Below are positions 1 to 64,000 of a stretch of DNA of 64,000 nt, in pieces. The stretch spans positions 62,001 to 126,000 of the forward strand of contig NZ_AAEW02000008.1 of NCBI RefSeq assembly GCF_000167355.1, given 5' to 3'. This DNA is from Desulfuromonas acetoxidans DSM 684 (lineage in GTDB: Bacteria > Desulfobacterota > Desulfuromonadia > Desulfuromonadales > Desulfuromonadaceae). Numbering within the stretch: position 1 is the first letter of the stretch; each line of letters opens with the position of its first letter. The position numbers were made by a program, and so were the translations under genes. The notes under the pieces were generated by a model that was given only the letters and a program-made list of their open reading frames with translations, was not told the DNA's origin and ran no database searches.

Positions 1-210
1 CGCCATCATCAACAAAGGTTTTTTCAACCGCGCCGGGACACTGGAAACGGGTTGTCGCGAAAGAAGAAAAGGACTCGCCAGAGTATTGTCTGTTCCGATC
101 ATATCGCTCCATCCTGCGATTTGGGTGATCCGTCATATAAACAGGAGCGTGTTGGAAACAGGTTGAAATCGGATTAGGTTTTGTTGAGGATAACGGGGAC
201 GGCTAAAGAT
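1..210. other. Left edge, nothing assignable
   Basis: All three forward frames stay open for 120 to 175 bases from the window edge, so this could be the 3' end of a gene cut by the boundary. None of the three short peptides shows a recognisable motif, so no gene is called. Confidence 0.4.
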
Positions 211-252
211 AAAAAAAGCGAACCGCACTGAAAGATGCGGTTCGCTTTTTTT
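211..252 (-). terminator. Intrinsic terminator of the PEP-CTERM gene
   Basis: A perfect GC-rich stem (GCGAACCGCA paired with TGCGGTTCGC) with an 8-base loop is flanked by an A tract on the left and a T tract on the right. It lies about 25 bases past the stop codon of the minus-strand gene at 277-1068. The T/A symmetry means it could act in both directions. Confidence 0.85.
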
Positions 253-276
253 TTACAGGTTGTATTTTGTCTGTAA

Positions 277-1068
277 TTAGCTGTTGCGTCGCCGAGCCAA
301 AGCCAATCCGATCAGTCCGGCGCCCAAAAGCAGCCAGGTACCGGGCTCGGGAACAACAACGCCGTGTCCCATCAAGTTGTCATTACCGCAGCCCATGGTG
401 AAGTGGGAATAGAATTCCGAACCATGACCGAGGAACGATAGATCAAAGCCGGTGAGCAGATAATGGGTTTCCCCTTCAAAGGCGGTAACCGTGTCATTAA
501 GATTGCTGTCGAGAAAAGCAAAAGAGCCGGTAAGCAATGCGGCATCGTCATTATCTTCAGCATTATACTGCCATGGACTGGAACCTTCGTTCTGCTGATA
601 GTAAGCGGTTTGCAGCACACTTGTCTCATCCAGTTGATAAGCCGTGTAAGATCCCGTTGCCATATCGAGATCAAGGACAAAGTTATAGCCGTAGCTGCCG
701 ATATGGGTGTTGTTGCCATCGGTGTCTGAACGGTGGATGTCGCCGTAAGCGGGGAGATCATTTTCAGAGTCGACAACAGCGATGAAAATATCGCCGGAGG
801 TATAGCCGTTGACACCTGTCGAAAAATTAAATCCACCGGACAAAGACAAGGTGTTTTCGCTATCAATGAAAAAAGCTTCCAGATCCCAGACCTGATTCTT
901 GACCATCCCCGGTTCAACTTCCTGATCTTCACCTGTTCCATACCAAGCTGCGCTGGTTGCGTTGCCGTCGAAGATCGTAATGTCATTTCCCAGAGGTGTG
1001 GCCGAGGCGGGGGCAGCAGTCAGGCCAGCCATAAGGAGAATCAAAGCCGAGATACAGAGGTTTTTCAT
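277..1068 (-). CDS. PEP-CTERM sorting-domain protein
   Basis: A 263-residue exported protein. Residues 1-23 form a signal peptide ending in the cleavage site ASA. The C-terminus carries the PEP-CTERM tripartite signal: VPEP at about residue 239, a hydrophobic stretch, then the basic tail ARRRNS. In this family the signal directs exosortase/archaeosortase processing and retention at the cell envelope. The central 200 residues are acidic and rich in Asn, Asp, Tyr and Gly, as in other extracellular matrix-type PEP-CTERM proteins, and I recognise no catalytic domain. AAGGGA sits 9 bases before the ATG. No exosortase gene is visible in the window. The gene stands alone and ends in a strong terminator. 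Confidence 0.85.
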   Translation of the reverse strand: MKNLCISALILLMAGLTAAPASATPLGNDITIFDGNATSAAWYGTGEDQEVEPGMVKNQVWDLEAFFIDSENTLSLSGGFNFSTGVNGYTSGDIFIAVVDSENDLPAYGDIHRSDTDGNNTHIGSYGYNFVLDLDMATGSYTAYQLDETSVLQTAYYQQNEGSSPWQYNAEDNDDAALLTGSFAFLDSNLNDTVTAFEGETHYLLTGFDLSFLGHGSEFYSHFTMGCGNDNLMGHGVVVPEPGTWLLLGAGLIGLALARRRNS

Positions 1069-1504
1069 TGTTGAACGTCCCTTAAAAGAGTGAGGTGAGC
1101 CGTTCTGCAGACCTTTAACGATGTCGATGAGACTTATTTTTACGTCAGTGTCTTATAAAGGGCTCAACTGTAATGAATAGCTATGCCGCTTATTTTGCAA
1201 TATGTGTTCCTGAATCTTTTGGGGCGCACGCGGGAGAGGGGAAAAGACTTTTGTTCTTAGTGATTTCTCTATGATTCAAACAGGTTACTGATTTATTGTT
1301 AGACGAGCTCGGTAGGGAAATGTGGGCTATCGCGCTGGCGGAGAATCGGAGAAGAAGGATGTGTCGATTTTCTTTACATAATTCTTTGTGCTGAATGGGA
1401 TTTTTTGCGACTTGATCAGTCTTATGTCTTTTAGACATGCCTGTATTCGGCCTGTGGGGAGTGTAAGCTTTTCCGACAACAGCGGCGACGTTTTTCCGGG
1501 CCTG
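1069..1504. other. 436-base intergenic region
   Basis: No convincing gene is visible. Short open frames exist on both strands, but they lack ribosome binding sites and protein-like composition. The promoter of the PEP-CTERM gene must lie in the first 150 bases, but I cannot pick it out with confidence. Confidence 0.4.
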
Positions 1505-1801
1505 TTAAAGATAGGCCAGCCAATACCAGAGGGTGATTCCCAGCCACAATGCGGCCAACAAAATCCAGTAAATAAACTGGTAGCGGCTATAGCGCACCAG
1601 ATAGGCCAATGATGCAAGACCCAAAGCCAAAAATGCGAACCCCAATATCACTGCATTGTTGCCGGTTGCGGTATGAATGATGCCGGTTCGTGGATCGCCG
1701 GTTGTGATGGCTTTCTCCGAGAGGGCAATATAACTCAGGCTTACAAAGCCTATGGCAAAGGCGATCCCGCCGAAGATTTCTACACCGAGGAGTTTTTTCA
1801 T
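1505..1801 (-). CDS. Small hypothetical membrane protein
   Basis: A 98-residue protein with three predicted membrane helices (about residues 8-28, 48-67 and 76-96), with a loop containing TGDPRTG between helices 1 and 2. The start ATG lies 14 bases after the stop codon of the broken MFS transporter on the same strand, so the two were probably cotranscribed. No clear Shine-Dalgarno sequence is visible, which fits translational coupling to the upstream gene. I recognise no family. It may be a small accessory subunit of the transporter, but that is inference from position only. Confidence 0.55.
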   Translation of the reverse strand: MKKLLGVEIFGGIAFAIGFVSLSYIALSEKAITTGDPRTGIIHTATGNNAVILGFAFLALGLASLAYLVRYSRYQFIYWILLAALWLGITLWYWLAYL

Positions 1802-1814
1802 GGCATGACCACGC

Positions 1815-3047
1815 TCAATGTTCTGTTGGTGCGGGCAGGGTTAGAGCAACACCGATCGCTGCGGCTGTTAACAGCGCCGAAGCCAGATAGCTGCTGCTGA
1901 AAGAACCGCTGCGTTCGGCGACCACCCCGGCCACGGCCGGTCCTACGGCCTGACCGACAGCAAAACAAAAGGTGATGATTGAAAACCCGGCGGCAGCGCG
2001 CGCCTGCCCCAGGTAATCACCAATGGCGGCAGCCATGATAGCGGGAATGGCAGAGGACGCCAGCCCGTAAAAGGCCACCGAGCAGGTGATGGCTGTGGCG
2101 CCTCAATGGACTCCCGCCAGTAGATAGGCCAAGGTATGCACCCCAAATACTGCCATCAACCCTTTTTTGCGACCGATGCGATCCGACAGGGTGCCGAACA
2201 CCACGCCGGAAAACAGGCTGATAACTCCCGCCCACGACCAGAAATACCCAGCCGTTTTCTCGGAAAAACCGTAGTCCTCAATGAGGGAGGTGACGATAAA
2301 GGTGCCGTAAATGACATAGGTGGCACCAAAGGCAAAATAAAGCAGGCCAAGGCGAACCAGAACCTGGCTCGCCTTGTAGTGACCGTGCGTTTCACTTGGG
2401 TCGTAGGGTGTCGGAGTGCTATTGCCGACTGGCTCCAATCCCTTTTCCTGCGGATGGTTGCGCATCAAGAGACTTGCAATCACCGCAATGATCAGCACTA
2501 TCGCTGCAAGCACCATCCAACTGATGCGCCAACCTTGTGCGCCATACATATCATTGAGTAGTGGGATCAGAAAGCCGGATAAAATAATGGCAAAGCCGCT
2601 GCCGGTAACGATGATTCCTGCGGCAAGACCGCGCCGTTCACGCCGAAACCAGTATGAGACCAAAACCATCAGCGGAATATTGGACAGCCCGGTGCCAATG
2701 CCGACAATGGTGTACAAGGCCAGGATGGTGAAAAACATCTGGCTGGCGCTGATGCCCACCATGCACAGGGCAATGACAAACAGCCCACCGGCAATTAACA
2801 TGCGTGGTGTCATCCGCCGTAGTAACAGCGGTGTCAACCCCACGGCGGTCAGATACCCGGCGAAGTTCGCTGTTCCTAGCAGACCCATCTGGTTGTAGGA
2901 AAGCTGCAGGTCCGTTCCCATGGACGGCAGGATCATGCCAAAGGCAAAACGCGCCAGCCCCAGACAGGCGGCAACGATTAGCGTGCCGACACCGACAATG
3001 ATCCAGCCGTAGTGGATTTTTGGGGAATCATGAGTTGTGGGTTTCAT
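1815..3047 (-). pseudogene. MFS transporter (YbfB/YjiJ-like) with one in-frame TGA
   Basis: Read as one frame this is a 410-codon major facilitator protein of normal length, resembling the YbfB/YjiJ group (N-terminal KIHYGWIIVGVGT, then a LGLARFAFGMILP segment). The motif SDRIGRKKG lies between the half-domains. A TGA at 2103-2105 interrupts the frame right after AGVH. The same frame continues through GATAITC and the last three or four membrane helices to the natural stop at 1815. The true start is the ATG at 3045-3047, before KPTTHDSPKIHYGW. A tryptophan codon (TGG) changed to TGA is the simplest explanation. The two pieces would be about 314 and 87 residues, so transport activity is doubtful unless the stop is read through. 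Confidence 0.75.
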
Positions 3048-3124
3048 AGCGGCAGATTGTAGCCTAAGGGGGCGGTGAGTCAAAGGTAAATAGCTGCTAA
3101 GGTCTTGACGGAGAGGCGATATAC

Positions 3125-3160
3125 AAAAAAAAATCGGGACCATTGCTGATCCCGATTTTT
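3125..3160 (-). terminator. Intrinsic terminator of the second PEP-CTERM gene
   Basis: Stem AAATCGGGA/TCCCGATTT with an A tract on the plus-strand left side, which reads as a U tract on the minus strand. It lies about 30 bases beyond the stop codon of the gene at 3191-3646 and just upstream of the MFS gene. Confidence 0.8.
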
Positions 3161-3190
3161 ATCAAAATGGCTTACTCGGGTTAAGTCTGA

Positions 3191-3646
3191 CTAAGCTTTT
3201 TTTCGCTTTCGTGAGTAATACGCAAGCCCAGCCAGGCCACAGCCGAGGAGCAAAACTGTCGCTGGCTCGGGAACCGCTGAAATTCGAGATTCCGGGATGT
3301 CAAAGAGATAACGGTAACTAGAGCCAAATACGCTACTTGGATAGTCAAAGTCCAGCAGGCTCACGCTATCGACAATCAAGTGTAAAGATCCTCCGTTATC
3401 CAAGCCATCCCCATATGAATCGGTCATGTACAGGGTATAGTCACCCGGGTCGAGGTCCCAATTGTAAGAATACGTATAATGGCTCGTCAGATTTGTCCCC
3501 CCTGCATTAAAAGAGGGGCCAGTAATTGACCAACTTGTCTCATAGCCCCACCCGCCTGCATTGATATCGAAATACACTGGTGTTGCACAGGCTGGGTAAA
3601 TAAAACAGGTTGTGAAAATGAATAGAAGGAATAAGGTTTTTTTCAT
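3191..3646 (-). CDS. Small PEP-CTERM sorting-domain protein
   Basis: A 151-residue exported protein. Residues 1-21 are a signal peptide ending in ACA. The C-terminus has VPEPATVLLLGCGLAG followed by a basic tail (SRKRKKA), which is the PEP-CTERM signal. The middle is a compact beta-rich domain with the segment DPGDYTLYMTDSYGDGLD, similar in style to secreted adhesin-like modules, but I cannot name the domain. I place the start at the ATG at 3644-3646 because CAGGAG lies 5 bases upstream and the signal peptide starts there. A longer in-frame reading from 3691 would spoil the signal peptide. It is a monocistronic gene with its own terminator. Confidence 0.8.
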   Translation of the reverse strand: MKKTLFLLFIFTTCFIYPACATPVYFDINAGGWGYETSWSITGPSFNAGGTNLTSHYTYSYNWDLDPGDYTLYMTDSYGDGLDNGGSLHLIVDSVSLLDFDYPSSVFGSSYRYLFDIPESRISAVPEPATVLLLGCGLAGLAYYSRKRKKA

Positions 3647-3885
3647 AGCAATCTCCTGAACGGCACAAAAAAATATCGTATGCAAAAACATTGGTAACTT
3701 AATGTGTCTATTTGCAAAAATGAAGCCAGTGAAAAGTTTGCCGATAAATCAAAGAGTTGCTCAAGGTTTTTGTGGATAAAACGCGGTCTGTAAAGAAAAC
3801 CGACACCTTTTCAGGATTAAATAGGGAGACTTCTCGGTGTGTGCGGGGCAGAGAACAGAGGCGTTTGTCAACGGAGTGTGTTTGT

Positions 3886-4608
3886 CTAATCGACTACCCG
3901 TTTGCCAATATACGCGCCACCGCGCACGTCGCTTCCCGTGTACTCCTCCACGACTGTCAGCCCGGCCTCGGTCATGGCACTGAGGTAATCCTGACGGGAA
4001 AATAGGCCGATCTCTACCGATTGTTGATGGTAGTTCACATCCGTGCCCTTGCCGATCAGGTGGTGAAAGGTCACTTCGACGATATTCGGTTTCTTAAGGC
4101 GCACTTGCTCCATGCGCGAAATTTTCATATCCGGCTCATCCACGGCGTCGACGACGAGACACTCCTGAAAATCCTCTTTGGTGCTCCATGGCGTGATCAA
4201 CGCAATGCCATTGGGGCGTAGCTGGGCAGCAACCCGTTTCATGGTGGTGCGCAGGTTATCGACCGATTTAACAAAGCCGATGGAACCATACAGGCAGATC
4301 ATGGCGTCGAACTCTGTCTTTACATCAAAATCAATCAGGTTGCCGCGGTGAAAGGTGAGGGAAGGGAATTTTCTTTCTGCTACAGCTAGCATATCCTCGC
4401 TCAGGTCCAGCCCGCTCACCTGATAGTCATCGGTGAAATAGGGGATATGACCACCGGTTCCACAGGCCAGAATCAGCAGATCAGACTGCGGGGCCATACC
4501 ATGCTTGCACAGTAATTCCTTCGTTTTGGCGGCTTCCGGAGCGTATTCCTCGTCTTTGACATACAGATCGTCATAATAAGATGAGATGGTTTCAAAATCA
4601 GAGTACAT
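3886..4608 (-). CDS. SAM-dependent methyltransferase, class I
   Basis: A 240-residue cytoplasmic Rossmann-fold methyltransferase. SAM-binding motif I is ILACGTGGHI (about residues 45-54), followed by the acidic loop GLDLSEDML and the post-I region HRGNLIDFD. Strand 4 carries FDAMICLYGSIGF. The overall pattern resembles small-molecule N- or O-methyltransferases of the TylM1/DesVI type that act on amino sugars or other small amines. The substrate cannot be deduced. The gene has no functional neighbours: PEP-CTERM genes lie on one side and a divergent sigma-28 operon on the other. Confidence 0.75.
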   Translation of the reverse strand: MYSDFETISSYYDDLYVKDEEYAPEAAKTKELLCKHGMAPQSDLLILACGTGGHIPYFTDDYQVSGLDLSEDMLAVAERKFPSLTFHRGNLIDFDVKTEFDAMICLYGSIGFVKSVDNLRTTMKRVAAQLRPNGIALITPWSTKEDFQECLVVDAVDEPDMKISRMEQVRLKKPNIVEVTFHHLIGKGTDVNYHQQSVEIGLFSRQDYLSAMTEAGLTVVEEYTGSDVRGGAYIGKRVVD

Positions 4609-4726
4609 GGCTGATCCCAGTTGGTTATTAACACAAAAATTTTGGTGCTGGGCCGTTGCCCTGTCTGCGCATACAGAAAAAACAAGCTGTTTTATCCATG
4701 GTTATAGACAAAATGACAGTCGCCCA

Positions 4727-4753
4727 TAAAGAATTGTAGTTCTTCGCCGATAA
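4727..4753 (+). promoter_or_regulatory. Sigma-28 (FliA) type promoter
   Basis: TAAAGAAT at 4727-4734, an 11-base spacer, then GCCGATAA at 4746-4753. The -10 element and spacer match the sigma-28 consensus (TAAAGTTT-N11-GCCGATAA) exactly and the -35 differs only in its last bases. It points at the gene starting at 4846. This predicts late (class III) flagellar expression for the following two genes. Confidence 0.8.
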
Positions 4754-4845
4754 GTCGGATAGAGAAGAGCTATCGAACCATCAACGGATTTGCATTGCAA
4801 GGCAAATGTCATCATTGATATCAGAGCTTCTGGGGAGACCGGCGT

Positions 4846-5346
4846 ATGAATGTCACGACAGCTACATCCGCACAAAATGTTTCATCTTCCTACAACCGTC
4901 AGCAAAAAACTTCAACAGAATCGGCCGCAACAACCGTGACTCAGGGTGATACCGTCACCATCTCCGATGAAGCAAAAGCGATCGAGCAGGGCTCCCAATC
5001 ACTTGAGGCGTATCGCCTGCCTGATTGGTATGCGGATATGCTGCCGCTAGCGAGAACAATCGATTTAAGTCAGCAACAGATTGGCGCACCTTATCGTGAG
5101 ACGCAGGCTTATGCGTTTTCACAATTCTCGCAGCAAGATCAGCAGAGCATCAATGATTACAGTGGCAAGCTGTTGACCTTCTTCCATGATGAAGTTGCCC
5201 GTTTGACTGATGATGGTTCTGCGAACTATGTCCAGATTCGCGATTCTGAAGCCTTGCAACAGGCCGTGATGGCACGTTTTGAATCAGACCCGAGTGCCAA
5301 TGCGTTGTTGGAGCGGATGCAAGAACTGGGGCAGATCACCTTATAA
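4846..5346 (+). CDS. Unknown protein, predicted late flagellar regulon (first of pair)
   Basis: A 166-residue protein of no family I recognise. The first 45 residues are Ser/Thr/Gln-rich and look disordered, ending in GDTVTISDEAKAI. This resembles the D-x-V-x-[IL]-S-x-x-A segment seen near the N-termini of FlgM and several flagellar or secreted proteins. Residues 50-166 are helical and acidic, with no signal peptide and no membrane helix. GGGGAG lies 6-11 bases before the ATG. The gene follows a sigma-28 type promoter and is 50 bases upstream of a second unknown gene, so the two form an operon. An attractive guess is export through the flagellar type III apparatus, but only the promoter and the leader composition support it. 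Confidence 0.7.
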   Translation: MNVTTATSAQNVSSSYNRQQKTSTESAATTVTQGDTVTISDEAKAIEQGSQSLEAYRLPDWYADMLPLARTIDLSQQQIGAPYRETQAYAFSQFSQQDQQSINDYSGKLLTFFHDEVARLTDDGSANYVQIRDSEALQQAVMARFESDPSANALLERMQELGQITL

Positions 5347-5396
5347 AGCGTGCGACTCCTGTTTTTCATCATTGCTGCTGACAAGGGAAGAGAATC

Positions 5397-6221
5397 ATGA
5401 CCATTTCTGCAATAAACGCTACCTCCGCGCCATCATCAGTTGCCGCTTCGCAAAAAGCCGATAAATCTGCCGATGATTTTCAAACGGTCTTGGAGCAAAT
5501 AGTCAACGGGCAGCAAAACACAGCCTCTTCGACAGGCCACACCGTTAACACCCAGGCTGATGTGGCAAGGGCAGACGAAGCATTCACTGCCTTTATGGCC
5601 CCAATTGAGCAACGCTCGACCGTCACCATCGACGGCATAAGCGTGATCACATCAGGCCATAGCCTCGACCGAAGGGATGGCGTGTCGCTTTTGGAAACCG
5701 TTTCCGAGTCGGAAAGCCAAGACTTTTTCTCGCAACTGGCCGCCTGTGCCGAAACACATGAATCGGAGAGTAACGCCGCCGTCGATGGCGCAGCATCGGT
5801 GCAAAATGTTCCGGGCATGACGGTCATTGAATCCATCGCTCTTGGACCTCTACCAGATGGTGTCAACTTCACCTATATGGATATCGATCTCTTCAGGCCC
5901 GCCGGGCGATGGGCGGAAGGCCCCTTGCTGCTGCAAACCGACAATGAGAGTCAAGATCCGTATTATCGCCGAAGAACCGAGGAATACATGGAGGTCGTTG
6001 GCGTCGAGCGCCAACTCAAAGAGTCCTACGGTGATGACGTCAAGCTTGTCTATAGCCATACCGATGACGGCTACATCATGCTCACACCGGACGATGCCCG
6101 CTATAATGAGATGCACAGTGCTGAGGCTGGTGTTCAAACCATTATCAACGAAATAAACAGAGGCTTTATCAACAAGGATGCCGTGGCGGATATCCTCGCT
6201 GACTATGGCTACTCGGTGTAG
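5397..6221 (+). CDS. Unknown protein, predicted late flagellar regulon (second of pair)
   Basis: A 274-residue acidic protein of unknown family. The N-terminus (first 60 residues) is rich in Ala, Ser, Thr and Gln and probably disordered. The C-terminal 110 residues look folded, with the segments TEEYMEVVGVERQLKE and YSHTDDGYIMLTPDD and a short helix NEINRGFINKDAVADIL. No signal peptide, membrane helix or catalytic motif is visible. AGGGAAGAGAAT precedes the ATG. The gene lies 50 bases after the gene at 4846-5346 and should be cotranscribed from the sigma-28 promoter. A GC-rich hairpin overlaps the stop codon. Confidence 0.7.
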   Translation: MTISAINATSAPSSVAASQKADKSADDFQTVLEQIVNGQQNTASSTGHTVNTQADVARADEAFTAFMAPIEQRSTVTIDGISVITSGHSLDRRDGVSLLETVSESESQDFFSQLAACAETHESESNAAVDGAASVQNVPGMTVIESIALGPLPDGVNFTYMDIDLFRPAGRWAEGPLLLQTDNESQDPYYRRRTEEYMEVVGVERQLKESYGDDVKLVYSHTDDGYIMLTPDDARYNEMHSAEAGVQTIINEINRGFINKDAVADILADYGYSV

Positions 6222-6237
6222 TGCCGCCTTGCGGCAC
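6221..6237 (+). terminator. Possible terminator hairpin of the sigma-28 operon
   Basis: A 7-bp perfect GC stem (GTGCCGC/GCGGCAC) with a 3-base loop overlaps the TAG stop. Only a short T run follows, so it may be a weak terminator or a stabilising 3' hairpin. Confidence 0.45.
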
Positions 6238-6264
6238 GGCACTTTAAAACCCCCTTGTAAAAAT

Positions 6265-6633
6265 TTAGTTCGTTGTGCCCAGATAAAGAACGTAGTCGGT
6301 CAGGTTGTCCAGCTCTTCAGCGGTAAAAACCGTGTCAAACGCAGGCATGCCATCAGGCCGCCCCTGCAGAATCGACTGGCGAATCGCGTCAGGCGTGTTG
6401 CCGTAACGAAAATCCGGTCCCTGAAGAGAAGGGCCGCCCCGCGAACCCAGACCATTCCCCCGCGCACCATGACAGGACGCACAGCTTTTATCAAACAGTT
6501 GACTCCCTAAGCGCAAGGCCTTCTGTTCCGCAGTCAGTTCTCTATCCTGCTGTTGGCAGCCCATGAGCAGGCTAATAAGCACGATCAGTCCCAAAGCGAT
6601 GATTTGTGTTTTGACGATGGGAGAACGTTGCAC
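6265..6633 (-). CDS. Cytochrome c lipoprotein, single haem
   Basis: A 122-residue class I c-type cytochrome. A hydrophobic N-terminal segment ends in the lipobox LLMGC, so the protein is probably a lipid-anchored periplasmic or outer-membrane electron carrier. One haem site, CASCH, lies in the segment DKSCASCHGARGNG. The likely axial methionine is in GRPDGMPAF near the C-terminus. I choose the GTG at 6631-6633 as start because a perfect AGGAGG sits 8 bases upstream. An in-frame ATG farther upstream at 6672 would lie before the Shine-Dalgarno sequence. A truncated duplicate of this gene and its leader lies at 10647-10877. The redox partner cannot be told from context. Confidence 0.85.
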   Translation of the reverse strand: MQRSPIVKTQIIALGLIVLISLLMGCQQQDRELTAEQKALRLGSQLFDKSCASCHGARGNGLGSRGGPSLQGPDFRYGNTPDAIRQSILQGRPDGMPAFDTVFTAEELDNLTDYVLYLGTTN

Positions 6634-7118
6634 GATGGTCACCTCCTGATATGAATGTTTCTTGGACGACATAAAATTTCCTCGTTTATCGTCTGACAGG
6701 ATAACAAATTATCGTCATTTCAAAAGGGGGAGAGCATCGATGTTCACAGAAGCCTACGTGCCGGACATCGTTGTTGAAAATAGCTATGTTGTGTAATGAA
6801 TTTGGATTGAGATGTGGCAATTCAAGACCTGAGCCGAATGACTAATGAGTATACTGTCCCCGTAACTCCCTGCAGCAAATTGACCCCAGCCATAGAAAAA
6901 GCCTTTTGCAGCAAGTTGATAGTGTCTTTTGTTGAAAGAAACTTTTTATATCCGTATCTCGTTTTGAGATTTTCTTATCGCCACGCACCATTCAAAAATA
7001 TCCTAAAAAACTCTTAAAACAAATAGTTATCGTTCTTTATTGCGAAACCATCCATTGGTCTAATTTATGCAATTTGTAATATGATCTAACAATTCATATC
7101 AAATAAAGGATGACATCA
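6634..7118. other. Intergenic region with a repeat-like motif
   Basis: The left part (to about 6740) is the cytochrome leader, duplicated at 10770-10877. Around 6848-6870 is a motif containing ACTGTCCCCG and AACTCC. It recurs in inverted orientation at 13047-13071, where it abuts a transposase remnant, so it is likely mobile-element debris. The remaining 200 bases are AT-rich and contain the upstream region of the DUF1847 gene. No gene is seen. Confidence 0.5.
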
Positions 7119-7835
7119 ATGACAGACAACAATGTGTTCAGCTGCCAGCAATGCAGCACGGTTTGGAGTAAAACAGGAAAAACTTTTTGTACCAGCCCTG
7201 AAGGGGCATTGCCTCAACCGGCCCATTGCCCTGCGGCAGAGTCTGGTGTGATTGATGAGGCGTTTCAGCACTATGTTGGGACGGGAGACGATGCACGTCT
7301 CGCGCAGGTCGCAGCTCGTGTCGAGGGGATGGGGTGCCAAGCAAACCCAGATGAAGGTTATGTTACGACACGCTGGACACGGGTTGAGGAGACTATTGCC
7401 TTCGCCAAGCTGATGGGTTTCCACACGATCGGCATTGCTACCTGCCTTGGCTTGTTGTTGGAAACAGAGCAATTGGTTAAAATTCTTAAAGCACAGGGCT
7501 TTGATGTGGTGACGGTGTGCTGTAAGGCGGGTGGGCATGACAAGCGGGACTTGGGCCTCGCCGAAAGTGACAAGGTGCGCCCTGAGCACTTTGAGGCGGC
7601 GTGCCACCCGATTGCCCAAGCCGAGCTACTGAACCGCTCGGCAAGCGAAATGAATATTCTGGTTGGTCTGTGTGTAGGGCACGACATGTTGTTTAACAAA
7701 TATTCCAAAGTACCTGTGACGACCTTGGTCGCCAAAGACCGTGTCACCGGGCATAATCCGGCCAGTGTCCTTTACGGCCAAAATTTTTGTTACAAACGAT
7801 TGCAGAAAACGGCCCTGGATATCCCCACGACATGA
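7119..7835 (+). CDS. DUF1847 domain protein, putative metal-binding
   Basis: A 238-residue cytoplasmic protein matching the DUF1847 family over its full length. Characteristic features are the N-terminal Cys pair CQQC with a further Cys in FCTSPEG, the segment HTIGIATCLGLL, a CCKAGGH loop, the CHPIAQAELLN segment, and VGLCVGHDMLFNKYS followed by VTTLVAKDRVTGHNP. The many conserved Cys and His residues suggest metal or Fe-S binding, but the function of the family is unknown to me. I choose the ATG at 7119-7121 because AAAGGA lies 8 bases before it. The ATG at 7110 overlaps that ribosome binding site. Confidence 0.85.
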   Translation: MTDNNVFSCQQCSTVWSKTGKTFCTSPEGALPQPAHCPAAESGVIDEAFQHYVGTGDDARLAQVAARVEGMGCQANPDEGYVTTRWTRVEETIAFAKLMGFHTIGIATCLGLLLETEQLVKILKAQGFDVVTVCCKAGGHDKRDLGLAESDKVRPEHFEAACHPIAQAELLNRSASEMNILVGLCVGHDMLFNKYSKVPVTTLVAKDRVTGHNPASVLYGQNFCYKRLQKTALDIPTT

Positions 7836-7910
7836 GTGCCACTTCTTCTGCTCAATCACCGGTTTCGTCGCTGTTGGCACAGCAGTTGATGCTCATCGGA
7901 GTGACCACCT

Positions 7911-7990
7911 GTAGGAGCGAATTTATTCGCGAATTGTTCTGGTCATTGATCCTTTTCATGATGGGAATTCGCGGCTGAAGCCGCTCCTAC
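7911..7990. repeat. REP doublet (inverted pair)
   Basis: An 80-base inverted structure begins GTAGGAGCGAATTTATTCGC and ends with the inverse GCGGCTGAAGCCGCTCCTAC. Each arm contains its own small palindrome (GCGAATTTATTCGC and GCGGCTGAAGCCGC), the layout of a bacterial interspersed mosaic element. The arm type is the one common in Pseudomonas and relatives. It lies about 85 bases from the first transposase element. Confidence 0.75.
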
Positions 7991-8076
7991 AATATATAAT
8001 TTCAAATATCCTGACGTACTGGTTTAAAGGGGAAAAACAGCAAAAACGGGAATCTCCCCGCATGGGGGCCGACCCA

Positions 8077-8846
8077 GGGGTAAACTAGGGACGCTCCCCG
8101 GGGTAAACTAGGGACGCTCCCCGGTTTTTCTTGGCCTGCCCGGTTTGCGGGGCCTTAATGTGGTCTGCAATGTCTCTTCCATCTTGTCTATAAACCCCTC
8201 AGAACCGAACGGACGACCTGTGCGGGTTGCACTGCGTAAGCCGTCTTCTGCTTTGTCATCACTTTGCATGACAAAATCGGCATAGGCAGTTCTGTCCTTG
8301 CCGTCAAGCCAGGAGGGGGAATGTAAAATATCATCACGGGCAGAGGTAAGATGAGCTCTGGCGCTGGACCAGCGGTAATCTTCCGCCTTTTCCACCGTGC
8401 CCGATTTGACCGGGTTTCGTTCGACATAGCGTGCCGCCGTCCATAGATAGTCATCCTGTTCCACCAGACACGAAAAGAACCGGTTCTGCCAAATGCGCCC
8501 GCTTTGTTTCAATTTTCGATTGAGATATTGCGTATAGACTTGATTTGTCAGGCCGATGCCGCGAGCCAAAGAGTCCTCTTTTTCGGGAACCACAAGCAAA
8601 TGAACATGGTTGTCCATCAAACAGTAGGCCCAAATCTGCAAAGAAAACGCCTTGCTGTATTTTGCCAGCAGCTTGAGGTATTGCTGACGGTCTTCATCGT
8701 CAAAAAAGACGGTCGCGCGGTTATTACCGCGCTGAGTGACGTGGTGGGGATATTCGGGAACGACAATGCGGGCTATTCTTGGCATGAGAGAAGGATAGAC
8801 TTGTTTCGTGTTAAAAGCAATTTAATAGGGGGAGTGTCCCTCGTTT
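8077..8846 (-). mobile_element. REP-associated-type transposase element, copy 1
   Basis: The transposase gene at 8108-8785 is bounded by related inverted termini. The left end reads AAACTAGGGACGCTCCCC and the inverse of the right end reads AAACGAGGGACACTCCCC. Each end is itself a small palindrome around GGGAC-n-CTCCC. The left end is an exact 23-base tandem duplication (8077-8099 and 8100-8122). The right end at 8826-8846 runs straight into an IS30 transposase fragment. Confidence 0.75.
8108..8785 (-). CDS. Y1/HUH transposase, REP-associated type (copy 1)
   Basis: A 225-residue single-stranded-DNA transposase of the transposase IS200-like (Y1) superfamily, subgroup RAYT/TnpA-REP. N-terminal RIVVPEYPHHVTQRGNN is the typical opening. 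The metal-binding HUH motif is HVH in MDNHVHLLVVP, and the candidate catalytic tyrosine is in NQVYTQYLNRKL. The WQNRFFS and RYVERNPVKSG segments are characteristic of the group. The C-terminal tail RPRKPGRPRKTGERP is a basic DNA-binding extension. These enzymes cut and join REP-type hairpins. It is about 95 percent identical by eye to the copy at 9169-9846, and both frames are intact. Confidence 0.85.
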   Translation of the reverse strand: MPRIARIVVPEYPHHVTQRGNNRATVFFDDEDRQQYLKLLAKYSKAFSLQIWAYCLMDNHVHLLVVPEKEDSLARGIGLTNQVYTQYLNRKLKQSGRIWQNRFFSCLVEQDDYLWTAARYVERNPVKSGTVEKAEDYRWSSARAHLTSARDDILHSPSWLDGKDRTAYADFVMQSDDKAEDGLRSATRTGRPFGSEGFIDKMEETLQTTLRPRKPGRPRKTGERP

Positions 8847-8849
8847 TCT

Positions 8850-9119
8850 GAATTTGCAAACTTCAAAGAGCTTGAGAAAAAGACAAGATTGAGCATTTAC
8901 TTTGCTGATCCGTATGCCGCATGGCAACGCGGTGCGAATGAAAATACCAACGGCTTGTTGAGACAATATTTCCCAAAAGGAATAGATTTTCGCAAAACAG
9001 ATGAAATCGCAGTCACTGAGGCCGTAAGAAAGTTAAATAATCGACCACGCAAATGCCTTGGATACCGAACGCCTAATGAAGTGTTCTGGTCAGCGGCACG
9101 TGGTGCACTTGCAATTTGA
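8850..9119 (+). pseudogene. IS30-family transposase, C-terminal fragment
   Basis: A continuous frame of about 90 codons reads from EFANFKELEKK through DPYAAWQRGANENTNG to the end FWSAARGALAI. This is the C-terminal third of an IS30-family DDE transposase; ANENTNGLLRQYFPKG contains the catalytic glutamate. The N-terminal two thirds are missing. The fragment starts at the right end of transposase element copy 1 and stops just before the left end of copy 2. The last 32 bases (9095-9126) recur at 12082-12113 with one mismatch. Confidence 0.85.
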
Positions 9120-9168
9120 ATTCACCGCCGACCCAGGGGTAAACTAGGGTAAACTAGGGTAGGGTAAA

Positions 9169-9846
9169 CTAGGGACGCTCCCCGGTTTTTCTTGGCCTGC
9201 CCGGTTTGCGGGGCCTTAATGTGGTCTGCAATGTCTCTTCCATCGTATCGATAAACCCCTCAGAGCCGAACGGGCGACCCGTGCAGGTTGCGCTACGCAA
9301 GTGGTCTTCAGCTTTGTCGTCACTCTGCATGACAAAATCGGCATAGGCTGACTTGTCTTTGTCATCAAGCCAGGAGGGTGAATGTAAAAGATCATCACAG
9401 CCAGAGGTGAGATGAGCCCTGGCGCTGGACCAGCGGTAATCTTCCGCCTTTTCCACTGTGCCTGATTTGACCGGGTTCCGTTCGATATAGCGTGCCACCG
9501 TCCACAGATAGTCATCCTGTTCAACCAGACATGAAAAGAACCGGTTTTGCCAAATACGACCGCTTTGCTTCAATTTGCGATTGAGATATTGCGTATAGAC
9601 TTGATTTGTCAGGCCAATGCCGCGAGCCAAAGAGTCCTCATTTTCGGGAACCACGAGCAAATGAACATGGTTGTCCATTAAACAATAAGCCCAAATCTGC
9701 AAAGAAAACGCCTTGCTGTATTTTGCCAGCAGTTTGAGGTATTGCTGGCGATCTTCATTGTCAAAAAAGACAGTCGCACGGTTGTTACCGCGCTGAGTGA
9801 CGTGGTGGGGATATTCGGGAACGACAATGCGGGCTATTCTTGGCAT
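9169..9846 (-). CDS. Y1/HUH transposase, REP-associated type (copy 2)
   Basis: A 225-residue second copy of the transposase at 8108-8785, with the same HUH (MDNHVHLLVVP) and tyrosine (VYTQYLNRKL) motifs and the same basic tail. Differences are scattered substitutions such as DNED for DDED, VARYIERN for AARYVERN, and a changed C-terminal third (SGCDDLLHSPSWLDDKDKS). Both copies therefore seem to have evolved under selection rather than being a very recent duplication. The frame is intact and the gene is probably functional. Confidence 0.85.
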   Translation of the reverse strand: MPRIARIVVPEYPHHVTQRGNNRATVFFDNEDRQQYLKLLAKYSKAFSLQIWAYCLMDNHVHLLVVPENEDSLARGIGLTNQVYTQYLNRKLKQSGRIWQNRFFSCLVEQDDYLWTVARYIERNPVKSGTVEKAEDYRWSSARAHLTSGCDDLLHSPSWLDDKDKSAYADFVMQSDDKAEDHLRSATCTGRPFGSEGFIDTMEETLQTTLRPRKPGRPRKTGERP

Positions 9847-9900
9847 GCGTGAAGGATAGACTTGTTTCGTGTTAAAAGCAATTTAATAGGGGGAGTGTCC

Positions 9901-9974
9901 CTCGTTTCCCCTCGTTTCCCCTCGTTTCCTCCTCGTTTCCTCCTCGTTTCCTCCTCGTTTCCTCCTCGTTTCCT
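9901..9974. repeat. Tandem array of CTCGTTTCC(T)C units
   Basis: Seven copies of CTCGTTT start at 9901, 9911, 9921, 9932, 9943, 9954 and 9965, so the period shifts from 10 to 11 bases. The unit is the terminal sequence of the transposase element. A single unmultiplied copy of the same end occurs at 8836-8846 and another at 10626-10640. Confidence 0.9.
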
Positions 9975-9976
9975 GG

Positions 9977-10309
9977 GTGTTGGAGATTGGCGATCCAAGC
10001 CGCTTTCACTCAAGCCGGGAAGCCATTAGCTATTGCGGACTGTGCAGCGCACAGCGAGAGTCTGCCGGGAAAGAGCAACGAGGACCGCTTTCCAAAAAGC
10101 GCAACAAGCACCTCCAGACCATACTGATCGAAGCCGCCGAACTGGCTCCACGATGGAATGCTCAACTGGCAGAATTACATGAAAAAGAGTTGGCCAAAGG
10201 CAATCGCAACCGAGCCACTTTAGCGGTTGCACGCAAACTGGTTGAATATCTGTTGGCCGTTGATCGACGCGGTACAGCTTTTGAGGAGAGACAATCTCAG
10301 GTCGCCTGA
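9977..10309 (+). pseudogene. IS110-family transposase, C-terminal fragment
   Basis: About 110 codons of the Transposase_20 domain of IS110/IS1111-family recombinases. The helix-hairpin-helix region IGDPSRFHSSREAISYCGL is followed by GPLSKKRNKHLQTILIEAA and ends in LAVARKLVEYLLAVDR. The N-terminal DEDD (RuvC-like) catalytic half is absent, so the gene is dead. The fragment begins directly at the end of a tandem repeat array. If it is IS1111-like, the downstream 300 bases may be the right end that encodes its guide RNA, but I cannot establish this by eye. Confidence 0.85.
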
Positions 10310-10646
10310 GCTGAAGAAAAACAGATCATCTTTGTATCAAACGATCTTCCCGCCGGGCCTTGCAGAACGAGGGACTACGTGAGCTTCGCTGCACGACATT
10401 GGGAGTGTTTCGAGGCCGGCGGGTTGGCCCTAACTCAATCTTCTGTGAAGGGATGATATCCCAGAGACAGCACATGGATGTCTGGTCGCCGATGTGGCGG
10501 ACCGAAAGAACAGATCAAAAAGATCGAAGGGTGCAAAGGGTAAAGAAAAACAAAGTCGCCACCGGGAGTAGGCCCGTGAGGTAAAGGGAAACCTCCGTTT
10601 TCCCCTTGACTTTACTTATCATGGATGTCCCTCGTTTCCCCTCCAT
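10310..10646. other. Non-coding flank of the IS110 fragment
   Basis: About 335 bases with no credible gene. They are probably the non-coding right end of the IS110-family element plus junction DNA. At 10626-10640 is one copy of the transposase-element right end (TGTCCCTCGTTTCCCCT), which marks the seam with the duplicated cytochrome fragment. Confidence 0.5.
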
Positions 10647-10769
10647 ACGCAAGGCCTTCTGTTCCTCGGTCAGTTCTCTCTCCTGCTGTTGGCAGCCCAT
10701 GAGCAGGCTCACAAGTACGATCAGTCCAAAAGCGATGATTTGTGTTTTGGAAATGGGGGGACGTTGCAC
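10647..10769 (-). pseudogene. Truncated duplicate of the cytochrome c lipoprotein gene
   Basis: The first 41 codons of a second copy of the gene at 6265-6633 are present: signal segment, lipobox LLMGC, then QQQERELTEEQKALR. The haem-binding part is gone. The frame then runs into unrelated DNA and stops at 10515. The GTG start (10767-10769) and the AGGAGG 8 bases upstream are conserved, and the similarity continues through the leader to about 10877. The 5' part has diverged by scattered substitutions, so the duplication is not recent. The break coincides with a transposase-element end. Confidence 0.85.
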
Positions 10770-10903
10770 GATGGTCACCTCCTGAGCTGAAAACTCATCT
10801 GACGAAATGAAATTCCCTTGGTTATTGTCTGACAGGATAGCAAATTATCGGTAAATCAAAAGGGGGGAGGGGGGCGATGGTTACGGAGTAGTGTGCCATC
10901 GAA

Positions 10904-12043
10904 TCAGGCCGACCCGGTATTTGCCATATAGGCATTAATTGCGGATATATAGTGATTGGTCAGTTCTTGCGTTTCCTGAAAAACCAAATCCAAAGCCGGG
11001 TCGCTCTTGGCTTGCTGACTGGAGCTTAGTCCCCAATCTTTTTCAATGTAAATTCGATTAAACTCCCCTAGATTTTCTGCGTAATGATTGAACATCTCGG
11101 AAATTTGCTCAGAACTATCTCGCTTGATATATTCTGCATTTTCAATCAATCCTTGGAAATAATCCTCTGCCCCTAACAAGCCATTCTCAGAGTTCGAAAT
11201 ACTCTGTTGTAACTTTGCATTGATTTCAAGTCCCTCCTCCAGGGCTTGAATCTCTTCCCCGATAGCTTCGGAAAATTGGGGGAATCGTTGTATTTTTCTC
11301 TCTTGTTGATCAATGTGATCTGTCATGAGTTGCTCTTGAAACGCACGAATTTCAGAGAGAAAATTGCTATATTCCTCTTTTAACCCATCGCTCATCGGCA
11401 ATTTTGCAATGGCCTGAGCAGCAACTTCATAATCGTAATTTGCTTTAAACAGAGAGAAACTTGAGTTTAGATAGTTTCTCGAAGAGCGAATGGCAGAATC
11501 CATTGCCCCTGTGATGGTCGCCTGATCTTGCCCGGAAAGTTCTTCTGAAGCCTTTGTTGTGAGCTGGTCCAGTTTTTCAGTCAGATGATCGGTTTCATGA
11601 ATGTCACCGCTCGAACTTAAAGCTTCGTGGAAACTCCATTCGCCAATCAATGTCGAGCCGGAGTACTGGATAATAATCTCTGAATCGCTGGCAACTCCTC
11701 CGGTAATCGGCCCCACGTCATTTATTCGCGCTTCCAGTTCTGGGTCAACTGTAAGCCTGAAAGTTTCACTATTCGGAGGGTTTCTTAACCATTGAAGAAA
11801 ATTTTCGTCAAAAAACGCCTCGTCTGATTGCTCCAGGGCGTCAACAAATTTACCCCTCTCTGTGTCTGAAAGGCCAAAAGCATATGTTTGTAGATTGAGC
11901 TTGAATTGGGCTTCAGATGAAAAATGAACTGTATCCTCTCTGCCCGCTTCAACCTTGCTGTCAATACGATCAAAAGCTTTACTGTCAAGAGTTAAAGCCT
12001 CTAAATTGGCTGATTTGTTAAAAGCGGTATTGATGGTGTTCAT
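10904..12043 (-). CDS. Unknown protein, long helical, flagellin-like leader
   Basis: A 379-residue acidic protein without signal peptide or membrane helix. Residues 30-45 (GREDTVHFSSEAQFKL) resemble the D-x-V-x-[IL]-S-x-x-A segment of the sigma-28 operon protein at 4846. The rest is mainly helical and probably coiled coil, with long stretches such as EEYSNFLSEIRAFQEQL and EAIGEEIQALEEGLE. I recognise no domain. The start is the ATG at 12041-12043 with GGAGG 10 bases upstream. Upstream DNA was replaced 39 bases before the start by an IS30 remnant, so the native promoter may be lost. It could be a secreted or flagella-related protein, but this rests only on the leader resemblance. Confidence 0.65.
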   Translation of the reverse strand: MNTINTAFNKSANLEALTLDSKAFDRIDSKVEAGREDTVHFSSEAQFKLNLQTYAFGLSDTERGKFVDALEQSDEAFFDENFLQWLRNPPNSETFRLTVDPELEARINDVGPITGGVASDSEIIIQYSGSTLIGEWSFHEALSSSGDIHETDHLTEKLDQLTTKASEELSGQDQATITGAMDSAIRSSRNYLNSSFSLFKANYDYEVAAQAIAKLPMSDGLKEEYSNFLSEIRAFQEQLMTDHIDQQERKIQRFPQFSEAIGEEIQALEEGLEINAKLQQSISNSENGLLGAEDYFQGLIENAEYIKRDSSEQISEMFNHYAENLGEFNRIYIEKDWGLSSSQQAKSDPALDLVFQETQELTNHYISAINAYMANTGSA

Positions 12044-12081
12044 CGTTATCAGTCCTCCATTTAGGAGCTTAAACTGGGAGA

Positions 12082-12113
12082 GGCACGTGGTGCACTTGCA
12101 ATTTGGATTCACC
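12082..12113 (+). mobile_element. 32-base IS30 end remnant
   Basis: A 32-base stretch matches the terminal 32 bases of the IS30 fragment at 9095-9126 with one mismatch. It lies between two hypothetical genes. It supplies the last codons and stop of the gene at 12109-12591 and lies just upstream of the gene starting at 12043, so it marks an old recombination seam. Confidence 0.75.
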
Positions 12114-12591
12114 TCTCTCCACTTTCTTTTGATTCCTCATATTCTAGTAAATTAATAAGCTCTTCGATGGTTGATTGCTTGTCAATAAGCATGCTTCGCT
12201 CAATTATTGTTAATAACAAGCCAACAGAGAGAGCTAGTAATGCAAAATTTTCCATATTAAATAGATGAAGTATTGAAGAAATAACACCTGTAAATGCAAC
12301 ATAAACTAAAAGGAACTTTATTCTGTTTGTAATTCTGCTGCTGTGATTTTTTAGAATAAATATCCATTTTTTTAGTTCAATATTTTTTGGAGGATTTTCC
12401 TTGAATATCGATGATGAAAACTTTTGATCAAATGTGAAATCTGTTCGTCGAGTTTTTTGATAATTAGGATGCTCTCGTTTTGGTAAGTAAAAAATTCTTT
12501 CTAGTAATGCAGAGCAGTTTAGCCAAGATGAAAAATAATGTTTTTTCCTGTTCTCTTCATATTTTTTGCAGATTTCATTGATTCTATCCAT
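12109..12591 (-). CDS. Hypothetical two-helix membrane protein, 3' end cut by IS remnant
   Basis: A 160-residue protein with a basic cytoplasmic N-terminal half and two membrane helices (about residues 91-110 and 114-132), then a short acidic tail. AAGGAA lies 9 bases before the ATG. The DNA is clearly more AT-rich than the neighbouring genes, which suggests foreign origin. The stop codon falls inside the 32-base IS30 remnant, so the original C-terminus was probably longer. I recognise no family. A role in a phage-defence or toxin-like system is possible for such orphan genes, but nothing here shows it. Confidence 0.55.
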   Translation of the reverse strand: MDRINEICKKYEENRKKHYFSSWLNCSALLERIFYLPKREHPNYQKTRRTDFTFDQKFSSSIFKENPPKNIELKKWIFILKNHSSRITNRIKFLLVYVAFTGVISSILHLFNMENFALLALSVGLLLTIIERSMLIDKQSTIEELINLLEYEESKESGER

Positions 12592-12783
12592 AAGAAATTC
12601 CTTTTTAAAAACTAATATTTATAACATATGCCAACAGTTTGGATGATAGTTTATTATGATTATTTGAATTACTGAGGATAGTCTACCTTTTTTCATTCTT
12701 TGTTGAAAGCCAGAACTTAACTTTGCAACACAGAGATGAAATTGTTCAAAGCTTTGTGTGATGAGGCAAGATGTAAATGAACT

Positions 12784-13045
12784 TAAACTAGGGACACTCC
12801 CCGGTTTTTCTTGGCCTGCCCGGTTTGCGGGGCCTTAATGTGGTCTTCAATGTCTCTTCCATTTTATCGATAAACCCCTCAGAACCGAACGGACGACCTG
12901 TCCGGGTTGCGCTGCGCAAGCTGTCTTCAGCTTTGTCGTCACTTTGTAGGACAAAATCGGCATAGGCAGACCTGTCCTTGCCGTCAAGCCAAGAGGGTAA
13001 ATGTAAAAGATCATCATGGGCAGAGGTGAGATGCGCGCTGGCGCT
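12784..13045 (-). pseudogene. REP-associated-type transposase remnant (copy 3)
   Basis: The left end (TAAACTAGGGACACTCCCC) and the last 80 or so codons of a third copy of the transposase at 8108-8785, about as similar to each copy as they are to each other. The remnant stops abruptly at 13045. It is replaced by a motif with CCGGGGACAGTATATTCAT that is related in inverse to 6848-6870. It lies directly beyond the end of the cobalamin cluster. Confidence 0.85.
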
Positions 13046-13069
13046 ATAGGAGTTCCGGGGACAGTATAT

Positions 13070-14485
13070 TCATCTTTGCATTTTATGTTCTGAAGTCGAC
13101 ACTACCTCTTGCAACACCGAGAGAAATCTATCTAATGCATTTGGTGACGAAGTCAGATGCAAATGGATATAGCTCGTTAAAACTTGCATTGAGGAATACC
13201 CTTCATCGTGTAACGACCCGTCACGATTAGCACGTGCCTGATAAGCAGCTTCCCAGACCGGATTATTCAACGGATAATTACACAATTCCGAATAATGAAA
13301 CTCATGCCCACGTAGTTGCGCACCCGTAGCACCAAACAACGTAGACTGCTGCAAAGTCACTTCCATATACCCAAGACGCTTACGACGTGAGCACATTCGG
13401 GTCCAACTTGGCAGGATGCCGACATACGGCCAGCTTTTCTCTTCTTTCAGTAACCCCTGACTGAGATACATCAATCCACCGCACTCGGCATACACGGGGC
13501 GGTCACTGTTGCAGAACTCCCGGATACTGTTGAGCATGGTGTGATTGCTCGATAGTTGCTCAGCGTGTTCTTCCGGGTAGCCGCCGCCGAGGTAGAGGCC
13601 GTTGCAGCCGGCGGGCAGTTCCTTGTCTTCCAATGGCGAGAAAAACACTAACTGCACGCCACGTTGCTCCAGAGCGTCGAACAGGTCCTGATAGTAAAAC
13701 TGAAAGGCGGCATCGCGGGCAATAGCCAGACGCACAGTGCCGTTTGCGATAACTTTGATCGGGGGCGCGGGCGGTATTGGTGGCAGTGATGGCGCATTGC
13801 GTGCCTGTTGCAGCAGGTGGTCGAGGTTGAGGTGCTGCTCCGCGGCACCGGCGAGTTGCTGGATGAGGGCAGCGTTCCATGAGGTTTCCGTGGCGGAGAC
13901 CAGACCGAGGTGGCGGCTGGGCAGAGCCGGTAGGGCGTTGCGCGGTACGGCACCGAGTAGCGGTGGCAGGTTGGCGGCCTGCAATGCTTGAGTGAGCAGG
14001 GTGGCGTGGGAGTCGGAGCCGCAGAAGTTGGCGATCACTCCGGCCAGGGTGATGGCGGGCTCAAAGCTGGCGTAGCCGTGGACCAGGGCGGCAAGGCTGC
14101 GGGCCATGCCGTGGCTGTTGACCACCAGGGCCACGGGAGCCTGGAGCCAGTCGGCGATCTGGGCGGTGCTGCCGTCGAGGCTGGCCGGGCTGCTGCCGTC
14201 GTAAAGGCCCATCACTCCTTCAATGATGGCGATGTCGGCATCGGCGCTGCGCTCGGCAAACAGGCGGGTGACGTAGTCGCGGCCGCACATCCAGCCGTCG
14301 AGGTTGTAGCACGGGCGGCCCGACACCCGGCTGAGGTGGCCGGGGTCGAGGTAGTCCGGCCCGACCTTGAAGGTCTGCACGGTGAGGCCGCGTTGACGCA
14401 GGGCCGCAACCAGCGCCAAGGTCAGGGACGATTTGCCGACGCCGCTGTGGCTGCCGGCGATCACCAGCCGTGGACAGCCGGTCAA
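13070..14485 (-). CDS. cbiA: Cobyrinate a,c-diamide synthase
   Basis: A 471-residue cytoplasmic enzyme that amidates the a and c side chains of cobyrinate using glutamine and ATP. The N-terminal P-loop is AGSHSGVGKSSL. KVGPDYLDPGH follows and is typical of CbiA/CobB. The C-terminal class I glutamine amidotransferase domain has its nucleophile in YAECGGLMYL and its His in YIHLHL. It is the last gene of the cobalamin cluster and overlaps the upstream fusion gene by 4 bases. Base composition changes inside the gene: the C-terminal third (13070-13550) is visibly poorer in G+C than the rest. This suggests recombination with related DNA. The reading frame and motifs are intact. Confidence 0.93.
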   Translation of the reverse strand: MTGCPRLVIAGSHSGVGKSSLTLALVAALRQRGLTVQTFKVGPDYLDPGHLSRVSGRPCYNLDGWMCGRDYVTRLFAERSADADIAIIEGVMGLYDGSSPASLDGSTAQIADWLQAPVALVVNSHGMARSLAALVHGYASFEPAITLAGVIANFCGSDSHATLLTQALQAANLPPLLGAVPRNALPALPSRHLGLVSATETSWNAALIQQLAGAAEQHLNLDHLLQQARNAPSLPPIPPAPPIKVIANGTVRLAIARDAAFQFYYQDLFDALEQRGVQLVFFSPLEDKELPAGCNGLYLGGGYPEEHAEQLSSNHTMLNSIREFCNSDRPVYAECGGLMYLSQGLLKEEKSWPYVGILPSWTRMCSRRKRLGYMEVTLQQSTLFGATGAQLRGHEFHYSELCNYPLNNPVWEAAYQARANRDGSLHDEGYSSMQVLTSYIHLHLTSSPNALDRFLSVLQEVVSTSEHKMQR

Positions 14486-15825
14486 AACTCCACCCCCTTG
14501 CGTGCCGGAATGCCCTGCTCAAAGGCGTGCTTGACGGGCTGAATTTCGCTGACCGTATCGGCCAGATCGATGAGGGCGGGCACGGCGTGACGGCCGGTGA
14601 GCACCAGGGTAAGCGGGGCCGGGGCGCGGCGCAGCAGATCGACCACCTTGTGTTCGTCGAGCAGACCCCGTGCCACGGTGCCGCACAGTTCGTCGAGGAT
14701 GATCAGGTCGTGGTTGCCGCTGAAGATGGCGGCTTCGGCGCGGGCCAGCCCCTGCTCGGCGGCTTCACGGTGGGCGGCGTACAGGGGATGATCCGGCTTG
14801 GGCACGAAGCCGAGGCCGCATTGCTCGACGGGCACGCCGAGCCGTTCCAGCGCGGCCAGTTCGCCGACATCGGGGTCGTTCTTCATGAACTGGAGGATGT
14901 GCACACGCTGGCCGTGGCCGACGGCGCGCAACGCCATGCCGAAGGCCGCAGTGGACTTGCCCTTGCCGTTGCCGGTAAAGATGAGAATATTGGTGCGCGC
15001 GGTGTCATCCTGCGGCGTGGTGTCGGCCGCTTTGGAGGGGGACTCCGCTGATGTTGCTTCCGTCGTCAGGCTGCTCTGGAACCAGTCCAACCGCTCATGC
15101 AGTGTCACCACGTCACCAATCAGGATCACCGCCGGGCTGGTGACGCCCTGTTGGGCGACCTGTTGCGGTGCATCGGCCAGGGTGGCGATGAGGGTGCGTT
15201 GCTGCGGGGTGGAGGCATGGCTGACCACGGCCACCGGCGTGTCTTCTGCGCGGCCGTGGCGGATCAGCTCGTCGCAGATGGTGGCGATGTTGGTCAAGCC
15301 CATGTAAAACACCAGGGTGCCGTGACCGCGACCCAGAGCGGGCCAGTCGATATCGCGCTGCGGGTCTTTGCGGGTGTTGAGATGACCGGTGACCAGGGTG
15401 ACGCTGGTGGTGAAGTCGCGATGGGTCAGGGGGATGCCCGCGTAGGCTCCGGCGGCGAACCCGGCGGTGACGCCCGGCACCACTTCAAACGGAATGCCCG
15501 CCTCGGCCAGGGTGTCGATCTCCTCGCCGCCACGGCCGAACACAAACGGATCGCCGCCCTTGAGGCGCACCACCACTTTGTCCTCACGCGCTTTCTCGAC
15601 CAGTAACGCATTGATCTGCTCCTGGGGCAGGGCGTGATGGCCCATGTTTTTGCCGACGTAGATCTGTTCCGCTGCCGGGGACACATCGCCCAACAGGGCT
15701 GGATTGCACAGCCGGTCGTAAAGCACCACGTCGGCGCGTTGCAGGCAGCGTTTGCCTTTGACCGTGATCAGGCCGCTGTCGCCGGGACCGGCACCCACCA
15801 GATAAACCTGCGTTGTTTTATTCAC
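14482..15825 (-). CDS. Fusion: uroporphyrinogen-III methyltransferase / corrinoid adenosyltransferase
   Basis: A 447-residue two-domain protein. Residues 5-250 are a SUMT (CobA/SirA type): [18 protein letters not shown], the [18 protein letters not shown] motif and [18 protein letters not shown]. It makes precorrin-2 from uroporphyrinogen III. After a linker rich in Ser, Thr and Ala, residues 276-447 are a CobO/BtuR-type ATP:cob(I)alamin adenosyltransferase, with P-loop [17 protein letters not shown] and [11 protein letters not shown]. The fusion joins the first committed step of the pathway to a late step. I choose GTG at 15823-15825 because AGGAGA lies 7 bases upstream and it overlaps the preceding stop (GTGA). 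SUMT is more often fused to HemD; this pairing is uncommon to my knowledge. Confidence 0.9.
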
Positions 15826-16634
15826 TTCAATTCTCCTGTTTTTAAGACCGCTGGGATCGGCGGGCAGCACTGCTGGAGTGCCGCGATCAGCCGGTCCATG
15901 TCGTCAAAAGTATTGTCCGTTGTTTCGTCGGGCCGTTGCACCACGATCACCCGGCACTGTTCCTGGCGGGCGGCTGCGAGCTTTTCCGCCACGCCACCGG
16001 CACGGCCGCTGTCCTTGGTGACCAGCACACCGATGTGGTAATGGCGGATCAGGGCACGGTTCTGTTCGAGGCTGAACGGGCCGCGCCCGAAGATGCGCCC
16101 CTGCTCGGCTAACCCAGCCTGCTCACAGGCGGCCACGGCCTCGGGATGATTGAGCATGCGGGCATAGAGTGCGATGCCGTTGTGCTGGGCCGCCGCCACA
16201 TAGGGGCCGAGATGGCGCGAGCCGGTGGTGAGTAGCACCGGCCGCCCAGCGGCGCAGGCCAGCTGTGCCGCTTCGTCATGATCGCGGGCCGTCACCACTG
16301 CGCCGGACGCTTCCACCAAGGCCTGACGCTGGTAGCGCAGGTAGGGGCGCTGGCTGTGCGTGGCCGCATCCCGTGCCGCCTGATGCACGTCGCGGGCATA
16401 GGGGTGGGTGGCGTCGATGACCGCCGCCATGCGGTCGTATTCGATCAGCGCGGCAAGCTGGTCGCGGTCCAAACGACCACAGCGGCGGCAGATGGCCGGA
16501 TGATCACCGACAGCGAGATCGGCATCCGTGGCTGTCGACACCAGCACCTGATAGCCTACCGTGGCCAGTTTGACGGCCAGGGGCGCGGTTTCACTGGTGC
16601 CGCCGAGCAGCAGTATGTGGGGTGCGTCATTCAT
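15822..16634 (-). CDS. cbiJ: Cobalt-precorrin-6A reductase
   Basis: A 270-residue NAD(P)H-dependent reductase of the CbiJ/CobK family, which reduces cobalt-precorrin-6A to 6B. The N-terminal nucleotide loop is LLLGGTSETAPLA. The middle has AVIDATHPYA, and RIFGRGPFS and VTKDSGRAGGVAEKL are the family signatures. The length is normal. It starts 3 bases after the cbiH stop and ends overlapping the GTG start of the SUMT fusion, so it is translationally coupled on both sides. Confidence 0.92.
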   Translation of the reverse strand: MNDAPHILLLGGTSETAPLAVKLATVGYQVLVSTATDADLAVGDHPAICRRCGRLDRDQLAALIEYDRMAAVIDATHPYARDVHQAARDAATHSQRPYLRYQRQALVEASGAVVTARDHDEAAQLACAAGRPVLLTTGSRHLGPYVAAAQHNGIALYARMLNHPEAVAACEQAGLAEQGRIFGRGPFSLEQNRALIRHYHIGVLVTKDSGRAGGVAEKLAAARQEQCRVIVVQRPDETTDNTFDDMDRLIAALQQCCPPIPAVLKTGELK

Positions 16635-16637
16635 CCG

Positions 16638-17438
16638 TTATTCCTGTTCGCGATCTTTTTTCTCATAGTAGCCGCGCGGCGTCACCATGCGGCCATCCAT
16701 CACGCAGGTGGTGGAGTTGCCGATGATCACCACCGAGCGCATGCCCACCTCCTGCTCCAGCAGATGGTCAAGGTCGGTGAGCACCACCTGCTGATCGGCG
16801 CTGCCCACGGCTGTGGCAATGCCGACCGGCGTGGTGCCGGGACGCTGGGCGCGGAAAATGCGCGTTGCCTCTTCGAGCTGCATCACCCGCTTTTTGCTGC
16901 GCGGGTTGTACAGCGACACCACCAGATCGGCGGCGGCCACGGCTTCGAGGCGGGTGACGATCATCTCCCACGGCACCAGCAGGTCGCTGAGGCTGATGGT
17001 GGCGCTGTCGAGCATCAGCGGTGCGCCGAGCAGGGCTGCCGCCGAGTTGGCTGCGGTCACACCGGGAATCACCTCCATGGCAATGTGGTCGCCATCGGCC
17101 GCCGCCATCTCCATGGCCAGCCCGGCCATGCCGTACATCCCGGCATCGCCCGACGAGATCAGCGCCACCCGTTTGCCTGAGCGGGCTGCATCGAGGGCGG
17201 CGCGGCAACGCTCAGACTCTTTCATCATCCCTGAGGTGATCACCTGCTGATTCGTGATCAGGTCGGCAATGCTGTCCACATAAGGGCCGTAGCCAACGAT
17301 CACCTCGCTGGCGCAAATGGCCTCGGTGGCGCGGGCGGTGCGGTCGACGATGCTGCCGGGGCCTAAGCCAATGAGGGACAGTTTTCCCGGGCAATGGCGA
17401 TGGTGATGCCGTTGAAGGCTGTTTTCTGAAGTAGTAAT
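16638..17438 (-). CDS. cbiH: Cobalt-precorrin-3B C17-methyltransferase (start codon uncertain)
   Basis: A ring-contracting methyltransferase of the CbiH/CobJ family. The conserved opening LSLIGLGPG is encoded from 17381 downward, so the short reading from the GTG at 17301-17303 (IVGYGPYVDSI) loses the SAM-binding loop. Later motifs are SSGDAGMYGMAGL, EVIPGVTAANSAAALLGAPLM and SLYNPRSKKR. No ATG, GTG or TTG exists in frame upstream of 17381. Candidates are a CTG at 17379-17381 (247 residues) or an ATT at 17436-17438 preceded 5 bases upstream by GGAGG (266 residues). I list the ATT because of the ribosome binding site. The gene overlaps the end of cbiG in another frame. Confidence 0.85.
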   Translation of the reverse strand: MTTSENSLQRHHHRHCPGKLSLIGLGPGSIVDRTARATEAICASEVIVGYGPYVDSIADLITNQQVITSGMMKESERCRAALDAARSGKRVALISSGDAGMYGMAGLAMEMAAADGDHIAMEVIPGVTAANSAAALLGAPLMLDSATISLSDLLVPWEMIVTRLEAVAAADLVVSLYNPRSKKRVMQLEEATRIFRAQRPGTTPVGIATAVGSADQQVVLTDLDHLLEQEVGMRSVVIIGNSTTCVMDGRMVTPRGYYEKKDREQE

Positions 17439-18142
17439 GACGTCCTCCGTCCTGCAAGTAGGGCCGCGGGTTCACTCACCGCGGGCAGTTGTACGTGACT
17501 GGCGACAAACTCCGAATGGCCGAACGGCCGCGTGCTGTGGCGGATCAGGTCAGAGTCGATCACCCGAAGCGGGATGTTGAGTTGCGCTGCTGCCTCCAGC
17601 AGCCCGGCCTCCTCGGCCTTGACATCGGCGGTGGCGAGAAAGCGCACCCGCTCCAGCGGCAGATCCAGCCCGGCTAGGGCCGTGGTAATGGCATTGATAA
17701 TATCTGCGGCGCTTTTGCCCTTGCGGCAACCGATGCCGACGATGAGATCCTTGACCGCCTCGGTGGTGGTGGAGATCACCGGTTCCGCGCCGGTGACATT
17801 CGCCACGGCAATGGCCAGATCATTGGCGCCGCCCTCATGGCCGCTGAGCACGCTCATGGCGTGGCGCGCGCCGACATCAAGGCACACCACGGCCGGATCG
17901 CGCAGTTTGCTGTCGACCAGCGGGGCAATAGCGCGCACCACCACGCCGCATGGTGCCACATACACCAGGCCTTCGTAGCGGCTGAAAATCTCACCGGTCA
18001 GGGCGACAACCCGCTCAAACGGCGTCACGCCGGGCGGGGCGGCAATGGCCTGATGCAGGTACTGATCCACGGCCATGTGGGCGGCAATGCGCTGCATCAC
18101 CTTGAGACCTTGCGGTGAAAAGGTGATCACGGCCGTGGTCAT
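17363..18142 (-). CDS. cbiG: Cobalt-precorrin-5A hydrolase, compact form
   Basis: A 259-residue enzyme that opens the delta-lactone of cobalt-precorrin-5A and releases acetaldehyde. The N-terminal domain has GLVYVAPCGVVVRAIAPL and SVLSGHEGGANDLA. The C-terminal domain has IVGIGCRKGKSA and the tail TAFNGITIAIARE. Full-length CbiG proteins are usually about 330-360 residues with a middle domain between these parts. Here the chain passes from GAEPVISTTTEAVKD straight to the C-terminal domain, so the middle domain is missing. The gene overlaps cbiF by 4 bases (ATGA) and its 3' end overlaps cbiH. Confidence 0.9.
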   Translation of the reverse strand: MTTAVITFSPQGLKVMQRIAAHMAVDQYLHQAIAAPPGVTPFERVVALTGEIFSRYEGLVYVAPCGVVVRAIAPLVDSKLRDPAVVCLDVGARHAMSVLSGHEGGANDLAIAVANVTGAEPVISTTTEAVKDLIVGIGCRKGKSAADIINAITTALAGLDLPLERVRFLATADVKAEEAGLLEAAAQLNIPLRVIDSDLIRHSTRPFGHSEFVASHVQLPAVSEPAALLAGRRTSLLLQKTAFNGITIAIARENCPSLA

Positions 18143-18924
18143 GACTCGGCTCCGTCGCTGGTTTCAGCACTGCCATCGGCGCTACGATAGCCGTGGCTGA
18201 AGTGGCGGTGATACAGTTTCGACACCGGAATGTCACGGGATAAGGCCGGGCCGACAATGATCATGGCCGTCTTGGTGATGCCCGCCTCCGTCACCTTGGG
18301 CGCGATATCCGTCAAGGTGCCCTCGACGATCATTTCATCCGGCCAACTGGCGCGAAAGATCACGCCGATAGGGCAGTCCGCGCCGTAATAGGGGATCAGC
18401 TCATCCGCCACCGTGGCCAGCTTGTGCACCGACAGAAACAGGCACAGGGTCGATTCGGTGCGTGCCAGCTCGGCCAGCTCCTGCTTGGCGGGCATGGGCG
18501 TGCGCCCCGAGGTGCGGCTGAGGATGATGGTTTGGGCGATCTCCGGCGCTGTCAGTTCAGTCTTGAGCGCGGCGGCCGCAGCCTGGAAGGAGCTGACGCC
18601 GGGCACCACCTCGTAGTCGATACCGAGGCGGTCGAGGACGTTCATTTGTTCACGGATAGCACCGTAAATGGCCGGGTCGCCGGTGTGCAGGCGGATGACG
18701 TCGGTATTTTGTTGTTGACCGCTGACGAACACCGCCTCAATCTGCTCCAGGGTCATGGATGCGGAGTCGTGCAGCGCGGCGTCCTTGGGGACCAGGCCGA
18801 CCACTTCCGGGCTGACCAGGGATCCGGCATAAACGCAGATGCGGCACTGGCGCAGCAGGCGCTGGGCCTTGACGGTGAGCAGGTCCGGGTCGCCGGGACC
18901 GGCGCCGACGAAGATGACTTTCAT
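18139..18924 (-). CDS. cbiF: Cobalt-precorrin-4 C11-methyltransferase
   Basis: A 261-residue SAM methyltransferase of the CbiF/CobM family. It carries VIFVGAGPGDPDLLTVKAQR, YAGSLVSPEV, VIRLHTGDPAIYGA, YEVVPGVSSFQAAAAAL and TIILSRTSGRTPMP, all CbiF signatures. I take the ATG at 18922-18924, which has AAGGAG 6 bases upstream. The longer reading begins outside the conserved domain. It is the first gene of the last coupled block and lies 27 bases after a palindrome-rich repeat, so a promoter for this block may be in or beyond that repeat. Confidence 0.93.
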   Translation of the reverse strand: MKVIFVGAGPGDPDLLTVKAQRLLRQCRICVYAGSLVSPEVVGLVPKDAALHDSASMTLEQIEAVFVSGQQQNTDVIRLHTGDPAIYGAIREQMNVLDRLGIDYEVVPGVSSFQAAAAALKTELTAPEIAQTIILSRTSGRTPMPAKQELAELARTESTLCLFLSVHKLATVADELIPYYGADCPIGVIFRASWPDEMIVEGTLTDIAPKVTEAGITKTAMIIVGPALSRDIPVSKLYHRHFSHGYRSADGSAETSDGAES

Positions 18925-18951
18925 GGGTTTCTCCTTGTTACGCAATTTCGT

Positions 18952-19078
18952 AGTAAACTCGGGACTGTCCCAAGCCTCATCTGGGGCTGTCCCAGATGTT
19001 TACAGGCCATGGAACGGTGGCGGTTTGCACCGCAAAAGCCTGGGACAGCCCCCGTGCGGGGACCGTCCCGGTTTTGCT
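18952..19078. repeat. GGGAC-GTCCC palindrome cluster
   Basis: A 125-base stretch contains four GGGAC-n-GTCCC-type palindromes: CGGGACTGTCCC, CTGGGGCTGTCCCAG, CTGGGACAGCCCC and CGGGGACCGTCCCGG. The style is like the ends of the REP-associated transposase elements at 8077-9974, but the sequence differs. It probably belongs to another REP-type family. It sits between cbiF and the longer repeat module. Confidence 0.7.
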
Positions 19079-19099
19079 GCTTTTTCCCTCTTAAGTTAG

Positions 19100-20010
19100 C
19101 CTTGTGATTAACGTTCCTCTGTGGTTCGTTTGTTTGAGCTTTTTGCTCCGGCGAACCTTTTCCGTTTTTATTGTTGGTGCCCACATGACGTGGGCTTCCG
19201 CGCCCGCACGTCGGGCCACTTTTGCGTCGACAAAAGTGGCGCAAAATCGACTCCCGTCATTGCGCCCTACGGGTTCCCTCTCTGCGTTCACTAACATCGC
19301 GATGTCGGCAAAACTCGCTGACGCTCAAACAGGTTGCCGACAATCATCGCGGTGACCGTTCTCTTTGTTCGGCGCTGCTGAACGGGAGGGCCTTGGTGCT
19401 AAATAACACGCTACTGTAGGGTGGGCACCGTCCCACCCGTTTGATCGGTGCCACGAAAAAAATAGAGTGAGCCGCAAGATCGTTATCAACGTTTTACGCC
19501 AAAGCTGATGAGTTGCACGATTCGCCGACCTAAAGGGCGGCGAGCCGAGTCTGTGAAGCATCACGGAAACCGACACAGTATAGGTTGATCCAGGTTCAGG
19601 AGAAGTTCAGCCGGTTTTTGCATCCTTTTGAGCGGCAAGTCAAAAGGATGTCGCCTGCCGGGGCGAATCCCGGCGATCTTGACCCTGGTTTTGCTCTTGC
19701 CCTTGCCCTTGATTCCTCTGTGGCCCGCGATATAGAACAAATTGCTTTGGCGAACCTCATCTGTTCTCATTGCTGGTGCCCACATGACGCGGGCTTCCGC
19801 GCCCGCACGTCGGGTCACTTTTGCGTCGACAAAAGTAACGCAAAATCGACTCCCGGGCTTCGCGCTCTCCGAGTTCCCTCACTCCAGTCACTTACGCCGT
19901 GATGTCGGCAAAACTCGCTGACGCTCAGACAGTTGCCGACGATCATCACGGCGACGTTCCTTGCGTTCGGCGCTGCAGTACGGGAGAGCTTTGGGTGCTG
20001 TGCGTTTAGC
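19100..20010. repeat. Long intergenic repeat module, copy 1 (B-A then B)
   Basis: About 900 bases without a real gene. Part B (19178-19400) has a perfect hairpin CCACTTTTG-CGTCGA-CAAAAGTGG and GACGTGGGC/GCCCGCACGTC. Part A (19360-19690) has CATCCTTTTGA/TCAAAAGGATG and GGGTGGGC/CCCACCC hairpins. A second B copy fills 19760-20010. In this gap the module runs in the opposite direction to most of the other copies (23310, 25715 and 33455). The short frames inside are translations of the repeat. Confidence 0.85.
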
Positions 20011-20018
20011 CACGGCGT

Positions 20019-20756
20019 TTAACTTTCCTCTTCACATTTGGGCGCCACCAAAATCACCGACAGATGCCCCGTATCCTCAGGCGCATCGCGCAATTGGTTC
20101 AGATCCAGTTCCATCCGCTGCTCAGGTAACCCGGCACGAGCAACGAACACGCTGCGCTCCAGAGCCTCACACTGATCGAGCAGTTCAATCAATTGCGCCA
20201 GACGACGACCAATTTTCATGATGGCCACACCGCTGCCCGAAGTGATCAACGTGCGCAGCTTTTCCAGATCATTGGCCGCCGGAATAATGGTCAGCGGCTG
20301 CTCCCCTTCACCGAGAGGGCAGCAAGTGAGCGCGGCAATCGCGCTGACGGCGCTGATGCCCGGCACCGTCTCAACCTGAGCCTGCGGGAACACCGCATAC
20401 AAGGCGCGTAGCAGGTAGATGTAGGTCGAGTAGAGCAGCGCATCACCCAGCGTAACCAGGGCCACATCCTGCCCGGCCTGCAAGCGACCGGCGATCTCCA
20501 GCGCGGTCTCATGCCAGTGCTGCTGGCGTGTGGCGGCGTGATCGGCCAGGGAAAAGGTCACCGGCACGATGGCGCAATCCGCCGCCGCATGGCTGGCGGC
20601 AATGTCGGCGACATAGGTTTGACGACTGAGGCGCGAGGTCGGCACGTAGATGGCGTCGCACCGGTTCAGCACGCGCACCGCTTTGAGGGTGAGCAGTTCC
20701 GGGTCACCGGGGCCGACACCGACGCCGTAAAACGTTCCCTGTTGCGGCTGGGTCAT
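20019..20756 (-). CDS. cbiL: Precorrin-2 C20-methyltransferase (CbiL), copy 1
   Basis: A 245-residue SAM methyltransferase of the CbiL/CobI family, which adds the C20 methyl group to cobalt-factor II. Signatures are FYGVGVGPGDPELLTLKAVR, VALVTLGDALLYSTYIYL and VETVPGISAVSAIAAL, with GVAIMKIGRR in the C-terminal half. It overlaps cbiE by 4 bases (ATGA) and is the last gene of its block. A second family member lies at 22464-23222. This copy keeps the canonical VGPGDPELLTLKA opening and the GDALLYSTY motif, so I take it as the true C20-methyltransferase. Confidence 0.88.
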   Translation of the reverse strand: MTQPQQGTFYGVGVGPGDPELLTLKAVRVLNRCDAIYVPTSRLSRQTYVADIAASHAAADCAIVPVTFSLADHAATRQQHWHETALEIAGRLQAGQDVALVTLGDALLYSTYIYLLRALYAVFPQAQVETVPGISAVSAIAALTCCPLGEGEQPLTIIPAANDLEKLRTLITSGSGVAIMKIGRRLAQLIELLDQCEALERSVFVARAGLPEQRMELDLNQLRDAPEDTGHLSVILVAPKCEEES

Positions 20757-21385
20757 AGCGTCACCTCCTGATGCAGCAGCATAATGATGGTGCGCGACGC
20801 CAAGCTGGCCTCACGCAATGCCGTGGCATCACATTGTTGAATTTTCTCTTCGGCCAGGGTGAGGTTTTCGCACACCACGGCCCGGTAGTCTGTGCCCAAC
20901 TGATCCAGCAGATCAGCGGCCCACTCGGTGGCAGCCCGAGTACCGGCGAGGATGGCGATTTTGTGCCAGTGACGCAGCTCGTCAACGGTGGTTTCGGGCG
21001 CGCGGCCATGGGCGCTGATGATGCGTAGATCGTTCCAGTCGATGCCCAACCGGGCGCAGGCAACCTGCACCGAGCTGATGCCGGGGATCACTTGGCAGTG
21101 CTCGCGGCCGAAATGCTGCTGAACGCGGCGCGCCAAGCTGAACAGGCCGCTGTCGCCGGACACCAGCACCACCATCTGTTGGTCGCGGTGTTTTTCCATC
21201 TCCACGAGCACCGCCGGGATATCGGCCCCAACGGTCAGGCGCGTGGCTTTGACCTCTGGGAACAGCTCCAGCAGATGGCGTGCTCCGATCAGTACGTCGG
21301 CATCAGTCACGGCATTGCGAACCGCCGCAGTCAGATAGTCGCCATGGCCGGGGCCGCAACCGGCGATGATAATAGGCGGTGTCAT
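20753..21385 (-). CDS. cbiE: Cobalt-precorrin-7 C5-methyltransferase
   Basis: A 210-residue methyltransferase of the CbiE family, equal to the N-terminal half of CobL. It has IIAGCGPGHGDYLTAAVRNA, VVLVSGDSGLFSLARR, CQVIPGISSVQVACARLG and the DLRIISAHGR segment. CbiE adds the C5 methyl group and normally works with CbiT, which methylates C15 and decarboxylates the side chain. No CbiT is fused or adjacent here, so it must be encoded elsewhere or replaced. It overlaps cbiD upstream and cbiL downstream by 4 bases each. Confidence 0.9.
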   Translation of the reverse strand: MTPPIIIAGCGPGHGDYLTAAVRNAVTDADVLIGARHLLELFPEVKATRLTVGADIPAVLVEMEKHRDQQMVVLVSGDSGLFSLARRVQQHFGREHCQVIPGISSVQVACARLGIDWNDLRIISAHGRAPETTVDELRHWHKIAILAGTRAATEWAADLLDQLGTDYRAVVCENLTLAEEKIQQCDATALREASLASRTIIMLLHQEVTL

Positions 21386-22467
21386 AGGCTCTCCTCCTCA
21401 AGATGGCGCAGCCAAGGCTGCAAGTCTCCGGCGCTGCCGAGAATCTCGCCTCTGAGGTTGATCAACACCACCTGTGGCAGCCAGGAGGCGGGGAATGTCT
21501 CGGCGGTGTTGCGTTGAATCGCTGCGGCGAGGCGATCCGCCACCCGGCGACGCTGCGGCGCGGTCAGGCACTCCATGAAGACTCCTTCAACGGTGGTGGT
21601 GTCAGCCAAGGAGTGATGTACCACCTGATGGGCCAGATCAGCGACAAAGGGCACGGCACTGTCGGACTGGCCGGAGTGGGTGTTCCACTGACCCATGGCC
21701 AGCTTGGCCAGCTTGCCGGGGTGCCCGAGCATCAGCAGCGCTGTAAACGGGTGCGCTTGCGCCTGTTCGAGCATGTAGCCCCACTCGTTACTCACCTCCA
21801 CCACCTGTTGTGTCTTGAGATGGAACGCACGCAGGGCAGCGTTGCGCCCCATGTTGCCCGGCACAAACACCGGGGCGGTGGTGTCGCTGGCAACACAGAT
21901 GTCGAGGGCGCACTTGAGCGATTGCTGCAGGGCCGGGGCGCTGAACGGGCGAACTCGGCCGCTGGTGCCGATGATGGAGATGCCACCTTCAATACCGAGT
22001 TTTGGGTTGAAGGTTTTTGCCGCCAGCTCTTCGCCGCCGTCCACGGCCACAGTGACCATGACACCGTGATCAGTGACCTCGCGAATGGCCGCCGTGATCA
22101 TGGTGCGCGGCACCGGGTTGATGGCGGCTTCACCGACAGCCAGAGCCAAGCCGGGCACGGTGACGGTGCCGACGCCGTGTCCGGCGCGGAACATCACGTT
22201 ATGGTCGTCGAGTCGCGTCAGGCGTACGCGAATCCGTGCGCCGTGGGTGACATCGGGATCGTCACCAGCATCCTTGATGATGCTGGCCTCGGCGGTGTCG
22301 TTGCTTTGCTCCAGCGAAGCCACGGGCCACATCAGACGACTGCCGTCGGGCAACGGGATTTCCACCTGTTCTACCCGCTCATGGCGAAACAGCAACAAGG
22401 CTGCGGCCTTGGCCGCCAACGCCGCACAACTGCCGGTGGTGATGCCACCCTTCAGCTCGGCGCTCAT
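21382..22467 (-). CDS. cbiD: Cobalt-precorrin-5B C1-methyltransferase
   Basis: A 361-residue enzyme of the CbiD family, the C1-methylating step specific to the anaerobic pathway. It shows GITTGSCAALAAKAA at the N-terminus, AGHGVGTVTVPGLALAVGE, EGGISIIGTSGRVRP and MLGHPGKLAKLA. All are CbiD hallmarks. The start is the ATG at 22465-22467 overlapping the stop of the upstream gene. A longer in-frame extension to 22548 lies inside that gene and is not used. The presence of CbiD and CbiG shows that the cobalt-early, oxygen-independent route is used. Confidence 0.93.
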   Translation of the reverse strand: MSAELKGGITTGSCAALAAKAAALLLFRHERVEQVEIPLPDGSRLMWPVASLEQSNDTAEASIIKDAGDDPDVTHGARIRVRLTRLDDHNVMFRAGHGVGTVTVPGLALAVGEAAINPVPRTMITAAIREVTDHGVMVTVAVDGGEELAAKTFNPKLGIEGGISIIGTSGRVRPFSAPALQQSLKCALDICVASDTTAPVFVPGNMGRNAALRAFHLKTQQVVEVSNEWGYMLEQAQAHPFTALLMLGHPGKLAKLAMGQWNTHSGQSDSAVPFVADLAHQVVHHSLADTTTVEGVFMECLTAPQRRRVADRLAAAIQRNTAETFPASWLPQVVLINLRGEILGSAGDLQPWLRHLEEESL

Positions 22468-23222
22468 GACGCGGCGTTCTCCTGCCAGCCGCGTTGGCCG
22501 ATTTTGACGATCAGGGTGGTCATGTAGCTCAAAGGCGTCATGGTCCATTGGCTCAGGTCGTCGACCAGCAGTTCGTGATCACCCTGTTCGCCGCAGCTTA
22601 CCAGCCGTGCTTGGCTGAGCAGGTTGCGTTGGCGCAACAATTCCATCAGGCTGTCAATACAGCCGCCTGCTTTGTACAACACCAGGGTTTCGCAGTGGTC
22701 AAGGGCTTGGGCCACGGCGTCAAGGTTGGTGGCCGACATCAGGGTCAGGCGGTCCTCCTGCAGGGTCAGCACTTCGCCAAAGCGACTGGCCGAGGTCTGG
22801 AAGGCGCTGATGCCCGGCACCACGTGCAGGTGGTCGGCGGGCATCTGATCGGCCAGGGCCTGCAACAGGTAGGAGCTGGTGGCAAAGATCAACGGATCGC
22901 CGAGGGTCACCTGGACCACGGATTGCCCGTGTGCGCAGCGTTGCACCACGTCGTCGGCCAGCTGTTGCCAGCGCTGGCGGGTTCTCTGGTCGTTGCGCTC
23001 CATGGGGTAGTTGAGAACGATGATCTCCTGATTGCTGAGGAACGGGCGCACGGCTTCGAGGGCGAGGCTTTTGGTGGCGGTTCTGGCCTGGGGCGACAGG
23101 ATGACATCGCATTGTTCGACCAGGCGTGCGGCGCGCAGGGTGAGCAGGTCTGGGGAACCGGGGCCGATGCCGACGGCGTAGAAGTGGCCGGGTTGTGGGT
23201 TTGTTGCGGTGAACTTTGTCAT
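22464..23222 (-). CDS. CbiL/CobI-family methyltransferase, paralogue 2
   Basis: A 252-residue tetrapyrrole (corrin/porphyrin) methyltransferase closest to CbiL/CobI: FYAVGIGPGSPDLLTLRAAR, VVQVTLGDPLIFATSSYLL and HVVPGISAFQTSASRFG, with LVLYKAGGCIDSLMELL. It differs from the copy at 20019-20756 throughout. GPGSPDLL replaces GPGDPELL and FATSSYLL replaces YSTYIYLL. The ATG has AAAGGA upstream and it is the first gene of the block cbiL2-cbiD-cbiE-cbiL1. It may be a second C20-methyltransferase or may have taken over a different methylation. The sequence alone does not decide this. Confidence 0.8.
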   Translation of the reverse strand: MTKFTATNPQPGHFYAVGIGPGSPDLLTLRAARLVEQCDVILSPQARTATKSLALEAVRPFLSNQEIIVLNYPMERNDQRTRQRWQQLADDVVQRCAHGQSVVQVTLGDPLIFATSSYLLQALADQMPADHLHVVPGISAFQTSASRFGEVLTLQEDRLTLMSATNLDAVAQALDHCETLVLYKAGGCIDSLMELLRQRNLLSQARLVSCGEQGDHELLVDDLSQWTMTPLSYMTTLIVKIGQRGWQENAAS

Positions 23223-23309
23223 GCGTTTTCCTTTATGATTACAACTAGTTGTTGTTTAGCACTTAAGCTCTTTGCCAGCGCAAATGGTTCCAAACTGCAA
23301 ACCATAAAA

Positions 23310-23616
23310 AGCAAGGTCGCCGGGACTCGCCCCGGCAGGCGACATCCTTTTGACTTGCCGCTCAAAAGGATGCAAAAGCCGGCTTGAACTTCTCCTGAAC
23401 CTGGACCCACCTACACTGAGTCTGTTTCCGATGTGCTACACAGTTTCGGCTCGCCGCCCTTTAGGTCGACGAATCGTGCAACGCATCATTTTTGGCGTAA
23501 AACGTTGATAACACTCTCTCGTCTTTCTTTATCTCTGGTGTGGTACCGATTAAACGGGCGGGACGGTGCCCGCCCTACAGTCGTGTGTTATTTAGCATCC
23601 ACGCCCTTCCGTTCAT
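23310..23616. repeat. Long intergenic repeat module, copy 2 (A only)
   Basis: This is the A part of the repeat. It has a GTCGCC-GGCGAC hairpin, the CATCCTTTTGA/TCAAAAGGATG hairpin, the constant stretch AAAACGTTGATAACACTCT and the GGGCGGG-GCCCGCCC hairpin. It fills the whole gap between the permease gene and the cbiL2 start. No gene is present. Confidence 0.85.
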
Positions 23617-24813
23617 CTAACTCCAAAAACTCATCAACCCCAACGTACACACCAACAAAAACATCATCCGCAACACCTGCGCACTTACCGCCATAATCAA
23701 ACCAGGCCGCGGCCCGAGAATTGCCACATAGGTCGGCAGAGCATGGCGCAGTGTGCGCAGCGGTGCCGTGACCATGGAACCGAACAGGATGATGATTACC
23801 GCCTGCTGGGTGGTGATGGCACCAGAGTCGATGAAGTTGGCCGCGGCAATGGCGCCGTTGTAGAGGCTCAGCGCCTGCGCTGGAATCACCACCAGCGACT
23901 GCACCGGCAGAAAATCAAAGGTGAACAACCCCGGCATTTCCTGCGCCAGCCAGGCGAACGCGCCGTAATATTCCAGCCCGGCCATCACCACAAAGGTCGG
24001 GATCAGGTAGACGATCAACCGGGTCAGGGTGAAGCGCGAACGCTTCCACACCGTCGCCCAGAACGTGCCTCGTTTGCGGTGGCGCGGCTGATACGCGTCC
24101 GTCTCATCCACGACACGCACCTCGTGTTGCTCGCCGATGCCCAGACGCAGCACGATCAGGCGACTGACCAGCAGGGTCACGACGATCTGGGCGATAATGG
24201 CCACCACGCGTACGCCGAACAGGGCGGCAGTGGCTTCCCAGCCGAACGCCAGACCGATGGGCACGATAAAGGTGGGCAAGTGGGCAAACAACGACAGCGC
24301 CGACACCACGTAGATGGACGTGTACAACTCGCGGTTGCTGATCTGGCCGGTGTCGCGATGCGACGCCAGCATGCTGTTGGCCACGGCCCCGGACTGAAAC
24401 GCCATGAGAAACGCCGGTCCGGCCTCGCGCGATAAACGACCGAGGCCGGTGAGCGGCAGAGTCAGCACCGACAGCCAACGCACGCAGCCCGACACCTCCA
24501 GAGCCTGACCGATGAGCACACCGATGATGATGTAGGCCAGCAACTCAGCCAGCATCACCCCTTTGCGTGGCCAATAGGGCAGGTGACGTTTCCAGCGGGT
24601 GTAGGCCGACGATGTGGGGCGTTTCTTACGTTCGGCGGCCAGGGTTTTTCCGGTCTGACCTTCCGGTGTTGCACGGCGACTCTTTTCGACCTGGGCCGAT
24701 GGTGTGGTCGCTGTGGCAACGATCGCGCTGTGCTGCGACGGCGTTGCGGCCAACGTGTTGGCCGCGCACGTCAGCAGTGCGGCGCTGATCAGGATCAGAA
24801 CAAGCTGTCTCAC
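23617..24813 (-). CDS. Membrane protein with nucleoside-recognition (Gate) fold, candidate cobalt or corrinoid transporter
   Basis: A 398-residue inner-membrane protein. A signal-like helix (1-23) is followed by a hydrophilic Thr/Lys/Arg-rich stretch (25-80), then about eight membrane helices. The region GQALEVSGCVRWLSVLTLPLTGLGRLSREAGPAFL and the later FGSMVTAPLRTLRHALP segment resemble the nucleoside-recognition (Gate) domain family. The GTG start abuts the cbiK stop at 24814. Pairing with a cobaltochelatase inside a riboswitch-controlled cobalamin cluster suggests a cobalt or tetrapyrrole transport role. The substrate is not shown by any residue I can identify. Confidence 0.75.
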   Translation of the reverse strand: MRQLVLILISAALLTCAANTLAATPSQHSAIVATATTPSAQVEKSRRATPEGQTGKTLAAERKKRPTSSAYTRWKRHLPYWPRKGVMLAELLAYIIIGVLIGQALEVSGCVRWLSVLTLPLTGLGRLSREAGPAFLMAFQSGAVANSMLASHRDTGQISNRELYTSIYVVSALSLFAHLPTFIVPIGLAFGWEATAALFGVRVVAIIAQIVVTLLVSRLIVLRLGIGEQHEVRVVDETDAYQPRHRKRGTFWATVWKRSRFTLTRLIVYLIPTFVVMAGLEYYGAFAWLAQEMPGLFTFDFLPVQSLVVIPAQALSLYNGAIAAANFIDSGAITTQQAVIIILFGSMVTAPLRTLRHALPTYVAILGPRPGLIMAVSAQVLRMMFLLVCTLGLMSFWS

Positions 24814-25665
24814 TTAACGAGTTTCTCCGGTCAGTTCGGCCAGGGCGCGGTCGAGGTGATCAAAGTAGATCGCCAGAATGGCCGGATTCCAGCCGAGGGA
24901 GCGGCTGCAACTGGTCAACGGAGCCTGAATGATGTTTTTCCAGCTGTCCTCTTCGTCGCCGAGCACGTCGTTCATGATGTGATCGCCGGCAACGATCATC
25001 AGCGGCACAAAGTGCACCTGCGCAGGCTGGCGGGCTTTGACGGTTTCCAGGCTGGAAATTCCAGGCGTTCCCTCGACACTGGCCACGGTCAGCTTGGGAT
25101 AGCGCGCTTCGATGGCAGTGGCGAATTTTTCCAGTTGCACGTTGAATTCAGGATGGTGGTCGTTGCCGTGGGCAACCACAATGGTGTCTTGGTTGGCGTT
25201 GATCTCTGGGGCCAGGGCGGCGATGGTTGCTTCAATGTCGGCATTGCTGGTCATCAAGGCATCGCCGAATGCCACCTGCAGGCCTTCGGTGTCGGCTTTG
25301 AGGATGGAATGATGCTCCTGACCGGGAACCACGTGCAGGCTCTGGAATGCGATTTTGTCGACACCGCGTGCGCGCAGGTCGGCGACCACTTCGGCGACTG
25401 TGTGGGTGGTGATGCCGCGTTGTTTGAGTTTGTTGATGATGATCTGTGAGGTGAATGCCCACTGGATGTCGTCGTCGGGGTAGCGCTGGTGGGCCTGGGT
25501 GTCGATGAAGTCGAAGACTTTGCGGGCTTCGTCGACGGAGGTGCCGAAGGCGACTAGGACGATGGCTGGGCGTTCAGTGGAGCTGGATGGTGTGTTGGCG
25601 AATGTGGTGGACATGGTGCCTCCTATGAGTAGAACTATTGTTAATACGAGCAGTTGGATGCGCAT
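24814..25665 (-). CDS. cbiK: Sirohydrochlorin cobaltochelatase with signal peptide (CbiK type)
   Basis: A 283-residue class II chelatase that inserts Co2+ into sirohydrochlorin. It has IVLVAFGTSVDEARKVFDFI, SLHVVPGQEHH (active-site His) and FVPLMIVAGDHIMND (second metal-ligand His). Residues 1-23 (ending TTFA) are a signal peptide, so the enzyme should be periplasmic, like the CbiKP form known from Desulfovibrio. The start is the ATG at 25663-25665 with AAGGAG upstream. A longer reading to 25809 only translates the adjacent repeat. The rest of the pathway is cytoplasmic, so an exported chelatase in the main cluster is notable. The next gene is a permease. Confidence 0.9.
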   Translation of the reverse strand: MRIQLLVLTIVLLIGGTMSTTFANTPSSSTERPAIVLVAFGTSVDEARKVFDFIDTQAHQRYPDDDIQWAFTSQIIINKLKQRGITTHTVAEVVADLRARGVDKIAFQSLHVVPGQEHHSILKADTEGLQVAFGDALMTSNADIEATIAALAPEINANQDTIVVAHGNDHHPEFNVQLEKFATAIEARYPKLTVASVEGTPGISSLETVKARQPAQVHFVPLMIVAGDHIMNDVLGDEEDSWKNIIQAPLTSCSRSLGWNPAILAIYFDHLDRALAELTGETR

Positions 25666-25714
25666 TTTGTTTCTCCTTTTGTTTTTTGGCTTCAGGGTCG
25701 AGAGCTTAAGGTCC

Positions 25715-26435
25715 AGGTCGCCGGGACTCGCCCCGGCAGGCGACATCCTTTTGACTTGCCGCTCAAAAGGATGCAAAAACCGGCTGAACTTCTCCTGAAC
25801 CTGGACCAACCTGCACTGAGTCTGTTTCCGTTTTGCTACACGGATTCGGCTCGCCGCCCTTTAGGTCGGCGAATCGTGCAACTCATCAGCACTGGCGTAA
25901 AACGTTGATAACACTCTTTCGTCTTTCTTTATCTCTGGTGTGGCACCGACTAAACGGGTGGGGCGGTGCCCACCCTGCAGTAGCGTGTTATTTAGCACCT
26001 CAGTCCTCCCGTACAGCAGCGCCGAACCCAAGCTCGCAAAGAGAGGGAACCCGTAGGGCGCATTGGGGTTGTTATTGATCAGATGAACGAGAGCTGTTGC
26101 TTGAGATTTTTTGCGTCAGCAAGGCAGAGGAAGAAGCCATAGTAATTCTATGGCGACAACCGATAACGCCGCTGACGTGAAAAAGATCTGCAACAACTCC
26201 GTGAACTCTGATTGATGACTACCCCTTGGGAGTCGATTTTGCGCCACTTTTGTCGACGCAAAAGTGGCCCGACGTGCGGGCGCGGAAGCCCGCGTCACGT
26301 GCGTACCAACTATGCGAACGGTTGCTCTCTGCCAGCGCAAATGGTTCCAAAATGCGAACCACGAAAAACCAAGATCAAGGTCGCCGGGAGTCGCCCCGGC
26401 AGGCGACATCCTTTTGACTGGCCGCTCAAAAGGAT
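25715..26435. repeat. Long intergenic repeat module, copy 3 (A-B', then start of next A)
   Basis: A part at 25715-26030, then a B-related part at 26030-26370 that contains the hairpin CCACTTTTG-TCGACG-CAAAAGTGG. The first 55 bases of another A part follow at 26380-26435, up to the IS insertion point. It occupies the gap between cbiC and cbiK together with the IS and the continuation at 27675. No gene is present. Confidence 0.85.
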
Positions 26436-26443
26436 TGTAGTGG

Positions 26444-27343
26444 TCAACTATTTTTGGACACAGATATAAGTTCTTTTTCCGCTACAGCCGGAGCCATTCC
26501 TTTATTTCTTTGATGAGGTCTGCTCCAGTTGTAATAGTTCATAAAATAGTGCTCGATGTCGAGCTGTGCTTCTGCAAACGTTTGATAGCCACCTTTTGGC
26601 ATCCATTCGCTTTTGTAACTGCGAAACAAACGCTCCATTGGTGCATTATCCCAGCAATTTCCTCGCCGACTCATGCTCTGTTTCATCTGATAGCATCGAA
26701 GCTGGAGACAGAACAAATCACTGCCATATTGTTGTCCCTGGTCTGTGTGAACCAAAACCCCAGTTGGCTTTTTCCTTGTCCGATAAGCGTTTTTGACAGC
26801 GTTAACTGCAAGTTGTGCGTCACAGTTTTCTGATAAGCTCAACCCAACAACACGCCGAGTGTAAAGATCTAATACCGCAGCGACATAAATCCACCGTTTT
26901 CCAACTCGAACATAGGTAATATCACTACACCATGTCTGGTTTTTCCTCTTCGCATCAAAATCCCGATTCAACAGGTTCGGAATCTTTGGATGTTCTACTT
27001 TGGCAACTCTGTACAAACGTGGTTTAGGTTGTTTACTGAATAAGCTCGCCTCACGCATCAGACGACGTACTTTGAAACGTCCTATGGTGATGCCTTCACT
27101 GCGTAACATGTTGGTAAGACTGCGGCTTCCAGCTGAATAACGACTTTTATTGAACAACTCCTTGATCCGAATACGTAACTTGATGCGTTCAGTATCTGGA
27201 TGAGCTCGACGATTCAAATAGGCATAGTAGCTAGAACGCGAAACATCAAAAAGACGGCAAAGGACACAAACGCAGTCATGCTCTCTCAATGTACTGATCA
27301 ACTCAAACGAAGCTTGTCTTCCGACATTAAGAGAGCGGTAGCC
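26444..27343 (-). CDS. IS3-family transposase OrfB (DDE integrase, by -1 frameshift)
   Basis: The catalytic part of the transposase, expressed as an OrfAB fusion. The junction is the A AAA AAG site at 27349-27343, after which the chain reads KKGYRSLNVGRQASFEL. The catalytic triad is visible: first Asp in WCSDITYVRVG, second Asp in VLVHTDQGQQYGS, and Glu in MERLFRSYKSEW within the SRRGNCWDNAPMERLF signature of IS3-family enzymes. The frame is open beyond the junction to 27562 but has no start of its own. The gene is intact, so the IS should be active. Confidence 0.9.
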   Translation of the reverse strand, partial: GYRSLNVGRQASFELISTLREHDCVCVLCRLFDVSRSSYYAYLNRRAHPDTERIKLRIRIKELFNKSRYSAGSRSLTNMLRSEGITIGRFKVRRLMREASLFSKQPKPRLYRVAKVEHPKIPNLLNRDFDAKRKNQTWCSDITYVRVGKRWIYVAAVLDLYTRRVVGLSLSENCDAQLAVNAVKNAYRTRKKPTGVLVHTDQGQQYGSDLFCLQLRCYQMKQSMSRRGNCWDNAPMERLFRSYKSEWMPKGGYQTFAEAQLDIEHYFMNYYNWSRPHQRNKGMAPAVAEKELISVSKNS

Positions 27344-27600
27344 TTTTTTAGGATTTGCTTCTCTTTCTCCAGACGACGAATATGGGCTTCGAGTTCCTGG
27401 ATACGCTTTTTGTCCTCTGTAAGGGCTGGAGTTTCCGGTGTCGTCCCAGCTCGTTCCTGTTTGAGCTGCTTTACCCAACGACGCATGGCCGTTTCTCCAA
27501 CATCCATAACTCGGGCAGCATCTGGGACACTGTATCCCTGATCCAAAACAAGGCTGGCACATTCAACCTTGAATTCATTTGTGAATATTTTTCTTCCCAT
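27298..27600 (-). CDS. IS3-family transposase OrfA
   Basis: A 100-residue protein with an N-terminal helix-turn-helix (KIFTNEFKVECASLVLDQGY, then VPDAARVMDVGETAMRRWV) and a C-terminal leucine zipper-like region (IQELEAHIRRLEKEKQILKKATALL). It binds the IS ends. The slippery heptamer A AAA AAG at 27349-27343 lies in the ILKKA codons and shifts ribosomes by -1 into OrfB. Confidence 0.9.
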   Translation of the reverse strand: MGRKIFTNEFKVECASLVLDQGYSVPDAARVMDVGETAMRRWVKQLKQERAGTTPETPALTEDKKRIQELEAHIRRLEKEKQILKKATALLMSEDKLRLS

Positions 27601-27674
27601 AGTCCTTAGACCCCTTTCTCGTTTAGGTGGATGTTACCACCTTTGTGGGTGTCCAAGTTTAGTAGACCACTACA

Positions 27675-27979
27675 GATGCAAAAACCGGCTTGAACTTCTC
27701 CTGAACCTGGACCCACCTACACTGAGTCTGTTTCCGATGTGCTACACGGATTCGGCTCGCCGCCCTTTAGGTCGGCGAATCGTGCAACTCATCATTTTTG
27801 GCGTAAAACGTTGATAACACTCTCTCGCCTTTCTTTATCTCTGGTGTGGCACCGATTTAACGGGCGGGACGGTGCCCGCCCTTCGGTTGTCTGTTATTTA
27901 GCAACTAATCCCTTCCGTTCAGCAGCACCGAGCGCAGTGAATGTCACCGCGATGAACCCCGCTAAAGCAACTGACCTGA
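27675..27979. repeat. Long intergenic repeat module, rest of the A part split by the IS
   Basis: This continues the A part broken at 26435. It begins GATGCAAAAACCGGC and has the same constant stretch AAAACGTTGATAACACTCTCTC and the GGGCGGGACGGTGCCCGCCC hairpin. It ends just beyond the cbiC stop. No gene is present. Confidence 0.85.
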
Positions 27980-28672
27980 TCAATCCCCCACCAACCCACA
28001 CAACGCATGCAAACAAGCCACCGCCAACGGACTCCCACCCCGCCGCCCATCAATGACAATGTAGGGCACGCCAGTGGTCTGCAACTCCTCCTTGCTCTCC
28101 AACACATGCACAAATCCCACGGGCATACCGATCACCAGCGCCGGGCGCAGTCCCTGTTCGAGGATCAGACGGTTGATCTCCAGCAGCGCCACCGGGGCAT
28201 TGCCGATGAGGATGATGCTGCCGTCGAGCTGGGCGGCGGCCTTGCGCACGGCGAACAGCGAGCGTGGTAGTCCGCTGTCTTTGGCCTGCACGGCGACATC
28301 AGTGTCGGCGACGTGACACAGGATGCTGTCGCGCTGATAGCCGGGATGGATCTGTTGCAGCCGCGCCACGGACAGGCCGGAGCGGATCATGTTGCTGTCG
28401 GCGTAAATGGTCGCCCCGCGTTGCAGGGCTGCGGCGCAGGAACTGAACGCGTCGTCACTGAACCTGATCTGTTCGGCGAGGCTGAAATCGGCGGTGGTGT
28501 GAATCAGGCGGCGTACCACCTGCCACTGCGCGTTCGTAAAACCGCTACGATCCGCCTCGGCGTCGATGGCGGCAAACGAGCGGCGTTCGATCTCCGCGCC
28601 GCTGACCGGCTGGTCATAGAGATCGTAGATCAACGGTCGCGTGGGTGGTGTCGGGTCTTGAGTTGATGTCAT
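27980..28672 (-). CDS. cbiC: Cobalt-precorrin-8 methylmutase
   Basis: A 230-residue enzyme that moves the C11 methyl group to C12, giving cobyrinate. Family signatures are RRLIHTTADFSLAEQIRF (with the catalytic His), IYADSNMIRSGL, ILIGNAPVALLEINRL and VIGMPVGFVHVLESKEEL, ending in YIVIDGRRGGSPLAVACLHAL. It overlaps cbiB by 4 bases and ends the block cobS, cobD-cbiP, cbiB, cbiC. The stop is followed by the repeat and IS gap. Confidence 0.95.
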   Translation of the reverse strand: MTSTQDPTPPTRPLIYDLYDQPVSGAEIERRSFAAIDAEADRSGFTNAQWQVVRRLIHTTADFSLAEQIRFSDDAFSSCAAALQRGATIYADSNMIRSGLSVARLQQIHPGYQRDSILCHVADTDVAVQAKDSGLPRSLFAVRKAAAQLDGSIILIGNAPVALLEINRLILEQGLRPALVIGMPVGFVHVLESKEELQTTGVPYIVIDGRRGGSPLAVACLHALCGLVGD

Positions 28673-29643
28673 GGGGTAAAACTCCCGTTAAAAAAGGCGA
28701 TAAAAGCACTGCGGCTGATTAAACCGCCCACGGTAATCAGGGCGGTGGTCCAGAACATCAGACGCAACCCCGCACCGATATGCTGCGCGGTCAAGGTTTG
28801 GTCGGCGTCGCCCAGATAAGGGCGAAATGACGGTTGGCCAAAATAACGGTTTTCGCCGCCGAGGCGCACATGCAGCGCTCCGGCTACGGCCGCCTCGATC
28901 TGACCGCCGTTGGGGCTGGGGTGGTTGTGGCGGTCACGGAGCAGGATGCGCCAGGCGTTGTGGCCATCACGTCCGGCCAGCACTGCCGCCGGAATGGTCA
29001 GCAATGCGGTGAGCCGAGCCGGGATGAAATTGGCGGCATCGTCGAGACGCGCGGCAGCACGACCAAAATGGAGGTAGCGCTCGGTTTTGTAGCCGAAGGT
29101 GGAATCGAGGGTGTTGATGGCCTTGTAGGTCATGGCTGCCACCGGTCCGCCGACCACGGCGAACAGCAGCGGTGCGGTGACGCCGTCCACGGTGTTTTCC
29201 GCCACACTTTCGACGGTGGCACGGCTGATTTCCGCCTCGTTCAACTGTTCGGTATCGCGTCCCACCAGGCGCGCCAGTTGGGCGCGGGCCGTGGTCAGAT
29301 CGCCCTGTTGCAATGGGAGCTGCACGGCGCGGGCATGATCGCTGAGGCTGCGTGTCGCCAAGGTGGTGTAGAGGACGAGGATGGAAACCAGGTCGCCAAG
29401 GCGCGGGTGGATTGCTGCCGCGCCATACACCACAGCAGCGCTGAGCAGGGCGGTGCCGCCGACCATGACCATGACGGCGACCAGCCCGGCGCGAAAGCCG
29501 TCATCCAGCCGGCGGCGCAGCGGAGCTTCCACGGCCAGGGCAGCGTGACCGATGGCCTGCACCGGGTGGGGCAACCAGCGGGGATCACCACACAGGGCGT
29601 CGAGGGCCAGGGCGGCCAACAGATGCATCCACAGTGGTATCAC
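28669..29643 (-). CDS. cbiB: Adenosylcobinamide-phosphate synthase
   Basis: A 324-residue integral membrane protein that attaches aminopropanol phosphate to adenosylcobyric acid. It has [20 protein letters not shown] at the N-terminus, [58 protein letters not shown] and the C-terminal [20 protein letters not shown]. All are CbiB/CobD hallmarks. It has about five membrane helices. It overlaps both neighbours by 4 bases. Its substrates come from the CobD and CbiP halves of the fusion encoded just upstream. Confidence 0.95.
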
Positions 29644-32237
29644 AGGCCGATCCTCCGATACAGGGCGTCCATGTCGAGGGCGTCGCGCACCGTGTCAGCG
29701 AGGCGGTCAAAGGCCGGTTCCAGATCGTAACAGGCACGGATGCGACCATCGCACGGCCAGCCGCGCCGCTGTCGCAGGCGGTCGATGAACCAGCGGCGGA
29801 ACGGATCGGCATCGAACAGACCGTGCAAATAAGTGCCCCATACCCGGCCGTCGCGCATGGCCCCACCGATCAGCTCCCCGGCGGCGTTGTAGGCCAGCGG
29901 TTGCAGACCGTCAGCGGTCGTATGACCGTGGTGGATCTCGTAGCCGACCAATTCATGGCCTGAAGGGAGATGCTGGCAGCGGGTTTGCAGCGTGGTTTTG
30001 TCCGGCTCCAGGCAGGTATCGAGGGGCAGCAGACCGAGGCCCGCCAGAGGCTCCTTGCTGCCTTCGATGGCATGGGGATCGCGCAGGGTGGTGCCGAGCA
30101 TCTGGAAGCCGCCGCAGATGCCGACGATCTCGCAGCGCTCGTCATCGGCCAGTTGCAAAAGCCTGTTTGCCAGGCCGCTGTGGCGCAGATGGATCAGATC
30201 GGCAGCGACATTCTTGCTGCCGGGCAGGATCACCGCGTCCGGGCGGCCCAACTGGTCGGCGTGGCGCACCACGCGCACCCGCACATCCGGCTCAATGGTC
30301 AGGGCATCAATGTCGGTAAAGTTGGAGATATGTGGCAGGTCGATGATCGCGATGTCGAGGCCGTCTTCCGTTATTGCATCCGCTGCGGTATGGAGCGTGC
30401 CCTGCTTGAACGACACCGAGTCCTCTTCGGGCAGACCGAGGCGATCGAGATAGGGGACCACACCGAGCACCGGTTTGCCGCTATGGCGCAGGGTGGCGTC
30501 GAGGGCGCTGCCGAGCAGGGTGACATCACCGCGAAAACGGTTGATGACGAACCCGGCTACCTGATGGCGCTCCGCTTCGTTGAGCAGTTCCATGGTGCCG
30601 ACGAACGAGGCGAACACGCCGCCGCGGTCGATATCGCCCACCAGCAGGACTGGGGCGTCGGCGTAACGGGCCATGTTCATGTTGACGATGTCACCGGATT
30701 TGAGGTTGATTTCGGCCGGGCTGCCCGCGCCTTCGAGTACCATCACCTGATGCTCGGCGGCCAGGCTGTCGTAGCTGCGTTTGACCTGTTCGAAGATGTC
30801 GCGCTTTTGTTCGGCATAGGCGCGAAAATGCAGTGAGCCGACTGCCTTGCCGAGGACAATGATCTGCGAGCCGGTGTCGCTGTTGGGCTTGAGCAGCACC
30901 GGGTTCATGCGCACGTCCGGGTCGAGGCGACAGGCCTGGGCCTGCATCACCTGGGCGCGGCCCATCTCGCCGCCGTCGCGGGTGACGAAGGAGTTGAGCG
31001 ACATGTTCTGTGCTTTGAACGGTGCCACATCAAAGCCGTCCTGATAGAGGATGCGGCACAGGGCAGCGGTAAGGACACTCTTGCCGGCATTGGAGCCGGT
31101 GCCCTGGAACATGATGGCCGGAGTCTTGCGACGTTGCGGCGTGGCCCGGCGCGGGGCGAGCAGGCCGGTCAGCACCTGTTCGAGCCGTTGCTGCTCTGCG
31201 GCTGGACGCACGGCCACGCGGAAGTAGCGGGTGTCGAGTCCGGCAAAGTTATCGCAGGCGCGTAGGGCGATGCCCTGCTGCAGGGCCTGCTCCGTCAGGT
31301 GCCCGGCAGTGAACCGGGGATGATCGAGACGGCAGAGCAGAAAGTTGGCGTTACCGGGGAACACGCTGACGCCCGGCAGTTGTGCCAACATCTCGGCCAG
31401 TGCCTGGCGTTGCTCGCGGACAAAGGCGCGGCTGCGTTGGCGGTAGTCGTCGTCGGCCAGGGCGGCTTGGCCCACCTCCTGTGCCAGGGTGTTGACACTC
31501 CACAACGGTTGCAGACGGCGACAACGCGCCATGAGCTCGGCATTGCCGAGGGCGATGCCGAGGCGCAATCCGGCGATGGCGTAGGTCTTGGTCAGCGATT
31601 GTAAAACGATGGCGTTGTCCGGTCGCTCATGGCCGAGACTGGCGGGCGCATCGCTGAGATCGAGGAACGATTCGTCGATGAGGAATGTTGTGTGGGGATG
31701 TCGTCGAACCAAGCCGCGTAGCTCTTCCTCGGCCAGTTGGCTTCCGGTGGGGTTATTGGGCTGGCCGAGGATCACCAGCGTGTCGGCGGCGCGACCTTCA
31801 TCCAGACACGTTTCCAGGGTCTCCAACTCCAGTGCAAAGCCGTTGCTTTCGGTTAAGGCAATGGACTCGACGTTCATGCCGTGGAGGCGAGCGACTTCGT
31901 CATAATCGGCATAGCTCGGCACCGGCACCACCAACCGCGTTTTGGCCAGACCGCGGATCAGCAGATGGAGCAGTTCGCTGGCACCGTTGCCGATCAGCAC
32001 CTGATCCGGGGTGGTGGTAAAGTGCTCGGCCACGGTCTGGGTCAGGGCGCTACAGTGTGGATCGGGGTAGTGAACCAGGTCGCTGATGTGGGCGCTGATC
32101 AGCGGGCGCAGCCATTCCGGCGGCCCCAGCGGGTTGAGATTGGCGGAAAAATCCACCAGCGTGTCCGTGCCGCTGCGTTGCCGCAATTGGCTGAGGTTGC
32201 CGCCGTGCTGGTGGCGGGGAGGCTGGTTCAACGTCAT
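29640..32237 (-). CDS. Fusion: threonine-phosphate decarboxylase (CobD) / cobyric acid synthase (CbiP)
   Basis: An 865-residue two-enzyme protein. Residues 1-365 are a PLP aminotransferase-fold L-threonine-O-3-phosphate decarboxylase. It has [39 protein letters not shown] and the PLP lysine in [16 protein letters not shown]. Residues 375-865 are cobyric acid synthase: P-loop [50 protein letters not shown] and a glutaminase domain with Cys in [12 protein letters not shown] and His in YEIHHGHT. The halves make the two substrates that CbiB joins. The gene overlaps cobS and cbiB by 4 bases. Confidence 0.93.
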
Positions 32238-32992
32238 GACAACCCTCCATGGGGCAGTACCAGCACCGCCGCAATCAGCGTGACCAGTTCGGCCAACTCA
32301 CAGGTCGCGCCAAGGGTGTCGCCGGTGAAACCGCCGATCTTGCCGCGGCAGTAACGGCCGAACAGCAGCGTGGCCAGCAGAACCAGGGCGGCGATGATCA
32401 AACCGCGTCCCTGCAGCATCATCAGGGCGGTTACCAGCAACAGCGAAACGGCCAGCCAGGCGTGACGTGGCTCGGCTTGCTGGTGGGACAGGGTGGCCAG
32501 TCCGCCGGGGCGGGCGTAGGGCAGACTGACCAGCGGCAATACCAGGGCGACGCGTCCGGCCAGAGGCGTGAGCAGGATCACCGGCCAGCGGGCCTCGCTG
32601 GCCAGCGAGGCGAGGGCGGCAAATTTAATCAGCAGCAATCCGGTCAGCGTTAGAGCGCCCATGGCGCCGACGCGGCTGTCTTTCATGATGGTGAGCATGG
32701 TGTCGCGGTCGCGCGAGCTCATAAAGGCGTCGGCACTGTCGGCCACGCCGTCGATATGCAGCCCGCCGCTAACGGCGATCAACGCGATCACCAGCAGCGC
32801 GCTGGACAGCAGGGTCCCCGGGATCGTGGCGCACAACAGGTGATCGAGAAGCGCCATGACCGCACCGATGAGCAGGCCGACCACGGCATACCAGTCGAGG
32901 CTGCGCGATAGCGCGGTTTTGTCGCCACACCAAGTGGGCGGGACACGCACGATGGTGAGGAAGCTGAGGGCGGAAAAAAATGGTTGCAGCAT
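32234..32992 (-). CDS. cobS: Adenosylcobinamide-GDP ribazoletransferase (cobalamin synthase)
   Basis: A 252-residue integral membrane enzyme that joins adenosylcobinamide-GDP to the alpha-ribazole unit. The family signatures are [14 protein letters not shown] at the N-terminus, [16 protein letters not shown] with the acidic metal-binding residues, and [15 protein letters not shown]. The C-terminal [21 protein letters not shown] is the second active-site signature. The ATG at 32990-32992 begins the conserved region; a longer reading to 33109 only translates repeat DNA. It is the first gene of its block and follows a long repeat. Confidence 0.94.
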
Positions 32993-34056
32993 GTTGTTTC
33001 TTTCTATTGGGTGCGTTGGCAATGCGCCTATGCTGATTTTTGTTGTTTTCGTGACACCATTGTTTTTATTTTGCTTCCAAGCTCTCCCGTTCAGCAGCGC
33101 CGAACCCAAGCTCGCGAAGAGAGGGAACCCGTAGGGCGCATTGGGGTTGTTATTAATCAGATGAACGTGAGCTGTTGCACGAGATTTTTTGCGTCAGCAA
33201 GGCAGAGGGCGGAGCCATAGTGGTTCTATGGCGACAACCGATAACGCCGCTGACGTTAAAAAAGATCTGCAACAACTCCGTGAACTCTGATTGATGACTA
33301 CCCCCTTGGGAGTCGATTTTGCGCCACTTTTGTCGACGCAAAAGTGGCCCGACGTGCGGGCGCGGAAGCCCGCGTCACGTGCGTACCAACTATGCGAACG
33401 GTTGCTCTCTGCCAGCGCAAATGGTTCCAAAATGCGAACCACGAAAAACCAAGATCAAAGTCGCCGGGATTCGCCCCGGCAGGCGACATCCTTTTGACTT
33501 GCCGCTCAAAAGGATGCAAAAACCGGCTTGAACTTCTCCTGAACCTGGATCAACCAACTCTGAGTCGGTTTCCGTTGTGCGTTTCAGATTCGGCTCGTCG
33601 ACCTTTAGGTCGGCGAATCGTGCGCTTCATCATCTTTTCCGTAAAACGTTGATAACACTCTTTCGTCTTTCTTTATCTCAGGTGTGGCACCGATCTAACG
33701 GGTGGGACGGTGCCCACCCTTCAGCTGTGTGTTATTTAGCACTCAGCCCTCCCGTTCAGTAGCGCCGAACGAAGAGAACGGTCAGCGCGATGGTCGTCTG
33801 CAACATGTTTGAGCGTTAGCGAGTTTTGCCGACATCGCGGTGTGAGTGAACGCAGAGAGGGAACCCGTAGGGCGCAATGGTCGGGAGTCGTTTTTTCGTC
33901 CCTTTTGACGACGCAAAAGGGACCCGACGTGCGGGCGCGGAAGCCCGCGTCATGTGCGTACCAACAGTGCGAACGGATGCACTTCGCCAGTGCAAACAGT
34001 TCCGTTAGAGAAAAAACATCTTTCCTCAAATAGAACGCGAGTCCCTTCCTTATGCG
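32993..34056. repeat. Long intergenic repeat module, copy 4 (B'-A-B)
   Basis: About 1 kb without a gene, between bzaF and cobS. B-related at 33080-33450 (with the CCACTTTTG/CAAAAGTGG hairpin), then A at 33455-33770 (with CATCCTTTTGA/TCAAAAGGATG and GGGTGGG/GCCCACCC hairpins), then a B part at 33770-34020 with the related hairpin CCCTTTTG/CAAAAGGG. The arrangement matches copy 3 closely, including the stretch from GGGAACCCGTAGGGCGCATT to TGATGACTACCCC. Confidence 0.85.
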
Positions 34057-35364
34057 TTAACATTTATCCCCTTGCAAATCCCCATCGAACAAGGTTTTGC
34101 TGCCATTCGCGGCACAGAAATTTCCGCACATGGTGCAGCTGTGCTCCTCTTCGGGAAGACGAGAATCACGCACCTGTCTGGCTTGCTCCGGCATCAGGGC
34201 CAGCTCGAACTGTTTGTCCCACTGCAGGTCACGACGCGCCTTGCTCATCGCCTTGTCACGCTGCCGCCCTTTGTCCGGATATTTGTTCATGTCGCCGATA
34301 TAGGTGGCGACGCGAGCTGCTTCGACACCGCTGCGCACGTCGTCCTCGTTGGGCAAAGCCAGATGCTCGGCCGGGGTGATGTAGCAGATCAGGTCGGCGC
34401 CGTAGCGGGCGGATTGAGCCGCGCCGATGGCGGAGCTGATATGGTCGAAACCGGGCACTACGTCGGTGGAGATGGGGCCGAGCATGTAGTAAGGGGCTTC
34501 GTTGCTCATCCGCTTCTGGATGAGGATATTGGCTTCCACTTCGTCGAGGGGCATGTGGCCAGGGCCTTCCACCAGCATCTGGCAGCCCATCTCGCGGCCG
34601 AGCTGGGCCAGTTCGCAGTTGATGATCAGCTCCTGCATCTGGGCACGGTCGTGGCTGTCGTGGATGGCGCCGGCGCGCAGGCCGTTGCCGAGGGACAGGC
34701 AGACGTCGTATTTCTTGAGGATGGCTACCACCCGATCAAACTGCTCATAGAGAGGGTTTTCCCGGTTGTTGTGTTCCATCCATGACACCATACTGGTGCC
34801 GCCTTTGGAGACCAGACCGCCGTAGCGGTAATGCTGTTTGCGCAGCCGCTCAATGGTGTAGCGGTTGATGCCGCAGTGGATGGCCATGAACGCCAGGCCG
34901 TCTTCACACTGCTGCTCGATCAGGTCGAACAGTTCCTCCGGGTCAAGTTTGTCGGCGCTGCCGTATTTGCGCGTGGCATCGCAGAACGCCTGATACAAGG
35001 GCACGTTACCCACCGGCAGATTGACGGCGGCCAGCACCTCACGACGCACTCGGTCAAGGTTGCCACCGACGGACAGTTCCATCAGGGTATCGGCCCCGGC
35101 TTGTTCGGCGATGCGCGCCTTGCGCACCTCGGCCTGGTAGTTGACGATGTCGGAGGAGGTGCCGATGGACGCGTTGACCTTGGTACGCAGCCCTTTGCCG
35201 ATGCCGACCGGTTTTGGTGTGCTGTTGCTGTTGTTGGGGATGACGATTTTGCCCTCGGCGACCATGGTGCGGATGTATTCGGGGCTCAGGTCTTCATCGT
35301 GGGCAACGGTGGCCATCTGCTCGGTAATAATGCCGTCAACGGCGTGTTCAACCTGTGTTTTCAT
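34057..35364 (-). CDS. bzaF: 5-hydroxybenzimidazole synthase (BzaF), ThiC-like radical SAM enzyme
   Basis: A 435-residue ThiC-family protein. It has VNASIGTSSDIVNYQAEVRKA, MELSVGGNLDRVRREV, CGINRYTIERL, KGGTSMVSWMEHNNRENPL, GNGLRAGAIHDSHD and EGPGHMPLDEVEANI. The C-terminal Fe-S motif reads HSCTMCGNFCA, so spacing is C-x2-C-x3-C. It lies between cobT and cobS under a cobalamin riboswitch, not in a thiamin operon. This supports the anaerobic conversion of aminoimidazole ribotide to 5-hydroxybenzimidazole, the lower-ligand route described for BzaF from Desulfuromonas. It overlaps cobT by 4 bases. A housekeeping ThiC role is the alternative. Confidence 0.85.
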   Translation of the reverse strand: MKTQVEHAVDGIITEQMATVAHDEDLSPEYIRTMVAEGKIVIPNNSNSTPKPVGIGKGLRTKVNASIGTSSDIVNYQAEVRKARIAEQAGADTLMELSVGGNLDRVRREVLAAVNLPVGNVPLYQAFCDATRKYGSADKLDPEELFDLIEQQCEDGLAFMAIHCGINRYTIERLRKQHYRYGGLVSKGGTSMVSWMEHNNRENPLYEQFDRVVAILKKYDVCLSLGNGLRAGAIHDSHDRAQMQELIINCELAQLGREMGCQMLVEGPGHMPLDEVEANILIQKRMSNEAPYYMLGPISTDVVPGFDHISSAIGAAQSARYGADLICYITPAEHLALPNEDDVRSGVEAARVATYIGDMNKYPDKGRQRDKAMSKARRDLQWDKQFELALMPEQARQVRDSRLPEEEHSCTMCGNFCAANGSKTLFDGDLQGDKC

Positions 35365-36473
35365 GATGTGGCGTTTTCCTGACTCTGTGGTGTGGTGATG
35401 GTTGTGTCGGCTTGAGAGATTGCCGCCTCTTCAAAGGTGGCAATTTCGGTCAGTACGGCCACGGCGGCGTCGACCAGATTCATGGCCAGTGCCGCGCCGG
35501 TACCTTCGCCGAGGCGCAGACGCAGATCGAGAAGCGGAGCTTTGTCGAGATGATTAAGGGCAATGCGATGGCCCGGTTCGACGCTGCAGTGTCCGGCGAT
35601 CATGTAGTCGCGGCAGGCCGGGGATAAACTGGCGGCGATCAGGGCTCCGGCGGTGGAGATAATGCCGTCGATCACCACCGGCTTGCGCAGGGCGGCGGCA
35701 CCGAGGATCAGCCCGGCAATGGCACCGATCTCAAAGCCGCCGACTTTAGTCAACACATCGAGACCATCGTCGGCAGTGGGTTGGTTGATGGCCAAAGCGT
35801 TGTCGAGCACAGCAATTTTATTGTTGAGAGCTTCATCGTCGAGACCGGTGCCGCGACCGGTGGCAGTGGCGATGTCACAGCCGCACAGGCAGGCGATGAT
35901 GGCGCTGGACGGGCTTGTGTTGCCGATGCCCATGTCGCCGGTGGCATAAATGTCTGTCGTCTCTGCGAGATAGTTCGCCACTTCGATACCGACTTCAAGA
36001 CACTGGATGGCCTGGGCGCGGCTCATGGCGGGTCCTTGGGAAAAATCTGCGGTGCCTGGGGCGACTTTGCGGTTCCACAGCGCGTTGTGTTGGTACAGCT
36101 CGGTCAAATCCCCGGCAACTCCGGCGTCGACCACGGTGAGGCTGGCGTCTACCTGGCGAGCCAGGGCATTGATGCTGGCATTGCCGTTGAGAAAGTTGCG
36201 CACCATCTCGACGGTGACGGCCTGGGGGAATTTGCTGACTCCAGCGGCGACAATGCCGTGGTCACCGGCCATGACGGCAATGGCTTTGCGTTTTACGGAT
36301 GGCGTCATGGTGCGGGTGATGGCGGCGAGGTCTTCAGCCACGTCCATCAACTGGCCGAGGGCTCCGTGGGGGATGGCCAACTGGTCGAGGCGGGCGCGGG
36401 CCTGTTGACGCATGGCGCTGTCGGCCGGGGTGATGGCCGTGAGCGTTTGGGTCAGTAACGTGTTCGGGGACAT
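35361..36473 (-). CDS. cobT: Nicotinate-nucleotide:benzimidazole phosphoribosyltransferase
   Basis: A 370-residue enzyme that activates the lower-ligand base to its alpha-ribazole phosphate. It has VMAGDHGIVAAGVSKFPQAVT, FLNGNASINALARQ, DMGIGNTSPSSAIIACLCG, DVLTKVGGFEIGAIAGL and the catalytic Glu region LDLRLRLGEGTGAALA near the C-terminus. The position next to bzaF predicts that it takes 5-hydroxybenzimidazole or dimethylbenzimidazole made from it. It overlaps bzaF and lies 12 bases after cobU. Confidence 0.95.
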   Translation of the reverse strand: MSPNTLLTQTLTAITPADSAMRQQARARLDQLAIPHGALGQLMDVAEDLAAITRTMTPSVKRKAIAVMAGDHGIVAAGVSKFPQAVTVEMVRNFLNGNASINALARQVDASLTVVDAGVAGDLTELYQHNALWNRKVAPGTADFSQGPAMSRAQAIQCLEVGIEVANYLAETTDIYATGDMGIGNTSPSSAIIACLCGCDIATATGRGTGLDDEALNNKIAVLDNALAINQPTADDGLDVLTKVGGFEIGAIAGLILGAAALRKPVVIDGIISTAGALIAASLSPACRDYMIAGHCSVEPGHRIALNHLDKAPLLDLRLRLGEGTGAALAMNLVDAAVAVLTEIATFEEAAISQADTTITTPQSQENATS

Positions 36474-36485
36474 AAACAGTTCTTT

Positions 36486-37028
36486 CTATTTTAGTGTCAG
36501 CGGCAGGCCGGAAACCATAAAAACGGCTTCATCGGCATGCGCAGCCAGAGTTTGATTGCAACGACCGACAAGGTCGCGGTAGTGACGCGACAGGGTTTCC
36601 GCCGGGACAATGCCCATGCCGAGTTCGTTGGAGACGAAAATCACCGTGCGCTCTCCTTGGCGAGCGGCATCAATCATCTGGAGGGTGAGGGCCTGAATAG
36701 CGCCTTCATCAATTGTGTTCAGCTCCGTTTCAGCGGCATAGAGCAAGTTGTTGATCCACAGGGTGATGCAGTCGACCAGCACGACGCGGCTGTCACGTGT
36801 GGTTTGCAGGGCCGCAGTGAGATCCTGCGGTTCTTCAATGGTATGCCAGCCTTGCCCATCACGACGCTGGCGATGGCGGTCGATGCGCGTGGCCATTTCG
36901 TCATCGATGATCGGACAGGTGGCAATGTAGCTGCGTGGACCGGCCAGGGCCAGGGCGCGTTGTTCGGCGTAACGGCTCTTGCCGCTGCGCGCACCGCCGC
37001 TGATGTAGAGAAGGTGATTAGCTGCCAT
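36486..37028 (-). CDS. cobU: Adenosylcobinamide kinase / GTP:cobinamide-phosphate guanylyltransferase
   Basis: A 180-residue bifunctional nucleotide-loop enzyme. The P-loop is ISGGARSGKSRYAEQRAL. The guanylylation His is in DEMATRIDRHRQRRDGQGW, VLVDCITLWINNLLY follows, and FVSNELGMGIVPAETLSRHYRDLVGR is the C-terminal signature. It phosphorylates cobinamide and converts it to cobinamide-GDP for CobS. It overlaps cobC by 11 bases. Confidence 0.95.
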   Translation of the reverse strand: MAANHLLYISGGARSGKSRYAEQRALALAGPRSYIATCPIIDDEMATRIDRHRQRRDGQGWHTIEEPQDLTAALQTTRDSRVVLVDCITLWINNLLYAAETELNTIDEGAIQALTLQMIDAARQGERTVIFVSNELGMGIVPAETLSRHYRDLVGRCNQTLAAHADEAVFMVSGLPLTLK

Positions 37029-37623
37029 GGTTATTCAATCCGGTGAGGACGGCATGAGGGCCGTCAATGTGCAGTGTTGCGTAGCTGCCCCGTTCAAGGG
37101 TGAACTTTAAATAATCCTGCAACGGCCAGCACAGCAGGCGGCAGATCAAGCTGCGCAGGACGCCACCATGACTGATGATGGCCAGGTGGGAAGATGGTTC
37201 GGAGTGAATGGCGTCAACAATCTCATCGACCCGCTGACGAAATTGCTCCAGCGATTCACCGGCGGGAAAGCAGAAGTCATCGGCAAACGCGGCCCATTGA
37301 TTGACGCGTTGCGGGTCCTTGTGGCGAATCTGGTCGAAGTTCAGTCCTTCCCATTCACCGAAATCGACCTCCTGCAGTCGAGCATCAATGGTCACCGGAC
37401 AGCCCCGTTGGCGGATCAGAGGATCAGCAGTTTGGCGGGCGCGTTGGGACGGGCTGCACCACAGGGCGTCGATGGCGGGTGCGCCGTGACGATTCAGCTG
37501 ATGCACCAGGCGTTTGGCCTGCAATACACCGTGATCACTCAGGGGGACATCACTGCGACCGATATAGTGCCCATCCAGTTCGGCAGCGATGGCTGCATGG
37601 CGGATGAGGGTGAGCTGTTTCAT
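37018..37623 (-). CDS. cobC: Alpha-ribazole-5'-phosphate phosphatase (CobC)
   Basis: A 201-residue histidine phosphatase. The phosphohistidine motif is TLIRHAAIAAELDGHYIGR. SPSQRARQTADPL and EVDFGEWEGLNFDQI follow, and the second catalytic His is in AIISHGGVLRSLI. It removes the phosphate from alpha-ribazole phosphate or adenosylcobalamin 5'-phosphate. The start is the ATG at 37621-37623, 22 bases after the riboswitch terminator. The frame continues open back to 38064, but this part translates the riboswitch and is not protein. It is the first gene of the cobalamin cluster. Confidence 0.9.
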   Translation of the reverse strand: MKQLTLIRHAAIAAELDGHYIGRSDVPLSDHGVLQAKRLVHQLNRHGAPAIDALWCSPSQRARQTADPLIRQRGCPVTIDARLQEVDFGEWEGLNFDQIRHKDPQRVNQWAAFADDFCFPAGESLEQFRQRVDEIVDAIHSEPSSHLAIISHGGVLRSLICRLLCWPLQDYLKFTLERGSYATLHIDGPHAVLTGLNNHGS

Positions 37624-37644
37624 GATCAAGAGAACCGTCCAAAG

Positions 37645-37684
37645 CAAAAAAATCCCCGTAACCACAAAAAGGGTTACGGGGATT
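37645..37684 (-). terminator. Intrinsic terminator of the cobalamin riboswitch
   Basis: A 13-bp perfect stem (AATCCCCGTAACC/GGTTACGGGGATT) with an 8-base loop is followed on the minus strand by a run of T residues (37645-37650). It lies between the riboswitch and cobC. This is the expected expression platform for B12-controlled premature termination. Confidence 0.9.
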
Positions 37685-37689
37685 CCGTA

Positions 37690-37860
37690 TTTAATCCGCG
37701 TGTCGAGTTCTGCCATCTTATTCCACGAAGATGGGGGCGAACAAATGAATCGGCCGTGTATCTGACTGACGTCGCATAGCAGCGACGAACACAGTGGCGG
37801 GTCCGCGACGGATTTGCACCGTCTTCCACGGAACCGATTATTTTTTATGTTAACGGCCAA
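37690..37860 (-). promoter_or_regulatory. Cobalamin riboswitch (B12 element)
   Basis: Minus-strand sequence shows the conserved core in order: CGTGGAAGACGGTGCAAATC, the CGCGGACCCGCCACTGTG segment at about 37793-37812, and a B12-box-like GACGTCAGTCAGATACACGG at about 37755-37774. It lies upstream of cobC and a strong terminator. High adenosylcobalamin should fold the terminator and stop transcription of the whole cluster downstream. Upstream, the palindrome CCCATAAATATATGGG at 37896-37911 lies in the expected promoter area, with unknown meaning. Confidence 0.93.
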
Positions 37861-38177
37861 GACGGTAGCAAAAAAGGGATGGCTTGTCATCCCCATAAAT
37901 ATATGGGTAAACAATTGTGCCGACCGCTTGTTGCGTAGGATTCCTTGGTGCGATCCGGTTAAGGTTTTTCTGTGTGGCCGCGGCGCGGATATGACCAACG
38001 GGAAAATGACAATAATAAATTCTAACGCAATATGAATAACGTAAACGGTTTTCACGACGGTCATCGGCTAATAAAAGGCTTGACAAGTTTTTCATTACAG
38101 CACAGAGTTCATATATTAGAATACATCACCGACCCTCTCCGGGGCATGATGTACCACCCTGAAGAGCGATAGAAAAA

Positions 38178-38567
38178 GTGACTGTTTCCTCCTGTTCTCA
38201 GCAAAAATTGCCCGACGCATTGATTTTTGGCAGATTGGCTAGTCTTTGGCTTTTTCTGTTTATGGTCTCTGTCATTGGTCCGGCTGCGACAACCTGTTGG
38301 TTGAGTGATTTTGCTGTTCCCTCTGCGCTGAGTGCTCCTGATCAGCCTGGAGAACACGTTGCTGATACTCCACAACAGTTCGAAGCGGAAACCGAGTTTA
38401 ACAAAGAGATTCTTGTTGTTTCAGCGGTTCCGTGTGAGACGCGACACCCTGTGGTCTCAGTGTGGTTTACCGTTCTGTCCTCTTCTGACCCGATTTCACT
38501 CCTGGATTACTGGCGGGTTCCCGCCTGTCCGCGGCCTCCGCCGCTGTCTTTACCCCATCTTAGTTAA
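38178..38567 (+). CDS. Hypothetical small protein with one membrane helix
   Basis: A possible 129-residue protein starting with GTG. It has one strong hydrophobic segment (about residues 17-40, LASLWLFLFMVSVIGPAA), then a Ser/Pro/Val-rich exported-looking region with three Cys residues, and ends CPRPPPLSLPHLS. No good ribosome binding site is seen and I recognise no family. It lies divergent from the cobalamin riboswitch and upstream of nhaD. It could be a real exported peptide or a chance frame. Confidence 0.35.
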   Translation: MTVSSCSQQKLPDALIFGRLASLWLFLFMVSVIGPAATTCWLSDFAVPSALSAPDQPGEHVADTPQQFEAETEFNKEILVVSAVPCETRHPVVSVWFTVLSSSDPISLLDYWRVPACPRPPPLSLPHLS

Positions 38568-38906
38568 AACGTCTTTGTTATACCGCTGAATAATGATGTT
38601 TCCCGGCATCGGTTCTTCTGCATTCGTTAGAGCCGTATGCGTTTGTAGCGTCGTTGTGTGTTCTGCTGTGCCGTGTTCGTGAATGACAGACCTTTTTCAT
38701 GCGCGATGTGCCCGTCGTGGCGCGTGGCTGATTGTTGTTGCGCGGCCTTCTGGATTTGCTGCACTGCCGAATCAGGTTGGCCATGCACTGACCTGCTTAT
38801 TGTGCCGAACATGCTATGGACCTGTTTTGATCTGCTGAAATAGTCGATGACTGATTGCTGTCTGCAATCTTGATATATTTTTGACGAGGAATTTGACGAG
38901 GGATTT
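38568..38906. other. Upstream region of nhaD
   Basis: About 340 bases without a credible gene on either strand. Immediately before nhaD, the sequence GACGAGG-AATTT-GACGAGG is a short direct repeat and supplies the ribosome binding region. No known sodium or pH-responsive leader motif is recognised. Confidence 0.4.
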
Positions 38907-40319
38907 ATGAAAAGTTTTTTGACACTGATGTTCTGTTTGATCGCTTTGCCGGCTATGGCCAATGAAGGTGGAGGCGCAGTGCATGACCTTACCACAACAC
39001 CTTTGGGGATTATCGCCCTGATTTTGTTTGTTGCCGCCTACATGCTGGTGATTTTGGAAGAGAAGCTGCACCTGCGTAAAAGTAAGCCGGTACTGATGGC
39101 CGCTGGAATTATCTGGGTGCTGGTGGCTATTACCTTCAATGCTTTGGGCGAACCCACTGCTGCTCATGAAGCTATTGCTCACAATCTGCTTGAATATGGT
39201 GAGTTATTCCTGTTTTTGCTGGTTGCCATGACCTATATCAATGCTATGGAAGAGCGCAATGTTTTCCAGGCTCTGCGTTCCTGGTTGGTGTCGCGTGGAT
39301 TTTCTCTGCGCGTCGTCTTTTGGATCACCGGTTTACTGGCCTTTTTTATCTCGCCAATCGCCGATAACCTGACGACAGCTCTGCTTATGGGTGCCGTGGT
39401 CATGGCCGTGGGTGGTTCCAATCAGCGTTTTGTCGTTATGGCGTGCATTAATGTCGTAGTCGGAGCCAATGCGGGGGGCGCATTTTCACCTTTCGGCGAT
39501 ATTACCACCCTGATGGTGTGGCAGAAGGGGATTGTTCAGTTTGGTCAGTTCTTTGTTCTGTTTGTCCCTGCGCTGGTGAATTGGCTGGTTCCGGCGTTCA
39601 TTATGAACTTTATGATCAGCAAGGAGAAACCAGAGGCTGCTGATGAAGCCGTTGTGATGAAGTTTGGTGCCAAGCGGATCATGGTGCTGTTTCTGATGAC
39701 CATTGTCACAGCCGTTTCTTTCCACAATTTTCTCGATCTGCCGCCTGCGGCAGGGATGATGTTGGGCCTGAGCTATCTGGGCCTGTTCTCCTACTTCATC
39801 AAACGCCATGAGCAATTTGCCGAGAATGTTGATCCGGCCCTTGATCTCTCCGTGGTTTCATCGGAAGGGGAGCATGAAGGGTTTGATCTGTTTCGTAAGA
39901 TTGCTCGCGCTGAATGGGATACCCTGCTGTTCTTCTATGGAGTCATTATGTGTGTAGGTGGCTTAAGCCAGTTTGGTTACCTGGCTTCGGCATCCCAGTT
40001 CATGTATCACGATCTCGGCGCTTTTAATGCCAACGTTCTTGTCGGTATTCTGTCGGCAATTGTCGACAATATTCCGGTCATGTTTGCCGTTTTGACCATG
40101 GAACCACATATGTCCCATGGCCAATGGCTGCTGGTTACGATGACCGCTGGTGTCGGCGGAAGTCTGCTGTCAATCGGTTCTGCGGCTGGCGTCGGCCTGA
40201 TGGGGACTGCGCGCGGCATTTACACTTTTGGCCGTCACTTGGTCTACACCCCGATCGTTGCCTTGGGCTATGCGGCGAGTATTGCCGTTCATATGCTGAT
40301 CAACGCCAAATATTTCTAA
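38907..40319 (+). CDS. nhaD: Na+/H+ antiporter, NhaD family
   Basis: A 470-residue inner-membrane protein of the NhaD family in the ion transporter superfamily. A signal-like first helix (1-18, ending AMA) is followed by about twelve membrane helices. Typical segments are EYGELFLFLLVAMTYINAMEERNVF, SPIADNLTTALLMGAVVMA, VVGANAGGAFSPFGDITTLMVW and, in the second half, VDNIPVMFAVLTM and GGSLLSIGSAAGVGLMG. The paired IADNLTTA/VDNIPVMF motifs are the symmetric discontinuous helices with ion-binding Asp and Asn. It exports Na+ or Li+ in exchange for H+, in line with a marine or alkaline habitat. It is monocistronic with two terminators. Confidence 0.92.
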   Translation: MKSFLTLMFCLIALPAMANEGGGAVHDLTTTPLGIIALILFVAAYMLVILEEKLHLRKSKPVLMAAGIIWVLVAITFNALGEPTAAHEAIAHNLLEYGELFLFLLVAMTYINAMEERNVFQALRSWLVSRGFSLRVVFWITGLLAFFISPIADNLTTALLMGAVVMAVGGSNQRFVVMACINVVVGANAGGAFSPFGDITTLMVWQKGIVQFGQFFVLFVPALVNWLVPAFIMNFMISKEKPEAADEAVVMKFGAKRIMVLFLMTIVTAVSFHNFLDLPPAAGMMLGLSYLGLFSYFIKRHEQFAENVDPALDLSVVSSEGEHEGFDLFRKIARAEWDTLLFFYGVIMCVGGLSQFGYLASASQFMYHDLGAFNANVLVGILSAIVDNIPVMFAVLTMEPHMSHGQWLLVTMTAGVGGSLLSIGSAAGVGLMGTARGIYTFGRHLVYTPIVALGYAASIAVHMLINAKYF

Positions 40320-40326
40320 CAGGCTG

Positions 40327-40362
40327 CAAAAGCCCATTCAGAGAATGCCACAGGGCTTTTCT
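40327..40362 (+). terminator. Terminator of nhaD
   Basis: AAAAGCCC and GGGCTTTT form an 8-bp stem with a 17-base loop, 8 bases after the nhaD stop codon. Confidence 0.7.
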
Positions 40363-40383
40363 GTTGAGATGTTTGTGTTATGT

Positions 40384-40420
40384 AAAAGGGTTAGCTGGTT
40401 ATCAGCTAGCCCTTTTGTTT
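40384..40420 (+). terminator. Second terminator after nhaD
   Basis: AAAAGGGTTAGCTG and CAGCTAGCCCTTTT form a long stem with one mismatch, a short loop and a T-rich tail. It would stop read-through towards the DUF4395 gene. Confidence 0.75.
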
Positions 40421-40568
40421 TGGGATGACGGGAGGCTGTGGAGTAATGAATTAGTGTCTGCTATATCTTGTATTGGAAGGTAGAATGCTCTGGACAAATC
40501 CGTCGCCTCAAGGTATAACCCTTCAGTTTATGGAAGTATGCTTTTTTTTGTTTTGAGGAGGGGGTCGT

Positions 40569-41009
40569 ATGGCACAAGCGTGTCCAATATCAATGCAGCA
40601 AGTCAATGGCAAGGCGTGCCAAATCAACGCACTGTTTACGGTGGTCTGTCTTGTGGTATTTTTATTTACATCGGCAAAATGGGTTCTTTTGCCATTGGCT
40701 GCGGATCTTTTGATTCGTGCTTTTTTGAATCCGATGTTCAGCCCATTCAACATGGCCAGCGATGCCCTGCTGCGTCAGTGTAATGTGAGCCCCCGAATGA
40801 CGAATGCCGGTCCCAAACTGTTTGCGGCAAAGCTGGCATTTGTCTTTGTTGTTATCATGCTGTTAAGCCGTTTGGCGGGTTATGAAGGTGTTGCCGTATT
40901 TTTTGCTGCCTGTCTGACTTTTTTTGCCTCACTGGAGGCTGCATTCAGTTTTTGTGTGGCCTGTAAAGCTTATCCGCTGGTCCGTAAAGTTTTTGGCTCA
41001 CCTTCTTGA
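40569..41009 (+). CDS. DUF4395 membrane protein
   Basis: A 146-residue protein of the DUF4395 family. The Cys-containing N-terminus (ACPISMQQVNGKACQINALF) and four membrane helices in two pairs are typical, with the SFCVACKAYPLVRKV Cys pair at the C-terminal end. DUF4395 proteins often accompany thioredoxin-like or sulfur-transfer proteins, and the family function is not established. GAGGAGGGG lies 6 bases before the ATG. It lies 38 bases upstream of a STE24-type protease and may share its transcript. Confidence 0.8.
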   Translation: MAQACPISMQQVNGKACQINALFTVVCLVVFLFTSAKWVLLPLAADLLIRAFLNPMFSPFNMASDALLRQCNVSPRMTNAGPKLFAAKLAFVFVVIMLLSRLAGYEGVAVFFAACLTFFASLEAAFSFCVACKAYPLVRKVFGSPS

Positions 41010-41047
41010 GTCGTATCCTTTCCCTGTATAGATCCACCATCTGACCC

Positions 41048-42292
41048 ATGACCATGGCATCGATCCTGTTCACAATCATTGTTATTCTTCTGGTTGCCGA
41101 TTATGCGCTGGAGCGTGTTGTCGATGTCCTGAATAGTCGGTGGATGGGGCACACTCCTCCTTCTGAACTACAGGATTTGTATGACGCGGAAAAGTATCGC
41201 CAGCAACAGAACTATCAACGGGTGACCACCCGTTTCGGTTTTGCCACATCAACCTTCAGCCTGGTTCTGGTACTGGTGTTTCTGGGTGTCGATGGTTTTG
41301 CCTGGCTGCATGGTATGGCCGAACAACTGTCCGGCAACGGGATTATCCAGGCGCTGATCTTTTTTGGTGCGTTATGGTTGGCTCAAGATCTGTTGTCCAC
41401 GCCGTTTGATCTTTACCAGACCTTTGTGATTGAGCAGCGTTTCGGTTTTAACACCATGGATGGCAAAACCTTTGTCACCGATAAACTCAAGGGCTGGTTG
41501 CTAACGGTGATTCTCGGTGGTGCGATTCTGACGGGAATTGCTTGGTTTTATTATCAGACCAAGGCGCTGTTCTGGTTGTATAGCTGGATCACCGTGACCG
41601 GATTCAGTCTGTTTTTCACCCTGTTTTACTCCAATCTGATTGTTCCTCTATTCAACAAGCAGACGAAGCTGGAAGAGGGCGAACTCAAAACATCGATCGA
41701 AGCGTTTAGTTCACGAGTTTCTTTTCCGGTGAAGGATGTTTACGTTCTGGACGGGTCAAAACGCTCCACTAAGGCCAATGCGTACTTTACCGGTTTAGGG
41801 GCGAAAAAGCGCATTGTGCTGTTTGACACACTGATCAGGGATCTGAGCTGCGACGAAGTGGTGGCGGTGTTGGCCCATGAGATTGGCCATTACCAGAAAA
41901 AGCACACGTTGCAGGGCGTGGTGCTTTCCATCGTCCAGACCGGAGTGATCTTCTATCTGATGTCGTTGTTCTTGGAGCATGCGCTGTTTTGTCAGGCTCT
42001 TGGTGTTGATCAGGCGGCCTTTCATGTCGGGCTGGTGGCCTTTGCTCTGTTGTACAGCCCCATTTCGTTGGTGACGGGATTACTGATGCATCTGTGGTCG
42101 CGTCACAATGAGTATCAGGCCGATGCTTTTGCTGTCGAACACCATGATGCGGAAAGTTTGATTACGGCCTTAAAGAAGCTGTCGGTTAATCATCTGAGCA
42201 ATCTGACGCCGCACCCGGCCTATGTTTTCTTTCATTATTCCCATCCCAGTTTGTATCAACGCATCCAAGCCATGCGCCGCCTCGGGCAGTAA
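41048..42292 (+). CDS. M48-family metalloprotease, STE24/CaaX protease type
   Basis: A 414-residue integral membrane zinc protease. The zinc-binding HEXXH lies in VVAVLAHEIGHYQKKHT (about residue 277), the third ligand is Glu in HNEYQADAFAVEH, and YVLDGSKRSTKANAYFTGLG is the family signature before the active site. The N-terminal half has about five membrane helices, with the conserved VIEQRFGFNTMDGKTFVTD segment. In bacteria such enzymes take part in membrane protein quality control; CaaX processing is the eukaryotic role. A strong terminator follows. Confidence 0.9.
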   Translation: MTMASILFTIIVILLVADYALERVVDVLNSRWMGHTPPSELQDLYDAEKYRQQQNYQRVTTRFGFATSTFSLVLVLVFLGVDGFAWLHGMAEQLSGNGIIQALIFFGALWLAQDLLSTPFDLYQTFVIEQRFGFNTMDGKTFVTDKLKGWLLTVILGGAILTGIAWFYYQTKALFWLYSWITVTGFSLFFTLFYSNLIVPLFNKQTKLEEGELKTSIEAFSSRVSFPVKDVYVLDGSKRSTKANAYFTGLGAKKRIVLFDTLIRDLSCDEVVAVLAHEIGHYQKKHTLQGVVLSIVQTGVIFYLMSLFLEHALFCQALGVDQAAFHVGLVAFALLYSPISLVTGLLMHLWSRHNEYQADAFAVEHHDAESLITALKKLSVNHLSNLTPHPAYVFFHYSHPSLYQRIQAMRRLGQ

Positions 42293-42302
42293 CTATTGCA
42301 AC

Positions 42303-42338
42303 AAAAAAAGGGTTAGCCGAAAACGGCTAACCCTTTGA
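42303..42338. terminator. Bidirectional terminator between protease gene and tRNA
   Basis: AAAGGGTTAGCCG and CGGCTAACCCTTT form a 13-bp perfect stem around AAAA, with an A tract before and T residues within the end. It serves the plus-strand protease gene and the minus-strand tRNA. Confidence 0.85.
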
Positions 42339-42344
42339 TGTTTA

Positions 42345-42421
<77 letters not shown>

Positions 42422-42476
42422 ATAGAGGCAAGTGTATAGCTTATTGCGGCACAATTTGCAACCGCAATCGTATCGT

Positions 42477-43877
42477 TTACAGCCCGGACTGGTTTTCCAG
42501 TTTGTTTAAAGCTTTATCGAGCTGCTTTTTCTTGATCTTTTCCAACAACGTGGTGCGTTTGAGGTTCAATAGCTCCGCGGCCTCTTTTTTGTTGCCACCG
42601 GTTTGCATCAGTGCTTGAAGGATCAGGCGGTCTTCAAATTCGCTGACGCGTGAGTTGAAGTCGGTGGTGCCCTGTTCGTTGAAGCGGGTCAGCAGACTGG
42701 GAGCCACTTCCTCATGGAGGTATTTTTCCGGCAGGTCTTTGGGGGCTACGGTTTCGCCCATATGAAGGATCGAGAGCCGCTGAACCAGGTTTTCCAGTTC
42801 GCGGACATTGCCGGGCCATGGATAACGTTTCAGGCAGTTTAAGGCCTGGTCGGAATAGGTGAAGATGTGGCGTTTCTTGCTGGTGCAGAATTTCTGGGTA
42901 AAGTGTTCGAGCAACAACGCGATATCATCTTTACGGTCGCGTAGCGGCGGAATCTGCAGTGGAATGACATTTAGCCGATAATACAGGTCTTCGCGGAACG
43001 ATCCTTTGGCGACGGCCTCTTCCAGATTGCGGTGGGTAGCCGCGACAATGCGGACGTTGACTTTGATGCTTTTGACGCTGCCGACGGGTTCAAACTCTTT
43101 TTCCTGAATTACGCGCAACAGCTTGGCTTGCAGAGATGGCTTCATGTCGCCAATTTCATCAAGAAACAGGGTGCCGCCCTCGGCATGCTGCAAGCGGCCT
43201 TTCTTATTGTTTATGGCGCCGGTAAAAGCCCCTTTTTCATAACCAAACAGTTCGCTTTCCAGCAGCTCGTCGGGAATCGCCGCACAGTTGAGCGGTACAA
43301 AGTTGGCGTTGCGCCGTGGGCTGTTGAGGTGAACGGCTTTGGCAACCAGCTCTTTACCGGTACCGCTTTCTCCCTGGATGAGGATGGTACTCTCACCGTC
43401 ATCGGCGAGTCGGGTGATCATCGTGAACAGGTGCTGCATGGACGACGATTGGCCAATGATGTCGGAGAATCCGTCGTCCTGTTTGGGCTCGGATTCAACG
43501 GCAGGTTGCAGCAGCAGGGCATGTTGCAGGGCCCTGTGGGTCAGCTGGATGATCTCCTGCGGCGTTGTCGGTGCGTGTAGGAAAAAATGGGCGCCGGATT
43601 GGAGAATCCGTTTGGTGCCGATGGTGGTTTCTTCCGGCACCAGCAAAATGGTGACAATGTGCGGGTTGAGGGTGTTGATCTGTTGTATTAACTCCAGAGC
43701 ATCATCGTTTTGGTCGCCAAGTTGGCAAAAGGCCAGTGTCACACTGTGATTACGAATCTGTTCGAGCGCGTGCGGGCACGTATCAGCCGTCAGGACCGGT
43801 GCTGGAATTTCACCACGGATGACCTCATTGAGGGCTGTGCGCGTGTTGTTATCACTGTCAAACAGAAGAATGTGGGA
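42477..43877 (-). CDS. Sigma-54-dependent transcriptional activator with degenerate receiver (FlrA/FleQ-like)
   Basis: A 466-residue enhancer-binding protein. Residues 1-115 have a receiver fold, but the phospho-acceptor Asp is missing ([11 protein letters not shown]) and the conserved Lys is replaced (HFFLHAPTT), as in FleQ/FlrA. The AAA+ domain follows: Walker A GESGTGKE, the sigma-54 contact loop GAFTGA, Walker [11 protein letters not shown] and [14 protein letters not shown]. The C-terminus is a Fis-type helix-turn-helix ([18 protein letters not shown]). I prefer GTG at 43875-43877; an upstream GTG at 43911-43913 is possible. It lies beside chemotaxis and flagellar genes, so it probably activates sigma-54 flagellar promoters such as the one at 54248. 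Confidence 0.85.
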
Positions 43878-43950
43878 CACGATTGTTTCCAGAGATGTGA
43901 AACGGGTTAACACAGAAAAAAACGTGGTGTTATTGTCGCTGTTTGAGGCG

Positions 43951-45747
43951 CTATTGGCAAGATGTTTTCAGGTTTGTTTCGACTTTTTCACGGATCTCAT
44001 CTTCTGTTGCCGGAGTCAGCAGGATGTCGTTTGCGCCGTAGCGAACCGCCTTGATGACATCGGAGCGGGTCCATTGGGGGCCGGCAACGATGAGCGGCTT
44101 CTGCGCCGGAATTTCAGAACGCACTTTGATCATGTGAGCAAAGCTTTGTTCATCAACATTGTTCATGATGAGAAACGCGCCGAGTACGGAAAACTGGCGT
44201 GCCTCACTGAAATTGTCACCGGTGCTGAATTGAAGGATTGCCGGCTCAGCCGCTGTGAGGCTGGAGGCAAAGAAGTTCTTTTGAGCATCGTCATCACCAA
44301 CAATGACGATGGCGGCCGGTTTTTCCTCTGGGGCTGCCGCCGGTTTTGCTTTTTCGGCCGGTTCCGTTGCTGCTGCCGGCGCTGCAGTAGCTTTTTTCTC
44401 CGGTTGTGCAGCTTGCTCTGGCTCGCCCCAGCCACCGGTGGGAGCTGGACGTGGTGCAAGATGCAACACAGAGATTGGACATAAAAAGCTGAGTTCCCCC
44501 AAGTCACGTTCTTCGCAGTTGAGCGTGGCTGAGACCTGGTAGTATTCATCATCGGGAAAGGGCTCTGGGTCTTCGACTTTAACCTTGGTCGGTGTGAAGA
44601 GGTGCAGATCTCCTTTTTTGAGATGGAACTTGCGCGGATACATCTCATCAAAGTTCTGAACCAGGCCGCCACTGATGATGTTGGCGACTTCACCAAAGGC
44701 ATCTTCGAGATCTTCACCAAGTTCCCCGGATTTGGTGTGGTTTTCAATCTCCTCTTCCGGCAGCATGATCATGGTGCCGCCGAAGTAGATGGCATCTTTC
44801 AACTCGGTGATGAAATAACCGGTTCCTTCGCTATCCCCGGTGACGAGCATTTCAGCGGCAATGGCTTTTTTACCGGGGCGGGAAAAGTATTCCTCCTTGG
44901 ACACGTAGCGTGTCGTCAGGTTTTCCAGCTCGAGTTCGAGGCCGAGCATGCTGCCAACTTCTTCAGCGCACTGAGTCAATGATGCTTTAAGAGCGCGATC
45001 AGCGGTCGGACAGTCGACATATTTGACCTCTTCAGCCGGTTCCTCAACGGCGGGCTCATCGACCTCTTCATCTGCGTCAGTCGGTTGCTCTTCAGGCTCA
45101 GCAGTGGCTTGTGGCTGCTCCTGCCCCTGCCCCTGCTCCGGTTCGGGTTCCGGCGCCACTTGCGGTTCGGCAGGTTGGCTGCCCAAGCCAAGCAGTTGTG
45201 CCGGAATAATGACTTCGAGACGGTGCATCTCGTATTCGTCAAGAGTGATCGCGCAACTGGTATGAAAGTATTCGCCCGGAGGGAACGGTTGGTCTGCCTG
45301 AGGGTCCAGTTGGGTAGGGATAAAGTCGTCGACGGTGGTGCGTTTGAAATGCATGTTTTCCGGATACATATCCAGAAAAACCGAGGTGTAGACGCCGGCA
45401 ATGATGTTGGCAACTTCACCATAGGCATCGGCTGCTTCCCCCTCAAACGTGCGCATTTTGCAGTTTTCCTCAATCTGATCTTTGGGAAGCATGATCAGGG
45501 TGCCGCCGAGAATGACGGAATCCTTGAGGTCGCTGATAATGAACGCATCTCCGGTGTGATCGCCGGAGATGACCATGGTCGATAAAACGGAACGACCACG
45601 GTTGATGGCAAACAGCTCTTCTTTGTTCAGGACGTCCATGCGGTGGTCGGTCAGGTCGACTGTCGTGCCGAGCAGGGCACCGACTTCCTCCGCCAGTTGT
45701 TCTAAAATTGTGTTGAAAACACTTTGTACAACTGCTGAAACCGCCAC
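43951..45747 (-). CDS. Double CheX-like phosphatase with C-terminal pseudo-receiver
   Basis: A 598-residue protein with three folded parts joined by acidic or Ala/Pro-rich linkers. Domains 1 (about 1-190) and 2 (about 255-435) are CheX/CheC-like. Each has the E-x2-N phosphatase-type motif in YGEVANIIAGVYT and FGEVANIISGGLV, and the matching segments IISDLKDSVILGGTLIMLP and FITELKDAIYFGGTMIMLP. Domain 3 (about 480-598) has a receiver outline (AAIVIVGDDDAQKNFF), but the acceptor Asp position reads LIMNNVDE, so it is unlikely to be phosphorylated. It lies 12 bases after a cheX gene in the chemotaxis operon. It may be a phosphate-sink or scaffold protein; this is inference. Confidence 0.8.
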   Translation of the reverse strand: MAVSAVVQSVFNTILEQLAEEVGALLGTTVDLTDHRMDVLNKEELFAINRGRSVLSTMVISGDHTGDAFIISDLKDSVILGGTLIMLPKDQIEENCKMRTFEGEAADAYGEVANIIAGVYTSVFLDMYPENMHFKRTTVDDFIPTQLDPQADQPFPPGEYFHTSCAITLDEYEMHRLEVIIPAQLLGLGSQPAEPQVAPEPEPEQGQGQEQPQATAEPEEQPTDADEEVDEPAVEEPAEEVKYVDCPTADRALKASLTQCAEEVGSMLGLELELENLTTRYVSKEEYFSRPGKKAIAAEMLVTGDSEGTGYFITELKDAIYFGGTMIMLPEEEIENHTKSGELGEDLEDAFGEVANIISGGLVQNFDEMYPRKFHLKKGDLHLFTPTKVKVEDPEPFPDDEYYQVSATLNCEERDLGELSFLCPISVLHLAPRPAPTGGWGEPEQAAQPEKKATAAPAAATEPAEKAKPAAAPEEKPAAIVIVGDDDAQKNFFASSLTAAEPAILQFSTGDNFSEARQFSVLGAFLIMNNVDEQSFAHMIKVRSEIPAQKPLIVAGPQWTRSDVIKAVRYGANDILLTPATEDEIREKVETNLKTSCQ

Positions 45748-45759
45748 AAAGTTACCTGT

Positions 45760-46227
45760 CTACTTGGGTGCTTTGAGTTTGAGTTCGACGAGAAGTTCCC
45801 CTTCATCGAGATAAAAGGGAACCGTGGTCCAGGAGGCGTCGTCCATGCCGCTGACACGATAGGACCGCCCAGCGAGAACCGTTGGTACGGCGAGGTTGAT
45901 TTCAACGCCGTGCTCGGTGAAGCCATCTTTGATGCCACCCAGGATCATATTGGCCATCTCACCGACAGTGTCTTTGACATCGGCATCAACCTCATCAACA
46001 TCCATACCCAGCAGTGCACTGGTGATGGCAAAGGCAACTTCTTGAGGGCAATGGATGGTGAGCATACCCTGGATCTCACCGGCAAAGCCGAGCATGCCTG
46101 AAATACTGTTTTTAAATTCATACACTTTTTCCGCCAGGCTCATTCCCGGGGTCAGCGGCATCATCAGCATCGTGTCAAACACCGCCTGAGTGCTGTCTAT
46201 GATTTGTTTTTGCAGGTCTAAATCCAC
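45760..46227 (-). CDS. cheX: Chemotaxis phosphatase CheX
   Basis: A 155-residue CheX-family protein, which removes the phosphate from CheY-P. The catalytic E-x2-N motif is in VKDTVGEMANMILGGIKDGF, preceded by AITSALLGMDVDEVD, with the N-terminal FKNSISGMLGFAGEIQGMLTI sheet. The C-terminal WTTVPFYLDEGELLVELKL strand is typical. A close paralogue lies 260 bases upstream at 46488-46946, and a repeat with hairpins separates them. Confidence 0.9.
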   Translation of the reverse strand: MDLDLQKQIIDSTQAVFDTMLMMPLTPGMSLAEKVYEFKNSISGMLGFAGEIQGMLTIHCPQEVAFAITSALLGMDVDEVDADVKDTVGEMANMILGGIKDGFTEHGVEINLAVPTVLAGRSYRVSGMDDASWTTVPFYLDEGELLVELKLKAPK

Positions 46228-46305
46228 GCAACTCTCCGAAGCAGAACCTGTCGCAAAGGTCTGTTAAGACAAGTCATTGCGACAGGTTTGGTCAAGTTCT
46301 CTATT

Positions 46306-46465
46306 TACAGGATGTTGAAAAAGCCCCATCCGGGGGGCTTTTAACGACACAAACCGAAAATGTGATTTCCGTCTTGCTTACAGACTCAAGCATTTGAGAA
46401 TACATGTCTTTGAGTCTGTAATCCCGTCCATGGGTTCCACAGGCTGTATTTCAACAGCCTGTTAA
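46306..46465. repeat. Hairpin-rich intergenic repeat (CAGGCTGTTGAAAAAGCCC type)
   Basis: Between two cheX genes. It starts AGGATGTTGAAAAAGCCCCA, has an AAAAGCCCC/GGGGGCTTTT hairpin, and ends with ACAGGCTG-TATTTCAA-CAGCCTGT. A related shorter form is at 56752-56795, and nhaD is followed by a similar AACAGGCTGCAAAAGCCC. These look like a dispersed terminator-type repeat. Confidence 0.65.
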
Positions 46466-46487
46466 ATGGTCTGAAGGTGATTGCAGG

Positions 46488-46946
46488 TCAACAGGTTTTC
46501 AGCTGCAATTCGACGAGAAAACTCCCCGCTTCGATGGTAAAGGGTACGACAACCCAATCCGCATCAGCAACACAGTCCATGCTGTATTCATCCCCGTGGA
46601 TGCAGGACGGGATGGATAGGGTGACATCTTTACCGGCGCCATCGAGAACCATTTTGATATTACCGGCAAGCATGTTGGCCAGCTCACCGATGGCATCGGT
46701 GACGTCATCATTGATTTCATCAACGTCCATTCCCAGAAAACTGCTGGTAATAGCTTTGGCAACGTTGTCCGGGGTGTGAATCGCCAGCATCCCCTGGCAG
46801 GTGCCTGCAAGCCCGATTACACCGGAAACCGAGCAGGTAAAGCTTTTAACGCTTTCTTTGAGAGGATCGCCAGGTGTGATGCCCAGCATGATCATGGTTT
46901 CAAAGATCTCTTTGGTGGCGTCGGTGATGTTTTTTTGTAAATCCAA
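46488..46946 (-). CDS. Chemotaxis phosphatase CheX, paralogue
   Basis: A 152-residue CheX-family protein similar along its whole length to the one at 45760-46227. It has MIMLGITPGDPLKESVKSFTC near the start, FLGMDVDEINDDVTDAIGELANMLAGNIK with the E-x2-N motif (here E-L-A-N) and WVVVPFTIEAGSFLVELQLK at the end. AGGAGGAG lies a few bases before the ATG. The two copies probably arose by tandem duplication and then diverged. Confidence 0.88.
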   Translation of the reverse strand: MDLQKNITDATKEIFETMIMLGITPGDPLKESVKSFTCSVSGVIGLAGTCQGMLAIHTPDNVAKAITSSFLGMDVDEINDDVTDAIGELANMLAGNIKMVLDGAGKDVTLSIPSCIHGDEYSMDCVADADWVVVPFTIEAGSFLVELQLKTC

Positions 46947-47006
46947 AATTCTCCTCCTGCATCAATGCAATCTCAGAACCTGTGATCTGAGGTTGAAATC
47001 GACAGA

Positions 47007-47378
47007 TTAAATCAGGCCACCGAGTACTTCTTCAATTTTGTCCGGTGTGAAAGGCTTCTTGATATTGCCAGCCGCTCCGAGGGATTTTGCTTCACCAATG
47101 ATGTCGGAGCCGCCTTCAGTGGTGATCATGACCACGGGAATTCCGGCAATGGCGGCGTTGTCTTTTTTCTGGCGCAGAAATTCGATGCCATCCATGTTGG
47201 GCATGTTGATATCGCTGAGGATCAGGTCGACACTCTCATTTTCAAGCAGATTCAATGCCTCCTGGCCGTCACCGGCTTCAAGAATCTCATCAAAGTCCAG
47301 GCCTGCCTGGCGCAAAGAACGAGATACGATTTTTCTCATGGTGCTGGAATCATCAATAACAAGTACACGTTTCCCCAT
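47007..47378 (-). CDS. CheY-type response regulator
   Basis: A 123-residue single-domain receiver. The acidic pocket is VLVIDDSSTMR, the phospho-acceptor Asp is in VDLILSDINMPNMDG, the conserved Thr in VVMITTEGG and the Lys in NIKKPFTPDKIEEVL. It is the most CheY-like protein of the operon, followed by two cheX genes, and likely carries the signal from CheA to the flagellar switch. AAAGGA precedes the start. Confidence 0.9.
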   Translation of the reverse strand: MGKRVLVIDDSSTMRKIVSRSLRQAGLDFDEILEAGDGQEALNLLENESVDLILSDINMPNMDGIEFLRQKKDNAAIAGIPVVMITTEGGSDIIGEAKSLGAAGNIKKPFTPDKIEEVLGGLI

Positions 47379-47405
47379 CGGTCTATCCTTTCTTGGTGTT
47401 TTTAT

Positions 47406-47894
47406 TTATGAGTCGCTTAAAAGTTCGGCGAGTTCGTCGCCATTAGCCGAAGTCAGTTCGACGATAACCGGCAGTTCATCTGCCAGGTAGTAGTAACTGT
47501 GGGAGTCTGTTTCGCTGAAATCATCGCCTTGGTTGATCTCCGGAAGGTTTAACGCAAAGGTCTGGTCTTCCGGAAGCACTTCGGCCATGAATCGACCGGC
47601 CAAGGTATTGAGAAATTCAGCTAGAAGGTCTTCCACCTGTTGTTCAGTGATCTCATCACGATCCATGGTGTAAACGGTTTCAACGACCTGCATTAGCAGT
47701 TCTTCGCCCATCTCCAGACGCATCTCCAGTAGAATCGGCTTAGCAACCATCAGGGTGACACTCAGGCGCTTGCCATCAAGTTCCTCAAGCTCTTCACGGC
47801 TGCTTTCGTCGACATCAAGAAAAGCCATGTTTTCGAGTGTCTCAGCGAGAACGGATGTGATTTTTTCCTGAAGGATCTGTTCGAATTCCTGCAT
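47406..47894 (-). CDS. CheX/CheC-like protein, divergent
   Basis: A 162-residue acidic protein. The segment EITEQQVEDLLAEFLNTLAGRFMAEVLP contains an E-x2-N type motif (E-F-L-N) and the glycine that follows it in CheX, and the beta pattern (KRLSVTLMVAKPILLEMRL) matches. It is more divergent than the other CheX genes of the cluster. It lies between two single-domain receivers. It probably dephosphorylates or binds one of them. The start follows the upstream receiver stop by one base. Confidence 0.65.
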   Translation of the reverse strand: MQEFEQILQEKITSVLAETLENMAFLDVDESSREELEELDGKRLSVTLMVAKPILLEMRLEMGEELLMQVVETVYTMDRDEITEQQVEDLLAEFLNTLAGRFMAEVLPEDQTFALNLPEINQGDDFSETDSHSYYYLADELPVIVELTSANGDELAELLSDS

Positions 47895-47895
47895 G

Positions 47896-48279
47896 TTAGT
47901 CTTCCTCCGAGTCCAGTAACGGCGTTAATACTTCACTGAGAATCGCCGGATTGACCGGTTTGTTGACCACAGAGAATGCTCCCATGTCGAGCAATTCCTG
48001 CGATTTGGCCGGATTGCCGGCGCTTGTGATGATCAGTACGGGCAGATCAGTCAGTCTCGGGCTGGCCTTGACCCATTTTAGCAAGGCTTCGCCGTCCATG
48101 ACCGGCATATTCAGATCGCTGACGAGGAGATCGGTCTGTTCCTGTTTGACCAGGCCTAGCGCTTCTTTGCCGTTTTCCGCTTCGGCAAATTCCGCATCCA
48201 TCAGACCAACGATTTCCAGGCACCGCCGGATCATCATGCGTGCTGTGGCTGAATCGTCAGCAATGACTATCCTTTTCAT
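47896..48279 (-). CDS. Single-domain response regulator
   Basis: A 127-residue receiver: IVIADDSATARMMIRRCLEIVGL, phospho-acceptor Asp in TDLLVSDLNMPVMDGEALLKW, Thr/Ser position VLIITSAGNPAKSQ and Lys in FSVVNKPVNPAIL. It is not closely similar to the receiver at 47007-47378. It overlaps the HDOD gene upstream by 4 bases and abuts the CheX-like gene downstream, so the three likely work together. Confidence 0.9.
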   Translation of the reverse strand: MKRIVIADDSATARMMIRRCLEIVGLMDAEFAEAENGKEALGLVKQEQTDLLVSDLNMPVMDGEALLKWVKASPRLTDLPVLIITSAGNPAKSQELLDMGAFSVVNKPVNPAILSEVLTPLLDSEED

Positions 48280-49154
48280 CGGGATTTCTCCTTTGTATCA
48301 GACATCGCGCAGTCGAGTTTGTCGAACTCTTCATTGACTTCAAGCATAACAGATGCAATTTGCTCTGAAGACAGATCAAAATAATCAGTGTATTTTTTAT
48401 CCAGGTGGTATTGCAATGAATCGGAAGCTTGACTACCACACATCATGGCAACAATGCAACCAAGGTGCACCGCATAAACCAGAGGTTTATACTCATCTGG
48501 TGCTTCAGCGGGCATGTGGTGATAACGGATGGCCATCTGCAGGCTCTCCGGAAGCTCCCAGTTTTTAGCCAGAACATAACCGGCCTCAGTGTGGTCAATG
48601 CCGAGAAGTTCCCGCTCACCGGCCAGATAATCTTCAACCTCGTGGTCGTCAATACTGACCAGAACATCGTTGGCTGTCTGGCCGAGAAAGTCGGAGAGAA
48701 CAGCTTTACCGACGGCATGAAGGATGCCGGCGGTAAAGGCCAGGTCAGCACTCAGGGTTACTTTGGCAAATCGGGCGATCTCGCGGGCGGCAATGGCAGT
48801 ACGCAAGTCATGATTCCACAATTCGCTTTTCGGACCTTCATAACCTTGCAGCTCTTTATGAAACAGGGCCGATGCGCTGTCGCCCAAGGCAATGCCCGCG
48901 ACCATGCGTTCCCCCAAGTAGGAGACGGCACGATCAATGGTGGTTACCTCATGAGCCAATCCGTACGCGACCGAGTTGACAATCTTGAGCACCCGAGCTG
49001 TCAGGGACGAGTCGCACTTGACGATGTCGATAACTTCATGGATGTCGTGATCTTCCTGAGATGTGATCTGCAACAAGCGTGAGGCACTTGGAGACAGCAG
49101 AGGGACATCTTCAATCGCTTTGAGAATCTCTTCTTTTTTGGCGCGTTGTTTCAT
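48276..49154 (-). CDS. HDOD-domain protein
   Basis: A 292-residue cytoplasmic signalling protein with an HDOD domain (about residues 15-210), the phosphodiesterase-related fold without the catalytic HD pair. It has LLSPSASRLLQITSQEDHDIHEVIDIVKCDSSLTARVL split over the first 60 residues, then AVSYLGERMVAGIAL and GILHAVGKAVLSDFLG. HDOD proteins act as signalling adaptors in motility and cell-cycle control. It lies between cheD and a receiver gene in the chemotaxis operon. Confidence 0.88.
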   Translation of the reverse strand: MKQRAKKEEILKAIEDVPLLSPSASRLLQITSQEDHDIHEVIDIVKCDSSLTARVLKIVNSVAYGLAHEVTTIDRAVSYLGERMVAGIALGDSASALFHKELQGYEGPKSELWNHDLRTAIAAREIARFAKVTLSADLAFTAGILHAVGKAVLSDFLGQTANDVLVSIDDHEVEDYLAGERELLGIDHTEAGYVLAKNWELPESLQMAIRYHHMPAEAPDEYKPLVYAVHLGCIVAMMCGSQASDSLQYHLDKKYTDYFDLSSEQIASVMLEVNEEFDKLDCAMSDTKEKSR

Positions 49155-49169
49155 GCGTAGTCCCCCTTT

Positions 49170-49658
49170 CTATAGTTTCCACTCGCCGCGTCCGGGCGAG
49201 GAGAGAATGACTTCTCCGCTGGACACCGACACCGAAACGGTCCGGCTGTACGTTGAGCCGAGATCTTCGGCAACGGGACCTAGGGCATATTTCCATAACA
49301 CCTTCTTGACGGCCAGCGCGTTGCGTTTGCCGATGTTGAATGTGTTGTTGGGGTCCATGATTTTTGCTCCGCCGGCAAGTTTGACAATAAACCCGCGTCC
49401 GCGGGGATCACAGCCCATGTCCGCCATCTGTTTCAGCAGTGCCGGGATACCGGTGTCGGCAAAATAACCCGGGCGGGTTTTCACCTTTTCCGGATTGATT
49501 TTGGATTCCGGCAGTGCGACATGCACCATGCCAACCGTGCGCGTTTTAGGGCACATCAAGATGACAGCGACACAGGACCCCAGCGCGAACGTCTTTACAA
49601 TGTCTCCGGCTGTTCGGGATGCGCCGAATTCGCCAACACCTAGAATCACATTGCTCAT
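49170..49658 (-). CDS. cheD: Chemoreceptor glutamine deamidase CheD
   Basis: A 162-residue CheD. The catalytic Cys is in FALGSCVAVILMC, the catalytic His in GMVHVALPES, and the conserved KLAGGAKIMDPNNTFNIGKRNA segment follows. CheD deamidates glutamines in receptors and stimulates CheX/CheC-type phosphatases, which fits the many CheX proteins here. It lies 6 bases after cheB. Confidence 0.93.
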   Translation of the reverse strand: MSNVILGVGEFGASRTAGDIVKTFALGSCVAVILMCPKTRTVGMVHVALPESKINPEKVKTRPGYFADTGIPALLKQMADMGCDPRGRGFIVKLAGGAKIMDPNNTFNIGKRNALAVKKVLWKYALGPVAEDLGSTYSRTVSVSVSSGEVILSSPGRGEWKL

Positions 49659-49663
49659 CGTGT

Positions 49664-50722
49664 TTATTTCTCCGTCAGCAGGGAAATCACTTGGCTCGCG
49701 ATGCGGTCAAGCGGAAACAGCTTTTCAGCGCCGCCTTTTTCATACGCGACCTTGGGCATGCCGAAGACAACCGAAGATGCTTCGTCCTGGGCAAGATTGC
49801 GTGCCCCGGCATTTTTCATAGCCAGCATTCCCTCCGCGCCGTCTGAACCCATGCCGGTCAGCATGACGCCGACCGCATTACGACCAACGTGTTTGGCAAC
49901 GGAATGCATCATCACGTCGACGGACGGACAATGGCCGCTGACTTTTTCTCCGGGCGCGCAGCGGACCTGATAAATGCCCCCTGAGCGGACAACTTCCATC
50001 TGCAAAGCGCCAGGGGCAACCAGGATGCGTCCCGGTCGAATGCGATCACCGTTTTCGGCTTCCTTAACTTCCATGGCGCACAATTGGTTCAGGCGCTCAG
50101 AAAACATTTTGGTAAAGCCGGGCGGCATATGTTGAACAATGACCACGCCGGGCATGGTGGCTGGAAACTGAGTAACCACCTTTTTGATCGCCTCGGTTCC
50201 TCCGGTGGAGGCACCGATGGCGACGACCTTATCGGTCGACTCGGCCAATGCCTTGGATGCTCCGTTGGCGACAGCAGCGCGCTTTTCAACGCGTTTTCCT
50301 TTCCAGTGCGCCACATTGGCCGTGGAGGCGATTTTGACTTTGGCGCGCAACTCCATGAGCATGGCATTGAGCCCCTGAGCCACATTGGTCGTCGGCTTGG
50401 TGACGAAGTCAACCGCTCCGGCTTCCAGCGCTTCCATGGTGATCTGCTTGCCCTTTTGGGTCAGAGAGCTGACCATTACCACCGGCAGCGGATATTGCGG
50501 CATCAGTTTGCGCAGAAACTCAACCCCGTCCATGCGCGGCATTTCCACGTCCAATGTCAGAACGTCGGGTTTGAGTTGAACAATTTTATCGCGAGCCATG
50601 TAGGGGTCGGCCGCAGAACCGACAACCTCAATCCCCGGGTCCATGGCCAAGCCGTTGGAGAGGATCTGCCGCACCAGGGCGGAATCGTCAACAACGAGCA
50701 CACGTACCGGTTTTGCCATCAC
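49664..50722 (-). CDS. cheB: Chemotaxis protein-glutamate methylesterase CheB
   Basis: A 352-residue two-domain response regulator. Residues 1-120 are the receiver with acceptor Asp in DVLTLDVEMPRMDGVEFL and Lys in VTKPTT. Residues 165-350 are the methylesterase with the catalytic triad Ser in VVAIGASTGGTEA, His in IVQHMPPGFT and Asp in GMGSDGAEGMLAMKNAG. It removes methyl groups from receptors when phosphorylated by CheA. It overlaps cheR by 4 bases. Confidence 0.95.
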   Translation of the reverse strand: MMAKPVRVLVVDDSALVRQILSNGLAMDPGIEVVGSAADPYMARDKIVQLKPDVLTLDVEMPRMDGVEFLRKLMPQYPLPVVMVSSLTQKGKQITMEALEAGAVDFVTKPTTNVAQGLNAMLMELRAKVKIASTANVAHWKGKRVEKRAAVANGASKALAESTDKVVAIGASTGGTEAIKKVVTQFPATMPGVVIVQHMPPGFTKMFSERLNQLCAMEVKEAENGDRIRPGRILVAPGALQMEVVRSGGIYQVRCAPGEKVSGHCPSVDVMMHSVAKHVGRNAVGVMLTGMGSDGAEGMLAMKNAGARNLAQDEASSVVFGMPKVAYEKGGAEKLFPLDRIASQVISLLTEK

Positions 50723-51597
50723 AAAGTTCCTTTTTGGTAAGCCGCAGGCATGATGTATTTGAAAAGCTGGCTGTCTCGGCCCAGAGTTTCAGAGTGGCCG
50801 ATGAAGAAATATCCTTCCGGCTCCATGCTGCGGTGAAAGCGTTGTACTAACGCGTTGCGTGTTTGCTGGTCAAAGTAAATCATGACGTTCCGGCAAAAAA
50901 TGATCTGAAACGGCTTTTTGAACGGAAACGTCGTATTCATCAGGTTAAAACGGCGAAATGTCACCTCTTTGCGAACTTTGTCGATAACCTGCATCCGGCC
51001 ATCGGGCAGCCGGTTAAAGTACTTCTGCAGGTTTTTCGGCAGGGAGGCCACTTTGTCGGCACCGTAAATTCCCTGGGTCGCTGTCGCCAAGACGCGCTCA
51101 GAGATGTCGGTGGCCAGGATGCCGGCATCCCAGTTGCCGTATTGTGAGCCGAGATATTCATGCATCAGCATCACCAGGGTGTAGGCTTCCTCACCGCTGG
51201 AACAGCCTGCGCACCAGACGCGCAGATCTTTGCGTTTCTGTTGTTCAAGTTTCTGGCAAATCGCCGGCAAAGCTGTTTTTGAAAAATAGTCGAAATGGTC
51301 TTTTTCACGATTGAAATAGGTGTAGTTGGTCGACACCATATTGACCAGATCACTGACCGCTTTGCCACTGGTATCTGTTTTCAGGTAATCGTAATAATCC
51401 TGAAACGTGGCGATTTTACTGGTTCGCAGCATCTTCTGCAGGCGGCCGACCAGCAACGAACGTTTTTCATCGGTGAGGTTGATGCCGAAGCGATCATAGA
51501 TCAACCGGCGCAAGGCATTGAATTCCTCATCGCTGATGGTCATCATTGACACACTGCGTGGCATTTCCGGAACGCCGTTTGAGTCGTTAGGGGTCAT
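50719..51597 (-). CDS. cheR: Chemotaxis protein methyltransferase CheR
   Basis: A 292-residue SAM-dependent methyltransferase for receptor glutamates. N-terminal CheR domain with LIYDRFGINLTDEKRSLLVGRL, then the SAM site RVWCAGCSSGEEAYTLVML and the later IIFCRNVMIYFD motif. The ATG at 51595-51597 has GAGG upstream. A second in-frame ATG 11 codons later is possible. It lies 18 bases after cheA and overlaps cheB. Confidence 0.94.
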   Translation of the reverse strand: MTPNDSNGVPEMPRSVSMMTISDEEFNALRRLIYDRFGINLTDEKRSLLVGRLQKMLRTSKIATFQDYYDYLKTDTSGKAVSDLVNMVSTNYTYFNREKDHFDYFSKTALPAICQKLEQQKRKDLRVWCAGCSSGEEAYTLVMLMHEYLGSQYGNWDAGILATDISERVLATATQGIYGADKVASLPKNLQKYFNRLPDGRMQVIDKVRKEVTFRRFNLMNTTFPFKKPFQIIFCRNVMIYFDQQTRNALVQRFHRSMEPEGYFFIGHSETLGRDSQLFKYIMPAAYQKGTL

Positions 51598-51615
51598 GTA
51601 GAACCTCGGCCCAAT

Positions 51616-53940
51616 CTATTTCATTTCAACCAGATTGCCAACATCAAGAATGAGGCTGACATCGCCATTGCCAAGAATGGTGCAGCCGGAGCAGCCGCGG
51701 ACATTGCCGATATATTCGGACAGTCCTTTGATAACGGTTTGCTGTTGGCCCATAATTTCATCGACCATCAGACAGATGCTGCGGCCCTGGTATTCCAGAA
51801 CAATCAGAATCGCGTCCACAAGGTCGGAATGCTCCGGTGTGGTTTCAAGAAGTTCATGCAAGCGAACCACCGGGAAGAAGTTTTCACGCACCCGAACCAA
51901 TTCCTCATTATCCGGAGTGACTGTGATGGCATCCGGTTGCGGGCGGAATGCCTCTTTGATCGACAAGATGGGGACGATGCATCGTGCTGTGCCCACCCGA
52001 ACCAGCATGCCGTCGATAATAGCCAAGGTCAGGGGGATGCGTAATTTGATCTTGGTTCCCTTGCCCGGAATACTGTCAACGTCAACTTTACCTTTGATCT
52101 TCTCAAGGTTCTGCTTAACAACGTCCATGCCGACGCCGCGGCCGGAGATGTCGGTGATCTTATCTGCCGTTGAGAAGCCGGGTTGGAAGATCAAGTTGTA
52201 GATCTCTTTGTCAGTCAGATCGGAACCATCTCCCTCAATCAGGCCATTTGTGATGGCTTTGGCAAGAATTTTTTCTTTGTTGAGGCCACGGCCGTCATCT
52301 TCCAGTGTGATCCACACTTCGCCCTCTTCATGGCAGGCGTTGAGCCGGATGACGCCTGTTTCATCTTTTTCGGCGGCGATGCGCTCGTCAGGGGGCTCAA
52401 GGCCGTGGTCCATCGAATTGCGCAGAATGTGAACCAGTGGGTCGGTGATGGTTTCAATGACCGTTTTGTCCACTTCGGTGGATTCCCCGGACAGCTTCAG
52501 GTCAACTTTCTTGCCGGACTTGACCGACAGGTCATGCACCAGGCGGATCATGCGACGAAACAGGCCGGACACCGGAATCATCCGGATGATCATGGCCATC
52601 TCCTGAAGTTCACGCACCAGTTTGCCCATCTGTTGGGCGGCCTTGTTGAAACTTTCCAGCTCCAGCCCTTCAAGGTCGGGGTTATGAATCAGCATGTTCT
52701 CGGCAATAACCAGCTCGCCGATCAGGTTGATCAGGTTGTCGAGTTTTTCCAGATCGACCCGGATGTCCTGACGCTTAATTGCGCTGCCCTTGGGCTTGGC
52801 TCTTGGCGCCGGAGCCGCAGGTTTTTTGGTCTGGGTCTGGGTGGTGAGGGCTTCGTCAACCTGTTCTTTGGTTGCTTTGCCCATGTCCACAATCACATCA
52901 CCAAGCGGTTTTTTCTGCTGGTTGAGTGCCGCGTTGACGGTTTCTTCGTCGACAACACCTTTGTCTACTAAGACCTCGCCAATGCGTGGTGATGGCAGGG
53001 CTTTGAGGGCGTCAATAAGGCTGTCGATTTCATCAATGTCGTCGCGGCCGTCTTCTGTCAGGGCGTTGAGGCCGTCTTTCAGGGCATCCACTGAGTTCAG
53101 GAGAACTTCAAAGGGGTTTTCCGTGGCAAAAGAGCCGCCGCTTTTCACCACATCAAGAACGTTTTCGATCTGATGACTGAGCTTTTCAAGGGTGCCGTAG
53201 CCAAAAAAGCCGCTGTTGCCTTTGAAGCTGTGAATGCTGCGGAAAATAAGGGCCACATGGTCCTGGCTGTCCGGCTCTTTTTCCCATTCGAGGAGACTTT
53301 GCTCCGCAGTCTCAAGCAGCTCATCCGCCTCCTGAACAAAGCGTTCGACCATCTCCGGGGTGATTTCCAGAGTCAGGTCATCCGTTGCTTCAATTTTGCT
53401 GGGGTCGATCTCTTCAGCGTCTGCTTCTGAGGCACTTTCGGGTTGTGGCTGCGGCACTGTTTCGGCTTGCGCTTCAGGTTCCGGAACGGTTTGCGGCTCT
53501 TGCGTCACAGGCTCTTCGTCGGCTGGTGCTGCAGAGTCGCTGTCCATCGCTTCATGGAAACGTGTCGCCATGGCTTCGCCCTGTTTGGCCATAGCTTCGT
53601 CGGTAAAATGCTCATCAACCGTTTCCAGGGCTTCCTTGGTGAAGTCACAGCACTCACACAACAGGGTGACATGCTCCGGCTGTAAGGACATTTTGCCGGA
53701 GCGCACCAAGTCGAGCAGGCTTTCTGCGGCATGGGCAACGCTGGTGATGTGGTTGAATTCAAGAAAGCCGGCACTGCCTTTCATGGAATGGAACAGGCGG
53801 AAGACGGCATTGATTGTTTCGTTGTCAGTCGTTTGTCCCAGCTCAATGATCGTCGGCTCCAGCTGCTCGATCATGTCCTGGCTTTCCTGAACAAATTCCT
53901 GGATGATTTCTATTTGATCACTGCTCAGCTCGTCGGTCAT
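51616..53940 (-). CDS. cheA: Chemotaxis histidine kinase CheA with two Hpt domains
   Basis: A 774-residue kinase. Hpt domain 1 (1-115) has the phospho-acceptor His51 in RLFHSMKGSAGF, and Hpt domain 2 (about 195-300) has His237 in RSIHSFKGNSGF. A segment at about 310-370 with two similar units (GEVLVDKGVVDEETVNAAL and GDVIVDMGKATKEQVDEAL) replaces a typical P2 domain. The dimerisation helix (LINLIGELVIAEN), the ATPase with NSMDHGLEPP and GRGLN, and a C-terminal CheW-like domain follow. No cheW or receptor gene is nearby. It is the first gene of the minus-strand che operon. Confidence 0.94.
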   Translation of the reverse strand: MTDELSSDQIEIIQEFVQESQDMIEQLEPTIIELGQTTDNETINAVFRLFHSMKGSAGFLEFNHITSVAHAAESLLDLVRSGKMSLQPEHVTLLCECCDFTKEALETVDEHFTDEAMAKQGEAMATRFHEAMDSDSAAPADEEPVTQEPQTVPEPEAQAETVPQPQPESASEADAEEIDPSKIEATDDLTLEITPEMVERFVQEADELLETAEQSLLEWEKEPDSQDHVALIFRSIHSFKGNSGFFGYGTLEKLSHQIENVLDVVKSGGSFATENPFEVLLNSVDALKDGLNALTEDGRDDIDEIDSLIDALKALPSPRIGEVLVDKGVVDEETVNAALNQQKKPLGDVIVDMGKATKEQVDEALTTQTQTKKPAAPAPRAKPKGSAIKRQDIRVDLEKLDNLINLIGELVIAENMLIHNPDLEGLELESFNKAAQQMGKLVRELQEMAMIIRMIPVSGLFRRMIRLVHDLSVKSGKKVDLKLSGESTEVDKTVIETITDPLVHILRNSMDHGLEPPDERIAAEKDETGVIRLNACHEEGEVWITLEDDGRGLNKEKILAKAITNGLIEGDGSDLTDKEIYNLIFQPGFSTADKITDISGRGVGMDVVKQNLEKIKGKVDVDSIPGKGTKIKLRIPLTLAIIDGMLVRVGTARCIVPILSIKEAFRPQPDAITVTPDNEELVRVRENFFPVVRLHELLETTPEHSDLVDAILIVLEYQGRSICLMVDEIMGQQQTVIKGLSEYIGNVRGCSGCTILGNGDVSLILDVGNLVEMK

Positions 53941-54335
53941 GGCTTTATTGGTTCTCCGTTTTTTAAGGTGGCTGCACTCACGTGGATCAAAATTGTTTCA
54001 CTGTCAAAGTGTGGCTGTTGAACGTAGTGCTGTCAACCGAACAATTCATTAAGATATCAAATTGTATTGGTTTGCCGTTCATATTAAACAACAGTTAGTA
54101 ATTATAGTGTAAAAGGCAGAATTACTGAACTGCTTTTTCCTGCTTCTCTGTCAAAAAAATGACTTTTGTGTGCAATCTGTCGGCAAAATGAATTTCAAAT
54201 CCATATTTTCGCCGGCTGTAGCCCCTCTTCTGCGCGATCTGGTCTTGTGGCGCGTTTTTTGCATTTTATGAAAAATCTAAAAGTTTACGTGCCGAAAATA
54301 AATCGGCTAAACCACGTGTTGACCGGGTGTGACCA
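53941..54335. other. Divergent control region between cheA and the flagellar operon
   Basis: About 395 bases between divergent operons. It contains the sigma-54 type promoter at 54248-54263 for the plus strand. I find no matching sigma-54 or sigma-28 site for cheA on the minus strand, so that promoter is probably of the housekeeping type or too divergent to see. The sequence is AT-rich and without a gene. Confidence 0.5.
54248..54263 (+). promoter_or_regulatory. Sigma-54 type promoter
   Basis: TGGCGCG-TTTT-TTGCA matches the -24/-12 consensus TGGCACG-N4-TTGCW at all but one position, with the exact 12-base spacing between GG and GC. Transcription should start near 54275, about 60 bases before the TPR gene, and could continue into the flagellar genes. 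Activation by the sigma-54 activator at 42477-43877 is plausible. Confidence 0.75.
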
Positions 54336-56738
54336 TTGAGACGTTTATTTTCTGTCTGTTGCCTTTTTTTTCTGATCGTGGCGGGGAGTGTTTCCAGCTT
54401 TGCGGCTCCGCAACGTTTTGTGCTGCAGAAAATCGATAAGCAGGATGAAGTCAATGTTACCCGGCTCACTCTTAAATTCAACAAAGTTCCTGAAATTAAG
54501 GTCAATACGTCGGGGCAAAAGCTGGAAATTGAGTTGAAATCAACCTTGCCTGGCTCGGAAATGGTCTATCCAACGGAAGATGAACGGTTAGTTCGCACAC
54601 TAATAGGCCAGGCTAAGGATAAGTTGATGGTGTCTTTTTTAATGCGACGGCCACCTTATTTCGTCAATACGTCGAAAGAGTTGCGGACCGGGCTGGTGAT
54701 GATTGATGTGCATTGGCGTGATGCACAAAATGCCATGCGTCCGGCAATTGCCCGCAAGCTCCCTGGGCAGGTCTCTCAGCTAGGTGGTGTTGGACGACGG
54801 GGCATTAACTCAGAATACCGTGGCGACTGGCTGCGCTTTTTTGACGACTATGAGCTGCCGGTGACGATCCCTGCACAGATCCATTACACGACGCCACCGT
54901 TTCCGGCATTAGCCTTGTTGGGCCCGGTGGATGATGTGCTGCCGGTTGAAGTGGAAGAGCTGGCAGCTGCTGATGAGTGGGATGCAGCGATTGCGGCTTT
55001 GCGCAATATCGGCTTTGAATCGACGACAGGTTTGGAGCGGGTGCGCTTTTTGTTGTTGATGTCTGAATTGGCGTTGCGTGGTGGGAATTATAAACTGGCT
55101 GAAAAACGTGTGGCAGCGGCTCAGGCTGCACTGCCTGAAGATGATGCGGTGCTGACCGAATATGCTCGTTTGCTCCATATGTATATCGCGGCGCGTCAAT
55201 TCGCGGACCCCTATCAGCTTATGGCGGCGTTGGAGCTTGATGCTCAACGGCAGGAAGAAGCTCAGTTCTCGGTCTACTCGGAATTGTTGCATGCCGAAGT
55301 GGCCCTGGCGACGAATGATATGCGCTCCGCACAAATTGTGCTTGATGCACAAATGAAGCAAGGTAAGGCCGGTCTGGAGAGTCGTTATCAACAGCGTCAG
55401 GCCGATGTCTGGTTCGACCAGGGGGATTACGCTGCCGCCGTTGAACGTTACCAGTCGTTGGCCAATCAGTTGGCGGATTTCCCATCGTCTCTGGCCAACT
55501 TTGCCATGAGCTTGTATCGCCAGAAAGATTATGATGGGGCGATTGTTCAGCTTAAGCGTTTTCTTGAAGGTGTGGATGATCCGGAATCGCGCGATATGGC
55601 GCGTTATCTGCTCGCCATGTCGATGATCCATCGTGGCGATAAGGATGCTGGCTACGATCTGTTACATCAGATCATTCCCGGAACCCAGGGGGCTTTGCTG
55701 GCCAAAGCGAAAATTGCCGATTTAAGTATGGTGGTGGATGATTTCCATAGTCGGCGGCGGGCACGTAACGACTATGCCGAGTTGGCGGGCCTGATGGTTG
55801 ATCGTGATCGTCGTGCTGAGATGCAGTTTAAGCAGGCACTGGGCTCCTATCTGTTGGGACAGCGGCTCGAGGCCGTCGATGAATTGCGCTACCTGCTCAG
55901 ATCTGATCGGATGACGAATCTGGCTGGACATGCTCAGGCGTTGCTGGCTGATATTCTGCCGGATCTGATCCGGGGAATGATCGAAGATAAGAAATACTTC
56001 AGTGCGTTGGTGCTGGTGGAGCAGAATCGTGATCTGCTGGTGGCCAGCCAACGGGATTTTGATTTTCTGATCGGACTGGGAGAGGTTTTTTCTCAGCTGG
56101 AGCTGTCTGATCGTGCGGTTCGCTTGTATCTGTACCTGCTCGATCACGCAGCAGAAGAGCAACAGACTCGTCAGGTTTACATTCCACTGCTTGAGGCTTT
56201 GATGCAGCAGCAAGCTTATGACCGGGTGATTGATTATGCTAATCGCTATGCGCAGAAATATCCCCAGGGGAGCCAATGGCCGAAAATCTTCCAACTGAAG
56301 CTTGAGGCGATGTTGGCTTTGGGACAGGAAGATGCCGTGTTCAGCGCTCTCAAGCAGAAAGATCGGCCCAAGACCGAAGCATTGGATAAACTGTTGGCGC
56401 ATCTGGCTTGGAAGAGGGGTGACATAGACCTGGTGATGAACACTCTGGTGGGCCTGATTGGCAACGATTTGTCTCAAGAAGATCCTGCGGACCTGCTTGT
56501 GTTGGCGGAGGCGTATCGCGACAAGAAGAATAACGCTCAGGCGTTGAAGTTGTTTCGTTATTTACAACAGGGAGACTATCGTGATCAGGCGGTGTATCGA
56601 GAAGCGCAGATCCTGTTGCGTCAGGGACAACGTCAGGATGGATTAAAACTTTTGCGCCAACTGGTCGAAGAAGCACAAAGTAGTGAATGGCGCTCTTTGG
56701 CCGAAGAAACGTTGGCGATTGAGCGTTTTGATCGTTGA
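54336..56738 (+). CDS. Large secreted TPR protein with AMIN-like N-terminus
   Basis: An 800-residue exported protein. Signal peptide 1-23 (ending SFA), then a beta-rich domain (about 24-130) with the AMIN-like pattern VTRLTLKFNKVPEIKV and LVRTLIGQAKDKLMVSFLM. From about residue 200 to the end it is a superhelix of TPR-type helical repeats, for example YKLAEKRVAAAQAALP, YAAAVERYQSLANQLADFP and YDGAIVQLKRFLEG. It has a TTG start and no clear ribosome binding site. It is expressed from a sigma-54 type promoter immediately ahead of flgB, so I infer a role in periplasmic flagellar assembly or peptidoglycan association. I know no named orthologue. Confidence 0.75.
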   Translation: MRRLFSVCCLFFLIVAGSVSSFAAPQRFVLQKIDKQDEVNVTRLTLKFNKVPEIKVNTSGQKLEIELKSTLPGSEMVYPTEDERLVRTLIGQAKDKLMVSFLMRRPPYFVNTSKELRTGLVMIDVHWRDAQNAMRPAIARKLPGQVSQLGGVGRRGINSEYRGDWLRFFDDYELPVTIPAQIHYTTPPFPALALLGPVDDVLPVEVEELAAADEWDAAIAALRNIGFESTTGLERVRFLLLMSELALRGGNYKLAEKRVAAAQAALPEDDAVLTEYARLLHMYIAARQFADPYQLMAALELDAQRQEEAQFSVYSELLHAEVALATNDMRSAQIVLDAQMKQGKAGLESRYQQRQADVWFDQGDYAAAVERYQSLANQLADFPSSLANFAMSLYRQKDYDGAIVQLKRFLEGVDDPESRDMARYLLAMSMIHRGDKDAGYDLLHQIIPGTQGALLAKAKIADLSMVVDDFHSRRRARNDYAELAGLMVDRDRRAEMQFKQALGSYLLGQRLEAVDELRYLLRSDRMTNLAGHAQALLADILPDLIRGMIEDKKYFSALVLVEQNRDLLVASQRDFDFLIGLGEVFSQLELSDRAVRLYLYLLDHAAEEQQTRQVYIPLLEALMQQQAYDRVIDYANRYAQKYPQGSQWPKIFQLKLEAMLALGQEDAVFSALKQKDRPKTEALDKLLAHLAWKRGDIDLVMNTLVGLIGNDLSQEDPADLLVLAEAYRDKKNNAQALKLFRYLQQGDYRDQAVYREAQILLRQGQRQDGLKLLRQLVEEAQSSEWRSLAEETLAIERFDR

Positions 56739-56751
56739 TTTGGTGGGATTT

Positions 56752-56795
56752 GACAGGCTGTTAAAAAAGTCCCATCCGGGAACTTTTCAACAGCT
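56752..56795. repeat. Terminator-like repeat (CAGGCTGTT type)
   Basis: GACAGGCTGTTAAAAAAGTCCC and the inverse GGGAACTTTTCAACAGCTGG form a stem of about 18 bp. It is a relative of the repeat at 46306-46465. It lies between the TPR gene and flgB and could partially separate their expression. Confidence 0.65.
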
Positions 56796-56816
56796 GGTTA
56801 AAAAAAGGGTAGAACG

Positions 56817-57227
56817 ATGATGACTTCAGGAATGATGGATCAAACAGCTCTGTTGATGAAAAAATCGATGGATCTGCGTTTGCGCAATCAGCAGATCATC
56901 GCAGCTAATGTGGCCAACGCCCAGACCCCGGGGTATCAGGCGAAGACGTTTACCTTTGAAGATGCGCTTCGCCAAGCGGCAACCGGTAAGGGAACGGATA
57001 TGGCTGTCACGCATCCCCAGCATATCTCGACGCATGGTGGTTCGATCAACAATGTTACCGGTACCGTTGGCGAGATTCGTGATACGTCCGGCATGGGAGA
57101 TCGGAATACGGTCGAGGTCGATCAGGAGATGGTCAATCTGGCCGAAAACCAGATCATGTATGAAGCGACCACGCAATTGCTCAACAAAAAACTTAGTATT
57201 GTCAAATACGTGGTACAGGGAACGTAG
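56817..57227 (+). CDS. flgB: Flagellar basal-body rod protein FlgB
   Basis: A 136-residue proximal rod protein exported by the flagellar type III system. The rod signature is LRNQQIIAANVANAQTPGYQAK (about residues 22-43), followed by FTFEDALRQA. The C-terminal amphipathic helix (VDQEMVNLAENQIMYEATTQLLNKK) is typical of axial proteins. It opens the hook-basal-body gene set flgB-flgC-fliE. An alternative ATG three codons in is possible. It lies 10 bases upstream of flgC. Confidence 0.95.
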   Translation: MMTSGMMDQTALLMKKSMDLRLRNQQIIAANVANAQTPGYQAKTFTFEDALRQAATGKGTDMAVTHPQHISTHGGSINNVTGTVGEIRDTSGMGDRNTVEVDQEMVNLAENQIMYEATTQLLNKKLSIVKYVVQGT

Positions 57228-57237
57228 GAGGTAGTCC

Positions 57238-57669
57238 ATGGATATTTTTACGTCACTGAACATCAGTTCGTCTGCGCTTAAGGCACAGCGTATCCGCTTG
57301 GACACGATCAGTTCCAATATGGCCAACGCTGAAACAACACGGACTCCCGAAGGGGGGCCGTATCGGCGTAAAATGGTGGTGTTTGAGCCAGCGCAGGTGA
57401 GCTTTGCTGATCACTTGTCGGCTAAAGAGAAAAAAGCACTCAACGGGGTGCAGGTCAGTCAAATTGTCACAGAGGATTCCGAGCCCCGGCTGATCTTCGA
57501 TCCCAGCCACCCTGATGCCAATGATCAGGGGTATGTGGCGCTGCCCAATATCGACCTGCTTAAAGAGACAACCGACATGATGCTGGCGACTCGCGCTTAT
57601 GAGGCGAATATTACAACCATCAAGTCGGCGAAACGTATGGCGCTAAAAGCGTTGGAAATTGGCAAATAA
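57238..57669 (+). CDS. flgC: Flagellar basal-body rod protein FlgC
   Basis: A 143-residue proximal rod protein. It has LDTISSNMANAETTRTPEGG at the N-terminus, where the rod signature N-x-A-N-A-x-T-T is clear, PYRRKMVVFEP, then DPSHPDANDQGYVALPNIDLL, the hallmark of FlgC. The C-terminal helix is ARAYEANITTIKSAKRMALKAL. AGGAGG lies 7 bases before the ATG. It follows flgB closely and lies 50 bases upstream of fliE. Confidence 0.96.
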   Translation: MDIFTSLNISSSALKAQRIRLDTISSNMANAETTRTPEGGPYRRKMVVFEPAQVSFADHLSAKEKKALNGVQVSQIVTEDSEPRLIFDPSHPDANDQGYVALPNIDLLKETTDMMLATRAYEANITTIKSAKRMALKALEIGK

Positions 57670-57719
57670 GCCGTGGTTTTGAAGAACAGCCTGCTTATAA
57701 CGGATAGCGAGGTGCAACA

Positions 57720-58013
57720 ATGAACGATATCTCCATTGATACCCATCTCAAATCGATGATGCCGAAGCTCAGCTTCGACAAAGAGACCCCGCAAAGCGGT
57801 TTCGCCGATATGTTGACCGAAGCCATTGATCAGACCAATAAAGCTCAGCTGGATGCGGACTCAGCAGTGACCGACCTGGTCACCGGCAAGGCCGATAACC
57901 TGCATGAAGTGATGTTGTCGATGGAAGAGGCCGATGTGTCGATGCGGATGCTGGTACAGATAAGAAATAAAGTGGTGGATGCTTACAAAGAGATCATCCA
58001 GATGCAAGTGTGA
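57720..58013 (+). CDS. fliE: Flagellar hook-basal body protein FliE
   Basis: A 97-residue adapter between the MS ring and the rod. The C-terminal part VTGKADNLHEVMLSMEEADVSMRMLVQIRNKVVDAYKEIIQMQV is the FliE signature. The N-terminal 35 residues are variable. AGCGAGG lies upstream of the ATG. It sits in the conserved order flgB-flgC-fliE-fliF. Confidence 0.94.
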   Translation: MNDISIDTHLKSMMPKLSFDKETPQSGFADMLTEAIDQTNKAQLDADSAVTDLVTGKADNLHEVMLSMEEADVSMRMLVQIRNKVVDAYKEIIQMQV

Positions 58014-58066
58014 ACCTGCTGGGAATGCTGTTTTTAGCCGATTCTGGAATGGAGTATTCATAAATC

Positions 58067-59632
58067 ATGGCGGATGAGACCAAAGGAAATATGTTCGCGA
58101 CAATCAAGGGCTGGCCCCTGTCACGCAAGATCAGCCTGATTGCCGTGACGCTGTTTTCGCTGACGCTGTTTGCGCTGATTATCATGCAGGCGCGCCATAC
58201 CGACTACCAGCTGCTCTTTGCTAATTTGTCAGAGAATGATGCCTCATCCATCGTGACCTGGCTCAAAGAGCAAAAGGTTCCGTACGAATTGCGTAGCGGT
58301 GGACAGTCGGTTTATGTCCCGGCTGATCGGGTTTACGAAACCCGTCTGGACCTTGCCGGTGCCGGTTTGCCACAGGGCGGTGGCGTAGGGTTTGAGATCT
58401 TCGATAAGCAGAGTCTCGGGATTACCGATTTTGTTCAGAAAGTTAATTATCTGCGTGCCATGCAGGGGGAGTTGTCGCGAACCGTGGCCTCGTTATCGCC
58501 GGTATCGGCGGCTCGGGTTCATCTGGCATTGCCGCAGAAGCGTCTGTTTAAAAGTGAACAGCAGCGGGTTACCGCATCCATTATCGTTAAATTGGCCCCC
58601 GGCCGAACCCTCAAAGAGGCACAAGTGCAGGGCATCGTCAATCTGGTTGCCGGCAGTGTCGAAGGGCTTGACTCGGACTATGTCACCGTGGTGGACGCGG
58701 CCGGAAAGGTGTTGTCGAAGAAACCGGACGAAGGGTTGAGCGGTCCGATGACTCCGGGGATGCTCGAATATCAACGCGCCGTTGAACGGCAGATGGAAAG
58801 TCGCGCTCAGGCTATGCTTGATCGTGCTCTGGGGATGGCAAACTCACTGGTCAAGGTGACAGCGGTTCTTGATTTTGCCCAGGTGGAAAAACTTGAGGAG
58901 CTGTACGATCCCAAGAGTGCCGTGCCGCGCAGTGAACAATTGCAGGAGCAAAAAGAGGGCAGCTCGACGGTCGGCGGCGGGGTTCCCGGTGTGCAGGCCA
59001 ACCTTGGTCCTGGCGTCAATAGCGCCGGTGGCGGAGGTTCCAATAGTACCAGCAGTGCCGAAACAACCAATTATGAGATCAGCAAGGTGGTCAATCGGAC
59101 CGTTGCTCCGGTCGGCACCATTAAACATCTGTCCGTATCGGTTCTGGTCGCCGATAAGATGACGGATGGCGAAGAGGACGGTGCCGAGCCGGCCTTGACT
59201 CCGCGTTCGGAACAGGAACTGCGTACTATCGAAAAGATGGTGCAAAGCGCGTTGGGAATTGATAAAACACGCGGTGATCAGCTCAACGTGGTGTCGATGC
59301 CGTTTGCTGATGAGTTTTATGAGCAACCGCAGTTGCCCGAACCCAGCGTGACCGATCAACTGTACGTGTATATGCCGTTGTTGAAATATGTCCTCGCTGG
59401 TTTGGGGGCGTTGGTCATGTATTTGATGCTGGTGCGTCCGGCACTGAAAACCCTGAAATCAGAAGCGACAGTGCAGCATTTTAAAACGGTTAAGGAGTTG
59501 GAAGAGGAGATGGCTGCCGGACGAAGTGCAACGGTGGAGCTCGATGCTACGGAGCAGATGCGTCAGAATATTCTTAAGGCGGAACATTCTCCCTCTCAGG
59601 TGATTAGAACCTGGATGACAGACGAAGAGTAA
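58067..59632 (+). CDS. fliF: Flagellar MS-ring protein FliF
   Basis: A 521-residue inner-membrane ring protein. First membrane helix at about 24-44 (ISLIAVTLFSLTLFALIIM). The ring-building domains contain YRSGGQSVYVPADRVYE-type and GVGFEIFDKQSLGITDFVQKVNYLRAMQGELSRT segments, with RVHLALPQKRLF. A Gly/Ser-rich linker (about 310-330) follows. The second membrane helix is near residue 445, and the C-terminal cytoplasmic tail (TEQMRQNILKAEHSPSQVIRTWMTDE) binds FliG. The length is normal. It lies 5 bases upstream of fliG. Confidence 0.96.
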   Translation: MADETKGNMFATIKGWPLSRKISLIAVTLFSLTLFALIIMQARHTDYQLLFANLSENDASSIVTWLKEQKVPYELRSGGQSVYVPADRVYETRLDLAGAGLPQGGGVGFEIFDKQSLGITDFVQKVNYLRAMQGELSRTVASLSPVSAARVHLALPQKRLFKSEQQRVTASIIVKLAPGRTLKEAQVQGIVNLVAGSVEGLDSDYVTVVDAAGKVLSKKPDEGLSGPMTPGMLEYQRAVERQMESRAQAMLDRALGMANSLVKVTAVLDFAQVEKLEELYDPKSAVPRSEQLQEQKEGSSTVGGGVPGVQANLGPGVNSAGGGGSNSTSSAETTNYEISKVVNRTVAPVGTIKHLSVSVLVADKMTDGEEDGAEPALTPRSEQELRTIEKMVQSALGIDKTRGDQLNVVSMPFADEFYEQPQLPEPSVTDQLYVYMPLLKYVLAGLGALVMYLMLVRPALKTLKSEATVQHFKTVKELEEEMAAGRSATVELDATEQMRQNILKAEHSPSQVIRTWMTDEE

Positions 59633-59637
59633 CAATC

Positions 59638-60657
59638 ATGAGTATGGAAGAACTGCAATTTAACCGCATGACCGGCGTGGAAAAAGCGGCGGTGCTGCTG
59701 ATGTGTCTGGGAGAATCGGCAACGGCAAAAGTTTTTTCCGAACTGGAAGAGAACGAAATTCGTACGTTGACCCGGGTGATGATTAACATTGATCATATCC
59801 CTGCGGACTTGGCCAATGATGTCATGGCTGAATTTCATCAGGCCCAGAAGCGCAATCCCGGCATGTATATCAAGAGTGAAGAATTTGTTCGCAATGCCAT
59901 TGCCGGCAGTGGTGATGAGCATGGCGATCAGTTGGTTAGTGAGATCCTCAGTGGTGTTGAATCGCGCCCATTGGAAACCATTGCCACCATGCAGCCTCGT
60001 ATGGTGGCCAGTCTGCTCGAAAATGAACATCCTCAGACCGTAGCGCTGATTCTCTCCACCCAGCGTTCCGATCATACCGGAAAAGTGCTGAGTTTTCTCC
60101 CCGAAGAACTCGCCGGTGATGTGATGTATCGCATTGCCAAAATTGAAAAAGTTATGCCAGAAGTTCTTGCGCAGATCGAAGAGGCGCTGCGGCGTGAAAT
60201 TGGTGGTGTCAGCAAGAAAGAGCAGCAAGAGGTCGGCGGTGTCGACAAGGTGGTGGATATCCTTGGCCGCATGGAAAAAGGCTCTGACCGCAAAATTGTT
60301 GACAGTATTGAAATGACCGATCCGGAGCTGGCTGAGTCGATCCGCAAGAAAATGTTTACCTTCAGCGATCTGGTCAATATCGATAACCGCGCGATGCAGA
60401 TGATTCTGCGAGAGATCAACAACGATACCCTGACGCTGGCGTTGAAAACCGCCACCGATGATCTTAAGAATAAGATTTTCTCCAACATTTCCAACCGAGC
60501 GGCGGAGATGATTCAGGAAGACCTTGAAGCCATGGGGCCGGTTCGCCTCTCCGATGTCGAAGCGATGCAGCAGACCATTGTCAAACTGGCGCTGAAACTC
60601 GAAGAAGAGGGGCAGATCGTGATCCCAGGACGTGGAGCCGGCGATGTCCTGGTCTAA
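59638..60657 (+). CDS. fliG: Flagellar motor switch protein FliG
   Basis: A 339-residue rotor protein. N-terminal FliF-binding domain with GVEKAAVLLMCLGESATAKVF, middle domain with EHPQTVALILS and FLPEELAGDVMYRIA, C-terminal torque domain with FTFSDLVNIDNRAMQMILREI and the charged helix LKNKIFSNISNRAAEMIQEDLEAMGPVRLSDVE. It transmits torque from the stators and is the switch partner of CheY-bound FliM. It overlaps fliH by 14 bases. Confidence 0.97.
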   Translation: MSMEELQFNRMTGVEKAAVLLMCLGESATAKVFSELEENEIRTLTRVMINIDHIPADLANDVMAEFHQAQKRNPGMYIKSEEFVRNAIAGSGDEHGDQLVSEILSGVESRPLETIATMQPRMVASLLENEHPQTVALILSTQRSDHTGKVLSFLPEELAGDVMYRIAKIEKVMPEVLAQIEEALRREIGGVSKKEQQEVGGVDKVVDILGRMEKGSDRKIVDSIEMTDPELAESIRKKMFTFSDLVNIDNRAMQMILREINNDTLTLALKTATDDLKNKIFSNISNRAAEMIQEDLEAMGPVRLSDVEAMQQTIVKLALKLEEEGQIVIPGRGAGDVLV

Positions 60658-61342
60658 AATTATCCGAGATACCCAGGTGAAGTGCCAATGTGTTGCCATG
60701 GCTGACCTCAGTGAGGTGACTCAGGCAAACAAAGGCAGCTTTACCGTGACCGAGTGCCCTCAGGAAGCCGTGCAGGTCGAGACGCAAGCCCCCGCTTCCG
60801 GACAGCCGACAGCGCCGGTTGAAGCAGCCCTTGCTGTCGATGTCGAAGCGATTCGTCAGGAAGGCTATGATGAGGGGAAGCAGGCCGGTCTTGATGAAGC
60901 CAACGCCCAGCTCTCTAAAACGACCAAAGCCCTGGCTGAGGCGTGTCGTCAGCTCAGCGGGCAACGCCAGAAAATGCTTGATGGCAGTCGTGAAGATATG
61001 CTGCGAATTGTCCTGGCCATTGCTGAACGGGTTGTGCTGACAGAGTTGTCGGTTCACCGTGAGGCCATTAACCGTACGATTCAACAGGCGATTCAGGCGG
61101 CGGTGAGTGCTGAAGAGTTTCACATCAAGATCAATCCGGCGGATATGGATGTTGTTCAGGGGCATAAGCCGCTGTTTATTGCCAGCCTGACCGGTTTAAC
61201 CAATATTGAATTTGTCGCCGATCCTTCTGTGACCGCTGGTGGTTGTATACTGGAGTCTCCGGTTGGTCGGGTCGATGCCACCATTGAGGCTCAGATGGAG
61301 GAAATTGTGCAAACCCTGCGTGACTCTATCAGCGGAGAGTAA
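60644..61342 (+). CDS. fliH: Flagellar assembly protein FliH
   Basis: A 232-residue stator-like regulator of the export ATPase. A short N-terminus (SWSKIIRDTQ) is followed by an Ala/Pro-rich region and a helical EGYDEGKQAGLDEANAQL segment, where glycine-containing FliH repeats are expected. The C-terminal domain has ILVAIAERVV-type helix (RIVLAIAERVVLTELSVHREAI) and IEFVADPSVTAGGCILESPVGRVDATIE, which is diagnostic. I take the ATG at 60644 inside the end of fliG; the start at 60632 is also possible. It overlaps or abuts both neighbours. Confidence 0.92.
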   Translation: MSWSKIIRDTQVKCQCVAMADLSEVTQANKGSFTVTECPQEAVQVETQAPASGQPTAPVEAALAVDVEAIRQEGYDEGKQAGLDEANAQLSKTTKALAEACRQLSGQRQKMLDGSREDMLRIVLAIAERVVLTELSVHREAINRTIQQAIQAAVSAEEFHIKINPADMDVVQGHKPLFIASLTGLTNIEFVADPSVTAGGCILESPVGRVDATIEAQMEEIVQTLRDSISGE

Positions 61343-62671
61343 ATGTCCGACGTTGAAGCACGGATCAGAGCCTGTAAAACCCTGCGGGTTTGGGGCAAGG
61401 TCACCAAGATTGTTGGTTTGGTGATCGAAGGCTATTGTCCTTCAGCTTCAGTGGGAACGCTGTGCGAAGTGATACCGCTGTCGGGTGGTGAGCCTATCGC
61501 CGCTGAGGTGGTGGGTTTTCGTGATGGTCTGGCGTTGCTGATGCCGCTGGGTGAATTGCGTGGCCTTGGACCGGGGAGTCTGATCCGCGTGCTGCGCACC
61601 AGTGCCACCATGCCGGTGGGCGATGCTATGCTTGGGCGGGTGCTTGATGCCATGGGCCACGCCATCGACGGCTTGCCAAGTCCGGTACTTGATCAGGAGA
61701 TGCCGGTTTATTCGCTGCCGCCGGGGCCGATGCAACGTAAAAAGATCTCCGACCCTCTTGATCTCGGAGTACGAGCCATTAACGGTCTGCTCACCTGCGG
61801 GCGTGGTCAACGGATGGGGATCATGGCCGGTTCCGGTGTGGGTAAGAGTGTGCTTCTTGGTACCATGGCTAAACACTCTCAGTCAGATATCAACGTCATT
61901 GCGCTGATTGGTGAGCGTGGGCGTGAGGTGCGTGAGTTTATCGAGCGCGATCTCGGTGAAGAGGGTCTGGCGCGTTCCGTCGTGCTTGTCGCAACCTCCG
62001 ATCAATCGCCCCTGCTGCGGATGCGTGGCGCATTTGTCGCCACCACCCTGGCCGAATACTTTTGTCAGCAGGGGCACAATGTGCTGTTGATGATGGACTC
62101 GGTGACCCGTTTTGCCATGGCCATGCGTGAAGTGGGGTTGGCGATTGGCGAACCTCCAACCACCAAAGGGTATACTCCGTCGGTGTTTGCGACGTTGCCG
62201 AAACTGCTGGAACGTGCCGGAAGTTTTAAGGAACAGGGTAGTATCACCGGCCTCTACACGGTTTTGGTTGAAGGTGATGACATGAATGAGCCCATTGCCG
62301 ACTCCGTGCGTTCTATCCTTGATGGCCATATCGTCCTGTCGCGTGACCTTGCGGCGAAAAATCACTACCCCTGCATCGATATTCTCCATTCCGCCAGTCG
62401 TGTCATGCGCGACATTGTTGATCCTGAACACGTGCAAAGTGCCGCTCAGATTCGCGAGATTCTGGCGACACACAAAGAAGCAGAAGATCTGATCAATATC
62501 GGTGCCTATGTTGCCGGCAGTAATCCGAAGATTGATTACGCCATTTCCCGCATTGACGCCGTTAACGATTTCTTGCGTCAGGGGATGGATGAACGCGATG
62601 ATCTGGTCGGCACGGTCGAGGCGATGACTAAACTGGTTCTTGATCGGCGGGCTACGCATCGCGAGGAGTAG
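61343..62671 (+). CDS. fliI: Flagellum-specific ATPase FliI
   Basis: A 442-residue ATPase of the type III secretion class that drives substrate unfolding and export. Walker A is [16 protein letters not shown], Walker B is [18 protein letters not shown], and [15 protein letters not shown] and the [36 protein letters not shown] region are F1-beta/FliI signatures. It starts immediately after the fliH stop. A 212-base gap with no gene separates it from fliJ, which is unusual in this otherwise tight operon. Confidence 0.97.
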
Positions 62672-62883
62672 TCGCCTGACAAGCGTTTGTACCGCATGGT
62701 GATGTAGCGTGTTTGTTGCTGCGGCCTATTTTTCACAATGCGACGACAAACAATCCCGGAAAACACGCGAACGCTCTGACCTCACCAAATTCTGCTTATT
62801 ATTCCTGATTTTGCAACCGAAGAGAAACATCAGTGCTTGTTTTTTCGGTCTGTTCAGCCGCGACCCCTTAACTGGAAGATGAC

Positions 62884-63324
62884 ATGAAACCCTTCAAGCT
62901 TCAGGTTGTCCTGGAACATCGTCAGCGCCTCGTTGATCAGGCCCGACAACACCTGGCAAAAGCGCTTCAAGAGGAAAAGAAGTTAGTCGAGGCCGTGACA
63001 GCGTGCCGTCAACAACTTGATCAGGTTGTACAGGACTATGAACAACGTCAGCAGCAGGGCATGTTGGCTCATGAATTTATGCTCTACGAAAACCAGCTTA
63101 ATCACCAGCGCGAGCGCTTGGAAAGGCTGGAGGAGCAAGTGGTCATGGCCCGACAGCATACGCTGTCGTGTCGCAAAGGCCTTGAAGAGGCGGGGCGTGA
63201 AAAAAAATTGCTCGAAAAGGTCAAGGAAAAGCAACAACAAGCCGAAATGAAAGAACAGCAACGTCGTGAGATGGCGGAGATTGATGAAATCGCCATCCTG
63301 TTTCGAGATGAGGATGAGTCATGA
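62884..63324 (+). CDS. fliJ: Flagellar export chaperone FliJ
   Basis: A 146-residue, almost entirely coiled-coil protein rich in Glu, Gln, Lys and Arg, as usual for FliJ, which forms the central stalk of the export ATPase. It has KPFKLQVVLEHRQRLVDQARQ at the start, then long heptad stretches. It starts 212 bases after fliI and overlaps the next gene by 4 bases. Sequence conservation in FliJ is weak, so the call rests on coiled-coil form, length and position. Confidence 0.85.
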   Translation: MKPFKLQVVLEHRQRLVDQARQHLAKALQEEKKLVEAVTACRQQLDQVVQDYEQRQQQGMLAHEFMLYENQLNHQRERLERLEEQVVMARQHTLSCRKGLEEAGREKKLLEKVKEKQQQAEMKEQQRREMAEIDEIAILFRDEDES

Positions 63325-63824
63325 AAAAAAGTTTTTTCGTTGTGCTGGTGCTGCTGGTGCTGGTTTCCGGTGTTCGATTCAGTTCTGCGGTCGAAGATTT
63401 TCAGGATCTGGACACTGAAATCGGTTCTGTGGAAGAGCGTCGTCTGATTGTCCAGCTCAATGAACAGCGCAAGCGGAACGAAGAGCAACTCAAGGAAATT
63501 GAACAAAAAAAAATAGAACTAAACCTGTTGCGTAGCGAAGTCGATAAGAAACTCGACGATTTGAATGTCCTTCGTCGCCAGGTTGAGCAACTTCTGGCTG
63601 AAAAAGATGCTCGTGAGTTGGCAAAGATTGCCGAACTCAGCCAAATGTACAACAAGATGGATTCGGCACAGGCCGCGCGGATTATCCAGGAGCTTGATCG
63701 GGAATTGGCCATTGGCATTCTCGGCGGCATGAAGGCAAAAAGTGCCGGAAAAGTCCTGGCAAATATCGGCGGTGAAAGAGCAGCCCGGTTAAGCGCTGCC
63801 TATGCCACGCTAAAAGAAGATTGA
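63321..63824 (+). CDS. MotE-like protein (MgtE N-terminal-like domain)
   Basis: A 167-residue exported protein with signal peptide or anchor helix (1-24), a long coiled coil (about 35-105) and a C-terminal helical domain KIAELSQMYNKMDSAQAARIIQELDRELAIGILGGMKAKSAGKVLANIGGERAARLS. That domain is the MgtE intracellular N-terminal-like fold typical of MotE family proteins in flagellar operons. Relatives are thought to chaperone or link the periplasmic stator parts. It overlaps fliJ by 4 bases. Confidence 0.82.
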   Translation: MKKSFFVVLVLLVLVSGVRFSSAVEDFQDLDTEIGSVEERRLIVQLNEQRKRNEEQLKEIEQKKIELNLLRSEVDKKLDDLNVLRRQVEQLLAEKDARELAKIAELSQMYNKMDSAQAARIIQELDRELAIGILGGMKAKSAGKVLANIGGERAARLSAAYATLKED

Positions 63825-63863
63825 TTGGCTGACATCAGCCTGAGGCACCCAGGGACGGGTCGC

Positions 63864-63899
63864 CAAAATCAAGGTGCATGATGCTTTCCCTTGATTTTG
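63864..63899 (+). terminator. Stem-loop after the MotE-like gene
   Basis: CAAAATCAAGG and CCTTGATTTTG form an 11-bp perfect stem with a 14-base loop, about 40 bases beyond the stop codon. There is no T run after it, so it may attenuate rather than end the operon. Confidence 0.55.
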
Positions 63900-63988
63900 A
63901 CAGCAGGATGACAACGTGATCCTGCACTGTTAAATGCAGCTCCGGATGAGCCGTGTTTGACGCCCAGATAACTTTCAGGAGGAGTTGA

Positions 63989-64000
63989 ATGCAAACTCTA
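63989..64000 (+). CDS. Start of the next flagellar gene (partial)
   Basis: An ATG at 63989 follows the strong ribosome binding site AGGAGGAG, and the first codons read MQTL before the window ends. From the usual order fliJ-motE-fliK, a hook-length control protein FliK is the likely identity, but the visible part cannot show it. Confidence 0.6.

What the first reader, a model, noticed from the sequence alone, without database searches (positions are those of the whole stretch)
4727..6221. Unknown two-gene operon placed in the late flagellar regulon by a sigma-28 promoter
TAAAGAAT-N11-GCCGATAA at 4727-4753 fits the sigma-28 consensus with exact spacing and perfect -10. Behind it are two proteins (166 and 274 residues) that I cannot assign, about 50 kb from the flagellar genes. 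The first has a disordered Ser/Thr/Gln leader with a FlgM/flagellin-like GDTVTISDEAKA segment and no Sec signal, compatible with flagellar type III export. A third protein (10904-12043) has a similar leader segment (DTVHFSSEA). A set of flagella-exported proteins of unknown task would be new.
Basis: partly seen in the sequence, partly recalled or inferred. Interest (0 to 1): 0.62.

Follow-up and report, generated by a model that had tools for sequence, protein, structure and literature searches.

The report
Flagellar-sigma operon of two orphan proteins
In some Desulfuromonas-type bacteria two proteins of unknown family sit behind a conserved flagellar (sigma-28) promoter, and one begins like proteins known to be exported by the flagellum, so they may be cargo of the flagellar export channel, which is untested.

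Summary
TAAAGAAT-N11-GCCGATAA lies at 4727-4753, 92 bases before a 166-aa ORF, with a 274-aa ORF behind it. In the four loci found in the genus the boxes are conserved (15 of 16 columns invariant) while the spacer drifts (4 of 11). The genus's own flgJ and flgM-operon promoters share the core TAAAG-N16/17-CGATAA; 144 kb of the contig holds three such sites: those two and this one. Both ORFs are under purifying selection and match no family above cut-off.

Export is plausible, not shown. ORF1 has the most S/T/N/Q-rich N-terminus of 128 ORFs called, and its leader weakly resembles FlgM. The leader motif recurs in a SprA-related protein, a family whose Campylobacter member needs the flagellum to reach the supernatant (PMC5223770). 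The third protein (10904-12043) has the motif but no sigma-28 site found upstream.

New: the ORF2 C-terminal part is nearly identical in three genomes (dS 0-0.009, ORF1 0.26-0.32), so it was exchanged recently; a related domain is fused to another N-terminus in Desulfobacter. Best reading: a sigma-28-driven, probably flagellum-exported orphan pair, like the Campylobacter Feds in logic.

The parts
4727..4753 (+). sigma-28 (FliA) promoter: TAAAGAAT-N11-GCCGATAA
   Evidence: boxes conserved in 4 loci with drifting spacer; same core as flgJ and flgM-operon promoters
4754..4845 (+). untranslated leader of ORF1, by distance from the promoter
   Evidence: no RNA structure beyond shuffles in the 3 loci folded
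4846..5346 (+). ORF1, 166 aa orphan; residues 1-55 a disordered S/T/Q-rich leader with GDTVTISDEAKA
5397..6221 (+). ORF2, 274 aa orphan; residues 70-274 form the domain shared with Desulfobacter vibrioformis
5673..6196 (+). tract of ORF2 identical to G009 and differing at one base from the BM513 contig: recent recombination
10904..12043 (-). third protein, 379 aa, with leader motif DTVHFSSEA; relation to the operon unproven, no sigma-28 site found upstream

Best explanation
ORF1-ORF2 is a late-class flagellar operon read by FliA (sigma-28) once FlgM has left the cell. Shown by sequence: the promoter and its conservation, FliA and FlgM genes in the genome, purifying selection on both ORFs. Inferred: ORF1, and probably ORF2, are taken up by the flagellar type III export gate through their unstructured N-termini (ORF1's weakly resembles the N-terminal half of FlgM) and leave the cell as non-structural cargo. 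The exchangeable ORF2 C-terminal domain would then act outside the cell or on the filament. Its target is unknown; my guess, from the exchange between species, is contact with other cells, surfaces or phages.
For: Box conservation with drifting spacer in four loci (15 of 16 against 4 of 11; Fisher P 0.003 against the rest of the intergenic region). Same core and 16-base spacing as the flgJ promoter in four genomes. FliA (TIGR02479, E 9e-81) and FlgM (TIGR03824, above cut-off) on the same contig. ORF1 N-terminus ranks 1 of 128 for S/T/N/Q, ORF2 11 of 128; 16 flagellar substrates chosen by me outscore 110 other ORFs, AUC 0.93. Each of 4 ORF1 leaders matches FlgM or the FlgM-associated DVU0524 family at E 0.01-0.19; 10 of 10 shuffles match nothing. 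Motif also in a SprA-related protein, whose Campylobacter relative needs the flagellum to reach the supernatant.
Against: No expression or secretion data. All leader matches are below curated cut-offs; MoaC and FliE also appear for one leader, the leader half of the genome's true FlgM matches nothing, and Pfam FlgM appears for only 1 of 4 ORF1 leaders. An Aeromonas SprA-related protein lacks the motif. PMC5223770 states that no conserved export sequence had been found among non-flagellar C. jejuni proteins. Flagellin genes occur in all 4 carriers but also in 8 of 10 family genomes without ORF1, so flagella alone do not predict the operon.
Confidence: 0.5

Rival explanations
1. Sigma-28-driven but not exported: the two proteins are cytoplasmic motility-linked factors (regulator, chaperone or motor accessory) made together with the filament, and their S/T/Q-rich N-termini are merely disordered.
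For: The promoter evidence fits equally well. The leader resemblance to FlgM is weak, and composition is a crude measure: 5 of 110 other ORFs score as high as ORF2.
Against: ORF1's N-terminus exceeds all 126 other ORFs compared, with flagellar substrates at the top of the list. Exchange of the ORF2 domain between species is more usual for exposed than for internal proteins (inference).
Confidence: 0.37
2. The sigma-28 match is coincidence or decayed, and the operon is read by another sigma factor with no link to motility.
For: Loose sigma-28 patterns are not clearly enriched genome-wide (11 against 7); a better match stands before a transposase-like ORF in G009; a weak sigma-70-like site overlaps at 4705-4734 (9 of 12, within chance).
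Against: Both boxes are kept while the spacer drifts in four loci, with the core and spacing of the genus's flagellar promoters.
Confidence: 0.1
3. ORF1 is a FlgM paralogue, a second anti-sigma-28 factor.
For: Its leader matches positions 10-59 of the 98-position FlgM model (E 0.027).
Against: The match covers only the N-terminal half of the model; nothing FlgM-like follows, and the genome has its own FlgM above cut-off.
Confidence: 0.03

Closest known systems
Campylobacter jejuni Feds (flagellar co-expressed determinants)
   Same: Non-flagellar proteins whose production and secretion depend on sigma-28, as described in the introduction of PMC5223770 (passage; the original Feds paper is not held).
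   Different: Sigma-28 control here is from sequence only and export is untested. No sequence comparison with the Feds was made; ORF1 and ORF2 match no family above cut-off.
FlgM (anti-sigma-28 factor, itself a flagellar export substrate)
   Same: N-terminal leader resemblance around D-x-V-x-[IL]-S-x-x-A.
   Different: Below cut-off; only the N-terminal half aligns; the rest of ORF1 is unrelated by the searches made.
SprA-related family (PF12118; C. jejuni CJM1_0395)
   Same: A member in genome G481 of the same order carries DTVKISDEA; CJM1_0395 is flagellum-dependent in supernatants of two strains.
   Different: ORF1 and ORF2 do not match PF12118. The Aeromonas member fetched lacks the motif.
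DVU0524 family FlgM-associated protein (NF041863)
   Same: Matches 3 of 4 ORF1 leaders at E 0.01-0.09.
   Different: Below the cut-off of 40 bits; ORF1 is not next to flgM; no paper on DVU0524 in the library.

Membership tests
FliA (sigma-28) regulon | promoter with sigma-28 boxes and spacing | tested here: met
FliA (sigma-28) regulon | FliA encoded in the genome | tested here: met
   TIGR02479 E 9e-81
FliA (sigma-28) regulon | transcription lost without FliA | not testable with these tools
   needs a mutant
non-structural cargo of flagellar type III export (Fed-like) | unstructured N-terminus without Sec signal | tested here: met
   AF2 pLDDT below 50 over residues 1-56, in a poor model
non-structural cargo of flagellar type III export (Fed-like) | flagellum-dependent secretion | not testable with these tools
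   needs supernatant comparison
FlgM | match above the curated cut-off of PF04316 or TIGR03824 | tested here: not met
   best 15.8 bits against 40.75; PF04316 14.1 against 25
FlgM | C-terminal sigma-binding half | tested here: not met
   whole-protein match ends at profile position 60 of 98
SprA-related (PF12118) | PF12118 domain | tested here: not met
   no such match for ORF1, ORF2 or the third protein at E up to 5
DVU0524 FlgM-associated family (NF041863) | match above the curated cut-off of 40 bits | tested here: not met
   best 16.2 bits

The most novel reading that the evidence does not exclude
Free-living Desulfuromonas-type bacteria export a small set of orphan proteins through the flagellum: a FlgM-like leader delivers different passengers, at least one of which (the ORF2 C-terminal domain) is exchanged between species like an antigen or effector module.
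Probability: 0.25. Interest if true: 0.75.

Novelty: new variant of a known kind. Interest (0 to 1): 0.5.

Why it matters
Non-structural cargo of the flagellar export system is described, in the papers seen here, from pathogens such as Campylobacter. A sigma-28-controlled orphan pair in Desulfuromonas-type bacteria, with a passenger domain exchanged between species, would suggest that flagella of such bacteria also serve as secretion devices. It offers two testable candidates, a second one on contig C10, and a leader motif to look for.

Tried and rejected
Families: Pfam, NCBIfam and PHROGs gave nothing above cut-off for ORF1, ORF2 or the third protein; the best sub-threshold hit was YfcL for the third protein, E 0.007. 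PDB sequences: nothing at E up to 5 for ORF1, two hits at E 0.6 for the ORF2 C-terminal domain (ORF2's N-terminus was not searched there). tblastn of both ORFs in phages and plasmids: no match. Viral contigs: 57 and 76 pattern stretches, none confirmed. A sample of 395 genomes of the phylum held no carrier besides the own genome.

AlphaFold2 models had mean pLDDT 49.6 and 46.4, so no fold search was run. RNA structure in the 5' leader: the three leaders folded are no more stable than shuffles (z 0.66, 1.56, 2.02). The third protein as regulon member: no site of 12 or more matches upstream. The C7 leader protein: no site of 11 or more within 350 bases in 4 genomes. The Desulfobacter fusion gene: best site 12 of 16 at 237 bases, not convincing. 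A constraint from an overlapping reading frame as cause of the identical ORF2 tract was rejected, as G008 differs there by 10-28% per 100 bases. The order-wide motif count as a whole is not enriched (15 against 13 controls in 136 genomes); only the genus is (11 against 1), and one of those 11 is ribosomal protein L6 by eye. The looser motif in the own genome is not enriched (7 against 5).

Full report
What is there. TAAAGAAT-N11-GCCGATAA lies at 4727-4753, ORF1 (166 aa) at 4846-5346 and ORF2 (274 aa) at 5397-6221, all on the plus strand. A methyltransferase-like gene (best NCBIfam E 1.4e-11, below cut-off) starts at 4608 and runs the other way. Right after ORF2 a 7-bp inverted repeat (6221-6237, by eye) could end the transcript, but it lacks a good T run and the terminator scan did not list it.

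Are the genes real? Yes. dN/dS is 0.11-0.20 for ORF1 and 0.20-0.27 for ORF2 against three relatives. ORF1 occurs in 4 of 14 genomes of the family, all in one genus (4 of 10 there). ORF2 follows it in the four loci compared: window, L003, L006, L007. A sample of 395 genomes of the phylum held no other carrier. Genome contigs gave two loci out of 30 candidate stretches: L003, a Desulfuromonas MAG contig (BM513) of the same length as the G004 contig and probably the same, and L004, Desulfobacter vibrioformis, where 205 C-terminal residues are 61% identical but fused to a different 322-residue N-terminus.

Is the promoter real? The exact pattern occurs once in the genome. In the alignment of four loci 15 of 16 box columns are invariant, against 4 of 11 in the spacer and 129 of 221 in the intergenic region outside the boxes (spacer included; Fisher P 0.003). 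I then aligned the regions upstream of flgJ and of the operon that holds flgM in G000, G007, G008 and G009. In both, TAAAG and CGATAA stand out, 16 and 17 bases apart. The ORF1 site has the 16-base spacing. On 144 kb of the contig TAAAG-N16/17-CGATAA occurs three times (flgJ, flgM operon, ORF1), against a mean of 0.03, at most 1, in 60 Markov sequences. This pattern was written after seeing the ORF1 site, so the count is partly circular; the conservation in four loci is not. Against: a looser pattern is not clearly enriched genome-wide, 11 against 7, and G009 has a 15 of 16 match before a transposase-like ORF. FliA and FlgM are encoded on the same contig. Flagellin genes occur in all four carriers, but also in 8 of the 10 family genomes without ORF1.

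Is export likely? By S/T/N/Q count in residues 2-31, ORF1 ranks 1st, ORF2 11th and the third protein 22nd of 128 crude ORFs. Sixteen flagellar substrates, which I listed from gene order and sequence, outscore 110 other ORFs (AUC 0.93); the 110 include some spurious ORFs and 5 of them score as high as ORF2. The three proteins have no hydrophobic signal core. ORF1 leaders matched FlgM (TIGR03824) in 3 of 4 loci and the FlgM-associated DVU0524 family (NF041863) in 3 of 4, at least one in each, E 0.01-0.19, all below cut-off; ten shuffles matched no family. The C7 leader matched FlgM at E 0.056; the leaders of the third protein and of L004 matched nothing, nor did the N-terminal half of the genome's true FlgM, so the measure is insensitive. 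For one ortholog MoaC (E 0.047) and FliE (E 0.19) also appeared. Pfam FlgM appeared for 1 of 4 ORF1 leaders. A review passage says that an N-terminal FlgM signal can carry non-flagellar proteins out by the flagellar route (PMC7911332, passages).

The motif. D-T-V-x-[hydrophobic]-S-x-E-A, searched as DNA, gives three proteins in the genome, in each within the first 50 residues: ORF1, the third protein and a 225-aa protein on contig C7. In the 10 genus genomes there are 11 matches against 1 control; in the other 126 genomes of the order 4 against 12. Of the 11, three are ORF1, three the third protein, four the C7 protein and one ribosomal protein L6 (by eye). One of the four others, in G481, is a SprA-related protein (PF12118 E 2.5e-41; Pfam FlgM E 0.022 at its motif). 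The Campylobacter member, CJM1_0395, was present in wild-type but not flgG supernatants in two strains (PMC5223770, passages). An Aeromonas SprA-related protein lacks the motif, and the same paper states that no conserved export sequence was known among the non-flagellar C. jejuni proteins. The link is suggestive only. The third protein lies 5.5-8.1 kb from ORF1 in G000, G008 and G009, and was found only there among 14 family genomes.

A mosaic passenger. Between the window and G009, ORF2 bases 277-800 are identical; the BM513 contig differs at one. Synonymous divergence over codons 93-266 is 0.000 and 0.009, against 0.26-0.32 in ORF1, while G008 stands at 0.61 there. Recent recombination of this part of ORF2 between species is the best reading. 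With the Desulfobacter fusion it marks the ORF2 C-terminus as an exchangeable module.

A second candidate. The genome search also gave TAAAG-N17-CGATAA at G000:C10:86544, 41 bases before a 184-aa orphan starting MSSVSASSLS (no Pfam family above cut-off), followed by a chemoreceptor-like gene (dCache_2 E 3e-28).

Verdict. I put the sigma-28 promoter at about 0.9 and export, given the promoter, at about 0.6. The logic resembles the Campylobacter Feds (known here from the introduction of PMC5223770); the proteins are orphans by the searches made. In nine searches of the held library I saw no listing on this system; I saw listings only, except passages of PMC5223770, PMC7911332 and PMC2725144. The last notes a FliA gene in Geobacter sulfurreducens.

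Noticed in passing
G000:C10:86544 (L014:1501-1528; L091:3045-3668): A TAAAG-N17-CGATAA site 41 bases before a 184-aa orphan with a Ser-rich start, followed by a chemoreceptor-like gene: a second candidate sigma-28-driven orphan.
   Followed up: partly
window 5673-6196: ORF2 tract identical to G009 and one base from the BM513 contig, flanked by sequence at ordinary divergence: recent recombination between species.
   Followed up: yes
L036:975-1649 (G000:C7 near 174228; L073:8700-9377): 225-aa protein with leader motif DTVQISAEA, found with the motif in G000, G007, G008 and G009; weak FlgM leader match, no strong sigma-28 site.
   Followed up: partly
L028, upstream of flagellin genes at C8:157445, 160344 and 162399: Leaders hold GGGCA[CT]GGAAGCCC, a GGA-loop hairpin by eye, then ATGGAGGA; csrA- and fliW-like genes lie just upstream of the flagellins. 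Looks like CsrA-controlled flagellin translation (recalled; not folded).
   Followed up: no
window 8108-8785 and 9169-9846: Two nearly identical 225-aa ORFs that look like REP-associated (IS200-type) transposases (recognised, not searched).
   Followed up: no
window 277-1068 and 3191-3691: Two minus-strand proteins ending in PEP-CTERM-like sorting signals (recognised, not searched).
   Followed up: no
L072:10460: A 15 of 16 sigma-28 match (spacer 12) just before a transposase-like ORF in G009: a likely false positive and a warning about box matches alone.
   Followed up: no
L004:5035-6615: Desulfobacter vibrioformis 527-aa fusion of the ORF2 C-terminal domain to another N-terminus, whose residues 74-168 match hypothetical proteins in 3 Sphingobium/Sphingomonas plasmid records at 37%; transposase-like ORFs lie upstream (recognised).
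   Followed up: partly
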